Assembly: GCA_021845925.1 (NCBI GenBank)
Contig: JAJZUW010000003.1
Span: forward strand, 1 to 64,000
Length of the DNA: 64,000 bases
Direction: 5' to 3'
Source of the DNA: Pseudomonadota bacterium
Lineage (GTDB): Bacteria; Pseudomonadota; Gammaproteobacteria; Burkholderiales; Sulfuriferulaceae
Part shown: in pieces, positions 1 to 64,000 of the stretch
Position numbering within the stretch: the first letter of the stretch is position 1
Layout of the letters: each line of letters starts with the position of its first letter
The notes under the pieces: model-generated
What the model saw: the letters and a program-made list of their open reading frames with translations, nothing else
Databases searched by the model: none
What the model was told of the DNA's origin: nothing
Translations under genes and position numbers: made by a program

Positions 1-415
1 GGCTGTGGTACCGGCGTTGGCGGGGTGGATAAGCGTCTGGAAGCATGTTAAGTCCCCACTAAAAAAACAAGTGGGGACTTTGCACGCTAATGAAACCTTG
101 TTGAAGGTGGGGCGGCTGGCCGGTTACTATGATCCGAAAAACATCAGCCATGCAGCACTGGATTTTGACGGACGGATCAGCAAGGCGAGTTCAACAGACC
201 TTCTGCTGCGTCAAATCCCATTGATACTGATAATGGCAGTGTGGCTGTGTTTATGTTAGGAACGCTGGAACTTTCGTGCAGGAAATATTCACAGCAAAAA
301 GATTGACGCATTTTATTTTGTGTTCTCTCTTGATAAAAGCATCCGGAATTTTGTGTAAACACGGTTTTTCTTCGCCACAGCACTGTTTGTCAAATGGCGT
401 TTTTCCAGGCAATTG
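1..415. other. Left edge, no confident gene
   Basis: I cannot assign a gene here. A frame open from the window edge runs to a stop at 257-259 (about 84 codons) but matches nothing I recognise and has a poorly structured composition. A second frame, also open from the edge, stops at 49-51, directly against a hairpin at 50-80, so the 3' end of an upstream plus-strand gene could lie here. From 260 to 415 the DNA is more AT-rich and I see no gene in it. Confidence 0.4.
50..80. terminator. Perfect 11-bp hairpin, possible terminator
   Basis: The arms 50-60 (AAGTCCCCACT) and 70-80 (AGTGGGGACTT) are perfect inverted repeats around a nine-base A-rich loop. The hairpin begins within a possible TAA stop at 49-51. 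Only three T residues follow the right arm, so as an intrinsic terminator it is weak; it could equally be a processing or protein-binding site. Confidence 0.3.
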
Positions 416-943
416 TCATTGCGGATTGAACAGCAGCCGGTTCTTGGCACAATAGATTTTTGACTTGTCCTGTTCCCAGGCTATCGTGCTGCCGGTATTT
501 GATACCAGCAACGGCCACTTGCCCGGATTGCCAGGCTGGTAGACCAGACCCGCCGCGTCGTGGATGGCCTGAGCCAGCTTGTCGGTCGATACATCGGTTT
601 CCGCAGCAATGAATCGCAGATTCGCCGTGTTATCGCTCACGATGATGGACGTGATCCTGACGTTCCACAATTTGGCGTTGCTGGGTGTTCTGAACCACCA
701 GCCACCGCCCGAATGCTGGTAAGGCGCACCGAACCAGGTTTGCAGGTACTGGTAGAAATAGGCCGGATCCAGCGCGTCCAGACACAGCAGCGCATCGCCA
801 ATGGTGGTGTTGAAGGTGGACGGCATCGGTGGAGCGGTCGGCCCGGCAGCAACCGGCATTCCAGCCAGCACCAGCAGCAGCGACAAAAACATCCTGCTGC
901 GGATACGACTGGTCAAGTCTCCGATTCGGGTGCATAATTTCAT
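416..943 (-). CDS. Exported protein of unknown function
   Basis: This encodes about 175 residues I do not recognise. The ATG at 943 is chosen because it leads straight into a signal-like N-terminus: a basic stretch to about residue 18, then a hydrophobic run (FLSLLLVLAG) ending in an Ala-rich site near residues 31-33. A purine-rich AGGGT lies upstream at plausible distance. A longer frame to 1072 would overlap the divergent transporter start and is unlikely. The mature part is rich in aromatic residues (a YFYQY patch and a WWF patch) with two cysteines that could pair. It is divergent from the MFS gene, with 27 bp between start codons. A periplasmic or lipid-facing role is possible, but no function can be named. 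Confidence 0.6.
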   Translation of the reverse strand: MKLCTRIGDLTSRIRSRMFLSLLLVLAGMPVAAGPTAPPMPSTFNTTIGDALLCLDALDPAYFYQYLQTWFGAPYQHSGGGWWFRTPSNAKLWNVRITSIIVSDNTANLRFIAAETDVSTDKLAQAIHDAAGLVYQPGNPGKWPLLVSNTGSTIAWEQDKSKIYCAKNRLLFNPQ

Positions 944-970
944 TTTAGTACCCTGCGTTACAATCCAATC

Positions 971-2194
971 ATGAACAATCAGGCAAGCAAGCAAATCCGC
1001 TCGTCCGGCGGCACCGTGTGGCCGATACTCAGCGCGGTCAGCGTGTCCCATTTTCTCAACGATACCATGCAATCGCTGCTGCTGGCGTTATACCCCTTGT
1101 TCAAAGGGGAATTCCATCTCAGTTTTGTCCAGGTCGGACTGATCACCATGACCTTTCAGCTGACTGCATCGGTGCTGCAACCGCTGGTGGGCAATTTCAC
1201 TGATCGCCGCCCGATGCCCTGGTCTCTGGCCTTTGGCATGCTGCTGACCTTTTCCGGACTGGTTACTCTATCGCAGGCAGGCAGTTTCGGCATGGTGCTG
1301 ATCGCCGCAGCGCTGGTGGGAACCGGCTCTTCCATTTTTCATCCGGAATCGTCCAGAGTCGCCCGCATGGCTTCCGGCGGTCGCCACGGTCTGGCACAGT
1401 CGGTGTTCCAGGTGGGCGGCAACGCCGGCTCGGCAACCGGACCGCTGCTGGCGGCCTGGCTGGTCCTGCCGGCCGGACAGCACAGCATTGCCTGGGTTTC
1501 GCTGGCAGCGCTGGCCGGTATGATGATTCTGATGGCAGTGGGTCGCTGGTATGCCCATCAGCACCGGCAAGCCAAAAAAAGACCGGCTCCTGCCACGAGT
1601 CCGCTGCCGGCCGGGCGAGTCCGGCTGACGATCGCCATTCTGGTTGCACTGATGTTTTCCAAGTTTTTTTACCTGTCCAGCATCAACAACTATCTGATGT
1701 TCTACCTGATGCACCGTTTTGCCATCGACCAGCAGATGGCACAGTACCATCTGTTTGCATTCCTGGCTGCCGTGGCACTGGGTACGGTACTCGGCGGACC
1801 GATAGGCGACCGCATCGGACGTCGCCAGGTGATCTGGGTATCCATCCTGGGAATTGCCCCGTTTACACTAGCGCTGCCATGGGTCGGTCTGCAGACCTCG
1901 CTGGTGCTGTCGGTGATCATTGGCTTCATGCTGGCCTCGGCCTTTCCGGCCATGGTCGTCTATGCCCAGGAACTGATACCGGGACGGGTCGGTACCATTT
2001 CCGGCCTGTTTTTTGGTCTGGCCTTTGGCCTTGGCGGCATCGGGGCGGCCCTGCTCGGCGCAGTGGCCGATACCGCCGGCATCGTCAGACTGTATGAGTG
2101 GTGCTCGATGTTGCCGCTACTGGGTCTGCTGGCGGTATTTCTGCCGGATCTGCGTCACGAGACGCAGACTGCAGACACTGGCGCACCAGTCTGA
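971..2194 (+). CDS. MFS exporter, fosmidomycin-resistance (Fsr) type
   Basis: A 407-residue inner-membrane transporter with the twelve hydrophobic segments of the major facilitator superfamily. The loop-2 motif appears as FTDRRP at residues 76-81 and its second-half counterpart as GDRIGRR. The segment around residues 119-156, with FHPE followed by Gly-rich helices, is typical of the Fsr branch, whose members export fosmidomycin and related small molecules by proton antiport. No clear Shine-Dalgarno lies before the ATG at 971; a possible -10 (TACAAT, 959-964) sits so close that the transcript may have almost no leader. The last 110 bp overlap the 3' end of waaA on the other strand. The substrate is not known from sequence. 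Confidence 0.85.
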   Translation: MNNQASKQIRSSGGTVWPILSAVSVSHFLNDTMQSLLLALYPLFKGEFHLSFVQVGLITMTFQLTASVLQPLVGNFTDRRPMPWSLAFGMLLTFSGLVTLSQAGSFGMVLIAAALVGTGSSIFHPESSRVARMASGGRHGLAQSVFQVGGNAGSATGPLLAAWLVLPAGQHSIAWVSLAALAGMMILMAVGRWYAHQHRQAKKRPAPATSPLPAGRVRLTIAILVALMFSKFFYLSSINNYLMFYLMHRFAIDQQMAQYHLFAFLAAVALGTVLGGPIGDRIGRRQVIWVSILGIAPFTLALPWVGLQTSLVLSVIIGFMLASAFPAMVVYAQELIPGRVGTISGLFFGLAFGLGGIGAALLGAVADTAGIVRLYEWCSMLPLLGLLAVFLPDLRHETQTADTGAPV

Positions 2195-3410
2195 CTGTCC
2201 GGTCGGTAGCGCCGCGCTGGCTGGTGCTGAATGCCAGTCCTGCCGCAGCCATCTGCTGACGCCGTCCGGCGTCGGACAACAGACCGGACAACACATCGAC
2301 CAGCACCTGTGGTTCGGTCAGCATGACTGCAGCACCCATCTGCACGGCAAGCTGGCTGGCCGCGGCAAAATTCCACACATGCGGACCCAGGATCACCGGA
2401 CAGCCGGCGGATGCCGGTTCAATCAGATTCTGTCCGCCGTACGGGAGCAGACTGCCGCCCATCACGGCCACGTCGGCCAACGAATACCACGTTGCCAGTT
2501 CGCCCATGCTGTCACCCAGCCAGACCTCGCACTGCGGATCCGGCCACGCCCCCGATGAACGCCGCACCATGCGTAGACCGGACTGTTCAACCAGTCCGGC
2601 CACTTCGTCAAACCGTTGTGGATGTCGCGGCACCAGAACGAGCAATGCCCCCGGGCACTGCAAGCGGCGATGGGCTGCCAGCATCAGCGCTTCCTCGCCT
2701 TCACGCGTGCTGGCTGCCAGCCAGACCGGTCGTCCCGCCAGCCGCGCTCGCCATTCGCGCCCCGTCGCCAGCTGGCTGGCATCCGGTCTGACATCGAACT
2801 TGAGGTTACCGGTCACTTCAACCGAACGGGCCCCGAGCGACAGGAAGCGCCTGCGGTCATCTTCGCTTTGCGCAGCCAGCTGGCATAATCCCTGCAGCAT
2901 TCCGCCAGCCAGCGAACCAAACCGACGGTATCGCTGCGCCGACCGGGCAGACAGGCGGCCATTGGCCAGCATGACCGGAATGCCGGCTTGCCGACAGGCG
3001 GACAATAGCTCCGGCCATAATTCGGTTTCCATCAGGATGCCCATTTCGGGCCGGAAATGGCGCAGAAACCCGCGTACAGCAAATGGATAATCCCACGGCA
3101 ACCAGGCTTGCATGACACGATCGCCAAACAGCCGGCTACCCGCAGCCCATCCGGTCGGCGTGGCATGGGTCAGCAGAATGGCATGTTCAGGGAAGGCGTG
3201 CATCAGCGCTTCGACCAGCGGCTGGCTGGCGCGGGTCTCGCCCAGCGAGACCGCATGCAGCCAGATCAGCCTGGCCGGAACCGGGCCGGAAAAACGCCCC
3301 AGACGCTGGGGCCAATGCTTCCTGTATCCGGGTTCGCGGCGTCCTCGCCACCACAATCGCAGCACGGCTGCCGGCAACAACAGCCACAGCAGCAGCCGGT
3401 ATATGGCCAT
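2085..3410 (-). CDS. waaA: 3-deoxy-D-manno-octulosonic acid (Kdo) transferase
   Basis: WaaA (KdtA) moves Kdo from CMP-Kdo onto the lipid A precursor at the cytoplasmic face of the inner membrane. The protein has an N-terminal membrane anchor (residues about 4-20), the acceptor-side motif with GETR near residue 57-60, and the GT-B C-terminal signature GGQNLIEP near 325-332. An ATG at 3410 and a GTG at 3413 are both possible starts, touching the MidA gene stop by 1 or 4 bases. The C-terminus continues about 25 residues past the last conserved region; this Ser/Thr/Asp-rich tail is encoded antisense to the transporter gene. Whether it adds one or two Kdo residues cannot be told from sequence. Confidence 0.92.
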   Translation of the reverse strand: MAIYRLLLWLLLPAAVLRLWWRGRREPGYRKHWPQRLGRFSGPVPARLIWLHAVSLGETRASQPLVEALMHAFPEHAILLTHATPTGWAAGSRLFGDRVMQAWLPWDYPFAVRGFLRHFRPEMGILMETELWPELLSACRQAGIPVMLANGRLSARSAQRYRRFGSLAGGMLQGLCQLAAQSEDDRRRFLSLGARSVEVTGNLKFDVRPDASQLATGREWRARLAGRPVWLAASTREGEEALMLAAHRRLQCPGALLVLVPRHPQRFDEVAGLVEQSGLRMVRRSSGAWPDPQCEVWLGDSMGELATWYSLADVAVMGGSLLPYGGQNLIEPASAGCPVILGPHVWNFAAASQLAVQMGAAVMLTEPQVLVDVLSGLLSDAGRRQQMAAAGLAFSTSQRGATDRTVRLVRQCLQSASRDADPAEIPPADPVAATSSTTHTV

Positions 3411-4558
3411 CACAGCCGGCGCCTTTGGTCGCCGATGGCGAATCCGGTCAATGGTTGCAGTTCGCCCCGGCTCAACGCCAGCACCTTGAACAGCTCGCCC
3501 ATTTCGGCCGGACTGAGCAACTTCTGCACTGCGGCCGACTGGGGCAGATAGCGGGCTGGCTGCTGCGGATCGGCCTGTTCAAGCAGACCGGTGATGCCAC
3601 AGTTGAGCAGAAACTGCGCCTGGGTGGTGTAACCGGCCAGACGCAGGCCGACAGCCTTGCCAGCCAGGGTGGCGGCCGTGAAGTCAACGTGAGCGGTCAC
3701 ATCCTGCAATCCGGGCAGAAAAAAAGGATCGGCATGCGCATGCTGGCGATAATGGCACATCAACGTGCCTTCTTGTCGCTGCGGGTGGTAGTATTCGCGT
3801 TCGCCAAACCCGTAATCGATCAGCAGCATGGCGCCATGCACCAATCGCTGCCCCAACTCGCGCACCCATGCCTGACCTGCCAGACCGATTTCACTCAGCA
3901 TGCCTGACGTTGCCGGCAATGCGCGCGCCTGTTCCGCCAGCATGGCGTCATCAACCGGGCGTTCCTGCCAGATGAACTGGCCCTGTTCATCCAGCGCCAC
4001 GCCTCGTTCAAACAAACCGTCATCGCGCCAATGCACCAGATGAACCGGCATGGCATCGAGCAATTCGTTGGCCACCACGCAACCGGTCAATTCTTCGGGC
4101 AACCGTTCGATCCAGACCACCCGTGAGAGCAGGTGAGGCAGGCTGCGCGCCACGCGCTGTTGCTGTCGCTCGCGCAGATCCGCACTGACTTCCAGAATCA
4201 GATATTGTTCCGGCAGCTGGCCAGCCAGCTCCAGACCGCTCAGCAGGTCGCAGGCCAGCGCGCCGCTACCGGCTCCGGTCTCCAGCACCACGCCGCCCGT
4301 TTGCGCCAGGATCTCTCCGACCTGTCTGGCCAGCGTCCGGCCAAACAGGGGCGTCAGTTCCGGTGCAGTGACAAAATCGCCGGCCTGGCCAAATTTGGCG
4401 CTGCCTGCACTGTAATACCCGAGCGCAGGCTCATACAGTACTTTTTCCATGAAACGGGGAAACGGCATCCAGCCGGTCTGTCGGATTTCGGCAACGATCC
4501 GGCCAGTCAACTCGCGGCTGATTGCCAGGGCAGAGTCATCAGGCTCGGGCAAGCTCAT
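3410..4558 (-). CDS. MidA-family SAM-dependent methyltransferase
   Basis: A 382-residue protein of the MidA/NDUFAF7 family (former DUF185). It shows the conserved N-terminal motif DFVTAPELTPLFG (61-73) and the SAM-binding motif I, ETGAGSGAL (93-101). The mitochondrial homologue methylates an arginine of a complex I subunit; bacterial substrates are largely unknown, so no specific target is claimed. It sits between the DUF2863 gene (6-bp gap) and waaA (start overlap), so it is probably co-transcribed with both. The ATG at 4558 has only a weak ribosome site. Confidence 0.88.
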   Translation of the reverse strand: MSLPEPDDSALAISRELTGRIVAEIRQTGWMPFPRFMEKVLYEPALGYYSAGSAKFGQAGDFVTAPELTPLFGRTLARQVGEILAQTGGVVLETGAGSGALACDLLSGLELAGQLPEQYLILEVSADLRERQQQRVARSLPHLLSRVVWIERLPEELTGCVVANELLDAMPVHLVHWRDDGLFERGVALDEQGQFIWQERPVDDAMLAEQARALPATSGMLSEIGLAGQAWVRELGQRLVHGAMLLIDYGFGEREYYHPQRQEGTLMCHYRQHAHADPFFLPGLQDVTAHVDFTAATLAGKAVGLRLAGYTTQAQFLLNCGITGLLEQADPQQPARYLPQSAAVQKLLSPAEMGELFKVLALSRGELQPLTGFAIGDQRRRL

Positions 4559-4564
4559 GGCCGA

Positions 4565-5710
4565 TCAGTGCAGTTGTGGTGTGACCAGCGAACTTTCCGG
4601 CATCTCCGGGTGAACTGGTTCACCTTCGCTGTTGGGAAAAAGCGGTGTTCCGCAGTCATCGCAATATTCCATGGGCAACAGGGTGGAAATCACGGCAATG
4701 CCACCCAGGCCGACCAGTTCATTTTCGATTTGCGCGACCAGTTCGCTGTCTTCGGTTTCATCATCCACCAGTGGCCAGACCACGCCGTGCAGCACCTGCG
4801 CGGGATCCGACTGAAGGCTGAAACCAATGCGGTATTCATCGGTCAGCTCATCACCGCAAGGCGCAATCACGGCGCGCAGTTCGACCGGCAGCACAGCCAG
4901 CGTCTCGCAGAGGAAACTCACGGTTGCGCGCAAGGCAAATGGCCTGGCTTCGCGTTCCAGCCTGCGCCACGCACTGAAAAAAGCGTTGGGCAGCTGGGCA
5001 CTGACATGGCAACCGGGCAACATGCCAGCCAGCCACGGCCGCGCTTCCATCCGCCATGCCTGCAGAATCTCGTTTTGCGTCATGTCGCTCTGCTGCCAGC
5101 GGAACAATGCTCCTCCCTGACTGGTCATGGCAGCGCCCAGCACATACCGCACGTCGGCCACATACTCGCCGGCGGCCGGCAACTGCGCCGGCTCGACCGA
5201 CAGCGTTTGTCCAGAACCGGCAGCCTGCACCATCTGTTGCAACAACTGACGGGTTTCAACGTAACCACGCGGTAACTGATCCGGACTGTAAAGAAAATCT
5301 GCCAGCACCAGCCGGGCACCGCTGGCGAGAATATGTTTCTGGAGCAGCACGCGCAGTTCGTCGAGTCGTGAAGTTGAGATACTGCCTGCCGGAATCGCAT
5401 ACCGCGACCACACCAGCACCGGCACGGCAACCAGAACCGCGTCCTGATGGTCACTGAGACTTTCGGCCCGGCTTTCCACCAGCGTCGACAGCACGTTGCA
5501 TGCCTGTGGGTTTTCATGCCAGAGGTAATCCAGCGCCTGTTCCAGCAATTCGTTCTGTCGTTTGCCAAACAGACTGGTGACCTGGTCCATCAGCTGTTGC
5601 TGCCAGTTCTGGCGTTCCAGCTGACTGCCGGCTTCCTGCATGGACAGCGTGAGCCGGACCAGACGCGCGGCCTCACGGTTCAGTTTTGGCACCACGGAAC
5701 TCCGTTTCAT
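4565..5710 (-). CDS. DUF2863 family protein
   Basis: About 381 residues matching the betaproteobacterial DUF2863 family as I know it; function unknown. The start at 5710 is favoured over an in-frame upstream codon at 5776 because a strong GAGGAGG lies just ahead of it and the longer form would run into secA. No signal peptide or membrane segment is seen, so it is likely cytoplasmic. The C-terminal third is acidic and ends in a CxxC (YCDDCGTPLFP) that could bind zinc, like a small ribbon. It follows secA by 17 bp on the same strand, which suggests co-transcription, but this does not by itself imply a secretion role. Confidence 0.75.
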   Translation of the reverse strand: MKRSSVVPKLNREAARLVRLTLSMQEAGSQLERQNWQQQLMDQVTSLFGKRQNELLEQALDYLWHENPQACNVLSTLVESRAESLSDHQDAVLVAVPVLVWSRYAIPAGSISTSRLDELRVLLQKHILASGARLVLADFLYSPDQLPRGYVETRQLLQQMVQAAGSGQTLSVEPAQLPAAGEYVADVRYVLGAAMTSQGGALFRWQQSDMTQNEILQAWRMEARPWLAGMLPGCHVSAQLPNAFFSAWRRLEREARPFALRATVSFLCETLAVLPVELRAVIAPCGDELTDEYRIGFSLQSDPAQVLHGVVWPLVDDETEDSELVAQIENELVGLGGIAVISTLLPMEYCDDCGTPLFPNSEGEPVHPEMPESSLVTPQLH

Positions 5711-5727
5711 TCTGCCTCCTCGCCCTG

Positions 5728-8457
5728 TCAGGCCAGGCGACCGTGACAGTGCTTGTATTTCTTGCCCGAACCACAAGGGCAGGGGTCGTTACGACCAACC
5801 GCAGCCACGCCACCCGCTGCTGCCGCCGGAACTGCCAGCGCACTCAGGGCAGCCATTTCACCATCTTCACCCAGGCTTTGATCTGCTTCGGCATGATAGT
5901 ACTGAACATTGTCAGGCATTCCAGGCATGTCGAGTTCTTCGACATCTTCCGGCTGGCGCACCTGAACCGTCATCAGCACACGGGTCACTTCCTGCTTGAT
6001 GGTTTCCAGCATGGCAGAAAACAGCTCGAAAGCTTCCCGTTTGTATTCCTGCTTGGGATTCTTCTGTGCATAGCCGCGCAGGTGGATGCCTTGCCGTAAA
6101 TGATCGAGTGCAGCCAGATGCTCACGCCAGTGGCTGTCAATGCTCTGCAGCATCACCGCGCGCTCGAAATGGCGCAGCGACATGGACTCAGCAAGCTGCG
6201 TACGTTGGGCATAAGCGTCTGCGGCAGCCTGCACGATGCGCTCACGCAAGCCATGTTCATCCAGCTTGCTGTCCGCAGCCAGCCATTCGGCAACCGGCAG
6301 TTCCAGCACGTATTCACCCTGCAGACGATGCTGCAACCCCTGAATGTTCCATTCTTCTTCCATGCTGCCCGGCGCAATGAATTCGGACACCACTCCGGCC
6401 AGCACATCGGTGCGCATGGCCGCCACCGTTTCCGACACATCTGCCGTTTCGAGCAACTCGTTGCGCTGCTGGTAGATGACTTTGCGCTGATCATTCGAGA
6501 CATCGTCATATTCAAGCAGCTGTTTGCGCATGTCAAAATTGCGCGCTTCGACCTTGCGCTGGGCATTTTCGATGGCGCGGGTCACCCATGGGTGTTCAAT
6601 TGCTTCGCCTTCCGGCATGTTCAGCCGGTCCATGATGGCACCGACACGGTCGGCCGCAAAAATGCGCAGCAGGGGATCTTCCAGCGACAGGTAGAAACGG
6701 CTTGAACCGGGATCACCCTGACGGCCGGCACGTCCGCGCAGCTGATTGTCCACCCGCCTTGATTCGTGCCGTTCGGTTCCGATAATGTGCAGGCCGCCCG
6801 CTGCCAGCACCTGGTCGTGCAGCTTCTGCCAGCCGGATTTCATGTCTTCTGTCTGGAACTGCTTCTGGGCATCGTTCAGCGTTTCATGCAGACGGATCGC
6901 CTCCAGTTCACGCTCGATACTGCCACCCAGCACAATGTCGGTACCGCGGCCGGCCATGTTGGTGGCAATGGTAATGGCGCCCGGCTTGCCAGCCTGGGCA
7001 ATGATTTCGGCTTCGCGGGCATGCTGTTTGGCATTCAGCACTTCATGCGGCAGTTTGGCCTGCTTCAGCAATCCGGACAGGTACTCGTTGGTTTCGATCG
7101 ACGTCGTGCCGACCAGAACCGGCTGTCCACGCTTGTGACAGTCGGCAATATCATTCAGGATGGCCTGATATTTTTCACGGCTGCTGCGGAACACCTGGTC
7201 CATGCGATCCTGACGGATCATCGGCCGGTGGGTCGGGATCACCACCGTTTCCAGACCGTAGATCTGCTGGAACTCGAACGCCTCGGTATCGGCCGTACCG
7301 GTCATGCCGCCCAGCTTGTCGTACATGCGGAAATAATTCTGGAACGTGATGGACGCCAGGGTCTGGTTTTCTTTCTGGATCGGCACGCCTTCCTTGGCTT
7401 CCACTGCCTGGTGCAAGCCGTCGGACCAGCGCCGGCCGGCCATCAGACGGCCGGTGAACTCGTCCACAATGACCACTTCGCCGTTCTGCACCACGTAATG
7501 CTGGTCAAGGTGATACAGGGCATGGGCGCGCAGCGCAGCATACACATGATGCATCAGTCCGATATTGGCCGCTTCGTACAGGCTGGAACCTTCCGGCAGC
7601 AGCCCGGCTTCGGTGAGCAGCGCTTCCGCCCGTTCGTGCCCGGATTCGGACAGCAAAACCGTGTGCGCCTTCTCGTCCACCCAGTAATCGCCCTCACCCT
7701 CTTCGGTTTGCTGGCGAACCAGACCTGGAATGATGCGATCAACCGCAATATACAGTTCGGTGCTGTCCTCGGCCTGGCCGGAAATGATCAGGGGCGTGCG
7801 CGCCTCGTCGATCAGGATGGAGTCGACTTCGTCGACAATGGCGAAGTGAAGCCCGCGTTGCACCTTCTCATCCACCTGGTAGACCATGTTGTCGCGCAGG
7901 TAATCGAATCCGAATTCATTGTTGGTGCCGTAGGTGATATCTGCTGCATAGGCGGCCTGCTTTTCCGACGGACTCATCTGGGCCAGGTTGACCCCGACGG
8001 TCAGGCCCAGAAAATGATGCAACCGTCCCATGATTCCGGCATCGCGCTGGGCCAGGTAGTCATTGACGGTTACCACATGCACGCCTTTGCCGCTGAGTGC
8101 ATTCAGATACGATGGCAAGGATGCCATCAGCGTCTTGCCCTCGCCGGTGCGCATTTCAGCGATCTTGCTGTCATGCAGCACCATGCCACCCACCAGCTGG
8201 ACATCGTAGTGGCGCTGCCCGAGAACACGCCGTCCCGCCTCGCGCACCACGGCAAACGCCTCCGGAAGCAGCTGGTCGAGAGTTTCGCCCTTTGCCAGTC
8301 TGGCCCGGAACTGGTCTGTCTTTTCGCGCAGCCCGGCATCCGTCAGTGCCTGCATGGCCGGTTCGAGTGCGTTGATTGCCTTGACCTTGGCCATGTACTG
8401 ACGGACAAGGCGGTCGTTGCGACTGCCAAAGATTTTTTTCAACAGGGACGAAATCAT
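5728..8457 (-). CDS. secA: Preprotein translocase ATPase SecA
   Basis: SecA drives unfolded preproteins through SecYEG with ATP hydrolysis. About 909 residues are read from the ATG at 8457, whose start ([16 protein letters not shown]) matches the family; a TTG four codons upstream is an alternative. The Walker A GEGKT lies near residues 105-109, the DEAD-type VDEVDS near 208-213, and the helicase motif [12 protein letters not shown] is present. The C-terminus ends in the zinc-binding SEC-C motif ([13 protein letters not shown]) that contacts SecB, and secB is also in this window (36.6 kb). No SecM-like arrest peptide gene is seen upstream; instead the divergent DUF721 gene starts 188 bp away. 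Confidence 0.97.
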
Positions 8458-8550
8458 GACATTTACCAAATAGGGATATGCAGCTCCGGCATCCGGAATC
8501 CGCGGAAAACACCGGAATCATTCTGGAAACCGGGGTCATCCTCCCCGGGG

Positions 8551-8584
8551 ATTGTCAAGCGCAATCGTTTTCAACGGCCTGTTA
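8551..8584. repeat. Dispersed 34-bp repeat, copy A
   Basis: This stretch in the secA/DUF721 divergent gap begins ATTGTCAAGCGCAAT and closely matches 27849-27882 at the 3' end of selD: about 28 of 34 positions agree, including an uninterrupted TCAAGCGCAAT block. It has no strong dyad. Read on the minus strand it contains TTGACA, which could be a secA -35, but I see no good -10 at the right spacing. Confidence 0.5.
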
Positions 8585-8645
8585 ATTCCGAAAATGTTTC
8601 CGCACAAGATGTTACCATATTCCCCTCTGTGTTCCGAGGCATTCC

Positions 8646-9089
8646 GTGAGAAAGTTTGTCGCAACACCCGCCATTCTGGGCAATCACCTGCAAACCGCTC
8701 AGGAACTGCGACCGCTGCTGCAAGATGCCGTGGCCATTGCAGGACTGGACCAGCTCTGGCAGAGTCTGCTGCCCGTTCAACTGCGCGATTTGAGTCATGT
8801 CGGACGGCCGCAGGACGGGCTGCTGACCATCATCGCGTCCAGTGGCGTGGTCGCCGCGCGTCTGCGTCAAATGCTGCCTGCTCTGGAAAGGGAACTGGCC
8901 AGCCGTGGCATTGCCTTGCGGCTCAAGGTCAGGGTGAGCATCTATCCGGGGGAGCCACCACCAGCCGAACGGCCGGCACGCAGCATGCCTGATACGGCAT
9001 TTCAGGCTCTCGCACATCTGGAATCCGCGCTCGATCCCGACGATCCGCTGGCCCGCTCGGTGGCAAGACTCCTGAAACGTCGGCGCTGA
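8646..9089 (+). CDS. DciA-like DUF721 protein
   Basis: A 147-residue DUF721 protein starting at a GTG (8646). Members related to DciA recruit or load the replicative helicase DnaB in bacteria lacking DnaC, through an N-terminal KH-like domain. The Trp near residue 39, the short LRDLSHV segment and the later SGVVAARLRQMLP segment fit that domain. The C-terminus is a disordered-looking Pro-rich linker followed by a helical region ending in a basic RLLKRRR tail, as expected for nucleic-acid or helicase contact. It is convergent with lpxC with no spacer: its TGA is immediately followed by the lpxC stop on the other strand. The DciA role is family inference. Confidence 0.72.
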   Translation: MRKFVATPAILGNHLQTAQELRPLLQDAVAIAGLDQLWQSLLPVQLRDLSHVGRPQDGLLTIIASSGVVAARLRQMLPALERELASRGIALRLKVRVSIYPGEPPPAERPARSMPDTAFQALAHLESALDPDDPLARSVARLLKRRR

Positions 9090-10004
9090 TCAGGCCATGC
9101 GTTCAACCGCAGCCAGCACGCCGGCCGGCGCCCGGCTGACATCTTCGAAACTGACAAACGTCCAGGCACTCTGATCTGCCAGTAGGGTACGCAGAAGCCG
9201 GTTATTCAGGGCATGTCCGGATTTGTGGGCATGAAAGGCGCCGATGATTGGATGTCCGGCAATGTACAGATCACCGATCGCATCCAGCACCTTGTGTTTG
9301 ACAAACTCGTCCTCATAACGAAGTCCATCCTGGTTGAGGACACGATACTCATCCATCACGATGGCATTGTCCAGGCTTCCGCCCAGGGCCAGTCCGTTTG
9401 AGCGCATCCATTCGACTTCCTGCATGAAGCCGAAGGTTCTGGCGCGACTGACTTCCTTGACATAAGAGGTATTCGCAAAATCAAGACTGATGGTCTGGCC
9501 TGACTTCTCGAACACAGGATGACGAAAATCAATAGTGAAATCAATGCGGAAACCATCATAAGGCTCAAACCGCACCCGTTTATCCCCTTCGACCACTTCG
9601 ACGGTTTTCAGGATGCGGATGTACTTGCGCGCAACCGCCTGTTCCACAATCCCGGCAGACTGGAGCAGGAACACGAACGAAGCCGCCGAACCATCCATGA
9701 TTGGCACTTCCGGCCCGTCAAGATCCACATGGATGTTGTCGATGCCCAATCCGGCCAGTGCCGACATCAGGTGCTCGACCGTTGCCACGCCAACCCGGCC
9801 ATTCACCACCGTTGAACACAGCCGTGTGTCGCCCACGCGGTCTGCCGCTACCGGAATATCGACCGGATCAGGCAGATCGGTCCGTCGGAACACGATTCCG
9901 GTGTTCTCTGCCGCCGGGCGCAACAGCATCGTCACCCTGGCGCCGGTATGCAATCCGACTCCGGTGGCCCGTATGCTGTTCTTCAAGGTACGCTGGCGTA
10001 TCAT
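9090..10004 (-). CDS. lpxC: UDP-3-O-acyl-N-acetylglucosamine deacetylase
   Basis: LpxC removes the N-acetyl group in the committed step of lipid A synthesis; it is a cytoplasmic zinc amidase. The zinc motif HKSGH is near the C-terminus and the first zinc histidine is in the VEHLMSAL segment. The ATG at 10004 gives the canonical N-terminus ([21 protein letters not shown] minus a few) and about 304 residues, as usual; an ATG at 10013 is also in frame. It lies downstream of ftsZ in the usual dcw order with a 168-bp gap that carries its own candidate promoter. Confidence 0.96.
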
Positions 10005-10121
10005 TCCATTCATCCGTCAAATCTGCGGTGGGCACATCCCCCTGACCCTCCGGCCATTGGCCGTGGTCATCCTGTCAGCAGCAAGCTCTGTCGCACGCGC
10101 AACTGGCCGGACCGGCCGGCA

Positions 10122-10127
10122 TTATAC
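10122..10127 (-). promoter_or_regulatory. Candidate -10 of an lpxC promoter
   Basis: On the minus strand this reads TATAAT, a perfect sigma-70 -10, about 118 bp upstream of the lpxC start and within the ftsZ-lpxC gap. No convincing -35 is seen at 16-18 bp. It would let lpxC be expressed apart from the dcw transcript. Confidence 0.4.
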
Positions 10128-10172
10128 CGCAGCAGTGGGCTTTCTGCCCGGATCTCGCAGCATCAGCCCCGT

Positions 10173-11327
10173 TCAGTCAGCCTGACGACGCAGAAAAGCC
10201 GGAATCTGGATCTCTTCCACACCTGCCTGCTTCAGGGCATCGATCTGCGCATCACGACGGCTGCGGAATACGCGCGGCTCGCTTTCCGACTGTTGCTGAT
10301 GATCGGCATGCACGGTTGCAAAATCATCGGTACCGGTCTTGACGATGACCGGCTTGGCCTGCTGGCGAGCCACCGGATGACCCAGACCGGTTGCGACGAT
10401 GGTCACACGCAGCTCATCGCCAATGTCTTCGTCGATCACGGTACCTGCAATCACGGTTGCCTCGTCGGCCACGAAAGACTTCACCGCGTTCATGACTTCA
10501 TAGTATTCCTTCATCTTCAGCGATCCGGAAGCCGTCACGTTGACCAGCACTCCGCGGGCGCCTGCCAGATTGACATCTTCCAGCAACGGGCTGGCAACGG
10601 CCTGCTGGGCTGCCAGTCGCGCACGGTCCGCACCAGTGGCTGCGGCAGAGCCCATCATCGCCATGCCCATTTCGGACATCACCGTACGCACATCGGCAAA
10701 GTCGACGTTCACGGTACCCGCACAGTTGATCACCTCGGCGATACCGGCCACGGCGCCATGCAGGACATTGTTGGCGGCACGGAATGCATCCAGCATCGAC
10801 ACATCGTCGCCAAGCACCTGCATCAGCTTTTCGTTCGGAATGACGATCAGCGAATCGACATGCCGCGTGAGCGCCTCGATGCCCGCATTGGCCAGACGGA
10901 CGCGCTTGCCTTCGAACACAAACGGCTTGGTCACCACAGCCACCGTCAGAATACCCATTTCCTTGGCCACTTCCGCCACCACCGGAGCGGCACCAGTACC
11001 GGTGCCGCCACCCATGCCAGCAGTGATGAACAGCATGTCGGCACCTTCGATCAGCTCCGCAATCCGTTCACGGTCTTCCAGTGCGGCCTCGCGACCCACT
11101 TCCGGATTGGCGCCTGCGCCCAGCCCGCGCGTCACGGTGGAACCCAGTTGCAACTGGATTTTCGCCTTGTTGCGCTGCAGAGCCTGTGCATCAGTATTGA
11201 CACTGATGAACTCGACCGAGTCAATCCCGCTGTCGATCATGTGGTCGACTGCATTGCCGCCGCAGCCCCCAACACCGATCACCTTGATCACTGCTTCCTG
11301 CCGTTCGTCTACCAGTTCAAATTGCAT
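10173..11327 (-). CDS. ftsZ: Cell division tubulin homologue FtsZ
   Basis: FtsZ is the GTPase that polymerises into the Z-ring. The 384-residue protein has the N-terminal [11 protein letters not shown] segment and the tubulin signature GGGTGTG at 106-112, followed by a variable linker and the conserved C-terminal peptide [10 protein letters not shown] that binds FtsA and ZipA-like anchors. The start at 11327 is supported by AAGGAG eight bases upstream; a longer frame would reach back into ftsA. It follows ftsA by 71 bp, with a hairpin at the ftsA stop. Confidence 0.98.
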
Positions 11328-11395
11328 TGCCGTCTCCTTCCTACTGTTGCCATCACACATCACCGGTCCGCATGCAGCAGACCGCCTTGTCACCC

Positions 11396-11415
11396 GGTTC
11401 AGAAATTCCTGAACC
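11396..11415. other. Hairpin spanning the ftsA stop codon
   Basis: GGTTCAG (11396-11402) and CTGAACC (11409-11415) form a perfect 7-bp stem around a six-base loop. The ftsA stop codon (11399-11401 on the minus strand) lies in the stem. No T-run follows, so it is more likely a translational or mRNA-processing feature between ftsA and ftsZ than a terminator, or chance. Confidence 0.35.
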
Positions 11416-12634
11416 ACCCTTTCATTCTGTTCAGCACTTGTCCCATGCTCACGCCCGCCATCCGCCCTGCCGGACGAGGTCCTTCCTGCTCCAGACCGGA
11501 CAGCAGCAGACCAACACCAGTGGCATACCGCGGATTGCGGACGACATCCGACAAACCGCCAGCGTATTCGGGCAGACCGAGCCTGACCGGCATGTGCAGG
11601 ACTTCCTCACCCAACTCGACCATTCCAGCCATGCCAGCTGCGCCACCGGTGATCACGATCCCCGAACGCAACAATTCCTCGTAACCGCTTCGGCGCAATT
11701 CGGCCTGGACCATTTCATACAGCTCCAGCACTCTGGGCTCGATAACTTCGGCCAGCAGCTGGCGGGACATCTGGCGCGGCGGACGATCACCCACGCCGGG
11801 GACTTCGAGCATGTCATGCACGCCTGCCAGCTGGCGCAACGCGCAGCCGTGGCGGATCTTGATGTCCTCGGCATCTTTCAGAGAAGTCCGCAGGGCATGT
11901 GCGATATCGCTGGTAACCTGGTCGCCGGCAACCGGAATCACCGCGGTATGGCGAATGGCGCCCTGGGTAAACACGGCGATGTCGGTGGTTCCGCCCCCGA
12001 TATCGACCACGGCCACGCCCAGATCCTTCTCGTCGGCTGTCAGCACCGCCTGAGCCGATGCCAGAGGCTGCAGGATCAGGTCGCTGACATCCAGACCGCA
12101 GCGACGCACGCATTTGATGATGTTCTGTGCAGCTGAAACAGCGCCGGTCACGATATGCACCTTGACCTCCAGCCGCACGCCGCTCATGCCGAGAGGTTCA
12201 CGCACATCTTCCTGGCCATCCACCAGATACTCCTGTGGCAGGACATGCAGAATCTGCTGATCGGTCGGAATATTCATCGCACGCGCCGTTTCCAGCACGC
12301 GATCAATATCCATCTGGGTCACTTCCTTGTCCCGGATCGGCGTCATGCCGTCCGAGTTGAAACTGCGGATGTGGCTGCCGGCAATGCCGGTATACACCTG
12401 GCTGATCTTGCAATCCGCCATCAGCTCTGCTTCTTCCAGCGCACGCTGGATGGCGTTGACTGTGGATTCGATATTGACCACCACACCCCGTTTGAGCCCC
12501 CTGGACTCATGCGACCCCATGCCAACGACATCCAGTCGTCCGTCCGGCAACAACTGCGCCACAATGGCCACCACCTTGGATGTCCCGATATCCAGGCCTA
12601 CCAGAAGCTCCCGGTTGTCGCGTTGCCTGCTCAT
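11399..12634 (-). CDS. ftsA: Cell division actin homologue FtsA
   Basis: FtsA tethers FtsZ to the membrane and signals to the septal peptidoglycan machinery. The 411-residue protein opens its actin fold with [10 protein letters not shown] and has a phosphate-binding [14 protein letters not shown] segment. The C-terminus (MKGWFRNF) is the short amphipathic helix that anchors to the membrane. The ATG at 12634 overlaps the ftsQ stop by four bases, which argues against the longer in-frame upstream codons. Confidence 0.97.
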
Positions 12635-13365
12635 GACTGTTTTCCCTCTTTCTGCTTGCCAGGCGCTTCTGCCTGTTGTGCCATTTCCACAGCGATACCT
12701 TGCGGGTACCGCAGATCCACCCTGCGCAATGGTTGTGGCAGCCATGCCTGCATTTGCGGCATCAGGCGGATCCAGCGCGACAGTCGTGCATCCATGTCCT
12801 GGTGCCCCAGTTCCACCTCGGTTCCGTTATCCAGCACCAGTTGCCAGCTGCGCCGGTCATCCAGCGCCAGACTGGTCACACTGCGGCCGACAGGCGCCAG
12901 AATGCGCGACATCTGCTGCCATTCGCTGCGCACCTGCTGGTTACTGCCGTCCGGTCCGGACAATCTCACCAGCTTCATGTCGGTAGCCGCCATGAACACG
13001 TCGCCGTAGGTATCCAGCAGGGCATCCTGATTCCAGCGTGCCAGTGGCTGGTGTTCTTCCAGCCGCACCACCAGCCGGTTGGGCCACACCCGCCGCACAT
13101 CGACCGATCTCACCCAGGGCAGCTTACCGAATCCGGCCTGGATCTGGTCCAGATCCAGACTGAACAGGCTGCCCCTGACACAATCCGCGATCACCAGCCG
13201 GGTCTGCTCGGATGTCACGCGCTGTGCGCCACTGATATCGACCTGGCTGACTTCGAACACCGGCAGCCTGGTAAAGCGGATCAGGCCGAACACCACCAGA
13301 CCAGCCAGCGCCAGTCCGGTGGCATAACGCCACATGCCCGCCATGCGAGACCAGTCAATCCGCAC
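12631..13365 (-). CDS. ftsQ: Cell division protein FtsQ
   Basis: FtsQ is a bitopic divisome protein that binds FtsB and FtsL in the periplasm. I choose the GTG at 13365: a strong GGAGGA sits just upstream, it overlaps the ddl stop by only 11 bases, and it gives about 244 residues. A longer form to 13401 would overlap ddl by 47 bases. The protein has a short basic cytoplasmic N-terminus, one membrane segment (about 14-32) and then the POTRA domain starting at [14 protein letters not shown]. The C-terminus is charged (KQKEGKQS) and overlaps the ftsA start. Confidence 0.93.
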
Positions 13366-14266
13366 GCGCTTCCTCCAGTACCTTGACCAGCAGTTCGCCA
13401 AACGGAATGCCGGCTGCTTTGGCCGCCATGGGAACCAGACTGTGATCCGTCATGCCCGGCGACGTGTTGATTTCGAGAAACCACGGCCTGCCGTCCTGGT
13501 CAACCATGACATCCAGTCTCCCCCAGCCACGACACCCCAGAATGTCGAACGCACGCAGGGCGATTTCGCCAATCCTTTTTTCATCTGCCGGCGCGAGTCC
13601 GCAAGGCACTTCATAACGGGTGTCATTGCGAATGTATTTCGCTTCATAGTCGTAATACTCACCGGCCGGCACCAGACGGATCATCGGCAACACCTCGCCG
13701 GCGACAATGGAGCAGGTGTACTCGCCACCCTGGATGGCCTGTTCGGCAATCACGATCGGGTCATATGTGGCGGCGCGCTGCCAGGCCGCAAACAGGTCAT
13801 CGGCATGCGTGACCCGGGTCATGCCGAGACTGGAACCTTCCCGCGCCGGCTTGACGAAAACTGGCAATCCCAGCTTGTCTACCACAGCCTGCCAGTCTGA
13901 GCGGGCATCCAGTATTTCCCAGGCCGGCGTCGGAATACCTGCCGCCTGCCAGATCAGCTTGGTCCGCCACTTGTCCATTGCCAGCGCGGATGCCATCACC
14001 CCACTGCCAGTGTAGGGAATGCCCATCCAGTCCAGCACCCCCTGTACGGTCCCGTCTTCACCGAACCGGCCATGCAGGGCAATCATGACCCGGTCAAAAC
14101 CGGCTGCCTGCAATGCGGCAATATCCTGGGTGCCGGGATCAAACGGGTGCGCGTCGATACCCTGGCTGCGCAGGGCCGCCAGTACGCGGTTTCCGCTGTT
14201 CAGCGATATTTCGCGCTCCGCAGAGCGTCCGCCGAGCAAAACGCCCACGCGACCAAACCGGTTCAT
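13355..14266 (-). CDS. ddl: D-alanine--D-alanine ligase
   Basis: Ddl joins two D-alanines with ATP to make the dipeptide added by MurF. The 303-residue ATP-grasp protein starts with [15 protein letters not shown] and carries the C-terminal metal and dipeptide binding segment [13 protein letters not shown]. The ATG at 14266 has AAGGAGA ahead of it and overlaps the murB stop by four bases. It is the ddlB-type gene that normally sits next to ftsQ. Confidence 0.97.
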
Positions 14267-15183
14267 TGCATGTTCTCCTTTGCCACCCCGACGATGCGCA
14301 CCTCGCATGTCAGATCCACGCCCTGTCGTTCAAGCACGGTATCGTGAACATGCACGATGATCCGTTCGATGTCCGCTGCGCTGGCATCCCCCAGATTGAC
14401 GATAAAATTGGCATGTTTTTCAGAAACCTGCGCGCCACCGATCCGAAATCCCTTCAGCCCGCTGATTTCAATCAGCCGAGCCGCATGGTCATCCGGCGGA
14501 TTGCGGAATACCGATCCGGCATTCGGCTGACCGAGCGGCTGACTGGCGATGCGCTTTTCCAGCAAGGTGGTGATCGCCTGACGCGATTTCTGGCCATCGC
14601 CCGCCATCAGCGACAACCAGCCGGCGACAAACCATTCGTTTTCCGCCAGACCGATTACTTCGCGATAACCAATGGCAAATTCATGGCAATCCCGTTGCCT
14701 GATTTCGCCTGCACGGTTCATGGTCAGCACCCGACTGATCACATCCCAGGTATCGCTGCCGTAACAACCGGCATTCATGGCCAGTCCGCCACCCAGCGTA
14801 CCTGGGATGCCGGCCATGAACTCCGCCCCGACGAGATCATGGTTGGCGGCAAACCGGGCCAGTTTCGGCAACGCCACACCGGCTTCCGCATACACCGTGC
14901 CGGATGGCGCCGACGTTTCCAGCCGGAGCGTTTTCAACGCGCCATGCATGCTGAGCACCACGCCGGCCAGTCCACCGTCGCGCACCAGCAGATTGCTGCC
15001 CAGCCCGACGCAATACACCGGCACATCCGCCGGCAAACTGCGCAGGAACTCCGCCATGTCCGCCAGATCTGCCGGCTGATACCAGTTTTCGGCACGACCG
15101 CCTGCCCGCCACGACACGTGGGCAGACATGGGTTCGTTTTTGCGCAGTACGCCGCGCAGAGAACTGGTTGGTTGCGGCATCAT
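14263..15183 (-). CDS. murB: UDP-N-acetylenolpyruvoylglucosamine reductase
   Basis: MurB is the FAD enzyme that reduces enolpyruvyl-UDP-GlcNAc to UDP-MurNAc. The 306-residue protein shows the FAD-binding [13 protein letters not shown] segment, the [16 protein letters not shown] segment and GSVFRNP, whose Ser is the usual proton donor. The length and the GCYG element resemble the short (type II) form rather than the about 340-residue E. coli form. Its place between murC and ddl differs from the E. coli cluster, where murB is elsewhere. Both ends overlap neighbours by four bases. Confidence 0.95.
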
Positions 15184-16583
15184 GCTGCTCCACCTCCCGC
15201 CAGTTCGACGATGGCAGCAGGGACGCTGCCTATCGAGCCCGCGCCCATGGTCAGCACAACATCGCCGTCCCGCACGTTATCGAGCACAGCACCGGCCATG
15301 TCGCCAATCTGGGCGACAAACAGCGGTTCGACCTTGCCGTTCACGCGCAATGCGCGCGACAAGGCGCGACTGTCTGCAGCCACAACCGGTTGTTCGCCGG
15401 CCGCATAGACTTCGGTCAGCAACAGCATGTCGACACTGCCCAGCACCGCGACGAAGTCTTCAAACAGATCTCGTGTGCGGCTGTAACGATGCGGCTGGAA
15501 TGCCAGCACCAGCCTGCGACCAGGGAAGGCAGCCCGGGCAGCAGCCAGGGTGGCGGCCATTTCCGCCGGATGATGGCCATAGTCGTCAATGAGCGTGAAA
15601 CTGCCGCCCTGCGCCAGCTGAATATCGCCATAGCGCTGGAAGCGTCTGCCCACACCGGAGAATTCGCCCAGCGCAGTGGCAATGTCCTGCGTCTGCACAC
15701 CAATTTCCAGGGCAATGGCGATTGCTGCCAGTGCGTTCAGCACATTGTGGCGTCCCGGAATGTTCAGACTCACCGGCATTACCGGTTTTCCGCCACCGTT
15801 GACAACCTCGAAGTGCATGCGCCCATTTTCGGCGCGAATATTGATTGCGCGAAGGTCGGCCGGCTGATCGATGGCATAACTGGTCACCGGCTTGCTGATC
15901 GATGGCAGGATGGAACGCACATTCTCATCATCCACGCACAGCACAGCACGACCATAAAACGGAATGTGTTCGACAAAATCGACGAATGCCTGCTTCAGAC
16001 GGCCAAAATCATGGCCGTACGTTTCCATGTGATCGGCATCGATATTGGTCACCACGCAGAGTATTGGCATCAGGTGCAGGAACGACGCATCCGATTCGTC
16101 AGCCTCGGCAACCAGATACTCGCCCTGACCCAGACGGGCATTTGCCCCGGCAGCCAGCAATCGGCCGCCGATCACGAAGGTCGGGTCCAGCCCGGCCTGG
16201 GCCAGCACGCTGGCAATCAATGAGGTGGTGGTGGTCTTGCCGTGGGTTCCGGCAACCGCAATACCCTGACGGAGTCGCATCAGTTCCGCCAGCATGATGG
16301 CGCGGGGCACCACCGGTATGCCACGCTCCCGTGCCGCCAGGACTTCGGGGTTGTCCGGCTGCACCGCTGTCGACACCACGATCACATCGGCCTGACCAAC
16401 ATGGGCAGCCGCATGGCCACGGTGGATATGCGCTCCCAGACTCGCCAGCCTGCGGGTATTGGCACTGTCGGACAAGTCCGATCCGGTGATGACATAACCC
16501 TGGTTCAGCAGCACTTCGGCAATCCCGCTCATCCCGGCGCCACCGATACCGACAAAGTGCAATTGTCTGACCTTGTGCTTCAT
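15180..16583 (-). CDS. murC: UDP-N-acetylmuramate--L-alanine ligase
   Basis: MurC adds the first amino acid, L-alanine, to UDP-MurNAc using ATP. The 467-residue protein begins with a Rossmann-like [14 protein letters not shown] and has the Mur ligase ATP loop GTHGKTTTT at about 112-120. The ATG at 16583 has GAGGAAA upstream and overlaps the murG stop by four bases. Confidence 0.97.
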
Positions 16584-17668
16584 CGCACCATTTCCTCGCA
16601 AACGTCTGCCACGGTCGCAGCCGCATCCGGCTTTGCCACCGACAGGGCGCGTTCGGCCATGCCGGCAAGCTGTTCACGGTCAAGTCCGGTCAGCAGTCCA
16701 GCCAGTGCTTCCGGCGTCAACCGGTCTTGTGGCATCAGAATGGCGGCTTGATGGCTGGTCAGAAATCCAGCATTGCGGGTCTGGTGGTCATCCACTGCAT
16801 GCGGATACGGCACCAGAATGGCCGGCACACCCGCCACTGCCAGTTCAGCAACTGTCAGTGCGCCGGCACGCGTAATCGCCACATCGCACCAGGCGTAAGC
16901 ATCTGCCATATCCTGTATGTAATCTTTTACATCGGCCTCAACCGCCGCCTCACGGTAATTCCTGCGCAATGTCTCCACATGCCGTTCGCCTGACTGATGC
17001 ATGACCACAGGACGTTCCGTCTCCCCGATCAGCGCCAGTGCCCGCGGCACCACGTCGTTCAATGCCTGGGCACCCAGACTCCCCCCAACCACCAGCAGGC
17101 GTAGTCGTCCACTGCGGTCTTTACGGGCTTGTACAGCAGGCGTCAGGCTTGCGCGAACCGGGTTGCCAGTCCATTGGGTATCCACCTTGCCACAGGGCAA
17201 CGGCCGGTCGATGGTCTGGCAGAATGCCTCTGGAAATCCGGTCATCACCCGTTTTGCAACACAGGCCAGAACCCGGTTGGTCAATCCGGCAATCGCATTC
17301 TGCTCATGCACCAGCAATGGCAAGCCTGTTATCGCCGCCATGATTCCGCCTGGAAAACTCGGATAACCCCCAAATCCGATCACGACATCCGGCCGGTGCC
17401 GCAGTACTGCTGCCAGGGCCTGGGCACAAGCCAGCAACAACATGCCTGGCATGACCAGCTTGCGAATCAGTCCATTGCCACGCAATCCACTCATGCTGAG
17501 CCATGCCATCTGGTAACCGGCACCCGGTACGATGCGGGATTCCATGCCTTTGCGCGTGCCAAGCCAGACCACCTGCCAGCCTCGCTCGCGCAGGACATCG
17601 GCCACCGCCATGCCGGGATAGATATGACCGCCGGTGCCGCCTGCCATGATCATGACTGTCTGCGCCAT
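16580..17668 (-). CDS. murG: Lipid II synthase MurG (GlcNAc transferase)
   Basis: MurG transfers GlcNAc from UDP-GlcNAc to lipid I, giving lipid II, at the inner face of the membrane. The 362-residue GT-B (GT28) protein has the G-loop GGTGGH at 10-15 and later the [10 protein letters not shown] loop and [10 protein letters not shown] donor-site segment. The ATG at 17668 lies one base after the ftsW stop with AAGGGAG upstream; an in-frame codon at 17689 would overlap ftsW. Confidence 0.97.
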
Positions 17669-17669
17669 T

Positions 17670-18830
17670 TCATGCTCCCTTGCGGCCACGCCGCATGGCG
17701 CGCGTTTCGTGGTCTACCCGCAGCAGAATGCCCAGCGCAATGCAGTTGGTCACCACGCCACTGCCGCCATACGACATCAGCGGCAATGTCAGTCCTTTGG
17801 TAGGCAACAGGCCGACATTGACGCCAATATTGATGCCAGCCTGCACGCCCAGCCAGACACCAATGCCCATGGCAGTCAGCGCACAGAAGTGGCGTTCCTG
17901 CTGCGCAGCCTCGCGTCCGATGCGGAATGCCCGGATCACCAGCATGCCAAACAGTCCGATCGCGACGGCCACCCCCAGCAGGCCCAGCTCTTCGGCTATC
18001 ACCGCCAGCAGGAAATCGGTATGCGCCTCCGGCAGATAGAACAGCTTTTCCACACTGCGTCCCAGGCCGAGGCCAAACCACTGGCCACGGCCAAATGCAA
18101 TCAGGGCGTGGGCCAGCTGATATCCTTTGCCATAAGGATCCGACCATGGATCCATGAAGCCGGTTATCCGCTGCAGACGATAGGGCGAACTCCAGATCAG
18201 GCCAATGAATCCGATGACCGAAAGCGCAAGCAGTCCGATGAAAATTCTCAGGTTGAGGCCACCCAGAAACAGGGTCGTCATGGCAATCGCCAGAATGACC
18301 ACAAACGCGCCGAAATCCGGCTCGCGCAGCAACAAGGCACCTGTAGTCAGCACCGCAATCAGCATGGGCAGGAAACCCTGTTTGAAGTTATGCATGAATG
18401 CGGCCTTGCGCACGGTATAGTCCGCCGCGTACAGAACAGCGGCCAGCTTCATGATTTCCGACGGTTGCAGATTGATGATGCCCAATGGCAGCCAGCGCTG
18501 GCTGCCATTGACGCTGCGCCCGACTCCCGGAATCAGCACCAGCGCCAGCAGGACCAGGCCGCCGACAAAAATCCACACCGCCCATCGCTGCCACTGGTAG
18601 ACCGGCACGCGGAATGCGGCATAGCCGCAAGCCAGGCCTACCGCCACGAACCCTGCCTGGCGGATCAGGAAGAAGGCTCCGTTGTATCCGGTGTGCACGT
18701 TGGCGGCTGCCGTATCAATGGATGCCGAGTACACCATCACCAGGCCGAACATCAGCAGCGCAAGCACCAGCCAGACGAGCAACTCGTCATAGCTGGCTCC
18801 CCCGGTGCGTCTGCCGACCGCCATGCTCAT
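17670..18830 (-). CDS. ftsW: Septal peptidoglycan polymerase FtsW (SEDS)
   Basis: FtsW is the SEDS-family glycan polymerase that works with FtsI at the septum. The 386-residue polytopic protein has about ten membrane helices. Family marks include the VYSASI segment after the first helix, the GSQRWLPLG loop, LREPDFG with its catalytic-type Asp, and the C-terminal [13 protein letters not shown]. The start overlaps the murD stop by four bases. Confidence 0.97.
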
Positions 18831-20176
18831 GCCACTTCCCTCGCCAGTCGTTCCACAGCGCTGACAAACACCCGCGCCCGGTGTGCATAGTTGTCGAACA
18901 TGTCAAAACTTGCACAGGCCGGAGACAGCAGCACGGCATCTCCCGGACAGGCCTGTTCGCGAGCGACACGGACCGCTTCTTCCATTGTCGCGGCGCGCAT
19001 GACCGGTACGCCAGCATCGGCAATCGCCTCGGCGATTTTGCCCGCATCACGGCCGATCAGCACGACTGCCCTGGCTTTCTGCCGGACCACGGCGGACAGC
19101 GGCGTAAAATCCTGCCCCTTGCCATCCCCGCCGGCGATCAGCACCAGTGGCCGCGACAATCCGCGCATGGCGGCAACGGTTGCCCCCACATTGGTGCCTT
19201 TCGAATCATCGTAGAAATCGATCCCGGCCTGTCCCGCCACCCACTGAACCCGGTGGGGCAGTCCACCAAACAGTTTCAGACATTCCGCAATCCGCTCATC
19301 CGGAATGCCCAGTTCTGCTGCCAGCGCCCAGGCCGCAAGGGCATTGGCGACATTGTGACTGCCGGCCACACGCAGGTCTGCGGATTGCATCAGTGTGTGT
19401 CTGCCACGCCTCAGTTCTCCATCACAGACGCCATAGTTCATGTCGCCTGTCGGGCAATCGAGACCGAAACTGACCTGGCGGCCATGTGCATTTGCCAGTG
19501 CGGCTGCCAGGGGATCTTCGCGGTTGACCACCTGCACGCCCTCAGTCATGGCATACACACGCCCCTTGGCATTTGCGTAGGCCTGCATGTCCGGATACCT
19601 GTCCAGATGGTCTTCACTCAGATTGAGCACAACCGAAGCCGCGCAATGCAGACTGTCGATGTGTTCAAGCTGGAAGCTGGACAGTTCAAGCACGTACACC
19701 TCGGTCTGCTCCGGCTCATCCAGAGCATCCAGTGCAGGCAAACCGATGTTTCCTGCCACGCGCGTCTTCAGCCCTGCCGCCTTGCAGATTTCGCCCACCA
19801 TGGTGGTCACGGTGCTCTTGCCATTCGAACCAGTGATTGCAACCACGCGCGCATGGGGTGGAATCGCACGGGCGAACACCTCCACATCGCTCATCACCGC
19901 CACGCCACGGGCTCGCGCTGCCACAATCTGTGGCTGGCTGTCCGGCACTCCAGGGCTGATCACGATGATATCGATGCCCGCAAACGCTTCTTCCGGCCAG
20001 TGGCCCAGCCACAGCTTCACGTCCGGCAGGCTATCCTGCAACTGGCGTGCTGCAGGCGGCGCGCTGGCCTGATCAGCCACGGACACCTGCGCTCCGTGCC
20101 TGGTCAACCAGCGGGCAGCCGAAAGACCGCTGCTGCCCAGCCCCAGTATCAGAATTTTTTTGTCACTCCAGTTCAT
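18827..20176 (-). CDS. murD: UDP-N-acetylmuramoylalanine--D-glutamate ligase
   Basis: MurD adds D-glutamate to UDP-MurNAc-L-Ala. The 449-residue protein has an N-terminal Rossmann segment ([14 protein letters not shown]) and the ATP loop [11 protein letters not shown] starting near residue 116. It lies 10 bp downstream of mraY and overlaps the ftsW start by four bases. Confidence 0.97.
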
Positions 20177-20186
20177 CTCAAACGAC

Positions 20187-21272
20187 TCATCGTATTTTCA
20201 GCGTTGACAATCCAAACAGCACCAGCATCATCGTGATGATCCAGAACCGGACCACTACCTGGGTTTCCTTCCAGCCTTTCAGTTCAAAATGATGGTGCAG
20301 CGGAGCCATGCGAAACACCCGCTTTCCAGTCAGCTTGAACGACAGCACCTGAATCATCACAGACAGGGTTTCCACCACGAACACACCCCCCATCACCAGC
20401 AGAACGATTTCCTGGCGCACGATCACGGCCACTGTTCCCAGCGCCGCCCCCAGCGCCAGCGCCCCGACATCGCCCATGAACACCTCGGCCGGATAGGCGT
20501 TGAACCACAGGAAGGCCAGCCCTGCGCCCGCCATGGCTGCGCACACCACCGCCAGTTCGCCCGCGCCTGGTATGTGCGGTTCGCCCAGGTAATGCGAAAA
20601 CACTGCATGTCCGGCCACATATGCAAAAATGGACAGCGCCGATGCCACCATCACGGTGGGCATGATGGCCAGACCATCCAGGCCATCGGTCAGGTTCACC
20701 GCATTGCTGGTTCCCACGATGACAAAATAAGCCAGCATGACAAAACCCAGCGTTCCAAGCGGGATGGCGACATGCTTGAAAAACGGCACGATCAGATCGG
20801 TTTGCGCAGGCAGATGCGCGGAATATGCCAGATACAGTGCCGTTGCCAGGCCAATCAGTGACTGCCAGAAATATTTGGCTTTGGCCGACAATCCCTTGGG
20901 GTTGCGATACACCACCTTGCGATAATCATCCACCCAGCCCACCAGACCAAACCCGAGCGTCGTCAGCAGCACGGTCCAGACATAATGGTTGTCCAGATCG
21001 CCCCAGAACAGGGTGGACAGCACGATTGAAACCAGGATCAGTGCGCCGCCCATGGTCGGGGTGCCGGATTTCACCAGATGGCTCTGAGGGCCATCGGTCC
21101 GCACCGCCTGACCGATTTTCATTTCTGTCAGCTTGCGAATCACCGCCGGACCGATGACGAACGAAATCGTCAATGACGTCAGCGAAGCCAGCACCGCCCG
21201 CAATGTGATGTAGTTGAACACATTGAATGCGTGGACATCACCTTCCAGTGACTGGAATAACCACAGCAGCAT
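20187..21272 (-). CDS. mraY: Phospho-MurNAc-pentapeptide transferase MraY
   Basis: MraY moves phospho-MurNAc-pentapeptide to undecaprenyl phosphate, making lipid I. The 361-residue protein has about ten membrane helices and the catalytic aspartate motifs DDYRKV and [10 protein letters not shown], plus the C-terminal PLHHHFE loop. The ATG at 21272 shares one base with the murF stop (a TGATG-type junction); a TTG one codon upstream is an unlikely alternative. Confidence 0.97.
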
Positions 21273-22624
21273 CAATCAGTTCCTTTCAATTCCTGGATAA
21301 CCCGCTCCATCCGCATAAAGCGGGAACCCTTGACCAGCACGGTGACATCGCCATCAAGCCCGCTGCGCAAATCCGTCAGCAGATCTTCCAGCTGCTGGTA
21401 ACTGCGCCCGTTTTTTCCGAATGCGGCAGCGGCCAACCGACTGTCTTCACCCAGCGTAAACAGCCGGTCAATACCTTGCTTGCTGGCATACTCGCCCAGC
21501 TGCCGGTGGGCTTCCAGCGAGGCATCGCCCAGCTCGCCCATGTCACCCAGCACCAGCCAGCGCTGACCACTACGGCCTGCCAGTACGTCAATCGCCGCCC
21601 GCACCGATTCGGGATTGGCGTTGTATGTGTCATCTATCAGGGTTGCGCCGTTGGCAAGACGCAAACTGATCTGACGACCTGCCGGCGCCGTGAACGATTC
21701 CAGTCCGCCAACGATGTCGCCCAGCCCGATACCGAGACCATGGGCAGCACAGGCGGCTGCCAGTGCGTTCATGACATTGTGCCGACCGGCAACCGGCAAC
21801 CGGCAACCGGCCGAACCGTCCGGCAATTCCAGTTGCAACTGGCTGGACTCTGCCTGCAATTCGAAGGTCGCCCGGCACTGCGCCTGTTTTTCCAGGCCAA
21901 AGGTCATGATCCGTCTGCTGGCCGCCATTTCGCGCCATAATCCGGCGTAGGCGTCATCGGCATTGATGACGACCACTGCCCCTCCCGGGCTGCCGGTGAT
22001 GATTTCCCCTTTGGCGCGTGCGACGGCTTCTACCGACCCGAGCATGCCCACATGGGCATGACCGGCATTGTTGACCAGCACCAGATCGGCACCGGCCAGG
22101 CGACTCAGATAATCCAGTTCTCCGGCATGGTTCATGCCCATTTCGATCACCGCATAGCGGTGTTCTGCATTCAGTTGCAGCAGCGTGAGCGGCACGCCAA
22201 TGTCATTGTTCAGGTTGCCTTTCGTTGCCAGCACTGCCGTCGTTCCAGCGGCATGGCGCATAATCGACGCCAGCATTTCCTTGACGGTTGTCTTGCCGCT
22301 ACTGCCTGTGATGGCTGCCATTTTGAGCGACTGCCGCTTTCGCCAGGCTGCCGCCAGCCGCCCAAGGGCAAGCCGCGTGTCTTCCACCACAATGGATGGT
22401 TGCAAACCCACATACCCGTCCCGGTCTATCATGACTGCAGCAGCGCCTGCGAGCAGTGCATTCGCGGCAAACGCATGGCCGTCGAACCGTTCGCCGCGCA
22501 ATGCGACAAACAGGTCTCCGGGCAGAAGCTGCCGGCTGTCCGTACTCACCCGGACGATATCGGCCTGCCCTCTGGCCATGCCACCGGCCATCTGCGCGGC
22601 ATCCTGCAGATTGAACAGGATCAT
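21272..22624 (-). CDS. murF: UDP-MurNAc-tripeptide--D-Ala-D-Ala ligase
   Basis: MurF completes the pentapeptide by adding D-Ala-D-Ala, the product of the Ddl encoded 7 kb downstream. The 450-residue protein has the Mur ligase ATP loop [11 protein letters not shown] at about 107-117 and the central-domain NAGHAHVG segment. Around residues 271-279 the gene contains a 7-bp tandem tract (21786-21810) that encodes the conserved substrate-side region before [11 protein letters not shown]. The start overlaps the murE stop by four bases. Confidence 0.97.
21786..21810. repeat. 7-bp tandem tract in murF
   Basis: CCGGCAA occurs three times in a row (21786-21806) followed by CCGG (21807-21810). The unit is not a multiple of three, so gain or loss of one copy would shift the murF frame. 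The encoded residues precede the conserved GRHNVMNAL, so the current copy number gives an intact protein. Confidence 0.8.
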
Positions 22625-24096
22625 GTCCGTCCCTCCAGTGCGGCTGTGGCCACTTGCAGGTCATCAAACGGATAACGCTGCCCGGCAACTTCCTGCCAGT
22701 TTTCATGCCCCTTTCCGGCGATCAGGACAATATCACCCGGCTCGGCAGCTGCGATGGCACGCGCGATGGCACGGGCACGGTCAGTCTCGACCCATTCTGC
22801 GGCCATGGACATGCCGGCACGAATCTCCGCCACAATCTGCAGTGGATCTTCATGGCGTGGATTGTCAGAAGTCACCACAACCTGATCTGCCAGACGGGCT
22901 GCAATTTCACCCATCAGCGGGCGTTTTCCCGCATCGCGATTGCCCCCGCAGCCGAACACGCAAAACAGGCGACCGGCAAGCCCTGACTGGCGCAAGGTGG
23001 TCAGCACTTTTTCCAGCGCATCCGGCGTGTGGGCATAATCCACCAGCACCAGCGGCTGCTTGCCGCCTCCAGCCATCTGCATGCGGCCGGGCGGCGGCAC
23101 CACCGCAGACAAGGCCAGCAATGCTGCATCCAGTTCAACCCCGTTCATCAGCAGAACCGACAGGCACGCCAGCAGATTTTCCGCATTGAAACGACCAACG
23201 ACCGACGCCTGCAACTGACCCTTGCCCCATGGCGTTTCCACCCGCATCGACAGACCACCGGTTCCGGTTTGCAGGGATGTGCCGCGCACATCGCCATGCA
23301 CCAGTCCGTAAGTGACTACTTCGCGCGCTGACACCACCTCTTCGGCCAGCAGACGCCGACCGAACGCATCATCCGCATTCAGAACCGCCGCGCGCAGGTC
23401 AGGCCAGGCAAACAGTCGCGCCTTGGCTGCTGCATAGTGTTCCATGTCACCGTGATAATCCAGATGATCGCGGGTCAGGTTGGTCAGCACCGCCGTATCA
23501 AACCGCACAGCATTGACACGTCCCTGATCCAGTCCTTCCGATGAGGCTTCCATGGCCACGAATGACGCGCCTTGCGCCACAAACTCAGCCAGCTGACGCT
23601 GCAGTTCAGCCGCATCGGCAGTGGTGTTTCCGGTATAGGTCAGCGCCGGCGGGATGCCATTGCCGAGTGTGCCCATCACTGCAGTTTTCTGGCCAAGTCC
23701 GGTCATTGCCTGGGCAATCCAGTGGGTGCAACTGGTCTTGCCATTGGTCCCGGTCACCCCGATGATCCGCAACATGCGCGAGGGTTGGCCATACAGGAGG
23801 TCGGCCAGCGCGCTGATGTGCTGTTTCAGGGCAGGCACACCGACGCCAGGCATGCCCTCAGGCAGGCCTTCCGGCCGCCCTTCGTCTTCATCCCACAGCA
23901 CCGCCGGCGCACCCGCCGCAATGGCCTGCGGCACGAAGTCGCGTCCATGCAACCGCATGCCGGCATAAGCGGCAAACGCCTGACCGGAAGCAACCCGGCG
24001 GCTGTCCGCCGTGATCCCCGAAAGCACAGCGCCCTGGCGTTGCAATGCCGCCAGGGCCTGTTGTGCCACCTGTGTCTGAGCAACGGCCGGCATCAT
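22621..24096 (-). CDS. murE: UDP-MurNAc-L-Ala-D-Glu--meso-DAP ligase
   Basis: MurE adds the third residue of the stem peptide. The 491-residue protein has the ATP loop GTNGKTSCTHW starting at about 116, and the DNPR motif (SDNPRHEDP) that marks enzymes using meso-diaminopimelate rather than lysine. Both ends overlap neighbours by four bases, as in most of this cluster. Confidence 0.97.
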   Translation of the reverse strand: MMPAVAQTQVAQQALAALQRQGAVLSGITADSRRVASGQAFAAYAGMRLHGRDFVPQAIAAGAPAVLWDEDEGRPEGLPEGMPGVGVPALKQHISALADLLYGQPSRMLRIIGVTGTNGKTSCTHWIAQAMTGLGQKTAVMGTLGNGIPPALTYTGNTTADAAELQRQLAEFVAQGASFVAMEASSEGLDQGRVNAVRFDTAVLTNLTRDHLDYHGDMEHYAAAKARLFAWPDLRAAVLNADDAFGRRLLAEEVVSAREVVTYGLVHGDVRGTSLQTGTGGLSMRVETPWGKGQLQASVVGRFNAENLLACLSVLLMNGVELDAALLALSAVVPPPGRMQMAGGGKQPLVLVDYAHTPDALEKVLTTLRQSGLAGRLFCVFGCGGNRDAGKRPLMGEIAARLADQVVVTSDNPRHEDPLQIVAEIRAGMSMAAEWVETDRARAIARAIAAAEPGDIVLIAGKGHENWQEVAGQRYPFDDLQVATAALEGRT

Positions 24097-25820
24097 GTGC
24101 TCCCCATTGCAGCTGACGGTTGCATCGTGCTTTCCTGCCTGTCCGGCGGTACACCGAGCAAATGCAGACTGTGTTCCATCACGTTGTGAAACACGGGGCC
24201 GGCCACCTGGCCACCATAATATTTTCCAGCCGATGGCTCATCGATCATCACGGCAACAATCAGCCGTGGCTGGCTTGCCGGCGCCATGCCAATGAACGAG
24301 GCAATGTATCGCGAATTGCTGTAACCGCCATGATCCGGCTTATGCGCTGTCCCGGTCTTGCCCGCCACGCGATAATCCGGCAATGCGGCCTGGGGCGCCG
24401 TACCATCAGCGCTGACAACGCTTTCGAGCATGGCGCGCATTTCATCCGCGCTGCGGGCAGAGAACACGCGTTGCCCCGCCGGAGTCAGGCTGACCGGAGT
24501 CAGGCTGACCGGCATCAGCACACCATGGTTGGCAAATACTGTGTAGGCACGGGCAATCTGCAACAGGGAAACGGCAACACCATTGCCATAGGAAAGAGTC
24601 GCCTGTTCGATCGGACGCCAGTGTTGCCAGGGCCGCAAATCACCGGGTGCCGATCCCGGATACCCATCCAGCGGCTGACTGCCAAATCCGCAATCGTGCA
24701 ATTTTTGCCACATGTATTCCGGCGGCAATGACAGCGCGATTTTGGATGCTCCGATATTGCTCGATTTTTCGATCACCTGGGAAACGGTCAATACGCCAGA
24801 TGCTTCGGCATCATGGATGGTTGCCCGTCCGATATGCCAGATTCCACCTTCGGTGTCGATGGTAGTGGCCGGTGAATACCGGCCGGTATCCAGAGCGGCT
24901 GTCACGGTAAACGGTTTCATGACCGAACCCGGCTCGTACTGATCCGCGATCACCCGGTTGCGCATCATCCAGGGCTTCACACCCTTGAGATTGTTCGGAT
25001 TGAACGATGGCGCATTGGCCAGCGCCAGCACTTCGCCGGTGCGGGCATCGAGTACCACAATGGCACCATCGCGCGCCTTGTTGAGTGCAATGGCCTGTTC
25101 GAGCTCCTGGTTCGCCAGATACTGCAGGCGCATGTCGATGGACAGCTTCATGTCCTGACCCGGACGCGGCGTCATGATGCCCTGCAAATCCTCAATGACA
25201 TTGCCACGCCGGTCCTGCAGTACGCGCTGGCTGCCCGGCTTGCCGGCCAGCATGGATTGCCAGGCCAGCTCCAGGCCTTCCTGACCATTGTCGTTGACGC
25301 CGGTGATGCCAATCAGTGCCGCGGTGGACTCGCCTGCCGGATAGTAACGCCGGTATTCCCGCTGCAGGGAAAGCCCCTGAATATCGAGCCGGGTGACTGC
25401 TTCCGCCTGATCTGGCGGCAAGCGTCGCTTGATATAGACAAATTCGTGCCCCTGATCGGTCAGATGATCCCTGACATCGGCCACGCTCATCTGCAGAATG
25501 CCGGCCAGCTGGCGGATCTGGGTGTTGCTGGCCTCGACCATGGTCGGATTGCACCACAACGAGTCCACTGGCGTGCTGACGGCAAGCGGGAGCCCGTTCC
25601 GGTCGCAGATCATGCCGCGATGCGCCGGCATGGTCACCACCCGGCTGGACATGGCATCTGCCTTGCGTTGCAGGAAAGCATGCCGCAAGCCCTGCAGGTA
25701 AACTGCGCGGCCGGCCATCAGCCCGAGCCAGAGCATCAACAGCGCGAGCACCAGCGTGCTTCGCCACTGCTTGAGATGCAGGGTAAGCAGATGACCGGCT
25801 GATCGCCCCATGGTAATCAT
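24093..25820 (-). CDS. ftsI: Septal transpeptidase FtsI (PBP3)
   Basis: FtsI cross-links septal peptidoglycan. The 575-residue class B penicillin-binding protein has one N-terminal membrane helix (about 22-43), the RGMICDRNG start of the pedestal domain, and the transpeptidase motifs SVMK (299-302, catalytic Ser299), SSN (353-355) and KTG (488-490). Residues 438-442 and 443-447 are the same VSLTP, from a 15-bp duplication between the SSN and KTG motifs. The ATG at 25820 overlaps the ftsL stop by four bases with GGAGA upstream; an ATG at 25811 is in frame. Confidence 0.97.
   Translation of the reverse strand: MITMGRSAGHLLTLHLKQWRSTLVLALLMLWLGLMAGRAVYLQGLRHAFLQRKADAMSSRVVTMPAHRGMICDRNGLPLAVSTPVDSLWCNPTMVEASNTQIRQLAGILQMSVADVRDHLTDQGHEFVYIKRRLPPDQAEAVTRLDIQGLSLQREYRRYYPAGESTAALIGITGVNDNGQEGLELAWQSMLAGKPGSQRVLQDRRGNVIEDLQGIMTPRPGQDMKLSIDMRLQYLANQELEQAIALNKARDGAIVVLDARTGEVLALANAPSFNPNNLKGVKPWMMRNRVIADQYEPGSVMKPFTVTAALDTGRYSPATTIDTEGGIWHIGRATIHDAEASGVLTVSQVIEKSSNIGASKIALSLPPEYMWQKLHDCGFGSQPLDGYPGSAPGDLRPWQHWRPIEQATLSYGNGVAVSLLQIARAYTVFANHGVLMPVSLTPVSLTPAGQRVFSARSADEMRAMLESVVSADGTAPQAALPDYRVAGKTGTAHKPDHGGYSNSRYIASFIGMAPASQPRLIVAVMIDEPSAGKYYGGQVAGPVFHNVMEHSLHLLGVPPDRQESTMQPSAAMGST
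24481..24510. repeat. Perfect 15-bp tandem duplication in ftsI
   Basis: GGAGTCAGGCTGACC (24481-24495) is repeated exactly at 24496-24510. It is in frame and doubles VSLTP in the transpeptidase domain. The exact identity of the two copies, including third codon positions, suggests a recent event. Confidence 0.9.
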
Positions 25821-26095
25821 GGGCGATTCTCCGCGTTTTTGTCGAACAACACATGAACCTGGGCAGGTTCCGGCATTTGCATGCCCAATTGTTCAACGGC
25901 TATCTTGCCCACCCTTGAGTGCATGCCCCAGGTACTTTCTTCGAGTTGCAGTCGTCCCCATTCTTCTTCCAGCCGGCGCTGCTGCTGGTCTGCCTGCTGC
26001 AGGGCGATGAAAGCCTTGCGCGCCTGCTGCTGGCCCTTGACCACCAGTAACGCACAACCCACCACCATGACCAGCAACACCAGCTGCATCCGCAT
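25817..26095 (-). CDS. ftsL: Cell division protein FtsL
   Basis: FtsL is a small bitopic divisome protein that forms a coiled coil with FtsB and activates FtsWI. The 92-residue product has a short N-terminus, one membrane helix (about 3-19) and a Gln/Glu-rich helical stretch (about 22-52) suited to coiled-coil pairing. FtsL diverges strongly in sequence, so the call rests on size, topology and its place between rsmH and ftsI. The start shares one base with the rsmH stop. Confidence 0.9.
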   Translation of the reverse strand: MRMQLVLLVMVVGCALLVVKGQQQARKAFIALQQADQQQRRLEEEWGRLQLEESTWGMHSRVGKIAVEQLGMQMPEPAQVHVLFDKNAENRP

Positions 26096-27021
26096 CAGAC
26101 TGCCTCCAGCACGCGCATGATCGCACTTCGAGCTCGCGGGTTTTCCGCGACTTCCCGCTCTCCCGGACGTACCGCCCGGCCAACCAGCCGCATCGCAGCC
26201 GGCGGAATCTCACTGGCCCTGACCGGCAATCTGGCCGGCAAGCGCGGCGGACTGGAACATTCCCGCATGAACCGCTTGACGATCCGGTCTTCCAGTGAAT
26301 GAAAGCTGATCACCACCAGACGGCCACCAGGATTCAGGCGACTTACAACCTGTGGCAGGACAGTCCGCAGCTCTTCAATTTCGCGATTGAGGTAAATCCG
26401 TATAGCCTGAAAAGTCCGGGTGGCCGGGTTCTGCCCGACCTCGCGCCCGGGCACGACGGATGCGACGAGGCGCGCCAGCTGCAGAGTGGTTGTAAGTGGC
26501 GTTCGCGCTCGATGCGCGACAACCGCTCTTGCAATCGCCTTAGCATGCCGCTCTTCTCCATAATCGCGGATCACCTCCATCAATTCTTTCTCTTCTGCAC
26601 CAGCCAGCCATTGCGCTGCGGTCATGCCGCAGGACTGGTTCATGCGCATATCCAGCGGCGCATCGAACCGGAAACTGAACCCCCTGGCCGCCTCATCCAG
26701 CTGGGGGGACGACACCCCCAGATCCATCAATACGCCGTCCAGCCTGCCGATGCCCAACCGATCCATGACCGCGCCGAACCCGGCAAATTCGCCATGAACC
26801 AGCTCAAACCGCTTGTCCTGCCAATGCTGCCCCGCTTCAACGGCGGCCAGATCGCGATCCATGGCAATCAGCCTGCCTTCCGGCCCCAGCCGCTCCAGAA
26901 TCAGCCGGCTGTGGCCGCCACGGCCGAACGTCAGATCGGCATATACCCCGTTCTGGCGCACCTGCAGCGCATCCACTGCTTCCTGCAACAGAACCGTGAC
27001 ATGTTCAACGGCAGGGCTCAC
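26095..27021 (-). CDS. rsmH: 16S rRNA m4C1402 methyltransferase RsmH
   Basis: RsmH (MraW) N4-methylates C1402 of 16S rRNA with SAM. I choose the GTG at 27021: it overlaps the mraZ stop as GTGA and gives about 308 residues with the usual start ([14 protein letters not shown]). A longer frame would run back into mraZ. The protein shows [23 protein letters not shown] and the C-terminal [15 protein letters not shown] of the family. No strong ribosome site precedes the GTG, so translation is probably coupled to mraZ. Confidence 0.96.
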
Positions 27022-27464
27022 AGGGTAAAACCGGCCAGCTCGTCCGGCATTCCGCTTTCCATCAGACCGGCAGCTGCATCCATCTGCTGCTGCCAGCGTT
27101 CCTCGTTCCACAACTCGAACTTGGCGCCCTGGCCTACCATCACCACACTTTTGTCGAGATCGGCAAACTTGCGCAAATTGGCAGTCAGCAAAATGCGACC
27201 GTTACCATCCAGTTCCAGATCAGCGGCATTACCGACCAGCAGACGCTGCAATCCACGGGTATGCGGATCAAAACTGGACAGCGCATTCAGTTTTTTCTCG
27301 ATCGGCTCCCATTGCGCCAGTGGAAACAGCAACAAGCATCTGCTCGGATCAGCCGTGACCACCACGCGGTTGTCCTCCGGCGTGACGAGCGCGTCGCGAT
27401 AGCGGGCCGGCAGCATCAACCGCCCCTTGCTATCCAGACTTAATGTTGTCGCCCCACGAAACAT
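27018..27464 (-). CDS. mraZ: Transcriptional regulator MraZ
   Basis: MraZ represses the dcw promoter by binding direct repeats just upstream of its own gene. The 148-residue protein is made of two AbrB-like SpoVT modules, each with the DxxGR core ([11 protein letters not shown] near residue 10 and LDGNGRILL in the second half). The ATG at 27464 gives the canonical [15 protein letters not shown] start. Suitable boxes are present upstream at 27489-27523. Confidence 0.96.
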
Positions 27465-27487
27465 AGATTGGCCCACACCGGGAATTA

Positions 27488-27523
27488 CCCCACAATTTAC
27501 CACAAATTACCACTGAATCCCAC
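27488..27523 (-). promoter_or_regulatory. Four MraZ boxes at 10-bp spacing
   Basis: Read on the minus strand, GTGG(G/T) occurs four times with first bases at 27523, 27513, 27503 and 27493, an exact 10-bp period. MraZ is known to bind TGGG-type direct repeats spaced by about one helical turn. The first box overlaps the -10 by two bases and the others lie over the start-site region, as expected for repression of the whole cluster. Confidence 0.85.
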
Positions 27524-27550
27524 TATAGTGAACAAAATAAGCCGAGTCAA
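27522..27550 (-). promoter_or_regulatory. Main dcw cluster promoter (Pmra)
   Basis: On the minus strand the -35 is TTGACT (27545-27550) and the -10 is TATAGT (27522-27527), separated by 17 bp. This is a strong sigma-70 promoter about 58 bp upstream of the mraZ start, allowing expression of all genes down to ftsZ. Confidence 0.85.
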
Positions 27551-27848
27551 GGCAAGTACCCGCAAATTTCAAACGCTGACAAAGGGTTACAAAACCGGCT
27601 ATCGCGAAAATGGACCACGGGAGCAGACCGGAATCAACCGGCGAAAGACAAGGTGCAGGACATGAGAAATCAGCAAAAGGCAGGACACAGCACGGCCGGT
27701 CCGCCAGACAGGTCATCCGAACAGGAACGACCTCGGGTCAACAGGTTATTGAAAAACGTCATGAGCGCAGACAAGACAAGACGAAAAAACCTGAAAAACA
27801 GGATGTTACGGGTAATAAATGAGGATTTGAACCATTTTTCAACGCCAC
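27551..27848. other. mraZ-selD gap
   Basis: This gap separates the start of mraZ from the 3' end of selD, both on the minus strand. Short plus-strand frames (for example 27653-27883) are rich in Lys, Arg and Gln, lack a convincing ribosome site and match nothing known to me, so I do not call them. The only structure I see is a weak terminator-like hairpin at 27784-27802. Confidence 0.4.
27784..27802 (-). terminator. Possible selD terminator
   Basis: On the minus strand CCTG, a five-T loop, CAGG and then TTTTTT follow each other, about 80 bases after the selD stop. The stem is only four base pairs, so it is weak, but the position and T-run fit an intrinsic terminator. Confidence 0.35.
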
Positions 27849-27882
27849 ATGGTCAAGCGCAATTGGTTTCAACAGCCTTTTA
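27849..27882. repeat. Dispersed 34-bp repeat, copy B
   Basis: Begins ATGGTCAAGCGCAAT and matches 8551-8584 at about 28 of 34 positions. It ends on the selD stop codon (27880-27882), so the selD 3' end lies within it. Confidence 0.5.
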
Positions 27883-28920
27883 GAGCACCATCACCCGCGG
27901 AGCGCCTTCAATCAGGCGACCTACCACGGCCGCCTCGGCAAAACCTTGCCCGGCAAACAATGCCATGACCTCGGCCACTGCGGATGGGTGGCATGACACC
28001 AGCAGGCCACCACTGGTTTGCGGATCGCACAACAGGTTCTGCTGCCAGGACTGGATACCCGGCGGCAACAGGACTTCCTGACCATAGCTGGCCCAGTTGC
28101 GTTCTGCCGCGCCAGGTGCGTAACCTTGCCGGGCAAGTTCGCCTGCCACCGGCAGGACTGGCAGGGAAGCAAACACGATTTCCGCCGCCACGCCCGAGCC
28201 CCGGCAGATTTCCAGCAAATGCCCAAGCAGGCCGAAACCGGTCACATCGGTCACGGCATGCACGCCAGCAATGCCGGCCAGATGCATGCCGGGCGTATTG
28301 AGCCGGGTCGTGGAAGCCAGCATCTGCTGATAGCCTTCTGCAGAGAGCTCGCCTTTTTTGAGCGCTGAACTCATGATGCCGATGCCCAGCCCCTTGCCGA
28401 GAATCAGCACATCGCCGGCCTGTCCGTCGCAATTGCGCTTGACCTGCTCCGGATGGACAAGACCCGTCACCGCCAGCCCATAAATCGGCTCCGGTGCATC
28501 GATCGAATGACCACCGGCAATGGCAATGCCAGCCTGCCGGCAAACCGATTCTCCACCGGCCAGAATCTCGCGCATGACAGGCACCGGCAGGCGACCGATC
28601 GGCATGCCGACAATCGCCAGCGCAAACAATGGCTTGCCGCCCATGGCATAAATGTCCGACAGGGCGTTGGTCGCCGCAATCCGGCCGAACTCGAATGGAT
28701 CGTCCACGATCGGCATGAAAAAGTCGGTTGTCGATACGATCGCCTGCTCCGCATTCAGGCGATACACAGCCGCATCATCGCTGGTTTCCACACCGACCAG
28801 CAGATCGGTGCCAGCCATTCCTGCCGGCAGTTCGGCCAGCATTTCGTGCAGGACGGAAGGTGCCAGTTTGCACCCACAACCCCCACCATGGGAAAATTGT
28901 GTTAACCTGATTTCTTCCAT
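27880..28920 (-). CDS. selD: Selenide, water dikinase (selenophosphate synthetase)
   Basis: SelD makes selenophosphate, the selenium donor for 2-selenouridine in tRNA and for selenocysteine. The 346-residue protein starts at the ATG at 28920 with the glycine-rich active loop HGGGCGCKL; the catalytic-type Cys is residue 15 and the Lys is residue 18. This form uses Cys, not selenocysteine, at that site. ATP-site segments such as ETSDDAAVY and DVTGFGLLGH are present. It is divergent from mnmH with 32 bp between start codons, which pairs donor and user. Confidence 0.96.
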   Translation of the reverse strand: MEEIRLTQFSHGGGCGCKLAPSVLHEMLAELPAGMAGTDLLVGVETSDDAAVYRLNAEQAIVSTTDFFMPIVDDPFEFGRIAATNALSDIYAMGGKPLFALAIVGMPIGRLPVPVMREILAGGESVCRQAGIAIAGGHSIDAPEPIYGLAVTGLVHPEQVKRNCDGQAGDVLILGKGLGIGIMSSALKKGELSAEGYQQMLASTTRLNTPGMHLAGIAGVHAVTDVTGFGLLGHLLEICRGSGVAAEIVFASLPVLPVAGELARQGYAPGAAERNWASYGQEVLLPPGIQSWQQNLLCDPQTSGGLLVSCHPSAVAEVMALFAGQGFAEAAVVGRLIEGAPRVMVL

Positions 28921-28952
28921 GCTTCCAGACACCTCGTGACAACAGACTGCTC

Positions 28953-30005
28953 GTGACAAACCGCGTAACCGTAACACAACTGGCCTCTTTTGACGAGATC
29001 ATCGATGCGCGCTCACCTGCCGAATTTGCCATTGATCACATTCCGGGAGCCATCAATCTCCCGGTTCTCGACAACGACCAGCGAGCGCTGGTCGGCACCC
29101 TGCACAACCAGCCATCCAGCTTTGCCGCCCGCCGCATCGGCGCCGCGCTGATTGCACGCAATATCGCCGATCATCTGCTGGAACGTCTGTCCGACCGGCC
29201 GACCGGCTGGCGACCGCTGATCTACTGCTGGCGCGGTGGCAAGCGCAGCGGAGCCATGAACCTGATCCTGCGCCAGATTGGCTGGAAGTCCGAACAACTG
29301 GAAGGTGGGTACAAACGCTGGCGAAAATCCGTGGTCAGCGACCTGGAAACCCTACCGGAACAGTTTCGTTTCCGGGTGATCTGCGGTCTCACCGGTTCCG
29401 GCAAAAGCCGCCTGCTCACCGCCCTGCACCAGCAAGGGGAACAGGTGCTGGACCTGGAAACGCTGGCGGCCCATCGCGGTTCGCTGCTGGGCAACCTGCC
29501 CGATCAACGACAGCCCTCGCAAAAAATGTTTGAAGGCCGGGTGTGGTGGCATCTGCAACACCTGGACCCGGATCGCCCCGTGTATATCGAAGCCGAAAGC
29601 AAGCGCATCGGCCATCTTCGCGTTCCTGAATCGCTGATGCGGGCCATGTGGCAACCCGGCCGCGCGATCCGGCTGGAAACCGCAGACCCGATTCGCATTG
29701 AATGGCTGAAACAGGATTACCGCCATTTTCTGGCCGACCCCACCACCCTGCTGGAACGGCTGGCCCAACTCACCGAATTGCATGGCCGCCAGCAGATCGA
29801 TGCCTGGCGGACGCTGGTGGAACAGAACAACTGGGACGAACTGGTGAGCCAGCTGCTGCACCTGCATTATGATCGCAGCTATGAAAAATCCATGCTTCAG
29901 CACTATCCGGACTATGCCGACAGCCCGCGCATCAGCCTGGATGGCGTCAGCGTGGACAACCTGAAGGCGGCCGCACAGGCGGCCGTGCTGGCGCGTCAGA
30001 ACTGA
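28953..30005 (+). CDS. mnmH: tRNA 2-selenouridine synthase
   Basis: MnmH (SelU) replaces the sulfur of 2-thiouridine at the wobble position of Lys, Glu and Gln tRNAs with selenium, via a geranylated intermediate. The 350-residue protein has an N-terminal rhodanese domain with the active Cys92 in YCWRGGKRSG, then a P-loop domain with GLTGSGKS at 145-152. The start is a GTG at 28953 with no clear ribosome site. The selenium supplier selD is divergent next to it; no selA or selB is in the window. Confidence 0.95.
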   Translation: MTNRVTVTQLASFDEIIDARSPAEFAIDHIPGAINLPVLDNDQRALVGTLHNQPSSFAARRIGAALIARNIADHLLERLSDRPTGWRPLIYCWRGGKRSGAMNLILRQIGWKSEQLEGGYKRWRKSVVSDLETLPEQFRFRVICGLTGSGKSRLLTALHQQGEQVLDLETLAAHRGSLLGNLPDQRQPSQKMFEGRVWWHLQHLDPDRPVYIEAESKRIGHLRVPESLMRAMWQPGRAIRLETADPIRIEWLKQDYRHFLADPTTLLERLAQLTELHGRQQIDAWRTLVEQNNWDELVSQLLHLHYDRSYEKSMLQHYPDYADSPRISLDGVSVDNLKAAAQAAVLARQN

Positions 30006-30006
30006 C

Positions 30007-30045
30007 CGGCAGCACCGGCCCGTTCAGACCCGCCCGGTGCTGCCG
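30007..30045. terminator. 12-bp inverted repeat between mnmH and dut
   Basis: CGGCAGCACCGG (30007-30018) and CCGGTGCTGCCG (30034-30045) are perfect inverted repeats with a 15-base loop. The structure begins one base after the mnmH stop, and the dut stop codon (30024-30026) lies in the loop. It could act in both directions for this convergent pair, though no T-run is present. Confidence 0.5.
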
Positions 30046-30476
30046 AACCCGCCCTCGGCCCGTTCGGATGTTTCAAAATTGTCCACCACATTGAACTGAA
30101 CCTGCACCACCGGCACAAAAACCAGTTGCGCAATGCGTTCCAGCGGGTTGATATCGAATGCAACGCTGCCACGATTCCACATCGAGATGAAAATCTGCCC
30201 CTGGTAATCGGAATCGATCAGGCCAACCAGATTGCCAAGCACGATACCATGCTTGTGGCCAAGCCCCGATCTCGGCAGCACCACGGCAGCCAGATTCGAC
30301 TGGGCAATGTGGACTGCCAGTCCGCTGGGCACCAGCAGGGTCTGCCCCGGCAGCAGCTGCATCGGCTGGTCGATGCAGGCGCGCAGGTCAACGCCGGCAG
30401 CGCCGCCCGTGGCGTAGGCTGGCGGATGCTCATGCAGGCGCGGATCGAGAATTCGCAGATCGATGGTATGACGCAT
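30024..30476 (-). CDS. dut: dUTP diphosphatase
   Basis: Dut hydrolyses dUTP to dUMP, keeping uracil out of DNA and feeding thymidylate synthesis. The 150-residue trimeric-type protein has the five family motifs, including [39 protein letters not shown] and the C-terminal GGFGSTG that closes over the substrate. The ATG at 30476 follows AAGGAGA. It lies downstream of coaBC in the same order as in E. coli. Confidence 0.97.
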
Positions 30477-30504
30477 TTGAATCTCTCCTTGTCGGATCAC
30501 ACAC

Positions 30505-31689
30505 TCAGGTGACCGGTGGTTTCAGCATCTGCGCAATGTGCGCAATCAACTGGCGGGCTGCCGATAGTTTGTCAGTCCGGGCGAACAGGTGTTCGCCACG
30601 ATCATCCAGCAGCAACAATTCATTGTCCGGACTGCCCAGCGCCTGCTGCGCCTGGTTGACCACCAGCAGCGGCAGACGCTTGGCCCGTCGCTTGGCTTCG
30701 CCATGTTCGACCAGCCGACTGGTTTCGGCAGCAAAGCCGACGCAGAAGGGCGGAGCGGGCAGCGCTGCAACGTGCGCCAGTATATCGGCATTCGGCAGCA
30801 ACGCGATGCTGGCGGGCGCGGCATCTTTCTTGATTTTTTCTGGCGATGTCACAGCTGGCCGGAAATCGGCCACCGCCGCCACGCTGATGAAGATATCGCA
30901 GTCTTTCACGCGTTCCATGACGGCCGCAAACATCCCGGACGCACTTTCCACACGAACCATGTCCAGCCCGGCAGGTGCCTGCAAGCATGTTGGCCCGCTG
31001 ACCAGCGTCACCTCGGCGCCGGCCTCGACCGCTGCCTGCGCGACTGCGTAACCCATGCGACCAGAACTGAAATTGGTCAGCGCGCGTACCGGATCGATGC
31101 GTTCGATGGTAGGCCCGGCCGTCACCAGCACCCGCTGGCCGGCCAGTACGCCTGGCTGCATGGCAGCCAGCAATTCCTGCACGATGTCCTGCGGTTCGGT
31201 CATGCGGCCCGGTCCGGTTTCACCACATGCCTGTTCCCCTTCCGCCGGTCCGACAATCCGGATTCCGTCGTCACGCAACTGTTGCAGATTGCGCTGGGTA
31301 GCCGGATTTTGCCACATCTGCCGGTTCATCGCCGGCACCACCCACAATGGACATTCGCGCGCCAGACAGGTCTGGGTCAGCAGATCATCCGCCCTTCCCT
31401 GGGCCAGCCTGGCGATCAGGTCTGCTGTGGCCGGTGCCACCAGGATCAACTCCTGGCCGCGCCCCAGCCGGATATGCGGCATGGCGTCTTCGCTTGCCGT
31501 CTCATCCAGCCAGACCGGATTGCCAGTCAGCGCCTGGAATGTCAAAGGACCGACAAAACGGGTCGCCGAGCGGGTCATCACCACCTGCACGGCAGCACCC
31601 GCCTTGACCAGCAGGCGCGCCAGTTCAGCTGACTTGTACGCGGCAATGCCGCCAGCGACCCCCAGCACGATTTGTTTGCCTGCCAGCAT
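30505..31689 (-). CDS. coaBC: CoaBC: PPC synthetase/decarboxylase
   Basis: This bifunctional protein joins 4'-phosphopantothenate to cysteine (CoaB) and decarboxylates the product (CoaC) in coenzyme A synthesis. The N-terminal FMN domain starts [19 protein letters not shown] and holds APATADLIA, the PAMN motif and the [13 protein letters not shown] segment with its reactive Cys. The C-terminal synthetase domain starts near [16 protein letters not shown]. The ATG at 31689 has GAGGAA upstream, giving 394 residues. It precedes dut by 28 bp. Confidence 0.96.
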
Positions 31690-31942
31690 GAATTCCTCGC
31701 ACAACCTTCAAAACAGACGACAGTATAGCCTGCGGCCGGTCATTTCGATATGCAGACCCACGGAACGTGGCGGTCTTTGCCCAGCCAGCCTACGTGATCT
31801 GCAAATTGTCAACCCTGTCCGGGCCGGAGATAATCCGGAAACCAACGCACTGTTCCCGTCTGGCTGCCACCAGAACCGATGGATTCGGAGTGCACGGAAA
31901 TGCCAGCAGCCGAAGCCGGTCAACCTCCGGAGCAAGAAACCC

Positions 31943-32617
31943 ATGAACATCCAGCAATGGCCCGTCACGCAACGTCCCCGGGAACGCCTGCTGCAGCACG
32001 GTACAGCAGCACTGAACGATGCCGAACTGCTGGCCATCTTCCTGCGCACCGGCATCGCCGGCCGGAATGCCGTTGAACTGGGCCGCGATCTGCTGGTACG
32101 CTTCGGCAGCCTGAACCGCCTGTTTGCAGCCTCCCGCGATGAACTCTGCGCCTGCCCCGGCATGGGCAGTGCAACCTATGCGCAACTGCAGGCGGTGATG
32201 GAAATGGTCCGCCGGGCACTGGCAGAAACCTGTCGGGTACAGGACGCCCTGTCCTCGCCCGGCGCGGTGCGGGACTGGCTGCGTCTCAGCCTTGGCTCAC
32301 GCGAACACGAGACATTCTGCGTGCTGTTTCTGGACAACCAGAACCGGCTGATTGCCAGCGAGGACATGTTTCGCGGCACCCTGACCGAGGCCCGGGTCTA
32401 TCCGCGCGAGGTTCTGAAACAGGCGCTCTCGTACAACGCCGCTGCCGTCATTCTGGCGCACAACCACCCCTCGGGGGTGGCAGAACCCAGCATGGCCGAC
32501 CGTCAGCTGACCCGTCAGCTGGCTGAGGCGCTAGCCCTGGTCGACATCCGGGTACTGGATCACTTCATCGTGACCAGTCATGGCATCGCTTCGTTGGCCG
32601 AGGCCGGCTGGCTTTGA
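31943..32617 (+). CDS. radC: RadC family JAMM protein
   Basis: The 224-residue protein has an N-terminal helix-hairpin-helix region (about 59-80) and a JAMM/MPN metal domain with HNHPSG at 173-178 and a trailing Asp. RadC was once linked to DNA repair, but its cellular role is not settled. The ATG at 31943 gives the standard short start; the frame stays open far upstream only as a shadow of coaBC. The last 40 bp overlap the 3' end of the nitronate monooxygenase gene. Confidence 0.93.
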
Positions 32618-33795
32618 GAATAAACGGGATTGCGCTCGGTCGTGCTGCACTGTTCTCCCAGCATGTAGCTGATCAGATCGCGCACCGGCCGGATCTCGCG
32701 TCCGAATGGCAAGGGTTCCGACCCGCGGAAGAACAACCCTTTCTTGCGATCGCCAGCCAGCGCTGCCGCAAGCTGGGCGTCGATGCAGAACTGCCCGGCA
32801 CGGGCAATGCCATCACGCAGGCCACACTGCGACAGGCAATGCAGGCCGGAAGCGCACCGGTCCGGATTGCTTCTGGCATACCCTTGCAAACGGCTTTCGC
32901 GCTGGAGGTAGTTTTCCAGCCATGGCGTGCGAACCGCGCGCGCGGGCAGGCCGGCCACGCTCATGAATGTCACGATGTCTTCCGGACCCGCTTCCGCCAG
33001 CACGCGCTTGAATTCGGGATGGGCATCGCCTTCTTCGGTCACGGCAAAAGGTGTGCCCAGCTGCACTGCCGAAGCGCCCATGTCCAGCAATGTCGCCAGC
33101 TTTTCGGGCGAATTGATGCCCCCTGCCGGGATCAGCGGGATCTGTCCGGGCTGAATGCCCAGCGAGGCAAACAGGGCCAGCGTTTCGGGCAGAACGCCGG
33201 CAAAATCAAACCGGCTGTCTGTGATTTCATCCGGTTTGGGAGCGCCCAGATGACCTCCGGCATAACGCGGATGCTCGATGATGATCGCATCAGGCAAACG
33301 CTGCTTGCGCATCCACTTCTTCAGGACCACCGCGATGCCACGCGCATCGGACAGAATCGGAACAAGCGCCACATCCGGAAAATCCTGCGCCAGCTCCGGC
33401 AGGTCGAGCGGCAACCCTGCGCCCATGACAATGGCTTGCGTTCCGCTTTCGCACGCCACACGCACCAGATCGGCATGTTCGGAAACCGCTTTCATCACAT
33501 TGACCGCAACCAGCCCCTGGCCTCCGGCCAGCGACAGCGCTGCCTGGACTTCGCGGCGCAAGGCCTCGCGATTGAGGGCATTCAGTTCATCGCGGTTCCG
33601 TGTCCGGCTGGCCTCTGCGACCAGGTCGGGATGATGGTGATGCAGGTCGATACTGGCGATGGTTCCCATGGCACCCAGCGATGCCACCGTACCGGCAAGC
33701 CGGTGTGCCGACACCCCGACGCCCATTCCGCCCTGGACGACAGGCAACAGGGAACGTCCCCGTATCGAAAACAATGGCAATGCTGACATCAACAT
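32578..33795 (-). CDS. Nitronate monooxygenase family protein
   Basis: A flavin-dependent TIM-barrel protein of the 2-nitropropane dioxygenase/nitronate monooxygenase family, about 405 residues. Family marks are [12 protein letters not shown] at the start, [14 protein letters not shown] with the catalytic-type region, and the FMN-phosphate segment [26 protein letters not shown]. Members oxidise alkyl nitronates, but several act on other enolate-like substrates, so the true substrate is open. ATGs at 33795 and 33789 are both possible; neither has a strong ribosome site. The C-terminal 13 codons overlap radC. Confidence 0.88.
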
Positions 33796-33934
33796 GACTG
33801 ACCCGCACAAAAAGAGACAAGCAGGTCGTCATTCTACCACTATTCCTGCGTAACCAAACCGGCTTTACAGACTTTCATCTCTTTTTGTCTGACAGAGCCG
33901 TGCATCAGCTCAGGGCTGGACAGCCAGACCGGCA

Positions 33935-35017
33935 TCAAACAAGGTCTGTCAGCCAGGAAACCACCCCGCGCTGGGCGGCATCGATAGCGCCAGCCAGATA
34001 TCCCGGAAACTGGGTGGACCACTCGCTGGCAATTCCCGCCAGCCGACCCTGCCAGAGCCCCGCCAGCGGGCTGCTGGCCGGCGGGTTCGGATGCTGCCCG
34101 GATGCCAGCTGATCGGCAGCTGTGGCCGTCAGCGGATCCTGCGACCAATCCTTGATGATGTCGAACAGCGGGTTGGCGGCAGCCGCGCCGAACAGACGGA
34201 CCATCTGGTCCCGGCATTGCGCGCGCAGCTGTTGTTCGGGTACGCGAGCACGCTCCGGCGCAGACATGCCAAAAAAGCCAAACAACGCCGCCTGTCCGGT
34301 ACGCGATGACAGGTCATGAATTTCGCCCAGCGGCCCGATCCGGCTACTGACAAATCCGGACAGACCAGCGCTGCGCCAGAATGGTTCGGGATAAATCGCC
34401 ACATATTTGGCATGCGCCGCCATCCAGGTCTCGGTTTGCAGCCAGTCGGAATGCAGTCCGGCAGGCAGGACAGGCTGGTACTGCAATCCGGCAGCCAGTC
34501 GTGGCGGCAAGGCAAGCAGAACCCTGTCGGCGCGACAGGAGCTGTCGCCATCCATCATGATGTCAACACCATCAGCGCCAAGGCAGAGTTGTCGCGCCCG
34601 CGCACCGGTAACCAGCCTGCCCGGAGCCAGGCGGCGCACGAGCGCATCCACCAGGCCGGACATGCCGCCGCCAAGCCGGAATGAAGGCGGCGCAGTCATC
34701 ATGCCAGGCATCCTTACCGGCGCCTGGTGCGGATAGCGTTCAACCAGCATGTCGCCGCGTTCATCCTGCAGCACCGGGTTCAGGCCGAGACCGGCCACCA
34801 GTTCCGCCAGCGCGGGTTGCCATTCCGGCCAGAACCATGTCGCCCCCAGATCGAATCCTTCATCGGACTGGAGCCCCGTTCCCAGAACCCGGCCGCCCGC
34901 ACGCTGACGGGCTTCCAGAATGACAAAATCATCCATGCCGGCCTGCTGAAGCAGGTTGCCCGCCACCAGACCGGCCAACCCGCCACCGACAATAGCAATC
35001 CTGGCAGTCCTGTTCAT
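33935..35017 (-). CDS. FAD-dependent amine oxidase-like protein
   Basis: A 360-residue flavoprotein starting at 35017 with the dinucleotide-binding motif IVGGGLAGLVAG (about 9-20) and the FAD ribose segment VILEARQRAGGR. The aromatic DLGATWFWPEW segment and the C-terminal FPGYLAGAIDAAQRG are typical of flavin monoamine oxidases. The substrate is unknown. It overlaps the upstream glycosyltransferase gene by four bases, so the two are surely co-transcribed, but I see no obvious functional link. Confidence 0.82.
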   Translation of the reverse strand: MNRTARIAIVGGGLAGLVAGNLLQQAGMDDFVILEARQRAGGRVLGTGLQSDEGFDLGATWFWPEWQPALAELVAGLGLNPVLQDERGDMLVERYPHQAPVRMPGMMTAPPSFRLGGGMSGLVDALVRRLAPGRLVTGARARQLCLGADGVDIMMDGDSSCRADRVLLALPPRLAAGLQYQPVLPAGLHSDWLQTETWMAAHAKYVAIYPEPFWRSAGLSGFVSSRIGPLGEIHDLSSRTGQAALFGFFGMSAPERARVPEQQLRAQCRDQMVRLFGAAAANPLFDIIKDWSQDPLTATAADQLASGQHPNPPASSPLAGLWQGRLAGIASEWSTQFPGYLAGAIDAAQRGVVSWLTDLV

Positions 35018-36552
35018 GGCTGGTCGTGCGCAGGGGACCGCGTCGCCGCCGCATCGGGAAGTGTGGAACACCCTGTCTGCGGAAAATAGCGCACACAAAA
35101 ATAGCAGGGCGTATGCGGTAACCATTCGGGTATGCGGTAATAGCGCTGACGAATGTTGCGCAACACCATATCCCGATAGGCGGGATAACGGAAGCCATAA
35201 CCCTGAACCACATAAAATACACCATTGCCGATCTTCAGCTGGTGCCGCACGATGCGCTGGAAATAAGGCGCATAGTCTTCGTCTCCGGTTGGCGATTTGT
35301 CAAAAACCAGAATGTTGCGTCCCGCCAGCTGACGAAAATCGGTCAACATGTCATCCTCGCGGGCATGTTTGGATCCTTCGCCATAGACCATCCAGGGCTG
35401 CCGGTCGTGCCAGGCCATCACCGCCGACGTGGAATAATCGTTTGTCGCCACCACAAATCCACTTCGCAACGGACGGAGCGCGGACAAAACCGCCTGGGGT
35501 TGCATCAGCAGCACATAACCGCTGTCGAGCCGCGCCGGCAGCCACCAACGCACGGGAGACAGCACCAGAAACGCGATGACCAGGACGTGCAGCAGCGCGA
35601 AGCCGGTCATGAAACGCAACAGGCGACGCCACCGGTCGACCGGCAGGCTTTCTCCCAGCAGCAGGAACAGGAACGGATAAAAAGCCAGCACCCAGTGCAG
35701 ACCAATCGTCTTGCCGGTGGACAGGATCAGAAAAAACAATGTCGGCACCCACCAGACAAACCGATACAAAACACCCTGCGCACTGACTGCCTGGCGCCTG
35801 ACCTGCCACCAGGCCAGGACCATCGGCGGCGTCATCATGTAGAGTGTCATGACCAGATACAACAGAAAATCATGCCATGACAGTGTTATTCCGGCATTGC
35901 GGTTATACGCATTGAACAGAATGTTGTCCCAGCAATGGGTCGCATTCCAGTAGAGGTTAAGCAAGCCGGCAGGCAGGGCCGCCAGCAACAGGACCAACCC
36001 GCCGCGCCAGTGGCGGCGTCCCGTGTCAGTGAAGACAAACCAGAACACATAGGCCAGTGCCAGCACCACGGCAAAGTATTTGGACAGGAATGCCAGCCCG
36101 AGCATCAGGCCGGACCAGGCATGACAACGCTGGCAACCGTCACGCACCGCGCGCACCAGAAACCAGACCGAGAGCAGAACGAAGAAAATCAGCGGTGTAT
36201 CCGTGGTCACCAGGACATTGACCAGACTGAACGGCCAGACCAGGTAGACCGCAGCAGCCAGCGCCGCCGGGGCTTGCCCTGCCGGACGCAACATGCGCAA
36301 GATGATCCAGCCTTCCAGCGTGGACATGACCACCGCCGGCAGACGCACCAGCCAGTCGGCATGTCCGAATGGCAACAGCAAGGCCAGCAGCCAGGCCACC
36401 ATTGGCGGATGATCGTAGTAACCGATATCCGGATGCCGGGCCCAGACGACAAAATACGCTTCATCGCCAGACATCGGCAGAATGGCTGCCAGCGCCAGCT
36501 TGAACACAAAGACAAGCGCAAGGATGCGCCAGAACAGTTTCTCATCTCGCAT
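35014..36552 (-). CDS. GT39/ArnT-like membrane glycosyltransferase
   Basis: A 512-residue integral membrane protein with about ten or more hydrophobic helices in its first two thirds and a soluble C-terminal part. The first external loop carries the acidic motif [13 protein letters not shown] followed by DIGYYDHPP, as in PMT_2/ArnT-type enzymes that use undecaprenyl- or dolichyl-linked sugars. Such enzymes modify lipid A, other glycolipids or proteins at the periplasmic face. The acceptor cannot be read from sequence. The gene runs into the amine oxidase-like gene and is divergent from secB (75-bp gap). Confidence 0.82.
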
Positions 36553-36627
36553 GGCGGAATTTTACTCCAACCTGTCACACAGAATCGGTTAGAATGCGGG
36601 TTTTATTTTCCGCACACAGGAGTCGCC

Positions 36628-37077
36628 ATGAGCGAGCAGGAAGCCCAGATGGTTTTTTCCATCGAGAAACTCTATGTCAAGGATCTCTCCGTCGAAGTCC
36701 CGAACTCGCCACAGATCTTCCTGGAACGCGAAGCTCCCGAAATCAGCGTGCAACTGTCCAGTCAAAGCCAGTCTGTCGCCGACGATGTCTATGAAACCCA
36801 GGTCAAGGCCACCGTCACTGCCAATCTGGGCGACAAGAACATGTTCCTGGTCGAGGTGACCCAGGCAGGCATTTTCCGCATCGCCAATGTGCCTGCAGAA
36901 CAGCTGGATCCGCTGCTCGGCATCGGATGCCCGAACATTGTTTTTCCCTACCTGCGTGAAACGGTTTCCGATCTGGTGATTCGCGCCGGATTCCCTCCGG
37001 TGCTGCTGAATCCGGTCAATTTTGATGCCCTGTACATGCAACAGAAACAGACAGGCCAGTCAAACGGCAGCCATTGA
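36628..37077 (+). CDS. secB: Export chaperone SecB
   Basis: SecB holds preproteins unfolded and hands them to SecA. The 149-residue protein starts at the ATG at 36628 with AGGAG upstream and shows [15 protein letters not shown] and the later [17 protein letters not shown] of the tetramer interface. Its acidic surface would meet the SEC-C zinc tail of the SecA encoded at 5.7-8.5 kb. It is followed by gpsA after 31 bp, a common proteobacterial pair. Confidence 0.97.
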
Positions 37078-37108
37078 TCCGGTTGCCTCCGGTGGCCAGA
37101 CGACAGTC

Positions 37109-38098
37109 ATGAAACTTGCCATACTCGGCGCTGGTGCCTGGGGAACCGCGCTTGCCATCCACTTTGCCGGCAGGCACCAGACCTGCCTGTGGGTGCGCAA
37201 TCCGGATCAGCTTGCCACGATGCGCAGCCACCGGATCAACACCCGCTATCTGCCGGAATTCGTCCTGCCGGACAATCTCGAACTGGACAGCGACCTGCAG
37301 GCATGTGCGACCGACGCGGATGTCATCCTGCTTGCCACGCCGACACCCGCCTTGCGTGAAACCGTCAGCAAACTGGCCCCCCTGCTCAACCAGCAGATCC
37401 TGCTCTGGGCCTGCAAGGGATTCGAATCGGGCAGCATGCAGCTGCCACATCTCGTGATCGAAGAGGTCCTGCCGGGGCTGACCGACTATGGCGTCATTTC
37501 AGGGCCAAGTTTTGCCAGTGAAGTGGCGCGCGGGCTGCCGACGGCCCTGACCCTGGCCAGCAGCAGCGAACACGTTCGCCGTCTGGCGACCGAACTGCAC
37601 CACCACCATCTGCGCATGTATACCAGCCGTGATGTGACCGGGGTCGAGACCGGTGGCGCACTGAAAAATGTGATTGCCATTGCCGCCGGCATTTCCGACG
37701 GCCTCCATCTGGGCCATAATGCGCGGGCAGCACTGATTTCGCGCGGCCTGGCCGAAATCAGCCGGATGGGAATCGCGCTTGGCGGCCAGCCGGAAACCTT
37801 TATGGGCCTGACCGGCATGGGTGATCTCATTCTCACGGCAACCAGCGATCAGTCCCGCAACCGTCAGGTCGGATTGCGGCTGGCTGCCGGACAACCGTTG
37901 CCCCGCATCCTGTCCGAACTGGGACACATTGCCGAAGGGGTCAACACGGCAACCGAAGTCGACCGTCTTGCCACCAGCATGCAGATCGACATGCCCATCG
38001 TACATGCTGTCCATTCCATTGTCAGCGGACAGGCAGAACCTGCCGAAGCCGTTGAACAGTTGCTGAACCGGGAACCCCGGCAGGAATGGCACGACTGA
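37109..38098 (+). CDS. gpsA: Glycerol-3-phosphate dehydrogenase [NAD(P)+]
   Basis: GpsA reduces dihydroxyacetone phosphate to sn-glycerol-3-phosphate for phospholipids. The 329-residue protein starts at 37109 with the Rossmann motif ILGAGAWGTALA and has the GGALKNVIAIAAG segment with its catalytic Lys and GLTGMGDLILTATS. It is probably in one transcript with secB. Confidence 0.97.
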   Translation: MKLAILGAGAWGTALAIHFAGRHQTCLWVRNPDQLATMRSHRINTRYLPEFVLPDNLELDSDLQACATDADVILLATPTPALRETVSKLAPLLNQQILLWACKGFESGSMQLPHLVIEEVLPGLTDYGVISGPSFASEVARGLPTALTLASSSEHVRRLATELHHHHLRMYTSRDVTGVETGGALKNVIAIAAGISDGLHLGHNARAALISRGLAEISRMGIALGGQPETFMGLTGMGDLILTATSDQSRNRQVGLRLAAGQPLPRILSELGHIAEGVNTATEVDRLATSMQIDMPIVHAVHSIVSGQAEPAEAVEQLLNREPRQEWHD

Positions 38099-38149
38099 CC
38101 AGAATCAGTCCGGCACCTGCTGCAGCATAACCTGCCACCGGAAAACAGC

Positions 38150-38455
38150 TCAGCGATTACCCTGTTGCTGACGTCGTTCGAACCCGTAGCCATAGCCTTC
38201 GTTGCCGACCGGCATGGGCGCCGGTTGAAATGGCCGGTATTCCTGCGGCATTGCCTGACCGGCATCGCGGCGCTGCTGTTCGCGGACAGGCTGCGCATGA
38301 TCCTGCTGATGCCGGCCGCCACCTTGCCAGGACTGGTGACGATGTTCGCCATTCCACTGCCCGGCAAACGCCGTGGTCGTGGTCATCATGGCACAGAACA
38401 GGCAACAGCCAGTCAGCCAGCAGATTTTCATCGTTCGCGCCATCAGTTTTAGCAT
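38150..38455 (-). CDS. Small secreted Gln/His/Arg-rich protein
   Basis: About 101 residues of no family I recognise. A signal peptide is clear: a basic start, a hydrophobic core with several Cys and Met residues (CWLTGCCLFCAMM), and a TAFAG cleavage-like site. The mature part of roughly 70 residues is low in hydrophobics and rich in Gln, His, Arg and Gly, ending RRQQQGNR; it looks disordered and could bind metal or nucleic acid. The ATG at 38455 has GGAAAG close by; ATGs at 38443 and 38431 are also possible. It is convergent with gpsA (51-bp gap). Confidence 0.6.
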   Translation of the reverse strand: MLKLMARTMKICWLTGCCLFCAMMTTTTAFAGQWNGEHRHQSWQGGGRHQQDHAQPVREQQRRDAGQAMPQEYRPFQPAPMPVGNEGYGYGFERRQQQGNR

Positions 38456-38771
38456 CTTTCCAACAAGATTGCCCTTACCTTGGCCTGCGCAAGCGTTTGA
38501 AAGGCAGGCCGCCACACCACAGGTTGCTGCGCCGCGGACACGGTTTACCGGTGCTGGCCGAAACTGTCATGCCATCACCGCCACACAGCCTGGCGCAGGT
38601 TGTTCATCATGCAGCACAAACGCAACCAGATCATGTCCGATTGGCACGAAAATGTTACAAATTGTTTCAGCCATCCGCCCGGGCAGGCCGGATGCGCACA
38701 GAATGGCAACAACCGCCTTGTTCCGGCCAGCCCATGATAGGATATGCGCTCCTCAACACGGCTACCCGAGC
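38456..38771. other. Divergent gap before the BepA-like gene
   Basis: This gap separates the divergent small secreted protein and protease genes. I see an extended -10 (TGATAGGAT, 38735-38743) on the plus strand 29 bp before the protease start. No RNA gene or repeat is evident. Plus-strand frames through this gap are continuations of shadow frames. Confidence 0.4.
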
Positions 38772-40184
38772 ATGAAGCGTTGGCTGTTTGCGCTCCTGTG
38801 CCTGCCACTGGTCGTTCTGGCAGGCACATTGCCCGATCTGGGCGACAGTTCCCAGTCGGTACTCACACCAGCAGATGAAATTCGTCTGGGCCGCCGGGCG
38901 ATGCAGGACATTCGCCAGCAACCGGATTTCGATAGCGATCCGGAACTGACCGATTACCTGAACGCCCTGGGTTACCGGCTGGTGGCCAACAGCGACCAGA
39001 ACAGCCTGGACTTCCATTTTTTTGCCATTCGCGACAGCACGCTGAACGCGTTTTCCATGCCGGGTGGTTATGTCGGCATCAACACCGGCCTGATCGAAGC
39101 CACACGCAATGAATCCGAGCTGGCCGGGGTCATGGGCCATGAAATTGCTCACGTCACCCAGCACCACGTCGCCCGCATGATCGAGGCGCAATCACGCGGA
39201 GTCCTGCCATCACTGGGCATGCTGGCCATGTCGATTCTCGCCGCCAGAGCCAATCCGCAGGCTGCCGGCGGCGGAATCATGGCAACCCAAGGACTGATGG
39301 CGCAGAAACAGCTGGATTTCAGTCGCGACAACGAACGCGAAGCCGACCGGCTTGGCATGCGCACCATGCAGCGCACCGGTTTTGATCCGCACGCCATGGT
39401 GACTTTCTTTCAGCGCCTGCAGCAGGCCACGCGTCTGGATGAGGCGCATGCCATCGCGTATCTGCAAACCCACCCTTTAACCAGCGAACGCATTGCCGAC
39501 ATGCAGAACCGCGTCGCCTCCCTGCCTCCAGTGCCGGTCAACGACAGCATCGAATACCGGCTGCTGCGGGAAAAACTGCGCGTCGACGACCTGCCAGCCG
39601 AACAGGCGCCCCTGGTCATCCTCGATGCCATCCGGCAGCACCAGTTCCGGCATCCGGAGAGCCAGCAGTATGCGCTGGCGAGCGCCTGGTTGCACGCAGG
39701 TCAACCCGACAAGGCATGGGCAGCCTGGCAAACGCTCGCTCACATCGATGTCCACAGTCCGGTGATTGACATGCTGGGCATCCGCATCCAGGCAGACCAG
39801 CGGCATGATCAGGTGGTACAGCGCATGTATGCGGATGCCCGTTTGCGCTACCCGCACTATTTGCCGCTGGCCACCGGCTATGCCACCTGGCTGCTGAACC
39901 ACCACCAGCCGGTGCAAGCCATGACAATCGTGAATGAAGAACTGCAGACCAGCCCGGACAACGCACAGCTCTACCAGTTGCAGTCGCGCGGATATGCCGC
40001 GGAAGGATTCGTGTTTCTCAGCCATTATGCCCAGGCACGCTCCCTTTATAACGACGACAAGCCGGAACAGGCCATTGCACAGCTGAAAATTGCCCTCAAG
40101 TCAGCAGATGCAACGTTTTACAACCTGTCGGAAGCCGAAGCCGACATGCAGCAATGGCAGCAGGAAGTCCAGCTGCAAAGATGA
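38772..40184 (+). CDS. Periplasmic M48 metalloprotease, BepA-like
   Basis: A 470-residue exported protein resembling BepA (YfgC), which chaperones or degrades outer-membrane proteins such as LptD and works with the BAM complex. It has a signal peptide (hydrophobic residues 4-17), the zinc motif HEIAH at 123-127 and a downstream Glu ligand in DNEREADRLGM. The C-terminal half is helical with TPR-like repeats (for example HAGQPDKAWAAWQTLAH). The match with BepA is in architecture; the exact orthology was not tested. A 275-bp inverted-repeat element begins 18 bp after its stop. Confidence 0.88.
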   Translation: MKRWLFALLCLPLVVLAGTLPDLGDSSQSVLTPADEIRLGRRAMQDIRQQPDFDSDPELTDYLNALGYRLVANSDQNSLDFHFFAIRDSTLNAFSMPGGYVGINTGLIEATRNESELAGVMGHEIAHVTQHHVARMIEAQSRGVLPSLGMLAMSILAARANPQAAGGGIMATQGLMAQKQLDFSRDNEREADRLGMRTMQRTGFDPHAMVTFFQRLQQATRLDEAHAIAYLQTHPLTSERIADMQNRVASLPPVPVNDSIEYRLLREKLRVDDLPAEQAPLVILDAIRQHQFRHPESQQYALASAWLHAGQPDKAWAAWQTLAHIDVHSPVIDMLGIRIQADQRHDQVVQRMYADARLRYPHYLPLATGYATWLLNHHQPVQAMTIVNEELQTSPDNAQLYQLQSRGYAAEGFVFLSHYAQARSLYNDDKPEQAIAQLKIALKSADATFYNLSEAEADMQQWQQEVQLQR

Positions 40185-40202
40185 ATTCATCAACAATTCA
40201 GG

Positions 40203-40477
40203 CTAGCAGCCTGTCGGACTTAATTCGTCAATCACGCCAAATTGCGAAATCGGGTAGGGCTAGGCGCAAGACACGACGTTGTGCGAGACACAACAAGTGG
40301 ATTGCAACACAGCAATACCCGTTTCGCGGCTTGGCCCTTCGGGTTACCTCCAGAACATGCGTCTGCTGCGTTGTCAATCTTGCGAATGGAGCAACCATTC
40401 GACTGCGATTGACGCCTTGCATCCATCATGTTCTGGAGTGTAACGTGCATGATGAATTAAGTCCGACAGGCTGCTAG
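40203..40477. mobile_element. MITE-like element with 24-bp terminal inverted repeats
   Basis: The ends 40203-40226 and 40454-40477 are perfect 24-bp inverted repeats, starting CTAGCAGCCTGTCGGACTTA. Inside, CTCCAGAACATG (40348-40359) and CATGTTCTGGAG (40427-40438) form a second perfect 12-bp pair around a shorter hairpin (GAATGG/CCATTC). No coding frame of note is present. Size, nested dyads and lack of a gene fit a MITE moved by a transposase elsewhere. The outermost CTAG at both ends could be a 4-bp target duplication, of the YTAR kind seen with IS5-type elements, but being a palindrome it is ambiguous. A collapsed copy is at 57164-57190. Confidence 0.75.
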
Positions 40478-40480
40478 AAT
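40475..40480 (+). promoter_or_regulatory. Candidate alaS -10 at the element edge
   Basis: TAGAAT lies 41 bp before the alaS start and is formed by the last three bases of the inverted-repeat element plus AAT of the flank. No good -35 is seen at 16-18 bp, so the call is weak. Confidence 0.3.
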
Positions 40481-40521
40481 AGCGTTTACCTGCCATTTTC
40501 CAGCCTAACGACGCATATCCC

Positions 40522-43140
40522 ATGAACAGCAGTGAAATCCGCCAGCGCTTCCTCGATTTTTTTGCCAGAAACGGCCATGCCGTCGTTGCATCCAGCCCGC
40601 TGATCCCGGGCAATGATCCGACATTGCTGTTCACCAATGCCGGCATGGTCCAGTTCAAGGATGTCTTTCTCGGGCGCGACCAGCGCCCGTATGTCCGCGC
40701 GGCCAGTTCACAACGCTGTGTCCGGGCCGGCGGCAAACACAATGACCTCGAAAATGTCGGCTATACCGCCCGGCACCACACGTTTTTCGAAATGCTGGGC
40801 AACTTCAGCTTTGGCGATTACTTCAAAACCGATGCGATCCGCTTTGCCTGGTCATTCCTCACCGAAGAACTGCGCCTGCCTGCCGAGCGGCTCTGGATTA
40901 CCGTGTACCGGACGGACGATGAAGCCTACAACCTGTGGACCGGTGAAATGGGCGTGCCGCCGGAACGGGTCATCCGCATCGGCGACAAGCCGGGCGGCGG
41001 TTCGGACAACTTCTGGCAAATGGGCGACACCGGACCTTGCGGACCTTGCACGGAAATCTTTTACGATCATGGCCCTGAAGTGGCTGGTGGCCCGCCCGGC
41101 TCCCCGGATGAAGACGGCGACCGCTACATCGAAATCTGGAATCTGGTCTTCATGCAGTTCAACCGGGATGAATCCGGCCAGTTGCACCCGCTGCCGAAAC
41201 CATCCGTGGATACCGGCATGGGACTGGAGCGCATTTCGGCGGTGATGCAGCACGTGCACAGCAATTATGAAATCGACCTGTTTGCCAACCTGATTCGTGC
41301 CAGCGCACGTGTCACCGGCGTCAGCGACCTGCACAGCAATTCGCTCAAGGTCATTGCTGACCATATCCGCGCCTGTGCATTCCTGATCACCGATGGCGTC
41401 ATTCCGGGCAATGAAGGGCGCGGCTATGTGCTGCGCCGCATCATCCGGCGCGCCATTCGTCACGGTTACAAGCTCGGTTGCAAGCAACCTTTCTTCTTCC
41501 GTCTGGTGGAAGAACTGGCCGCACTGATGGGGCAGGCGTACCCGGAACTGGTCGCCGCCCAGGCCCGTGTTGCCAGCACGCTTCAGCAGGAAGAAGAGCG
41601 GTTTGCCGAAACACTCGAACACGGCCTGACCCTGCTGGCTGCCAATCAGCCGCCGGCAGGTGGCATCCTGGATGGCGAAACCGCATTCCGCCTGTATGAC
41701 ACTTACGGATTTCCACTCGACCTCACGGCTGATATTGGTCGCGAGCGGGGCTTCAGCGTGGATACGGCGGGTTTTGACACGGCCATGAACGCCCAGCGCG
41801 AGCGGGCACGCAGCGCCAGCCGGTTCACCATGAACGCCGCCCTCGAATTCAATGGTGCGGACACCCGCTTCGATGGCTACGACCATCTGCGCGAAACCGG
41901 CACTGTCGTGGCGCTTTACCGGGACGGGCAACCAGTGGCCCGTCTGGATGCTGGCGATGCCGGCGTGGTTGTGCTGGATCAGACGCCGTTTTATGCCGAA
42001 TCGGGTGGACAGGCAGGCGACCGTGGCCAGCTGACTGCAAACGGATCCGTGTTCCGGGTCAGCGACACGCTCAAAATCCGCAACGGCGTCAGCGGTCACC
42101 ACGGCATTCTGCAACAGGGCAGCCTGCAGACGGGCGATACGGTAGATGCCATCGTTGATACCGACGCGCGCGCGCATACCGCCGCCAACCACAGCGCCAC
42201 CCACCTGCTGCATGCCGCGCTGCGTGCCGTTCTGGGCGGTCACGTGAGCCAGAAAGGCTCGCTGGTGGATGCCGAACGCCTGCGCTTCGACTTTTCGCAT
42301 GGTGAAGCCCTGTCTGCCGAAGACATTGCCAGCATCGAATCCCTGGTCAATGCGCAGATCCGTACGAACCATGCCGTGGCAACAGATCTGATGGCGCACG
42401 ATGCCGCCATCAAGCGCGGTGCCATGGCGCTGTTTGGCGAAAAATACGGTGATGAAGTACGCGTGGTCGCCATGGGTGATTTTTCCACCGAACTGTGTGG
42501 AGGAACCCACGTTCAACGCACCGGCGATATCGGTCCATTCGTGATCGTCAGTGAATCCGGCGTGGCTGCCGGTGTACGCAGGATCGAGGCACTCACCGGC
42601 CCGGCCGCGCTGGCGCATATCCAGCAACAAAGGCAACTTCTGTCCCGCCTCGCCAGCCAGCTGAAATCACCAACCAGCGAACTGTCCGCACGCGTATCGC
42701 AACTGTCGGAGCAGCTTGCCGAACAGCAGCGGGAAACCGAGCGTCTCAAATTGCGTCTGGCAGCCGGACAGACCGAGCAGCTGCTCCAGAAGGCGCAACG
42801 CATCGACGACATCCGACTGCTCACTGCCCGCATTGATGACGCGGACCCAAAACTGTTGCGCGAATACCTGGATCTGGCACGATCCCGCCTGTCTCCCGAA
42901 CCACACATCGTGGTGCTGGCTTCCGTGGATGGCGACAAAGTCAACCTGATTGGCGGTGTTTCGGCGCCGCTCAACCAGAAAATCAAGGCTGGCACACTGA
43001 TCAGCCATGTTGCTGCCGGCGTAGGCGGCAAGGGGGGGGGACGGCCTGACATGGCGCAGGCAGGTGGCACGGATGCAACGGCACTGCCGGCGGCGCTGGC
43101 CGGCATCGAAGCCTGGGTGCGCCAGCAACTGGCATCGTGA
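40522..43140 (+). CDS. alaS: Alanyl-tRNA synthetase
   Basis: AlaRS charges tRNA-Ala and edits mis-charged Ser and Gly. The 872-residue protein has the class II catalytic domain at the N-terminus ([17 protein letters not shown] onward, with the [12 protein letters not shown] loop), the editing domain with the zinc motifs [11 protein letters not shown] and CGGTHV, and the C-terminal oligomerisation domain ending in the glycine-rich [14 protein letters not shown]. The length is normal. The codons for GKGGG contain a run of nine G residues. Confidence 0.98.
43032..43040 (+). repeat. Nine-G homopolymer in alaS
   Basis: Nine consecutive G residues encode Gly-Gly-Gly in the conserved GKGGGRPD motif near the AlaRS C-terminus. 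The frame is intact at this length. G tracts of this size are known slippage sites in other bacteria. Confidence 0.85.
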
Positions 43141-43151
43141 TTGCCGCAGAC

Positions 43152-43181
43152 CCGGTCATGATGATGCCAGATCATGGCCGG
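43152..43181 (+). terminator. Hairpin downstream of alaS
   Basis: CCGGTCATGAT (43152-43162) pairs with ATCATGGCCGG (43171-43181) over 11 bp with one G-U pair and an eight-base loop, starting 12 bases after the alaS stop. No T-run follows, so it is either a weak terminator or a 3' stabilising stem. Confidence 0.45.
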
Positions 43182-43698
43182 TGCCGTCCCGGATGTCATG
43201 TCATGCGGAACCTTGCCGCGACAAACTGTCAAACCGGGCAAGTGATGAATTCACGCTGCGACCGCGACAATTATTGAGTCATCGGGCAATTTTCTGAATC
43301 CGTGGCGTGATAGCTCATGCACCCGATTGAGAACAACTTTTCATATGAATCAATAGACAAGCGAATTTTCATGCGAATTTGCAACTTGTCCCGGTTCAAT
43401 CAGAAGTTGCTTATTTCCCGGCGATAATTACAATACGCTGAGGAATGCGTTGTCAGGTTGTTTTCAAGACCGGCGACAGGGTCAGTCGTTCCGGAGCTGC
43501 ATCGAATTGGACCGGGTAGCGACATCGTCCGGAATTCCAGTATTTTGAGGATGGATCATATGCAGGTGTTTGGCATTACGGCAGCATGTCAGCAGACAGC
43601 AGGGCATCCACCCGGCAACGCCGGCCTGCCGTATCGTATCCGCCCAATCCGGAACAGGACAACAGGCCGAACCATCCGGCCCAGAGGATGCTGAAACC
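43182..43698. other. Long gap between alaS and the unknown gene
   Basis: No gene is supported here. The centre (about 43260-43440) is clearly more AT-rich than the surroundings and contains two related blocks, TTTTCATATGAAT and TTTTCATGCGAAT, about 35 bp apart, which could be protein-binding sites. A good promoter lies at 43407-43434, leaving an mRNA leader of roughly 260 bases before the next start. The leader frame upstream of 43699 stays open but has no ribosome site. Confidence 0.45.
43407..43434 (+). promoter_or_regulatory. Candidate promoter of the 566-residue protein gene
   Basis: TTGCTT (43407-43412) and TACAAT (43429-43434) are separated by 16 bp in an AT-rich stretch. It faces the unknown gene that starts at 43699. 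Confidence 0.5.
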
Positions 43699-45399
43699 AT
43701 GTTCAACGTCATGTCTCTGTTTGGCGGCAGCAAATCGGCCAATGATCTGCCGGGCAACCGCAAACAGGCCGACCAGTGGCTGGTCACGTTGCCGGCAAAC
43801 GATCTGCATGCCCAACAGAGCGCCATCGTTGATATGCTGCGCCGGCTGGATGGTGAAATCCAGCAAGCCGGCAATGATCTGACGGACACGCTGGAAGCTG
43901 TCGATGCCATCGATCATCATGTTCAGCCACTGCAACAAACCCTGACCGAACAATACCTGCGCAGCCCACGCCTGGCCCCGCAACTGGAAAGCCGGCTGTG
44001 GACTGCCATTTTCCAGCAGGCAGATGTCACCAGCCAGTTATACCGCAACTGCCTGAACAAACTCCAGGCAACGGCAACTCCCAGGGCAAATCACTCCGGC
44101 CTGGCTCAAAAACTCTGCGTGCGCGGACTGTACAATCTCGGCAATGCGTTCAAGCTCAAATTCCTGCGTTATGGCGCTCCCGATGCAGAGATGTGGAACA
44201 TGCTGCATTCGTTTTTCATGTCGGCCGAATCGGGCGGTTATGAAAAGCGGCTGGCCAACCTGTACAACAACCAGGAATACAGCTGTACCAGCCTGTATCT
44301 GCGCGCGGAATTGCTGGCCATGAGTCATCCGGGGTCGCTCAGCCCGGAACAGATCGAACTGATCGACAAATGGCTGCTCAACACCACCGGCGATATCTCC
44401 ATCGACCGGAATCCGCGTCAGGGCCGCCACCACTACTTCATTGATCTGGCACACTCGCACGGCGCACTTCCGATTGGCGCCACCACCTATCCGGACAGCT
44501 GTCGCGGCTGGAACATGTCAACCCTGATCCTGCAGCTGCAACGCACGCGTGCTTCCCTGACCAAGGCAAAATCCGCGGGAGGGGTCGATTCGGCCAATCG
44601 CTATCGCCTGCTCACGGGGCTGGAATATGCGGAAAAGCAATGGAATCCCGGCCACCTGGGCAAATTGCGCAAACACCCGCGCAACAAGTCAACCAGACAG
44701 ATCGCCACCGTGCATGGCCTGGCCGATCTGTGCGCGGTCGTGCAAGGACAGCAGAACGTCGCGGACGGCATCAGTCCGGAAACCGCTGCCGAGATTCGCT
44801 ATACCGAAACAGTAGACCTGCAACTGTATGGTTTTATCACTGAAAACACGAAACAGCGCAACAGCCAGTTGCTGGGCAGCGCACAGAAACCGTTGCCGGC
44901 ACCCGACATGTGGGATACCGAGAATGAAAGCCAGGATGGTTATCTGATCCGGTTTCCAAGCCAGCACAACAGCTGGTTGCACCTGGGTAGTCTGATCGGG
45001 GTAAAGGACCCGACGGATCAGCTGTGGCGCGCCTGTGTTGTCCGCCGGCTGATCAGAACCCAGCAACCACTTTCCATGGCTGGCATCCAGGTGATCACCA
45101 GGGATCCGGTGGTATTGCTGTTATATCCCCTGCAATCGGAAATTCGATCCGAAGAGGCGCCGCTGCGCATCGCACCCAGTCATGCGCTGCTGACGACTCC
45201 CATCGAAAACGACCATTTCACGCTGATACTCGACAGTTCGAACTACACCCAGTCGCGGGTTTACAAATGCCAGGCATCACCGACCACGCCCATGATGTAT
45301 TTCCGGCTTGGCCGCATTCTGGAAAAAGGCGACCTGTGGATCCATACCGAAGCGCTGCTCATTCAGAACCTGAGCCCAGGCGACCCGACACAGCCCTGA
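43699..45399 (+). CDS. Conserved-looking protein of unknown function, 566 aa
   Basis: I do not recognise this protein. It has no signal peptide or membrane segment. The N-terminal 150 residues look helical and hydrophilic (for example the LEAVDAIDHHVQPLQQTLTEQYL stretch read in part). The middle is mixed alpha/beta. The last 130 residues look like a small beta-rich domain (segments WLHLGSLIGV, ACVVRRLIRT, MAGIQVITRDPVVLLLYPLQ in part), which could be PilZ-like, but I see no clear RxxxR plus D/NxSxxG motif. The start at 43699 follows AGAGGA at a workable distance. It is convergent with, and overlaps by 41 bp, a DUF1631 gene, and may work with it. Confidence 0.7.
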   Translation: MFNVMSLFGGSKSANDLPGNRKQADQWLVTLPANDLHAQQSAIVDMLRRLDGEIQQAGNDLTDTLEAVDAIDHHVQPLQQTLTEQYLRSPRLAPQLESRLWTAIFQQADVTSQLYRNCLNKLQATATPRANHSGLAQKLCVRGLYNLGNAFKLKFLRYGAPDAEMWNMLHSFFMSAESGGYEKRLANLYNNQEYSCTSLYLRAELLAMSHPGSLSPEQIELIDKWLLNTTGDISIDRNPRQGRHHYFIDLAHSHGALPIGATTYPDSCRGWNMSTLILQLQRTRASLTKAKSAGGVDSANRYRLLTGLEYAEKQWNPGHLGKLRKHPRNKSTRQIATVHGLADLCAVVQGQQNVADGISPETAAEIRYTETVDLQLYGFITENTKQRNSQLLGSAQKPLPAPDMWDTENESQDGYLIRFPSQHNSWLHLGSLIGVKDPTDQLWRACVVRRLIRTQQPLSMAGIQVITRDPVVLLLYPLQSEIRSEEAPLRIAPSHALLTTPIENDHFTLILDSSNYTQSRVYKCQASPTTPMMYFRLGRILEKGDLWIHTEALLIQNLSPGDPTQP

Positions 45400-47767
45400 T
45401 ACCCTGCCCTTCCTGCAGCCGGTTGATCACGCCATCCACTGCACGTTCGGTCAATGAAGCCGCATCCATCACCCTGGCTTCACCAGAACGCAACCGGGCA
45501 GCCAGCCTGGTCAGGGTGATGGTGATGGCATTCATGCCCAGGCTGTTGGCAAACAGATAAATGCCACGCATCGGGCTGACCCAGGTCAGTTTCACCTGGC
45601 GCCTGCCTTCCGCGAGCGTGTTGAATTCAAGCCATTCGCCCTTGCGCAGACTGCGCGCCAGATCCGTGAACTCATCTTCATCGTCGAGGTCGATGTTTTC
45701 TTCGGGCGCCAGATCGTAGTGTTCCGTGACTTCGTCAACCATGTTTGCCGTGGGCAGGGGCTTGGCAGCCACTTCGCTCAGCACATTCGAGAAACCGCTG
45801 CGGTCCACAGCCGCTGCCGGAGCCTCCGTGCCCGGGCCGGAACGGATCGCTCTCGAATGCCATGTCACGAGGGCAGAAAAAATCACTTCGCGTTGCGCCG
45901 GTTCAACATGGATTTCTTCCATCCCCTGACGCAGTTCGCGCAGCATTCCCGGCAACATGGCAACCAGCGCCAGACGGTCGGTTGTACCCGTCTTGGGCGT
46001 CACACTCCATAACAGATCGCGCATGGTCTTGACGACCACATGCCAGCGTTCGGATTGGTCGCCATCACGAATGAAAACCTCCATCAGCACCTTGCGCCAG
46101 GTGGTGCGCACAAATTCAACAATCAGGTCCGGCAGCGGTGATGCGCTGTCCGCAGTCAGATCAGAAACCACCTGATCCACCGCCTGCTGGGCTACAAAAC
46201 CGGCCAGCTGGGAACGTTCAACCGTTTCGATGGCTTCGGTCGTCTTGCCGACAGTCTTCTCGGCTTCGATCTCCCGCACCGCGGCAAACTGCTCCAGCTC
46301 TTCCAGCATGTCGGAAAAAATGCCAAGATCATCATTGAAATCATGAATGATCCGGTCAACAACCGATTCCAGCTTGCGGAACACCACGCCTTCCTGATCT
46401 GAATGGCTGTCCCAGCCCATGGCAAGTCTGGCGATTTGATCCAGCAGCAGTCGGGCGGGGTGGGTCTTGCGGGCAAAAAATTGCCGGTCGAGCATCGCCA
46501 CCTTGAGCATGGGAATCTGCAGGCGGCCAATCAGCGCCTTCATTTCGACCGGAATTTCATCCTCGTCGAACACATAATCAAACAGCATGGAAACAATGTC
46601 GATGATCAGTTCATCAACCTGGTTTCCTGGCTGAACCAGACCGGACTGGCGGATATCACGCAGGATATTGACCGTTCCTGCCCTGCCGGTATCAATCACG
46701 TAGCTGGCGCCGGCCGGTATCTGTCCGTGCTGAAGACTGGTCAGGGACGCAATGACATTTGCAGATACCGGCGCGCTTGCCGGATCACCAGATCCGGCAA
46801 GCGCACCTTCAATGCCACTGGATGGCATGCCTGCCAATCCACCCGGAATGGTTTGCCCCGGCATGGCAATGACTGGAAAACCGCCCGCCGGACGAGTCAG
46901 CAGTTGCTGCAACAGCGCAAGAAGGTCACTGGCATTGCCGGTTCCGGCAGCCTGACCAGACGGGACGCCAGCAGGCCCGTCCGGTTTGCCCGAAGCGGGC
47001 GTGCCGGCAGCCCGGCCACGTCGCGCCGCGTTCATGCCTACCTTGATCGATGGCAGGATTTCCTTGCTGACCAGATAACGGTTCAGCGACTGATACATGG
47101 CCGGCAGCAAAGGCAGCAATTCTTCGTCGTACTGCTGCAACAGAATCAGCTGCACATGCGAATTGCTGTCCAGCTCGGCGCAGGCATCCAGAAAACTCTG
47201 CGCCAGCGCCTTGGGCGAAAACGGATTGTCGTGCATCTGGACATGCAGCGACTGGCACAGATACTGCAGCCGCTGGTCAAGTGCCGCCAGCGATTCCACC
47301 GCTTCCATCTGCAGGCGGGAAGCCACCCGGCTGATGGCGAGCGAAATTTCGAAGGCGGAATCGTCCACCAGCGACAGATCGGCATCGGCCAGACCGGGCG
47401 GACCGCCCGCATCCACAACGGCCGCTGGCCTGCGATCCGGTCGCACCAGCTGTTCAAGCCGCAGCCCCAGCTGACGCCTGAACGCGGACATCAGCGATTC
47501 GCTGCGCGTGCGCAACAGCCCTTGCGCCTGGAAATACCAGTCGCGACTTTCCAGAATGGGTGTGTGTTCGCCTTCGGAGAGCAGGCGCATTTCGATGGTG
47601 TCACGGTGATCCTGCCAGGCCTGGGCAATCGCGGATACCAGCTGGTCGCGACATTCATGCAGCAAGGCGAGTGCGTCGGCCGAGGTGATTCCCCGCCGCG
47701 ATCGGTCGAACCTGGACAGGCTCACCACATTTGCAGAACCGTTCTGCACTTTTTCCTCACCTGACAT
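45359..47767 (-). CDS. DUF1631 family protein
   Basis: An 802-residue cytoplasmic protein that fits DUF1631, a proteobacterial family without known function (some are mislabelled as thymidine phosphorylase). Most of it is predicted helical by eye, with a Gly/Pro/Ala-rich low-complexity linker at about residues 265-345. The C-terminus (EWLEFNTLAEGRRQVKLTWVSP, then FANSLGMNAITITLTRLA, read in part) has the beta-strand and Arg-rich look typical of this family and reminiscent of PilZ-like domains. The ATG at 47767 has GGAG upstream; a longer frame to 47860 lacks one. Two palindromes lie upstream at 47959-47993. Confidence 0.8.
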   Translation of the reverse strand: MSGEEKVQNGSANVVSLSRFDRSRRGITSADALALLHECRDQLVSAIAQAWQDHRDTIEMRLLSEGEHTPILESRDWYFQAQGLLRTRSESLMSAFRRQLGLRLEQLVRPDRRPAAVVDAGGPPGLADADLSLVDDSAFEISLAISRVASRLQMEAVESLAALDQRLQYLCQSLHVQMHDNPFSPKALAQSFLDACAELDSNSHVQLILLQQYDEELLPLLPAMYQSLNRYLVSKEILPSIKVGMNAARRGRAAGTPASGKPDGPAGVPSGQAAGTGNASDLLALLQQLLTRPAGGFPVIAMPGQTIPGGLAGMPSSGIEGALAGSGDPASAPVSANVIASLTSLQHGQIPAGASYVIDTGRAGTVNILRDIRQSGLVQPGNQVDELIIDIVSMLFDYVFDEDEIPVEMKALIGRLQIPMLKVAMLDRQFFARKTHPARLLLDQIARLAMGWDSHSDQEGVVFRKLESVVDRIIHDFNDDLGIFSDMLEELEQFAAVREIEAEKTVGKTTEAIETVERSQLAGFVAQQAVDQVVSDLTADSASPLPDLIVEFVRTTWRKVLMEVFIRDGDQSERWHVVVKTMRDLLWSVTPKTGTTDRLALVAMLPGMLRELRQGMEEIHVEPAQREVIFSALVTWHSRAIRSGPGTEAPAAAVDRSGFSNVLSEVAAKPLPTANMVDEVTEHYDLAPEENIDLDDEDEFTDLARSLRKGEWLEFNTLAEGRRQVKLTWVSPMRGIYLFANSLGMNAITITLTRLAARLRSGEARVMDAASLTERAVDGVINRLQEGQGIRAVSGRLGSGSE

Positions 47768-47943
47768 GATAACTCCAGCCTCACCGAGGCACGACACCCT
47801 GCAAATCACGATGACTTGCCATGGCTCGCCAGTCACGACATCCCGCCACGCACCCGCCATTTCCGAAACACATGGCTTGCCCGGCAGGACAACGCGGTTT
47901 CAATCCCGGCTCTCCTTTGGCATCCGTGTCGCAGTGGAGTTCA

Positions 47944-47993
47944 TTCTAGTTCATTAATTCCAAATTGGAAGTCCGTAGAATGCCGGCATTCTG
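47944..47993 (-). promoter_or_regulatory. Two palindromes near the DUF1631 promoter
   Basis: AGAATGCCGGCATTCT (47978-47993) is a perfect 16-bp palindrome and TTCCAAATTGGAA (47959-47971) a perfect 13-bp one. On the minus strand a possible -10 (TAGAAT, 47944-47949) follows, placing the second palindrome over the -35 region. They look like operator sites for a dimeric regulator. The upstream tRNA-Gly ends 66 bp away, so a role in its termination is also possible, although no T-run is present. Confidence 0.45.
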
Positions 47994-48058
47994 AACAATC
48001 AGAAATGGTCCGTCAAGCCGCGATGGATAACCATGACAATCCGGTCATCATGGAAGAC

Positions 48059-48132
48059 TGGAGCGGGTGATGGGAATCGAACCCACGCTATCTGCTTGGG
48101 AAGCAGAAGTTCTGCCATTGAACTACACCCGC
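48059..48132 (-). tRNA. tRNA-Gly(CCC)
   Basis: The 74-base minus-strand sequence folds as a cloverleaf: acceptor GCGGGTG/CACCCGC, D-arm AGTTCAATGGCAGAAC, anticodon stem TCTGC/GCAGA with loop TTCCCAA (anticodon CCC, reading GGG), and T-arm with GGTTCGATTCC. The 3' CCA is encoded. It closely resembles the E. coli glyU tRNA. Confidence 0.96.
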
Positions 48133-48224
48133 CTGATTTGCATGCTCTGACTGCATGCAGCAGCGTCCGGCCCATTGTACGCGAGATTCCACAGCGGCTC
48201 CAGCCTGCAAGGCACCGGCCACTG

Positions 48225-48233
48225 TGATAGAAT
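48225..48233 (+). promoter_or_regulatory. Extended -10 upstream of thiS
   Basis: TGATAGAAT (TG at 48225-48226, TAGAAT at 48228-48233) lies 33 bp before the thiS GTG. It is a plausible extended -10 promoter for thiS-thiG-trmB. No TPP riboswitch elements are seen between it and the gene. Confidence 0.45.
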
Positions 48234-48266
48234 GGGTCAGCTTTTGCCTCGCCACCCGGAACCAGC

Positions 48267-48470
48267 GTGATCAACGTTATCGTCAACGGCCAGCCGCACC
48301 AGTTTCCGCAAGGAACCTCCATCAGTCAGCTTGTCACCACACTGGCACTGACAGGAAAGCGTATTGCAGTGGAATGCAACGGTGAAATCGTGCCTCGCAG
48401 CCAGCATGAATCGACATTGCTCCGCGAGGGCGATCAGCTGGAAATTGTCGTCGCCGTGGGTGGTGGCTGA
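48267..48470 (+). CDS. thiS: Thiamine sulfur carrier protein ThiS
   Basis: ThiS carries sulfur as a C-terminal thiocarboxylate for thiazole synthesis. The 67-residue ubiquitin-like protein starts at a GTG and ends in the required Gly-Gly (VVAVGGG). It is followed by thiG after 20 bp. Confidence 0.95.
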
Positions 48471-48490
48471 ACCAACATGAAAGCGAAGCC

Positions 48491-49273
48491 ATGGAACCCT
48501 TGATCATCGCAGGACAACCCTTCTCATCGCGCCTGCTGGTTGGCACCGGCAAATACCGGGATTTCGAACAGACCCGACTGGCTGTCGAAGCCAGCGGTGC
48601 CGAGATCGTCACGGTCGCCATCCGGCGAACCAACATCGGTCAGAATGCCGGCGAACCCAGCCTGCTTGATGCGTTACCGCCGTCCCGCTATACCTACCTG
48701 CCCAATACCGCAGGTTGTTATACCGCGGAAGATGCCATCCGTACATTGCGGTTGGCCCGAGAACTGCTCGACGGACACAGCCTGGTCAAGCTCGAGGTAC
48801 TTGGCGACCCGCACACGCTGTATCCCAATGTGGCCGAAACACTGAAAGCAGCCGACGTTCTGATTCGCGATGGTTTCCAGGTCATGGTCTACACCTCCGA
48901 TGATCCCATTGCCGCCCGCGCATTCGAAGCCATGGGCTGTGTTGCCGTGATGCCGCTGGCATCGCTGATCGGTTCGGGCATGGGTATCCTGAATCCATGG
49001 AACCTGCAGATCATCATCAACGAACTGAAGGTTCCGGTGATCGTGGATGCCGGCGTTGGCACTGCCTCGGATGCCGCCATCGCCATGGAACTGGGTTGTG
49101 CCGGCGTGCTGATGAACACGGCGATTGCTGGCGCCCGCGATCCTGTTCTGATGGCCAGCGCCATGAAGCACGCCGTCATCGCTGGACGGGAGGCGTTTCT
49201 CGCGGGCCGGATGGCCAAAAAAATCTATACTGCCGCGCCATCCTCGCCGACCAGCGGACTGATTGGTTCGTGA
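48491..49273 (+). CDS. thiG: Thiazole synthase ThiG
   Basis: ThiG forms the thiazole phosphate of thiamine from deoxyxylulose phosphate, dehydroglycine or iminoglycine and ThiS thiocarboxylate. The 260-residue TIM barrel has the Schiff-base Lys in LVKLEVLGD and the phosphate-binding [10 protein letters not shown] and [10 protein letters not shown] segments. It is co-transcribed with thiS and probably trmB. Confidence 0.97.
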
Positions 49274-49283
49274 TCCGGCCGAC

Positions 49284-49964
49284 ATGACTGGCAACGCACA
49301 CCAGCGCCCGATCCGGAGTTTCGTCGTACGCCAGGGACGCATGTCCCCAGCGCAAAAGCGCGCGATCGATGAGCTATATCCGCAGTTTGGCGTGCCCTAC
49401 CGGGCCGAACTGCTCGACACGGCCAGTCTCTTTGGTCGTCGTGCGCCACTCATCGTTGAGATCGGGTTCGGCATGGGCGGCACAACGGCCGACATTGCCG
49501 CCGCGCATCCCGACCAGGATTTTCTGGGCATCGAAGTCCACCCGCCTGGCGTTGGCAGCCTGCTCAACCTGATCCGGCAACAGCAACTTGCCAATCTACG
49601 GATCATCCAGCACGATGCGGTTGAAGTCCTGCTGCACATGATCGCACCCGACAGCCTGAATGGTATCCACATCTTTTTTCCGGATCCCTGGCACAAGGCA
49701 AGGCACCACAAGCGGCGGCTGATTCAACCGGAATTCGCCCGACTGGCTGCCAGCCGGATCAAACCGGACGGTTACCTGCATTGCGCCACCGACTGGGAAA
49801 ACTATGCCGAACACATGCTGCAGGTGCTGTCAGATACGCCTGGACTGGTCAATACCTGCGAAGCCTATGCAGAAAAACCGGAATGGCGTCCGCTAACCAA
49901 ATTTGAAAATCGCGGCTTGCGTCTGGGGCACGGCATTTTTGATCTGGTGTTTCGCAAACGCTAA
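49284..49964 (+). CDS. trmB: tRNA (guanine-N7)-methyltransferase TrmB
   Basis: TrmB methylates G46 of tRNA to m7G with SAM. The 226-residue protein has the SAM motif [10 protein letters not shown] and the family signature [16 protein letters not shown] use the ATG at 49284, ten bases after the thiG stop; a TTG at 49263 overlapping thiG is possible. The thiS-thiG-trmB order is common in betaproteobacteria. Confidence 0.95.
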
Positions 49965-49975
49965 GCGGACAAGAC

Positions 49976-50536
49976 TCAGAACTCGTTCTGCAACCGCTTG
50001 TAACCTCTGACCAGTTCGACATTGGTCTGCGCAATGTCTTCCGAAAAATCCTTCTCGCTGAAACTGACCTGGCGAATCTGGCTCAAGTCGGAATCGGCAT
50101 GGATGTTTGTGGTGGACGGAATATGGAAACCGTCGGGCAGGTCGGCGTTCTCGATCACGGAATTGTGCCGAACCACGCAGTTGCGCCCGATCACACAATT
50201 GAACAGCACGCTGTTGAATCCGATAAAAACGTTATCGCCCACCTTGCACGGACCATGGACAATCGACCGATGGGCAATGGAAGTGTGCTCGCCGATTTCG
50301 ACCCGGGCACCGGATTTGGAGTGAATGACCACTCCGTCCTGGATATTGGAATTGGCGCCAATGACAATCGGCTCCATGTCACCATTCGCGTCGATTTCAT
50401 CGGCGCGGATCACGGCATAGGGACCAATGAACACATTGGCGCCCACCACCACCTTGCCGCACAGGATGGCGGTCGGATCCACAAATGCGGATTCGTCTAT
50501 CCGGGGGAGATCCCCGTTTGGATTCTTGCGTATCAT
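49976..50536 (-). CDS. Gamma carbonic anhydrase-like hexapeptide-repeat protein
   Basis: A 186-residue left-handed beta-helix protein with hexapeptide repeats. Three histidines sit at the zinc-ligand spacing of gamma carbonic anhydrases (His72 in VVIHS, His89 and His94 in SIAHRSIVHG), and GANSNIQDG precedes the first as in that family. A C-terminal helix (about 160-186) is present. Many such proteins are inactive or have other roles, so carbonic anhydrase activity is only likely. It is convergent with trmB and divergent from the response regulator gene. Confidence 0.8.
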   Translation of the reverse strand: MIRKNPNGDLPRIDESAFVDPTAILCGKVVVGANVFIGPYAVIRADEIDANGDMEPIVIGANSNIQDGVVIHSKSGARVEIGEHTSIAHRSIVHGPCKVGDNVFIGFNSVLFNCVIGRNCVVRHNSVIENADLPDGFHIPSTTNIHADSDLSQIRQVSFSEKDFSEDIAQTNVELVRGYKRLQNEF

Positions 50537-50696
50537 TGCCTGAAAAACCGTCGGTTAGTGTCTGCGGGGACAGCCGACCGGGATCGGTCAGCCAGTTCGA
50601 CACTATACCGGAATTGCCGGTTGACGGACAACTGGCGCATTGGCGGGACTTCTGTCAGAATCGCCTCGTCGCAAATCTCAACCCGTGACCAGCCAG

Positions 50697-51377
50697 ATGA
50701 TCCAGCAATTGCTCCTGATTGAAGACGATCCGATGATAGGGCGCGGCCTGATGCGGGCTCTCAACGACGAAGGCATCTCTGTCGAATGGTGTCACGACGC
50801 TACCAGCGGAGAAACCGCCCTGCTGCGCGCCAGGCCGGCACTGGTTCTGCTTGACCTGGGCCTGCCAGACAAATCCGGCATGGATGTGCTGGCCACCTCG
50901 CGCAAGCGGCATCCGGACGTGCCTATCCTGATCATTACCGCACGCGACGATGTTGACGACAGGGTTGCCGGACTGGAAGCCGGCGCCGATGATTACATCA
51001 TCAAACCATTTGGCATGAAAGAACTGCTGGCTCGCATCCGCGCGGTGCTCCGGCGCATTGAACCGGCTGGCAGCCATCTGCTGACCAATGGGGAAATTTC
51101 GCTCAACACGCTGACCCATGAAGCCAGCTACCGGAACCGTTCGGTGATTCTGCCGGCACGGGAATTCTCCCTGCTGTTGTTTCTGACCAGCAATCCGGGC
51201 AAGATTTTTTCACGCGACCAGATCGAACAGCGCCTGTACGAATGGAACCGGGATGTCACCAACAACGCACTGGATGTGCTGATCTATTCGCTGCGCAAAA
51301 AGTTCGACAACGAAATCATCCGTAACGTTCGTGGGATTGGCTGGATGGTGCTCAAGCATCCTCACCAGGCCAACTGA
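50697..51377 (+). CDS. OmpR-family response regulator
   Basis: A 226-residue DNA-binding response regulator. The receiver domain has the acidic pair (D10, D11), the phospho-acceptor D53 in LVLLDLGLPD and the Lys in DDYIIKPF. The C-terminal winged helix follows (AREFSLLLFLTSNPGK, RDVTNNALDVLIYSLRKK, RNVRGIGWML-like end). It resembles the QseB/PmrA group. The start is uncertain: the ATG at 50697 and a GTG at 50685 both lack a good ribosome site. It is 11 bp upstream of its sensor kinase. Confidence 0.92.
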   Translation: MIQQLLLIEDDPMIGRGLMRALNDEGISVEWCHDATSGETALLRARPALVLLDLGLPDKSGMDVLATSRKRHPDVPILIITARDDVDDRVAGLEAGADDYIIKPFGMKELLARIRAVLRRIEPAGSHLLTNGEISLNTLTHEASYRNRSVILPAREFSLLLFLTSNPGKIFSRDQIEQRLYEWNRDVTNNALDVLIYSLRKKFDNEIIRNVRGIGWMVLKHPHQAN

Positions 51378-51388
51378 CGGAAAAGCGC

Positions 51389-52819
51389 ATGACGGTGCAA
51401 GCCAGTCCAGCCGAACCAGCCGCACAGGCAATCCGTCCGGCGCGCTCGCTCAAAGGTCAGCTGATCCTGTGGCTGGTCACGCTGCTGACCCTGATGGCCC
51501 TGCTCAGTGCAACCCTGTCGTTTTTTCTCAGTCTTGGCGAAGCCAATACCCTGATGGATCACCAGCTGGTCCACATTGCACGCAGTGTGGACGAAGGTTC
51601 GCGCCTGGCCGCCATGCGGCGACGTTTCAGCAGCGAAGACAGCCTGGAACAGCAGGAAGACTTTGTCATCCAGGTCTGGATGAATGGCCTGCCGGTGCGC
51701 ACATCAAGACCGGATTTCAATCTGCCCAAAGCCGCTCGCACCGGATTTTCCGACCAGCTCCTGCCCACCGGCAATCACGGTGATCGCTGGCGGGCCTACA
51801 CGGTGTACTACCCTGACCGGGTGGTGCAGATTTCACAGGCCGAACGTGTCCGGCTGAACATCGCCATTCACTCCGCATTGCGCGAACTGATGCCAGGTCT
51901 TCTGATGATTCCGCTGTCCTGGATCATCATCGGGCTGATCGTCAGCCGCCTGATGAAACCGGTTGAACTCATCACCCAGGCCGCTGCCAGTCGCGACATC
52001 AACAGCCTCGATCCACTGCCGGCAGAGAACATTCCAGCCGAAATATCACCATTGATCGCCGCCATCAACAGCATGGTGTTCCGCCTGTCGCAAGCCCTGT
52101 CGGCGCAACGAGCATTTCTGTCTGATGCCGCGCATGAACTGCGCACTCCCCTTGCCGCCCTGCAACTGCAGATCGACACGCTGAAAAAAAATCACGATCC
52201 GCAGGAATTCAACCTGCGTATCGAAGAAATGCAGCGCGGCATCCAGCGCGCATCCCATCTGGTTGGCCAGCTGTTGCGCATTTCCCGTTATGAAGCACAG
52301 GCCGCTCCTCCGGAACGCCAGACCATTCTGCTGAACAGCCTGCTGAAGGAAATCATCGCCGATTTCGTTCCGCTGGCCGGACTGCGCAACATTGATCTCG
52401 GCATGGTTCAGGACGACCATGGCTGCATCCAGGGCAATCCTGACGACATCCGCATCCTGCTTGGCAACCTGATCGACAATGCCATCCGTTACACGCCGGC
52501 GAATGGCCGCGTGGATGTTGCCGTGTGCGCGAGTCCGGATACGGTGACAGTGCGCATCATCGATACGGGAACCGGCATTCCCGAAGCCTTGCTGCCCAGG
52601 GTATTCGACCGGTTTTTCCGGGCTGCCGGCCAGGAAACCGAAGGCAGCGGCATCGGGCTTGCCATTGTCAAAACCATCGCTGACCGCGAATCGGCCATTC
52701 TTCAGCTGGAAAACCGCCAGGATCAGCCTGGTCTGATTGCCACCTGCCAGTTCAAAGCATGCAACTGCAATAAAATTTCATCACATTGCAACAATCCAGT
52801 CACGGCTGCCTCATTCTGA
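51389..52819 (+). CDS. Sensor histidine kinase
   Basis: A 476-residue inner-membrane kinase, partner of the upstream regulator. It has two membrane helices (about 25-48 and 168-187) enclosing a periplasmic domain of about 120 residues, then a short linker, the phospho-acceptor His249 in DAAHELRTPL, the N-box with Asn364, DTGTGIP (392-398) and GSGIGLA (419-425). The signal is unknown. An odd Cys-bearing tail of about 20 residues (KACNCNKISSHCNN) follows the usual end of the ATPase domain. The ExbB gene starts 76 bp later. Confidence 0.92.
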   Translation: MTVQASPAEPAAQAIRPARSLKGQLILWLVTLLTLMALLSATLSFFLSLGEANTLMDHQLVHIARSVDEGSRLAAMRRRFSSEDSLEQQEDFVIQVWMNGLPVRTSRPDFNLPKAARTGFSDQLLPTGNHGDRWRAYTVYYPDRVVQISQAERVRLNIAIHSALRELMPGLLMIPLSWIIIGLIVSRLMKPVELITQAAASRDINSLDPLPAENIPAEISPLIAAINSMVFRLSQALSAQRAFLSDAAHELRTPLAALQLQIDTLKKNHDPQEFNLRIEEMQRGIQRASHLVGQLLRISRYEAQAAPPERQTILLNSLLKEIIADFVPLAGLRNIDLGMVQDDHGCIQGNPDDIRILLGNLIDNAIRYTPANGRVDVAVCASPDTVTVRIIDTGTGIPEALLPRVFDRFFRAAGQETEGSGIGLAIVKTIADRESAILQLENRQDQPGLIATCQFKACNCNKISSHCNNPVTAASF

Positions 52820-52895
52820 CCCGGTAGAATTTCCCTCCAGCGAGCGGTGCCACCTCAGGACCACATTCTATTCTGTCACTTTCAGGGAAGCCAAC

Positions 52896-53564
52896 ATGGA
52901 CTTTGATCACCTCATCAATCTTGCCAACGATTCCGGTGGCGTGCTGTATGTCATGGTCGCACTGCTGCTGGTGGCGTTGACTGTCATCATCGAACGTGCA
53001 CTTTATCTGTCCAACATGCTGCACGGAGGCCAGAGCATCATTCGCGCCCTGAAAGAACAGCGCGGCAGTCTGGCCAATTTCGAACTGGCGCCCAATCTGA
53101 ACCGTCTGCCGCATGCCAGCCTGTTCGACATCATCCGCCATGATGCCAGCCGGGAAAGCCGGGACGTGATGGGCGAACATCTCGAAGAAGCCATCATGCA
53201 TGAAATCCCGCTGCTCGACCGCTCGCTGTGGGTACTGGACACCGTGGTAACCCTGGCACCGCTGATGGGACTGTTTGGCACCATCATCGGCATGTTCAAC
53301 GCGTTCCATGTCCTGGGCAGCCAGACCAGCAACCCGATCGCCATTACCGGCGGCATCGCCGAAGCGCTGATTGCAACGGCATCCGGCCTGTTCATTGCCA
53401 TGCTGGGTCTGATTGCCTTCAATGCACTGCACCAGCGCGTGCGCGTTGTGATGCACCAGCTGGAAACCATCAAGCTGATGCTGCTCAACCGCTGCGATGA
53501 AGTTGGCGCAAGCAACCAGAGTGGTGCCGCCATGAATGTCGTCCGCACGCCGGCCCGGGGTTGA
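52896..53564 (+). CDS. exbB: ExbB-type proton channel subunit
   Basis: A 222-residue MotA/TolQ/ExbB-family protein. It has three membrane helices (about 16-34, 112-131 and 157-178) and the family segment LDTVVTLAPLMGLFGTIIGMF (in part), as needed for the proton-driven motor that powers TonB. The ATG at 52896 follows AGGGAAG. ExbD and TonB genes follow within a few bases, which favours ExbB over TolQ. Confidence 0.93.
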   Translation: MDFDHLINLANDSGGVLYVMVALLLVALTVIIERALYLSNMLHGGQSIIRALKEQRGSLANFELAPNLNRLPHASLFDIIRHDASRESRDVMGEHLEEAIMHEIPLLDRSLWVLDTVVTLAPLMGLFGTIIGMFNAFHVLGSQTSNPIAITGGIAEALIATASGLFIAMLGLIAFNALHQRVRVVMHQLETIKLMLLNRCDEVGASNQSGAAMNVVRTPARG

Positions 53565-53568
53565 TGCC

Positions 53569-53961
53569 ATGCGATACCTGGAAACCCGCAAGCCCCGGAT
53601 CGAGATCATTCCGATGATCGACATCATGCTGTTCCTGCTGGTGTTCTTTGTCATGTTCACCTTGCGCATGATTCCGTCTTCCGGACACCTGACCAAGCTG
53701 CCGACCAGTTCGACCGCAGTGGTCATCCCGCCCCCCAAGCTGCTGGTGGAAATCCAGGCCGATGGCAACCTGATGGTGGAAAACCATCTAATGAGCCCTG
53801 CGCAACTGACAGCGATGCTGCTGACACGCGACAACAGCAAGACGGCCATCACCATTGCCGGCAACAAGTACATTTCCCTGCAACAGGTCATGGCCACCAT
53901 TGATGCCATCAAGAAGGGTGGTGGCACGGAAATCGGCCTGGCAGCACGCACGGACCAGTGA
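53569..53961 (+). CDS. exbD: ExbD-type proton channel subunit
   Basis: A 130-residue bitopic protein with a membrane helix (about 15-35) carrying the essential-type Asp (PMIDIMLFLL), then a periplasmic domain with a peptidoglycan- or TonB-contacting fold. It starts 4 bp after exbB and its stop overlaps the possible tonB GTG. Confidence 0.93.
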   Translation: MRYLETRKPRIEIIPMIDIMLFLLVFFVMFTLRMIPSSGHLTKLPTSSTAVVIPPPKLLVEIQADGNLMVENHLMSPAQLTAMLLTRDNSKTAITIAGNKYISLQQVMATIDAIKKGGGTEIGLAARTDQ

Positions 53962-54686
53962 TCACCATGTCCACCATCGCCCTGGATCCCGAAATCACGC
54001 CGGCCGGCAAACCAGAGGTTGGCATCGGTACGGCACGCGCCTTCGCACTGGCTCTGCTGACCGAAACCATCATCCTGATTGCCGTGGTAACGCTGCTTGC
54101 CCACAGCGAACATGAAGTCAAGCACTACACCCCGGCCACGCCGTTGACCATCGTCAACGAACCCACGCCACCCAAGCCAGTGGAAAAGCCAAAACCACCG
54201 GAACCCAAACCGATTCCCAAGCCGGTTGTTCATAAAGTGGTGATGCCAAAGCCGGTCGTCACGCCGACGCCACCCAAACCAGAACCGGTGCCAACGCCGT
54301 TGCCAAAATCGGCAACGCCCACGGCCTTCACCACACCGCCATCGCCGCCACCACCTCCGCCACAGCCGCAACCGGACCTGTCCGCCCAGCAGAAAGCGCT
54401 GGCCGACTATGCCGGACAGGTGCATGCAGCAGTGCAGGCCGCCGTGTACTATCCGCCCGCAGCCATCACCATGCATTTCAGTGGACGGACACTGGTCGAG
54501 TTTCATCTGATGAATACCAGTGTCAGCTCGATTCATGTGGTAACGTCCAGCGGTCTTGGCCTGATCGACAATGCGGCCTTGCAGGCGGTGCAAAGCGCAC
54601 AATACCCGATGCCGCCAGCCAGCCTGCGTGACAAGGACCAGACTTTCCGGGTCTGGGTCGAGCTCTCGCTGAACCACGGCAACTGA
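53958..54686 (+). CDS. tonB: TonB energy-transducing protein
   Basis: TonB spans the periplasm and transmits proton-motive energy to outer-membrane receptors. The 242-residue protein has a membrane anchor (about 27-48), a long Pro/Lys/Glu-rich linker (about 60-145) and a C-terminal TonB domain (YPPAAITMHFSGRTLVEFHL in part, with the final YPMPPASLRDKDQTFRVWV). The start is the GTG at 53958, coupled to exbD, or the ATG at 53967. No TonB-dependent receptor gene is in the window. Confidence 0.92.
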   Translation: MITMSTIALDPEITPAGKPEVGIGTARAFALALLTETIILIAVVTLLAHSEHEVKHYTPATPLTIVNEPTPPKPVEKPKPPEPKPIPKPVVHKVVMPKPVVTPTPPKPEPVPTPLPKSATPTAFTTPPSPPPPPPQPQPDLSAQQKALADYAGQVHAAVQAAVYYPPAAITMHFSGRTLVEFHLMNTSVSSIHVVTSSGLGLIDNAALQAVQSAQYPMPPASLRDKDQTFRVWVELSLNHGN

Positions 54687-54695
54687 GATCGCACA

Positions 54696-56162
54696 ATGCC
54701 TGCACTGGTTTCCCCGGCCCGAACGCCCGCGCTGGCGGGATGGCTGGGCGCAAGCTTGCTGGGCATCCTGTCTGCCCAGGCATGCGCAAACCAGGCTGAC
54801 CAGGCCTACGTCATCATGGGTCCGCAGGGCAAGGCAATCGCTCGCTGGTTGACCACAGACGCCACGTGTCCGGATATCCGCATCAATGGCCACGAGGAAC
54901 CCATGCACGAACGGGTAGCCCCCGCTGTGGTGGCGCTCCGGCCAACTGCCTCGCCTGAACAGCTGTCAAAGCCATCACGTTTCGATCTGCGCGTATGCGA
55001 GTACACACTTCCTGAACACCTGCACACAGTCAGCATTGACGGACAGACATTGCCACTACCACACGCCGACATCCGGCACATTGTGGTGATCGGCGATACC
55101 GGTTGCCGGCTGAAAGCCGGCAGTGGCAAATGGCAGGACTGCAACGATCCTGCCAGTTACCCCTTCGGCCAGATTGCCCGGTCGGCAGCCGCCTGGCATC
55201 CGGACCTGGTCATTCACGTGGGCGATTACCTGTACCGCGAAAACGCCTGTCCTGCAGACAAGGCTGGCTGCAAAGGCAGTCCGTGGGGTTATGGATCGGA
55301 TGCCTGGCAGGCAGACTTTTTCGATCCAGCCCGACCTTTACTGGCGGTGGCACCGTGGATCGTGGTTCGCGGCAATCACGAATCCTGCCAGCGCGCTGGA
55401 CAGGGCTGGTGGCGATTCCTCGATCCACACTCATTCAAAGCGGATCAAGACTGCGATCTGGCAAGCCAGGACAACATCGGCAATTTCTCGGCGGCCTACG
55501 CAGTCCCCCTCGGAGGCCATGCCCAGGTCATCGTACTGGACACCGCCGCCGCACCCAACAAGCCGATTGAACCAGCCGACACCAGATTCGCCCAATTTGC
55601 CAGGCTTTACCGGCAGATGGCCGGACTTGCCAGCCAGGCCAATGACAACATCGTGGCCAACCACCAGCCAATACTCGGATTTGCCGCGCGCAAGACGCAT
55701 CAGCACGTTGAATTGCTGCCCGGCAACCCGGTGTTGCAACAGGCTTTCGCCAGCAGGAACCCGCAACTGTTTCCAGACAATGTCCAGCTATTGCTGTCCG
55801 GACACGTACATACCTGGGAACAGGTCGGATTTGCCAACGATTACCCAAGCCAGTTTGTCACCGGCTTTTCCGGCACTCAGGAGGAAACGGTTCCGTTGCC
55901 TGCGCAACTGCCAGCCGATGCCACTCCGGCACATGGCGCAAGGGTGAATGCCTACAGCAGCTGGGCCAGCGGATTCGGTTACATGACGCTTGACCGCACG
56001 GGACCAGACAGCTGGTCCGCCGCGATCCGCAATGTCGATGGCCAGATTGTCGATACCTGCGTCATCCAGGGAAAACACTCCCGCTGTGCCGACCTGGATC
56101 CTGGCCACCCTTCCCGATCAACCAGCAATCCTGCACAAACGACGGAATCACCATCCCGATGA
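54696..56162 (+). CDS. Exported calcineurin-like metallophosphoesterase
   Basis: A 488-residue protein with a signal peptide (hydrophobic residues about 13-31). All blocks of the calcineurin-like phosphoesterase fold are present in order: GDTG (133-136), GDYLY (176-180), GNHES (226-230), NHQP (322-325) and GHVH (369-372), so a two-metal active site is intact. Several Cys residues fit periplasmic disulfides. The substrate is unknown; phosphate esters or nucleotides are possible. It follows tonB by 9 bp and overlaps the next gene by four bases, which ties it to the TonB locus. Confidence 0.88.
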   Translation: MPALVSPARTPALAGWLGASLLGILSAQACANQADQAYVIMGPQGKAIARWLTTDATCPDIRINGHEEPMHERVAPAVVALRPTASPEQLSKPSRFDLRVCEYTLPEHLHTVSIDGQTLPLPHADIRHIVVIGDTGCRLKAGSGKWQDCNDPASYPFGQIARSAAAWHPDLVIHVGDYLYRENACPADKAGCKGSPWGYGSDAWQADFFDPARPLLAVAPWIVVRGNHESCQRAGQGWWRFLDPHSFKADQDCDLASQDNIGNFSAAYAVPLGGHAQVIVLDTAAAPNKPIEPADTRFAQFARLYRQMAGLASQANDNIVANHQPILGFAARKTHQHVELLPGNPVLQQAFASRNPQLFPDNVQLLLSGHVHTWEQVGFANDYPSQFVTGFSGTQEETVPLPAQLPADATPAHGARVNAYSSWASGFGYMTLDRTGPDSWSAAIRNVDGQIVDTCVIQGKHSRCADLDPGHPSRSTSNPAQTTESPSR

Positions 56163-57157
56163 AATTGACCAGAATTCTTGCACTGGCCTTGCTGGCCACG
56201 ACCAGCACTTGTGGCCACGCCGACGAACCAGCCTATCACGTGAGTCAGATCCAGCCGCTCGACAACGGCCAGCATTGGGACTATCTCGCCTACGACGCAG
56301 ACCACCACCATCTGTTCATCGCCCACGGCGACCATGCGGATGTGTATGACACACTCAGCCATCAGCTGGTGGGTCGCATTGATCACACCAGCGGAATACA
56401 TGGCATCGCCTTCGTACCCCGTCTCGACCTGGGTTTTACCAGCAATGGCAAGCGCAATGATGTCACCGCGTTCCGCCTGTCGACGCTGAAAACCGTGACC
56501 AGCATTCCGACCGAAGGCAATCCGGATGCCATCCTGTACGATCCGGCCAGCGGCCACATCGTCACTGCCAATGGCAAAGGCCGCAGCCTGACAATCATTG
56601 ATCCGCAAAGCCTGCGCAATATCGGCAACATCCAGATGGATGCCCGACCCGAATACACCATTGCCGACGGCAAGGGCTCGTTGTTTACCAACGCAGAAGA
56701 CAAGAACCAGATCATCCAGACTGACAGCCTGCACGGCAAGGTGTTGCACCGCTACAGCATGACCGGCACTTGTGATGCACCCAGCGGACTGGCCTATGAC
56801 CCAGCAACCCGGCACCTGTTTTCGGTCTGCCAGAACCACGTCATGGTGGTCATGGATGCGCAAACCGGCAAGATCGTGCAGACATTGTCCATCGGTGATG
56901 ATCCCGATGCGGCGATTCATGACCACCAGCATCATCTGGTATTCAGCTCGAATGGCGGCAGCGGAACGCTGACTGTGATCGGCGAACGGAACGGCAGATA
57001 TGAAGTCCGCCAGACTGTCAGAACGGCTCCGGGCGCACGCACCATGGCCCTGGACGAAACCAGCGGAAAAATCTATCTGGTTACCCGCAGCAAACAAACC
57101 CCGAATGACGAAAAGGGTGCGACAGACGGGTTCGAACTGATCACTGTTTCACCCTGA
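56159..57157 (+). CDS. Exported YncE-like beta-propeller protein
   Basis: A 332-residue protein with a signal peptide (MKLTRILALALLATTSTCGHA minus the last few). Repeats such as WDYLAYDADHHHLFIAHGD, GIAFVPRLDLGFTSNG (in part), DAILYDPASGHIVTANG, GLAYDPATRHLFSVC and TMALDETSGKIYLVT are blades of a seven-bladed propeller of the YncE/40-residue YVTN type. Such proteins bind ligands or act as scaffolds; the role here is unknown. It overlaps the phosphoesterase gene by four bases, so the two are probably made together. Confidence 0.82.
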   Translation: MKLTRILALALLATTSTCGHADEPAYHVSQIQPLDNGQHWDYLAYDADHHHLFIAHGDHADVYDTLSHQLVGRIDHTSGIHGIAFVPRLDLGFTSNGKRNDVTAFRLSTLKTVTSIPTEGNPDAILYDPASGHIVTANGKGRSLTIIDPQSLRNIGNIQMDARPEYTIADGKGSLFTNAEDKNQIIQTDSLHGKVLHRYSMTGTCDAPSGLAYDPATRHLFSVCQNHVMVVMDAQTGKIVQTLSIGDDPDAAIHDHQHHLVFSSNGGSGTLTVIGERNGRYEVRQTVRTAPGARTMALDETSGKIYLVTRSKQTPNDEKGATDGFELITVSP

Positions 57158-57163
57158 AACAGG

Positions 57164-57190
57164 CTAGCAGTCAGTCCGACAGGCTGCTAG
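57164..57190. repeat. Collapsed copy of the 40.2-kb inverted-repeat element
   Basis: The 27 bases run CTAGCAG to CTGCTAG and keep the last 18 bases of the element's right end (AGTCCGACAGGCTGCTAG) plus the first 7 of its left end. The interior is gone. It lies between two convergent genes, and its terminal CTAG supplies the dgkA stop codon on the minus strand. Confidence 0.7.
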
Positions 57191-57558
57191 AAGAACAACA
57201 CCAGCAACCAGGTGACCAGGACATTGAGCAGCGCAATCAATACAGCCGCGCTGCCCATGTCCTTGGCCCGTTTGATCAGATGATGGTGTTCGAAGGAAAT
57301 CCGGTCAACAGCCGCTTCGACTGCCGAATTGAGCAGCTCGACCACCAGCACCAGCAACACGGAGCCGATCATCACGGCCCGTTCAACTGCACTATGACGC
57401 AAAAACAGCGCCAATGGGATCATGGCGAGCGCAAGCAGCATTTCCTGACGGAACGCATCCTCGTATGTCAACGCCGCTTTCAGCCCGTCTATGGAATACA
57501 GCAAGGCATTCAGGACCCGCTTCAGACCACGTTTGCCTTTGTAAGGAGACTCCTGCAC
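57187..57558 (-). CDS. dgkA: Diacylglycerol kinase
   Basis: DgkA phosphorylates diacylglycerol, recycling lipid left from periplasmic glucan or lipid A modification. The 123-residue inner-membrane protein has three helices and the family motif VVELLNSAVEAAVDRIS. The start is a GTG at 57558 with AGGGTGG upstream. The TAG stop (57187-57189) is part of the inverted-repeat remnant, but the protein has normal length. Confidence 0.95.
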   Translation of the reverse strand: MQESPYKGKRGLKRVLNALLYSIDGLKAALTYEDAFRQEMLLALAMIPLALFLRHSAVERAVMIGSVLLVLVVELLNSAVEAAVDRISFEHHHLIKRAKDMGSAAVLIALLNVLVTWLLVLFF

Positions 57559-57754
57559 GACTAACCACCCTGATGGAACAATACAAAATCATAAGGATAG
57601 CCTACTTTTCCTGCATTGACTGCAAGTTGTCACATGAAGTTTTTGTGACTATGACCAGATCATCGTGAACCCAATCCCAAAAAACGGCGATGGCATTGTC
57701 AGGAACCAAACCTGATGACGTGTCAGGGCTGGCCGGCAGGCCATTTCGGCCAGC

Positions 57755-58846
57755 TCACTCCGCTTCAATGCAATGGTGCGGATCCGGATCACGGTCAGCC
57801 TGCCACAGAATCCAGCAGCGGTTGATTTTTTTCCGGTTGTCCTTGATGTAGTACAACGCATGGTCCGCGTGCCGCAGCAGACAGGCCGGGCTGCTGTTAT
57901 CCTGCGGATAAAGCGTGATGCCAATGCTCATGCCTACGTGGACCGCTTCGCTGTCCGGCAGGACAAACGGCGCATCCACCACCTGATGGATGCGCTGGAC
58001 CGCCTGCTCCATCTGGTTCACCGATTCGATGTGTTCGAGCACCACGACAAATTCATCACCACCCAGCCGGGCGATCAGATCGGTGGTGCGAATCATCGAA
58101 CGCAGACGATACGCCAGCTCCATCAGTAACAAATCGCCCGCCGCATGACCAAAACGATCGTTCACCGGCTTGAAATCATCCAGATCCATCACACACACCG
58201 CAACGCTGGTGCCCTGGCGGGCCGAGCGATCCAGTGCTGCCGGCAGATATTCCATCAGCGCCCGCCGGTTGGGCAATCCGGTCAGCGCATCACGATTGGC
58301 CTGCTGCCGCCAGGCATCGATCATCGACTGGCGTGCCAGCCCGGCCAGCAGGAAATCGCCATACAGCATGATCAGTTCCATCTGGGCCGAGGTCGGCTGC
58401 TGTGTCGGGGCGTGCTGGAACCAGCTGACAGTGAGAACGGCAACCGGCGAGGCCTGTTCATCACTGCAAATGGGCACCACCAGGTTGGCTTTCAGCCCGA
58501 ACGCCACAAAATCGGGCATGGCATGCGGGCTGGACGGGTAGTCGGGCGTAAACAGGGGCTGGCAGGACTGCATGACGTGCCCGGCAGTTCCGGCATCCCT
58601 GCCGAACCCGGCAGCGAGGACTTCATGCTGGAAGGCCTCCGGCAGTCCATGAAAAAACCGGTAATGCAGCACGCCTTCGTCATCAGGCTGAATCAGCGCC
58701 GCGGCATCCGCGCCCAGCAGCTTGGCGCATTCGATGGCAATGGTGCGGAAAAACGCTTCAAAATTGCTTCCTGCCTGACGAATGATCTGGCGCAGTGTCG
58801 CAATATCGATAGTGACCGAATCATCCGGATTGAGTATGAATGCCAC
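57755..58846 (-). CDS. GAF-GGDEF diguanylate cyclase
   Basis: A 363-residue cytoplasmic enzyme likely to make cyclic di-GMP from two GTP. Residues about 20-175 look like a GAF-type sensor domain. The cyclase domain starts with DALTGLPNRR (186-195) and has an intact GGDEF (262-266). An RTTD at 253-256, five residues before it, is an inhibitory I-site, so product feedback is expected. No membrane segment is seen. The signal bound by GAF is unknown. Confidence 0.9.
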   Translation of the reverse strand: MAFILNPDDSVTIDIATLRQIIRQAGSNFEAFFRTIAIECAKLLGADAAALIQPDDEGVLHYRFFHGLPEAFQHEVLAAGFGRDAGTAGHVMQSCQPLFTPDYPSSPHAMPDFVAFGLKANLVVPICSDEQASPVAVLTVSWFQHAPTQQPTSAQMELIMLYGDFLLAGLARQSMIDAWRQQANRDALTGLPNRRALMEYLPAALDRSARQGTSVAVCVMDLDDFKPVNDRFGHAAGDLLLMELAYRLRSMIRTTDLIARLGGDEFVVVLEHIESVNQMEQAVQRIHQVVDAPFVLPDSEAVHVGMSIGITLYPQDNSSPACLLRHADHALYYIKDNRKKINRCWILWQADRDPDPHHCIEAE

Positions 58847-58992
58847 GCGGTATCTTTCCGCCAGCTGACGACTGGCCTGCCATATTGCTGATAATCATAT
58901 GGGCAATCTAGCGTCATTCCGGCGCAATTGCAACCAGCATGAAACAAAAACTGGCAATTTCAGAAAAACATGCTATGGCCGATGAACGCGGT

Positions 58993-59943
58993 TCATTCTG
59001 CATCCGCCCCAGTGGCGGAAGACTTGCCAGCAGAGCCATCGGAATCGGCTTCGACTGCTGGTGTCGGATGTGCGGTTTCCCGGGCAGCTTGCGCCAGCAT
59101 CGCCTCCCGACTGGCTGGGGTTTCCAGGCTGATGCGGCCAAGGATACCGTCACGGTAATCCTGCAACAGGGTCAAAGCCGCCTTTTCGGTGTCCAGTTCG
59201 CCACCGCGTTTGCGCAAACCGCGCCGCTGGGCAATGGCAAGCAGGACATCATGTCCGGACGCACTTCCCTCACGCGCACCATAACGGCGATCCAGCAGTT
59301 CGGGGTAACGCTCTCGCAGCAATTCGGCCAGAAAAATGGCCACCTCCTCGTCGATCATCGCATTGCGCCCAATCGCATGGCTGGCCGCCAGCATCAGTCC
59401 GTCGGAATCGTGGTCGATGCGCGGCCACATCATGCCTGGCGTATCGACCAGGATCATGTGATCGTTGAGCTCCAGCCGCTGCTGCTGTTTGGTAATGGCG
59501 GGCTCGTCACCCACAGCCGCAATGCGACGCTTCATCAGGGCATTGATCAACGTGGATTTACCGACATTCGGAATACCCATGATCATCATGCGCAATGGCT
59601 TGACCGGTGTTCCACGCTGTGGTGCCAGTTGCTGGCATAGCCCCGGAATGCGCGCCACGTCCGCCGCCGATTTGCAGGATAATGCCACCGCACGTATGCC
59701 TGGCTGACTGCGGTACCATTCCAGCCATGCCTTGGTGGCAACCGGATCCGCCAGATCGGCCTTGTTGAGAATTTTCAGGCACGGACGCTGGCGAAAGGCG
59801 CGCAGTTCGCCAATCATCGGATTGGTGCTGGCTTCGGGAAGCCGGGCATCAACCACCTCGACAACCACATCGGTTTTGGCCATGGTTTCTGCCGCCTTGC
59901 GGCGTGCAGAAGTCATGTGTCCCGGGAACCACTGAATGGCCAT
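58993..59943 (-). CDS. Ribosome biogenesis GTPase YlqF/RbgA
   Basis: A 316-residue circularly permuted GTPase: G4 (NKAD, 60-63) precedes G1 (GIPNVGKST, 123-131) and G3 (DTPG, 167-170). The start MAIQWFPGHMTSARR is the family N-terminus, so the ATG at 59943 is preferred to an upstream one at 59976. RbgA helps mature the 50S subunit in Bacillus; the role in proteobacteria is less certain. The C-terminus ends in a Ser/Ala/Glu-rich tail. Confidence 0.93.
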   Translation of the reverse strand: MAIQWFPGHMTSARRKAAETMAKTDVVVEVVDARLPEASTNPMIGELRAFRQRPCLKILNKADLADPVATKAWLEWYRSQPGIRAVALSCKSAADVARIPGLCQQLAPQRGTPVKPLRMMIMGIPNVGKSTLINALMKRRIAAVGDEPAITKQQQRLELNDHMILVDTPGMMWPRIDHDSDGLMLAASHAIGRNAMIDEEVAIFLAELLRERYPELLDRRYGAREGSASGHDVLLAIAQRRGLRKRGGELDTEKAALTLLQDYRDGILGRISLETPASREAMLAQAARETAHPTPAVEADSDGSAGKSSATGADAE

Positions 59944-60101
59944 GGAATGTTCTGTTTGAATGTCTGAAGCAGTCATTCTACCGCAAACGAAGCCTCGTTT
60001 TGTGCCGATGCCTGGCACATCGGCTCAGGCCAGCGGTCGCCGAACTGGTATTCACGCTGCCGAAGACGGTAAAATGACGGTTTGGCATCAGGTCTGACCT
60101 C

Positions 60102-61706
60102 ATGTTACGCATCACCGAACTCAAGCTGCCGCTGGACCACACGCCCGAAGCCCTGACGGCCGCCATTTGTCGCAAGCTGGGAACCAGCGCGGATGACTTG
60201 TTATCGCTGCAGGTTCATCGACGCGGCTACGATGCCCGCAAAAAAAACCAGATCACTTTTGTCTACACCGTGGATGTTGCTGTGCGCAATGAGGCGGCCG
60301 TGCGCAAACGCTGCCGTGGCGACCGGCATGTGAGTGAAGCGCCGGACATGCGCTACCGGTTTGTCACTCAGCGGCAATCGCCGCCGGCCCGGCGTCCACT
60401 GGTGATCGGCTTCGGACCCGCCGGCATGTTTGCCGCCCTGCTGCTGGCCCAGATGGGTTTCGCCCCGATTGTTCTCGAACGCGGCAAGCCGGTACGCGAA
60501 CGCACCCGCGACACCTGGGGTCTGTGGCGGCGGCGTGAGCTGAATCCGGAATCGAACGTGCAGTTTGGTGAGGGCGGGGCCGGCACATTCTCGGATGGCA
60601 AGCTTTACAGCCAGATCCGCGACCCGAAACATTATGGGCGCAAGGTGACCGAAGAACTGATCCTTGCTGGTGCGCCGGAAGAAATTGCCTACGTCAGCAA
60701 ACCACACATCGGCACATTCCGCCTGGTCGGGATTGTTGAGCGCATCCGGCACCAGATCGAATCCCTGGGCGGCGAAATCCGCTTCCAGAGCCATGTCACG
60801 GCTTTCCGGCGCGAAGGGGATGCCATTCTGGGCGTCACGCTTGCCGATGGCAGCTGTATTGACGCCAGCCAGGTGATTCTGGCCATTGGCCACAGTGCGC
60901 GGGATACATTTGCCGCCTTGCATGCCTCCGGCGTCTACATGGAGGCAAAGCCTTTTTCCATCGGCGTACGCATTGAACATCCCCAGTCGCTGATCGACCA
61001 TTGCCGACTGGGCAATGCCAGCGGTCACCCGGAACTGGGCGCGGCCGATTACCGGCTGGTTCATCATGCCAGCAACGGACGGGCCGTCTACAGTTTCTGC
61101 ATGTGCCCTGGAGGCACCGTGGTGGCCGCCACCTCCGAACCCAACCGCGTGGTGACCAATGGCATGAGTCAGTATTCGCGCAATGAACGCAATGCCAACA
61201 GCGGGATCGTGGTGAATGTGGAGCCGACAGACTTTCCGCATGGCGATGTCCTGGCCGGCATTGCCTTCCAGCGGGAACTGGAAAGCAGGGCCTTCGTGGC
61301 AGGTGGCAGCAATTACAATGCACCTGCGCAGCGGGTGGGGGATTTTCTCGCCGGACGACCTTCAACCCGCATCGGGTCGGTCGAACCTTCCTATCAGCCT
61401 GGCGTGACGCCGACCGACCTGTCGAACATCCTGCCAGATTATGTGGTGGACGCCATCCGCGAGGCCCTGCCGGCCTTTGACAGACAAATGCACGGCTTTG
61501 CCATGGACGATGCGGTCATGACCGGTGTCGAAACGCGCACGTCATCGCCGGTGCGGATCCGGCGCGACGACACCAGCCTGCAAAGCATCAATACTGCCGG
61601 CCTTTATCCGACAGGGGAGGGGGCCGGTTACGCAGGCGGTATACTGTCTGCCGCCATCGATGGCATCCGGGTGGCCGAGGCGCTTGCGCTGGCAAGCCCG
61701 GACTAA
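60102..61706 (+). CDS. COG2509-type FAD-dependent oxidoreductase
   Basis: A 534-residue flavoprotein of the uncharacterised COG2509 family. An N-terminal domain of about 95 residues precedes the FAD motif VIGFGPAGMFAA (101-112). Conserved segments NVQFGEGGAGTFSDGKLYS and the C-terminal YPTGEGAGYAGGI are clear. The family is often described as a dehydrogenase, without a known substrate. Its TAA stop abuts the cheV stop with no spacer. Confidence 0.85.
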   Translation: MLRITELKLPLDHTPEALTAAICRKLGTSADDLLSLQVHRRGYDARKKNQITFVYTVDVAVRNEAAVRKRCRGDRHVSEAPDMRYRFVTQRQSPPARRPLVIGFGPAGMFAALLLAQMGFAPIVLERGKPVRERTRDTWGLWRRRELNPESNVQFGEGGAGTFSDGKLYSQIRDPKHYGRKVTEELILAGAPEEIAYVSKPHIGTFRLVGIVERIRHQIESLGGEIRFQSHVTAFRREGDAILGVTLADGSCIDASQVILAIGHSARDTFAALHASGVYMEAKPFSIGVRIEHPQSLIDHCRLGNASGHPELGAADYRLVHHASNGRAVYSFCMCPGGTVVAATSEPNRVVTNGMSQYSRNERNANSGIVVNVEPTDFPHGDVLAGIAFQRELESRAFVAGGSNYNAPAQRVGDFLAGRPSTRIGSVEPSYQPGVTPTDLSNILPDYVVDAIREALPAFDRQMHGFAMDDAVMTGVETRTSSPVRIRRDDTSLQSINTAGLYPTGEGAGYAGGILSAAIDGIRVAEALALASPD

Positions 61707-62687
61707 TCAGGGCGCCGGTTTGTTGGTCTGGTGCCGACCAAGCACTGTCCGCAAGGTAGTGGCAAGTTCGTCGGGCGCAAACTTCGCCACATAGCCATCT
61801 GCACCAACATGGCGGACATGGTCCTCGTTGGCAGTTCCTGTCAGCGAGGAATGAATCACGACCGGAATATCATTGAAACGGCGATCCTGCTTGATATTAC
61901 GCGTCAGCGTGAAGCCATCCATTTCGGGCATTTCCAGATCCGTCAGCACCAGGGCAACCCGATCATGTGCAGTTTCGCCTTCCGCTTCGGCAACCTTGGC
62001 GATTTCCTGCAACTTGTCCCAGGCTTCCTTGCCGGTTTTGGTCATGATGTAAGGCGCGCCCATGCCAGACAATCCCTGTTCGATCAGCGAGCGGGCGACC
62101 ACCGAATCATCGGCGGCCAGAATGATGGTGCCATTGCGCAAATGGACTTTCTGGGTGGTGTTTTCGGTTGACAGTCTCTCATCGTCCGGCGGCATCAGAT
62201 CGCGCAGGATGGTTTCCACATCCAGCACCTGTGCCAGACGGGAATTGTCCCCCTGGCCGTCCAGACGGGCGATGCTGGTCACCATGCCGTTGGCATTGCT
62301 GGATTCTGCCGACAGCACCTGGTTCCAGTCCAGGCGAACGATATCTTCCACCGATTCGACGGCAAATGCCTGCGTGGTGCGTGCGTATTCGGTCACCAGA
62401 ATGATATTGAGGCCGGTTTTCGGGATGCAACCGACCACGGACGGCAGATCGATGACCGGAATCACCTGGCCACGCAGGTTGACCACCCCCAGCATGTGCT
62501 GGTGCGAGCCGGCCACCGCAGTGATCTGTGGCATGGCAACAATTTCGCGCACCTTGAACACATTGATGCCGAACAGTTCGGAATGGTTGCCTTCCGCATC
62601 GCCGCCGAGCCGGAACAGCAACAGTTCGAATTTGTTGGTGCCGGCCAGGTTGGTGCGTTCATCGACTTCCTGTTGTACCGATTTCAC
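61707..62687 (-). CDS. cheV: Chemotaxis coupling protein CheV
   Basis: CheV links chemoreceptors to CheA like CheW but carries a receiver domain for adaptation. The 326-residue protein has a CheW domain (about 18-165; with MLGVVNLRGQVIPVIDLP) and a receiver domain with DD at 193-194, the phospho-acceptor D250 in LVLTDLEMPEMDG and a Lys near 305. No other chemotaxis or flagellar gene is in the window. It lies 42 bp downstream of argH. Confidence 0.93.
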   Translation of the reverse strand: MKSVQQEVDERTNLAGTNKFELLLFRLGGDAEGNHSELFGINVFKVREIVAMPQITAVAGSHQHMLGVVNLRGQVIPVIDLPSVVGCIPKTGLNIILVTEYARTTQAFAVESVEDIVRLDWNQVLSAESSNANGMVTSIARLDGQGDNSRLAQVLDVETILRDLMPPDDERLSTENTTQKVHLRNGTIILAADDSVVARSLIEQGLSGMGAPYIMTKTGKEAWDKLQEIAKVAEAEGETAHDRVALVLTDLEMPEMDGFTLTRNIKQDRRFNDIPVVIHSSLTGTANEDHVRHVGADGYVAKFAPDELATTLRTVLGRHQTNKPAP

Positions 62688-62729
62688 AGTGCTTCCTCCT
62701 GTTATACGTGCCGGTATGACTCGCCAGGT

Positions 62730-64000
62730 TCAGTCCAGCATTCTTTTTGCCCGTTGTGCTGCAGCGAGCACCTGCGCAGGGGCGGTGCCACCTGGGTGAT
62801 TCCGGCTGGCAGCCGATCCTGCAAGGGATAATACACCATAAACATCCGTTTCGATCAAGTCCGAAAACGATTGGAGCTCATCCAGAGTCAGCCCGGCCAG
62901 ATCGCAGCCTCTGGTTTCAGCCAGCCGGACTGCACGCGCAACAGCTTCGTGAGCATCGCGGAATGGCAACCCTTTCTTGACCAGATAGTCTGCCAGGTCG
63001 GTGGCCGTGGCGTAGCCGTCGCGCAAGGCGTCCAGCATGGCTTGCGGCCTTAGCTGGATGCCGGCAATCATTTCTGCCGAAATGGTCAGCGTATCCAGCA
63101 AGGTATCCACGGTATCGAAAAGCGGCTCCTTGTCTTCCTGATTGTCCTTGTTGTACGCCAATGGCTGGCTTTTCATCAACGTCAGCAGGCTGACGAGATG
63201 GCCATTCACCCGACCAGTCTTGCCGCGCATCAGCTCGGGCACATCCGGATTCTTTTTTTGCGGCATGATCGAGGAACCGGTACAAAAACGGTCCGGCAGG
63301 TCGATGAAACCAAAACGCGGATTCATCCAGAGGATCAGTTCTTCGGCGAAACGGGACAGATGTGTCATGATCAGACTGGCCGCCGCACAGAATTCAATGG
63401 CAAAATCACGATCCGATACCGCATCCAGCGAATTGGCACAGATGCCGTCAAACCCCAGCTCACGGGCAACCATGTCACGGTCTATCGGATAACTGGTGCC
63501 TGCCAGAGCGGCAGAACCCAGCGGCAGCCGGTTGGTACGCCTGCGACAGTCGGTCATTCGCTCGATATCACGCGCGAGCATCTCGTAATACGCCAGCATG
63601 TGGTGGCCAAAGCTGACCGGTTGAGCCACCTGCAAATGGGTGTGGCCCGGCATCAGCACATCGGCATGCTGTTCGGCCAGCGTTGCCAGCGCCCGCTGGT
63701 TGTCACGCAGCGCGGCGAGTATCATGTCGATATGGTAACGCAGCCAGAGACGGATATCGGTGGCCACCTGGTCATTGCGCGAACGGCCGGTGTGCAGCCG
63801 TTTGCCGGCATCTCCCACACGTTCGGTCAGTGCCTTTTCAATGTTCAGGTGAACATCTTCAAGTTCGAGCTTCCATTCAAAATGACCGGCACGAATGTCC
63901 TGCAAGATGGCCTGCAGACCGGTTTCAATATCAGCCAGATCGACTGCGCTGATGATTCCGCAATGCGCCAGCATGCGGGCATGGGCAAGAGACCCTTGAA
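62730..64000 (-). CDS. argH: Argininosuccinate lyase (5' end beyond window)
   Basis: ArgH splits argininosuccinate into arginine and fumarate, the last step of arginine synthesis. The minus-strand frame is open to the right edge, where it reads [11 protein letters not shown], a segment found near residues 35-50 of ArgH, so about 40-50 N-terminal residues lie outside. The fumarase-superfamily signature [12 protein letters not shown] is intact, as are [13 protein letters not shown] and [10 protein letters not shown]. Confidence 0.96.

Follow-up and report, generated by a model that had tools for sequence, protein, structure and literature searches.

A MITE upstream of alaS with a structured two-hairpin core also found within the ends of other insertion sequences

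The window analysed here is a stretch of 64,000 nucleotides (positions 1 to 64,000 of contig JAJZUW010000003.1, assembly GCA_021845925.1) from a bacterium of the Sulfuriferulaceae, order Burkholderiales. At positions 40203-40477 it contains an element of 275 bp, counted with its two flanking CTAG copies, which is below the 500-bp bound for MITEs. As the initial annotation had it, the element lies between a protease gene and alaS: the upstream neighbour is an M48 peptidase gene ending at 40184 and the downstream one is alaS itself (40522-43140). The terminal arms (40203-40236 and 40444-40477) are 34 nt long and 91% complementary, and their outer 24 nt are perfect. An inner pair (40348-40359 and 40427-40438) is 12 nt long and 100% complementary, so both perfect repeats of that annotation are present. 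It had also recorded that there is no gene inside, and no convincing one was found in the element; the longest largely internal ORF (107 aa, 40154-40477) begins within the upstream gene. On the minus strand, the left end of the element and the adjoining sequence form a terminator-like stem-loop (40199-40213), which is possibly a chance product because one was found when 0.4 were expected in shuffles.

The left CTAG target-site copy (40203-40206) is followed by SAGCCTGTCGGACTT, and these ends match the ends of 1.5-kb insertion sequences of the IS1182 family, e.g. ISAzo2. The perfect part of the IS1182-type terminal inverted repeat occupies 40207-40226 on the plus strand and 40454-40473 on the minus strand, and the right CTAG copy (40474-40477) is situated in the -10-like region of alaS. 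In our own grouping and naming of end types (T1 to T8) these are T1 ends. CTAG, in some cases with one letter changed, flanks most of the T1 ends that were read, and in most paired copies of the fetched loci it is followed by S and AGCCTGTCGGACTT at either end. With up to three mismatches, the 21-nt end occurs three times in the window and 0.00 times in 100 shuffles. Two of these matches belong to the element and the third lies at 57170-57190. The initial annotation had described a related collapsed copy at 57.2 kb as a sign that the element has spread. The end type is indeed the same, but only a 27-bp palindrome (57164-57190) is left, which retains parts of the ends and has CTAG on both sides. 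As the present genome holds a single full copy with these ends plus this remnant, the claim of spread relies mainly on relatives, where same-ended copies were found at other sites, several of them in genomes G006 and G010. End-like 17-mers (up to two mismatches) were detected in 14 of the 18 genomes of the genus, a count in which isolated matches include chance ones, a reversed-pattern control having also matched in many genomes. Scanning genome contigs with CTAG in the pattern gave at least 120 stretches. End-to-end IS1182-type palindromes of 28-47 bp, similar to the 57.2-kb remnant, were also observed at loci L089 (3979-4006), L043 (1473-1516) and L181 (1174-1220).

Seventeen alaS loci were obtained from 16 relatives (G002 yielded none). 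Of these loci, 14 offered 400 unambiguous upstream bases, and the others had 13 bases only, were partly N or lacked the start. A comparison with empty sites had been proposed in the initial annotation, and all 14 readable same-genus relatives proved empty, the T1 end being absent from the 400 bases upstream of alaS. Nor did any of the 16 relatives' alaS loci searched give a match to the hairpin arms described below. As judged by eye, the upstream neighbour is shared with G005 only, so that for most relatives the comparison covers the site from the alaS side. When the window flanks are joined without the element they read TTCAGGCTAGAATAGCG, which identifies the -10-like region of the essential gene alaS as the insertion target. 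The motif GCTAnAAT stands 39-52 nt before the start codon in 12 of the 14 readable relatives, and inspection by eye of relatives, L323 for example, shows TGAATT-N16 spacing before TAAAAT. From a similar reading by eye we infer a hybrid alaS promoter in the window, TGAATT-N16-TAGAAT (40453-40480, plus strand), to which the right end of the element and the target site both contribute; a consensus scan found no promoter. At L324 and L337 (G006 and G015), a sequence resembling a T6 end (CACTGATT / CGCTGATT) is found somewhat upstream of alaS; an old, degraded insertion close to this promoter may be its origin.

Autonomous relatives carry an IS1182 transposase between the same ends. At L083 and L107, end pairs 1541-1542 bp apart enclose one long ORF each, assigned to IS1182 by NCBIfam NF033551 with 355.8 and 372.9 bits (cut-off 270). 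L207 and L208, both plasmid records, have matching ends, and their annotation assigns the genes to the IS1182 family, in one case to ISAzo2. The full insertion sequence with the same ends and a transposase that the initial annotation had suggested looking for is hence represented by these four loci. ORFs were read in just two pairs of about 1.54 kb among the genome-contig loci; the longer pairs at L089, L125, L132 and L160 seem to join ends that do not belong together. In agreement with the earlier proposal, we classify the window element as a MITE whose ends are of the IS1182 family: its ends match IS1182 elements, and relatives have the empty site. No IS1182 transposase above the cut-off was found in the present genome or in G004, G006, G009 and G010, the latter four of which carry many same-ended copies. 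Within the 18 genomes of the genus only G008 and G013 contain one, and no T1 end pair was seen around the IS1182 genes of these two, for which reason the window copy is probably orphaned in its present genome. Another structured MITE family with IS1182-type ends, about 167-169 bp long and forming a long imperfect hairpin, was observed in several bacterial groups (L105, L114, L131, L132, L145, L146, L153 and others).

The element folds as DNA with a predicted energy of -83.9 kcal/mol, compared with -39.5 +/- 4.2 for shuffles (z -10.6; 0 of 200 shuffles). In place of the one long hairpin that had been expected from the nested repeats, the predicted fold is a three-way junction with two long arms, closed by the terminal repeats. 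Arm A (40233-40343, minus strand) and arm B (40335-40447, plus strand) are hairpins of about 110 nt, and the overlap of the two arm matches (40335-40343) is the linker CCCTTCGGG. The 12-bp inner repeat forms the basal stem of arm B, with the 5' side on the plus strand and the 3' side on the minus strand. A covariance model of arm B, termed R1, matched the window's arm B with 103.5 bits (E 8.9e-25), a score that includes its own row because this arm was among the 20 rows used for building the model. R1 also matched arm A on the opposite strand with 34.6 bits (L232, 1399-1509 minus). The element is thus an inverted pair of related hairpins.

In the 20 aligned arms B the basal stem varies on both sides together, and CTGC, GTTG, GCA and CCATC are among the invariant loop letters. 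Changes on both sides were seen at 22 of 37 pairs in an alignment made blind to structure. Pairing reached 96.9%, compared with 79.6% in shuffled alignments (0 of 500 as high) and 31-41% when the pairing was slid. A larger set comprised 99 arm matches (97 distinct) from 62 loci, and 34 of the 37 pairs showed compensatory change. Pairing in the 97 distinct arms was 94.6% versus 64.6% shuffled, in an alignment fitted to the structure of the model. Of the five measures taken on these 97 arms, one was unexceptional: further pair types were as numerous in 52 of 500 shuffles. The cells counted as covarying are not independent because the copies are related by descent.

BLAST searches with the window element found matches in 17 of 61 genomes, its own included, often confined to element positions 60-225 or 157-225. 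Of 300 genomes of the order, 107 had an R1 match at E <= 0.001 with 12 candidates per genome scored, and 58 of 134 genera were represented among them; within the genus, 14 of the 18 genomes had such a match. The present genome gave six such matches: the window's arm B, the two arms of the element at C11:42.8-43.1 kb, a single arm of that around C9:95.1-95.4 kb (whose second arm was found in a further search), an incomplete copy on C6 and a unit of the arrays on C5. Apart from the window element, this genome has two two-arm elements, which are of another end type. An Azotobacter plasmid and a Thiohalomonas MAG with the core are probably outside the window organism's order; in the plasmid search a whole T2 copy retrieved one Azotobacter record, and the whole window copy and a T4 copy gave no match. 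Among 45 viral-contig loci found by T2, T4 or T6 ends, three had arm matches and 42 had none. Single-arm versions, in which the terminal repeats are present and one arm is missing, were seen at L018 (172 bp) and L022 (165 bp). Tandem arrays of 142-bp and 122-bp units occur in the present genome (L270, G000:C5 33.7-34.4 kb; L271, C5 139.6-140.2 kb); their units carry an arm-like motif (GCGTTGC ... GCGCCTTGCA) and match R1 weakly, with 21-32 bits. A reading of these arrays as attC-like was considered and dropped in view of the consensus of such sites.

One core was found between eight end types. Besides the IS1182 ends (T1), these are T2 (GGGCTCGTTAATGAATAA), T3 (GAGCCTATTTCAGTAG), T4 (GGGCSTGTTMACACT), T5 (GGGTGAATCGACATTC), T6 (GGAAGCRCTGATTAA and variants), T7 (GTRTACTGTTGCATG), defined by one locus with one arm match, and T8 (GAGCTTGTCCGTGAATAA), defined by two aberrant copies in one genome. 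Insertion sequences with matching ends were found for five types and belong to IS1182 and two IS5 subgroups. For T6 it is L277 (1263 bp, TTAG on both sides, IS5_4 transposase). The other three are of the IS5_3 type, i.e., L290 for T4 (813 bp), L340 for T5 (844 bp) and L342 for T3 (905 bp). The transposases of L342 and L290 consist of four split IS5_3 ORFs scoring 91-105 bits, below the cut-off of 110. No insertion sequence was found for T2, T7 or T8, the search for T2 covering two viral-contig loci and six genomes. In six genomes the T2 ends formed 15 pairs of 265-266 bp and one of 48 bp, together with four unpaired ends. Plasmid searches with T2 and T3 ends returned short, weak matches only, and one of these turned out to be a pair of IS5 type bearing T3 ends. 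We also tested whether YTAR is a target common to all end types. This was not upheld, both flanks being YTAR in 4 of 41 resolved elements, all of them T1.

End identity, the empty sites, the core common to different ends and the covariation constitute the computed support for our interpretation. On this basis we consider it rather probable that a structured MITE core has exchanged ends between transposase families and has probably been selected as folded DNA; the route of the exchange, a function at the DNA level and mobilisation in trans are what we infer beyond these results. An IS1182 transposase would move the element in trans, cutting next to CTAG, and in this way the element would have inserted into the CTAG of the alaS -10-like region. 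Its interior would be a compact structured module and not a shrunken transposase gene. This module, two inverted hairpins of about 110 nt with the terminal repeats closing a three-way junction, would have been repackaged between the ends of several IS5- and IS1182-type elements. Selection may preserve the DNA fold, as a cruciform or as single-stranded hairpins, most likely because the fold aids mobilisation or maintenance of the element, and exchangeable ends would allow it to use whichever transposase is present. More tentatively, the two-hairpin core may be viewed as a selected DNA-structure module, a short DNA that several DDE transposases can mobilise and that switches IS-family ends; we hold this general form to be possible but somewhat doubtful.

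Bacterial MITEs are usually regarded as leftovers whose ends are the working parts. If the more general form of our interpretation is true, the element would be a transposon parasite identified by its fold rather than by its ends. That compensatory change has kept a core between ends of several types suggests that the interior of a MITE can be selected and can outlive one transposase, and it raises the testable question of whether DNA folding within a MITE promotes transposition. The core family is common in the order, and the window copy sits in the promoter region of an essential gene.

It may be argued that the element is an ordinary IS1182-derived MITE, in which the ends alone matter and the interior looks conserved through the youth of the copies or their passage between species. 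The ends would account fully for mobility, and same-ended MITEs with other interiors are common: arm matches were present in 7 of the 60 IS1182-ended loci searched (of at least 120) and absent from 53. Such a MITE leaves unexplained, however, that the core recurs between other IS ends, with compensatory changes in its stems and fixed loop letters, and we regard this alternative as unlikely.

Less likely still is that the element acts after transcription as a structured RNA, e.g. as an mRNA-stability element or a terminator. Its RNA folds are very stable on both strands (z -12.7 and -13.4 against shuffles), and RNase III cutting of Correia-element transcripts is reported as known in PMC10969869. 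Selection on RNA from one strand should favour either G-T or A-C mismatches, so their balance is relevant to the choice between DNA and RNA. On the read strand of the arms, with all pairs kept, G-T exceeds A-C by 193 to 53, as the RNA reading would have it. The two are balanced in the other 32 pairs (37 versus 51 cells, p 0.165) once five pairs in which G-T is common are set aside; since these five were chosen after the counts had been seen, the balance is a weak indication for DNA. In addition, the two arms carry the motif in opposite orientations, so that neither strand of the element is preferred over the other, and a search of the window stretch and 24 loci with the Rfam 15 covariance models gave no match.

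A nested insertion, i.e., a two-arm core that is a mobile unit in its own right and entered several pre-existing MITEs, would likewise give a homologous core with differing ends, and related single units do occur in tandem arrays. Nevertheless, the core is centred and total length is near constant across T1-T5: of the 30 T1-T5 elements measured, 27 span 263-268 bp from end to end, and the remaining three 191, 227 and 322 bp. For T6 this length is 274-276 bp in six of nine elements so classed by the script, one of the nine being a T8 copy. The script left 7 of 48 elements unresolved, all of T4 type. We therefore consider nested insertion to be improbable.

It is also quite improbable that one ancient MITE kept its core while its ends and transposases diverged together. 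Most end types do begin with a few G-rich bases beside a target that contains TA. There is also a distant relationship between the transposase families, since the IS1182 model gives 112 bits, below its cut-off, with the IS5_4 transposase of L277. Yet interior pieces of at least 52 nt are 67-87% identical to those of the window in BLAST, whereas the IS1182 transposase and two IS5-type ones (L340 compared through its N-terminal ORF only) gave short, weak alignments or none. As the transposases hardly align, it is unlikely that core and transposase diverged slowly together, and an exchange of ends is the simpler reading.

A REPIN-like identity, with movement by the tyrosine transposase (Y1) associated with REP sequences, would fit the palindromic form and the occasionally clustered or tandem units (PMC3116915, PMC2817692), but the REPIN/REP-RAYT systems described there are tied to Y1 transposases, no Y1_Tnp match was found in 6 of 18 genus genomes including the present one, five of these six have arm matches and the ends belong to DDE-type insertion sequences, so that RAYT/REPIN identity was rejected and this reading is largely refuted.

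Among known systems, ISAzo2 and other IS1182-family insertion sequences have nearly the same terminal sequence next to CTAG; they are 1.5 kb long with a transposase, and the ends are the only common part seen. Type II MITEs are also short and non-coding, with terminal inverted repeats and target copies, and their IS similarity is confined to the ends according to PMC10969869; unlike them, the present element has a covarying, structured core that also occurs in elements whose IS ends differ. The Correia elements, or NEMIS, known from Neisseria are by description small palindromic mobile elements of bacteria as well, but smaller than 275 bp (about 107-155 bp in PMC2229807, 204 bp in PMC10969869), and they were set apart by description. 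The same applies to TIMEs, Tn3-derived miniature elements that are non-autonomous like ours and mosaic-forming by the title of PMC4133298, which also gives their Tn3 type, unlike that of our element. In the literature searched we found no description of this family or of a MITE core common to different IS ends. A Polaromonas genome paper (Mattes 2008), cited for MITEs in PMC10969869, could describe a relative of the family.
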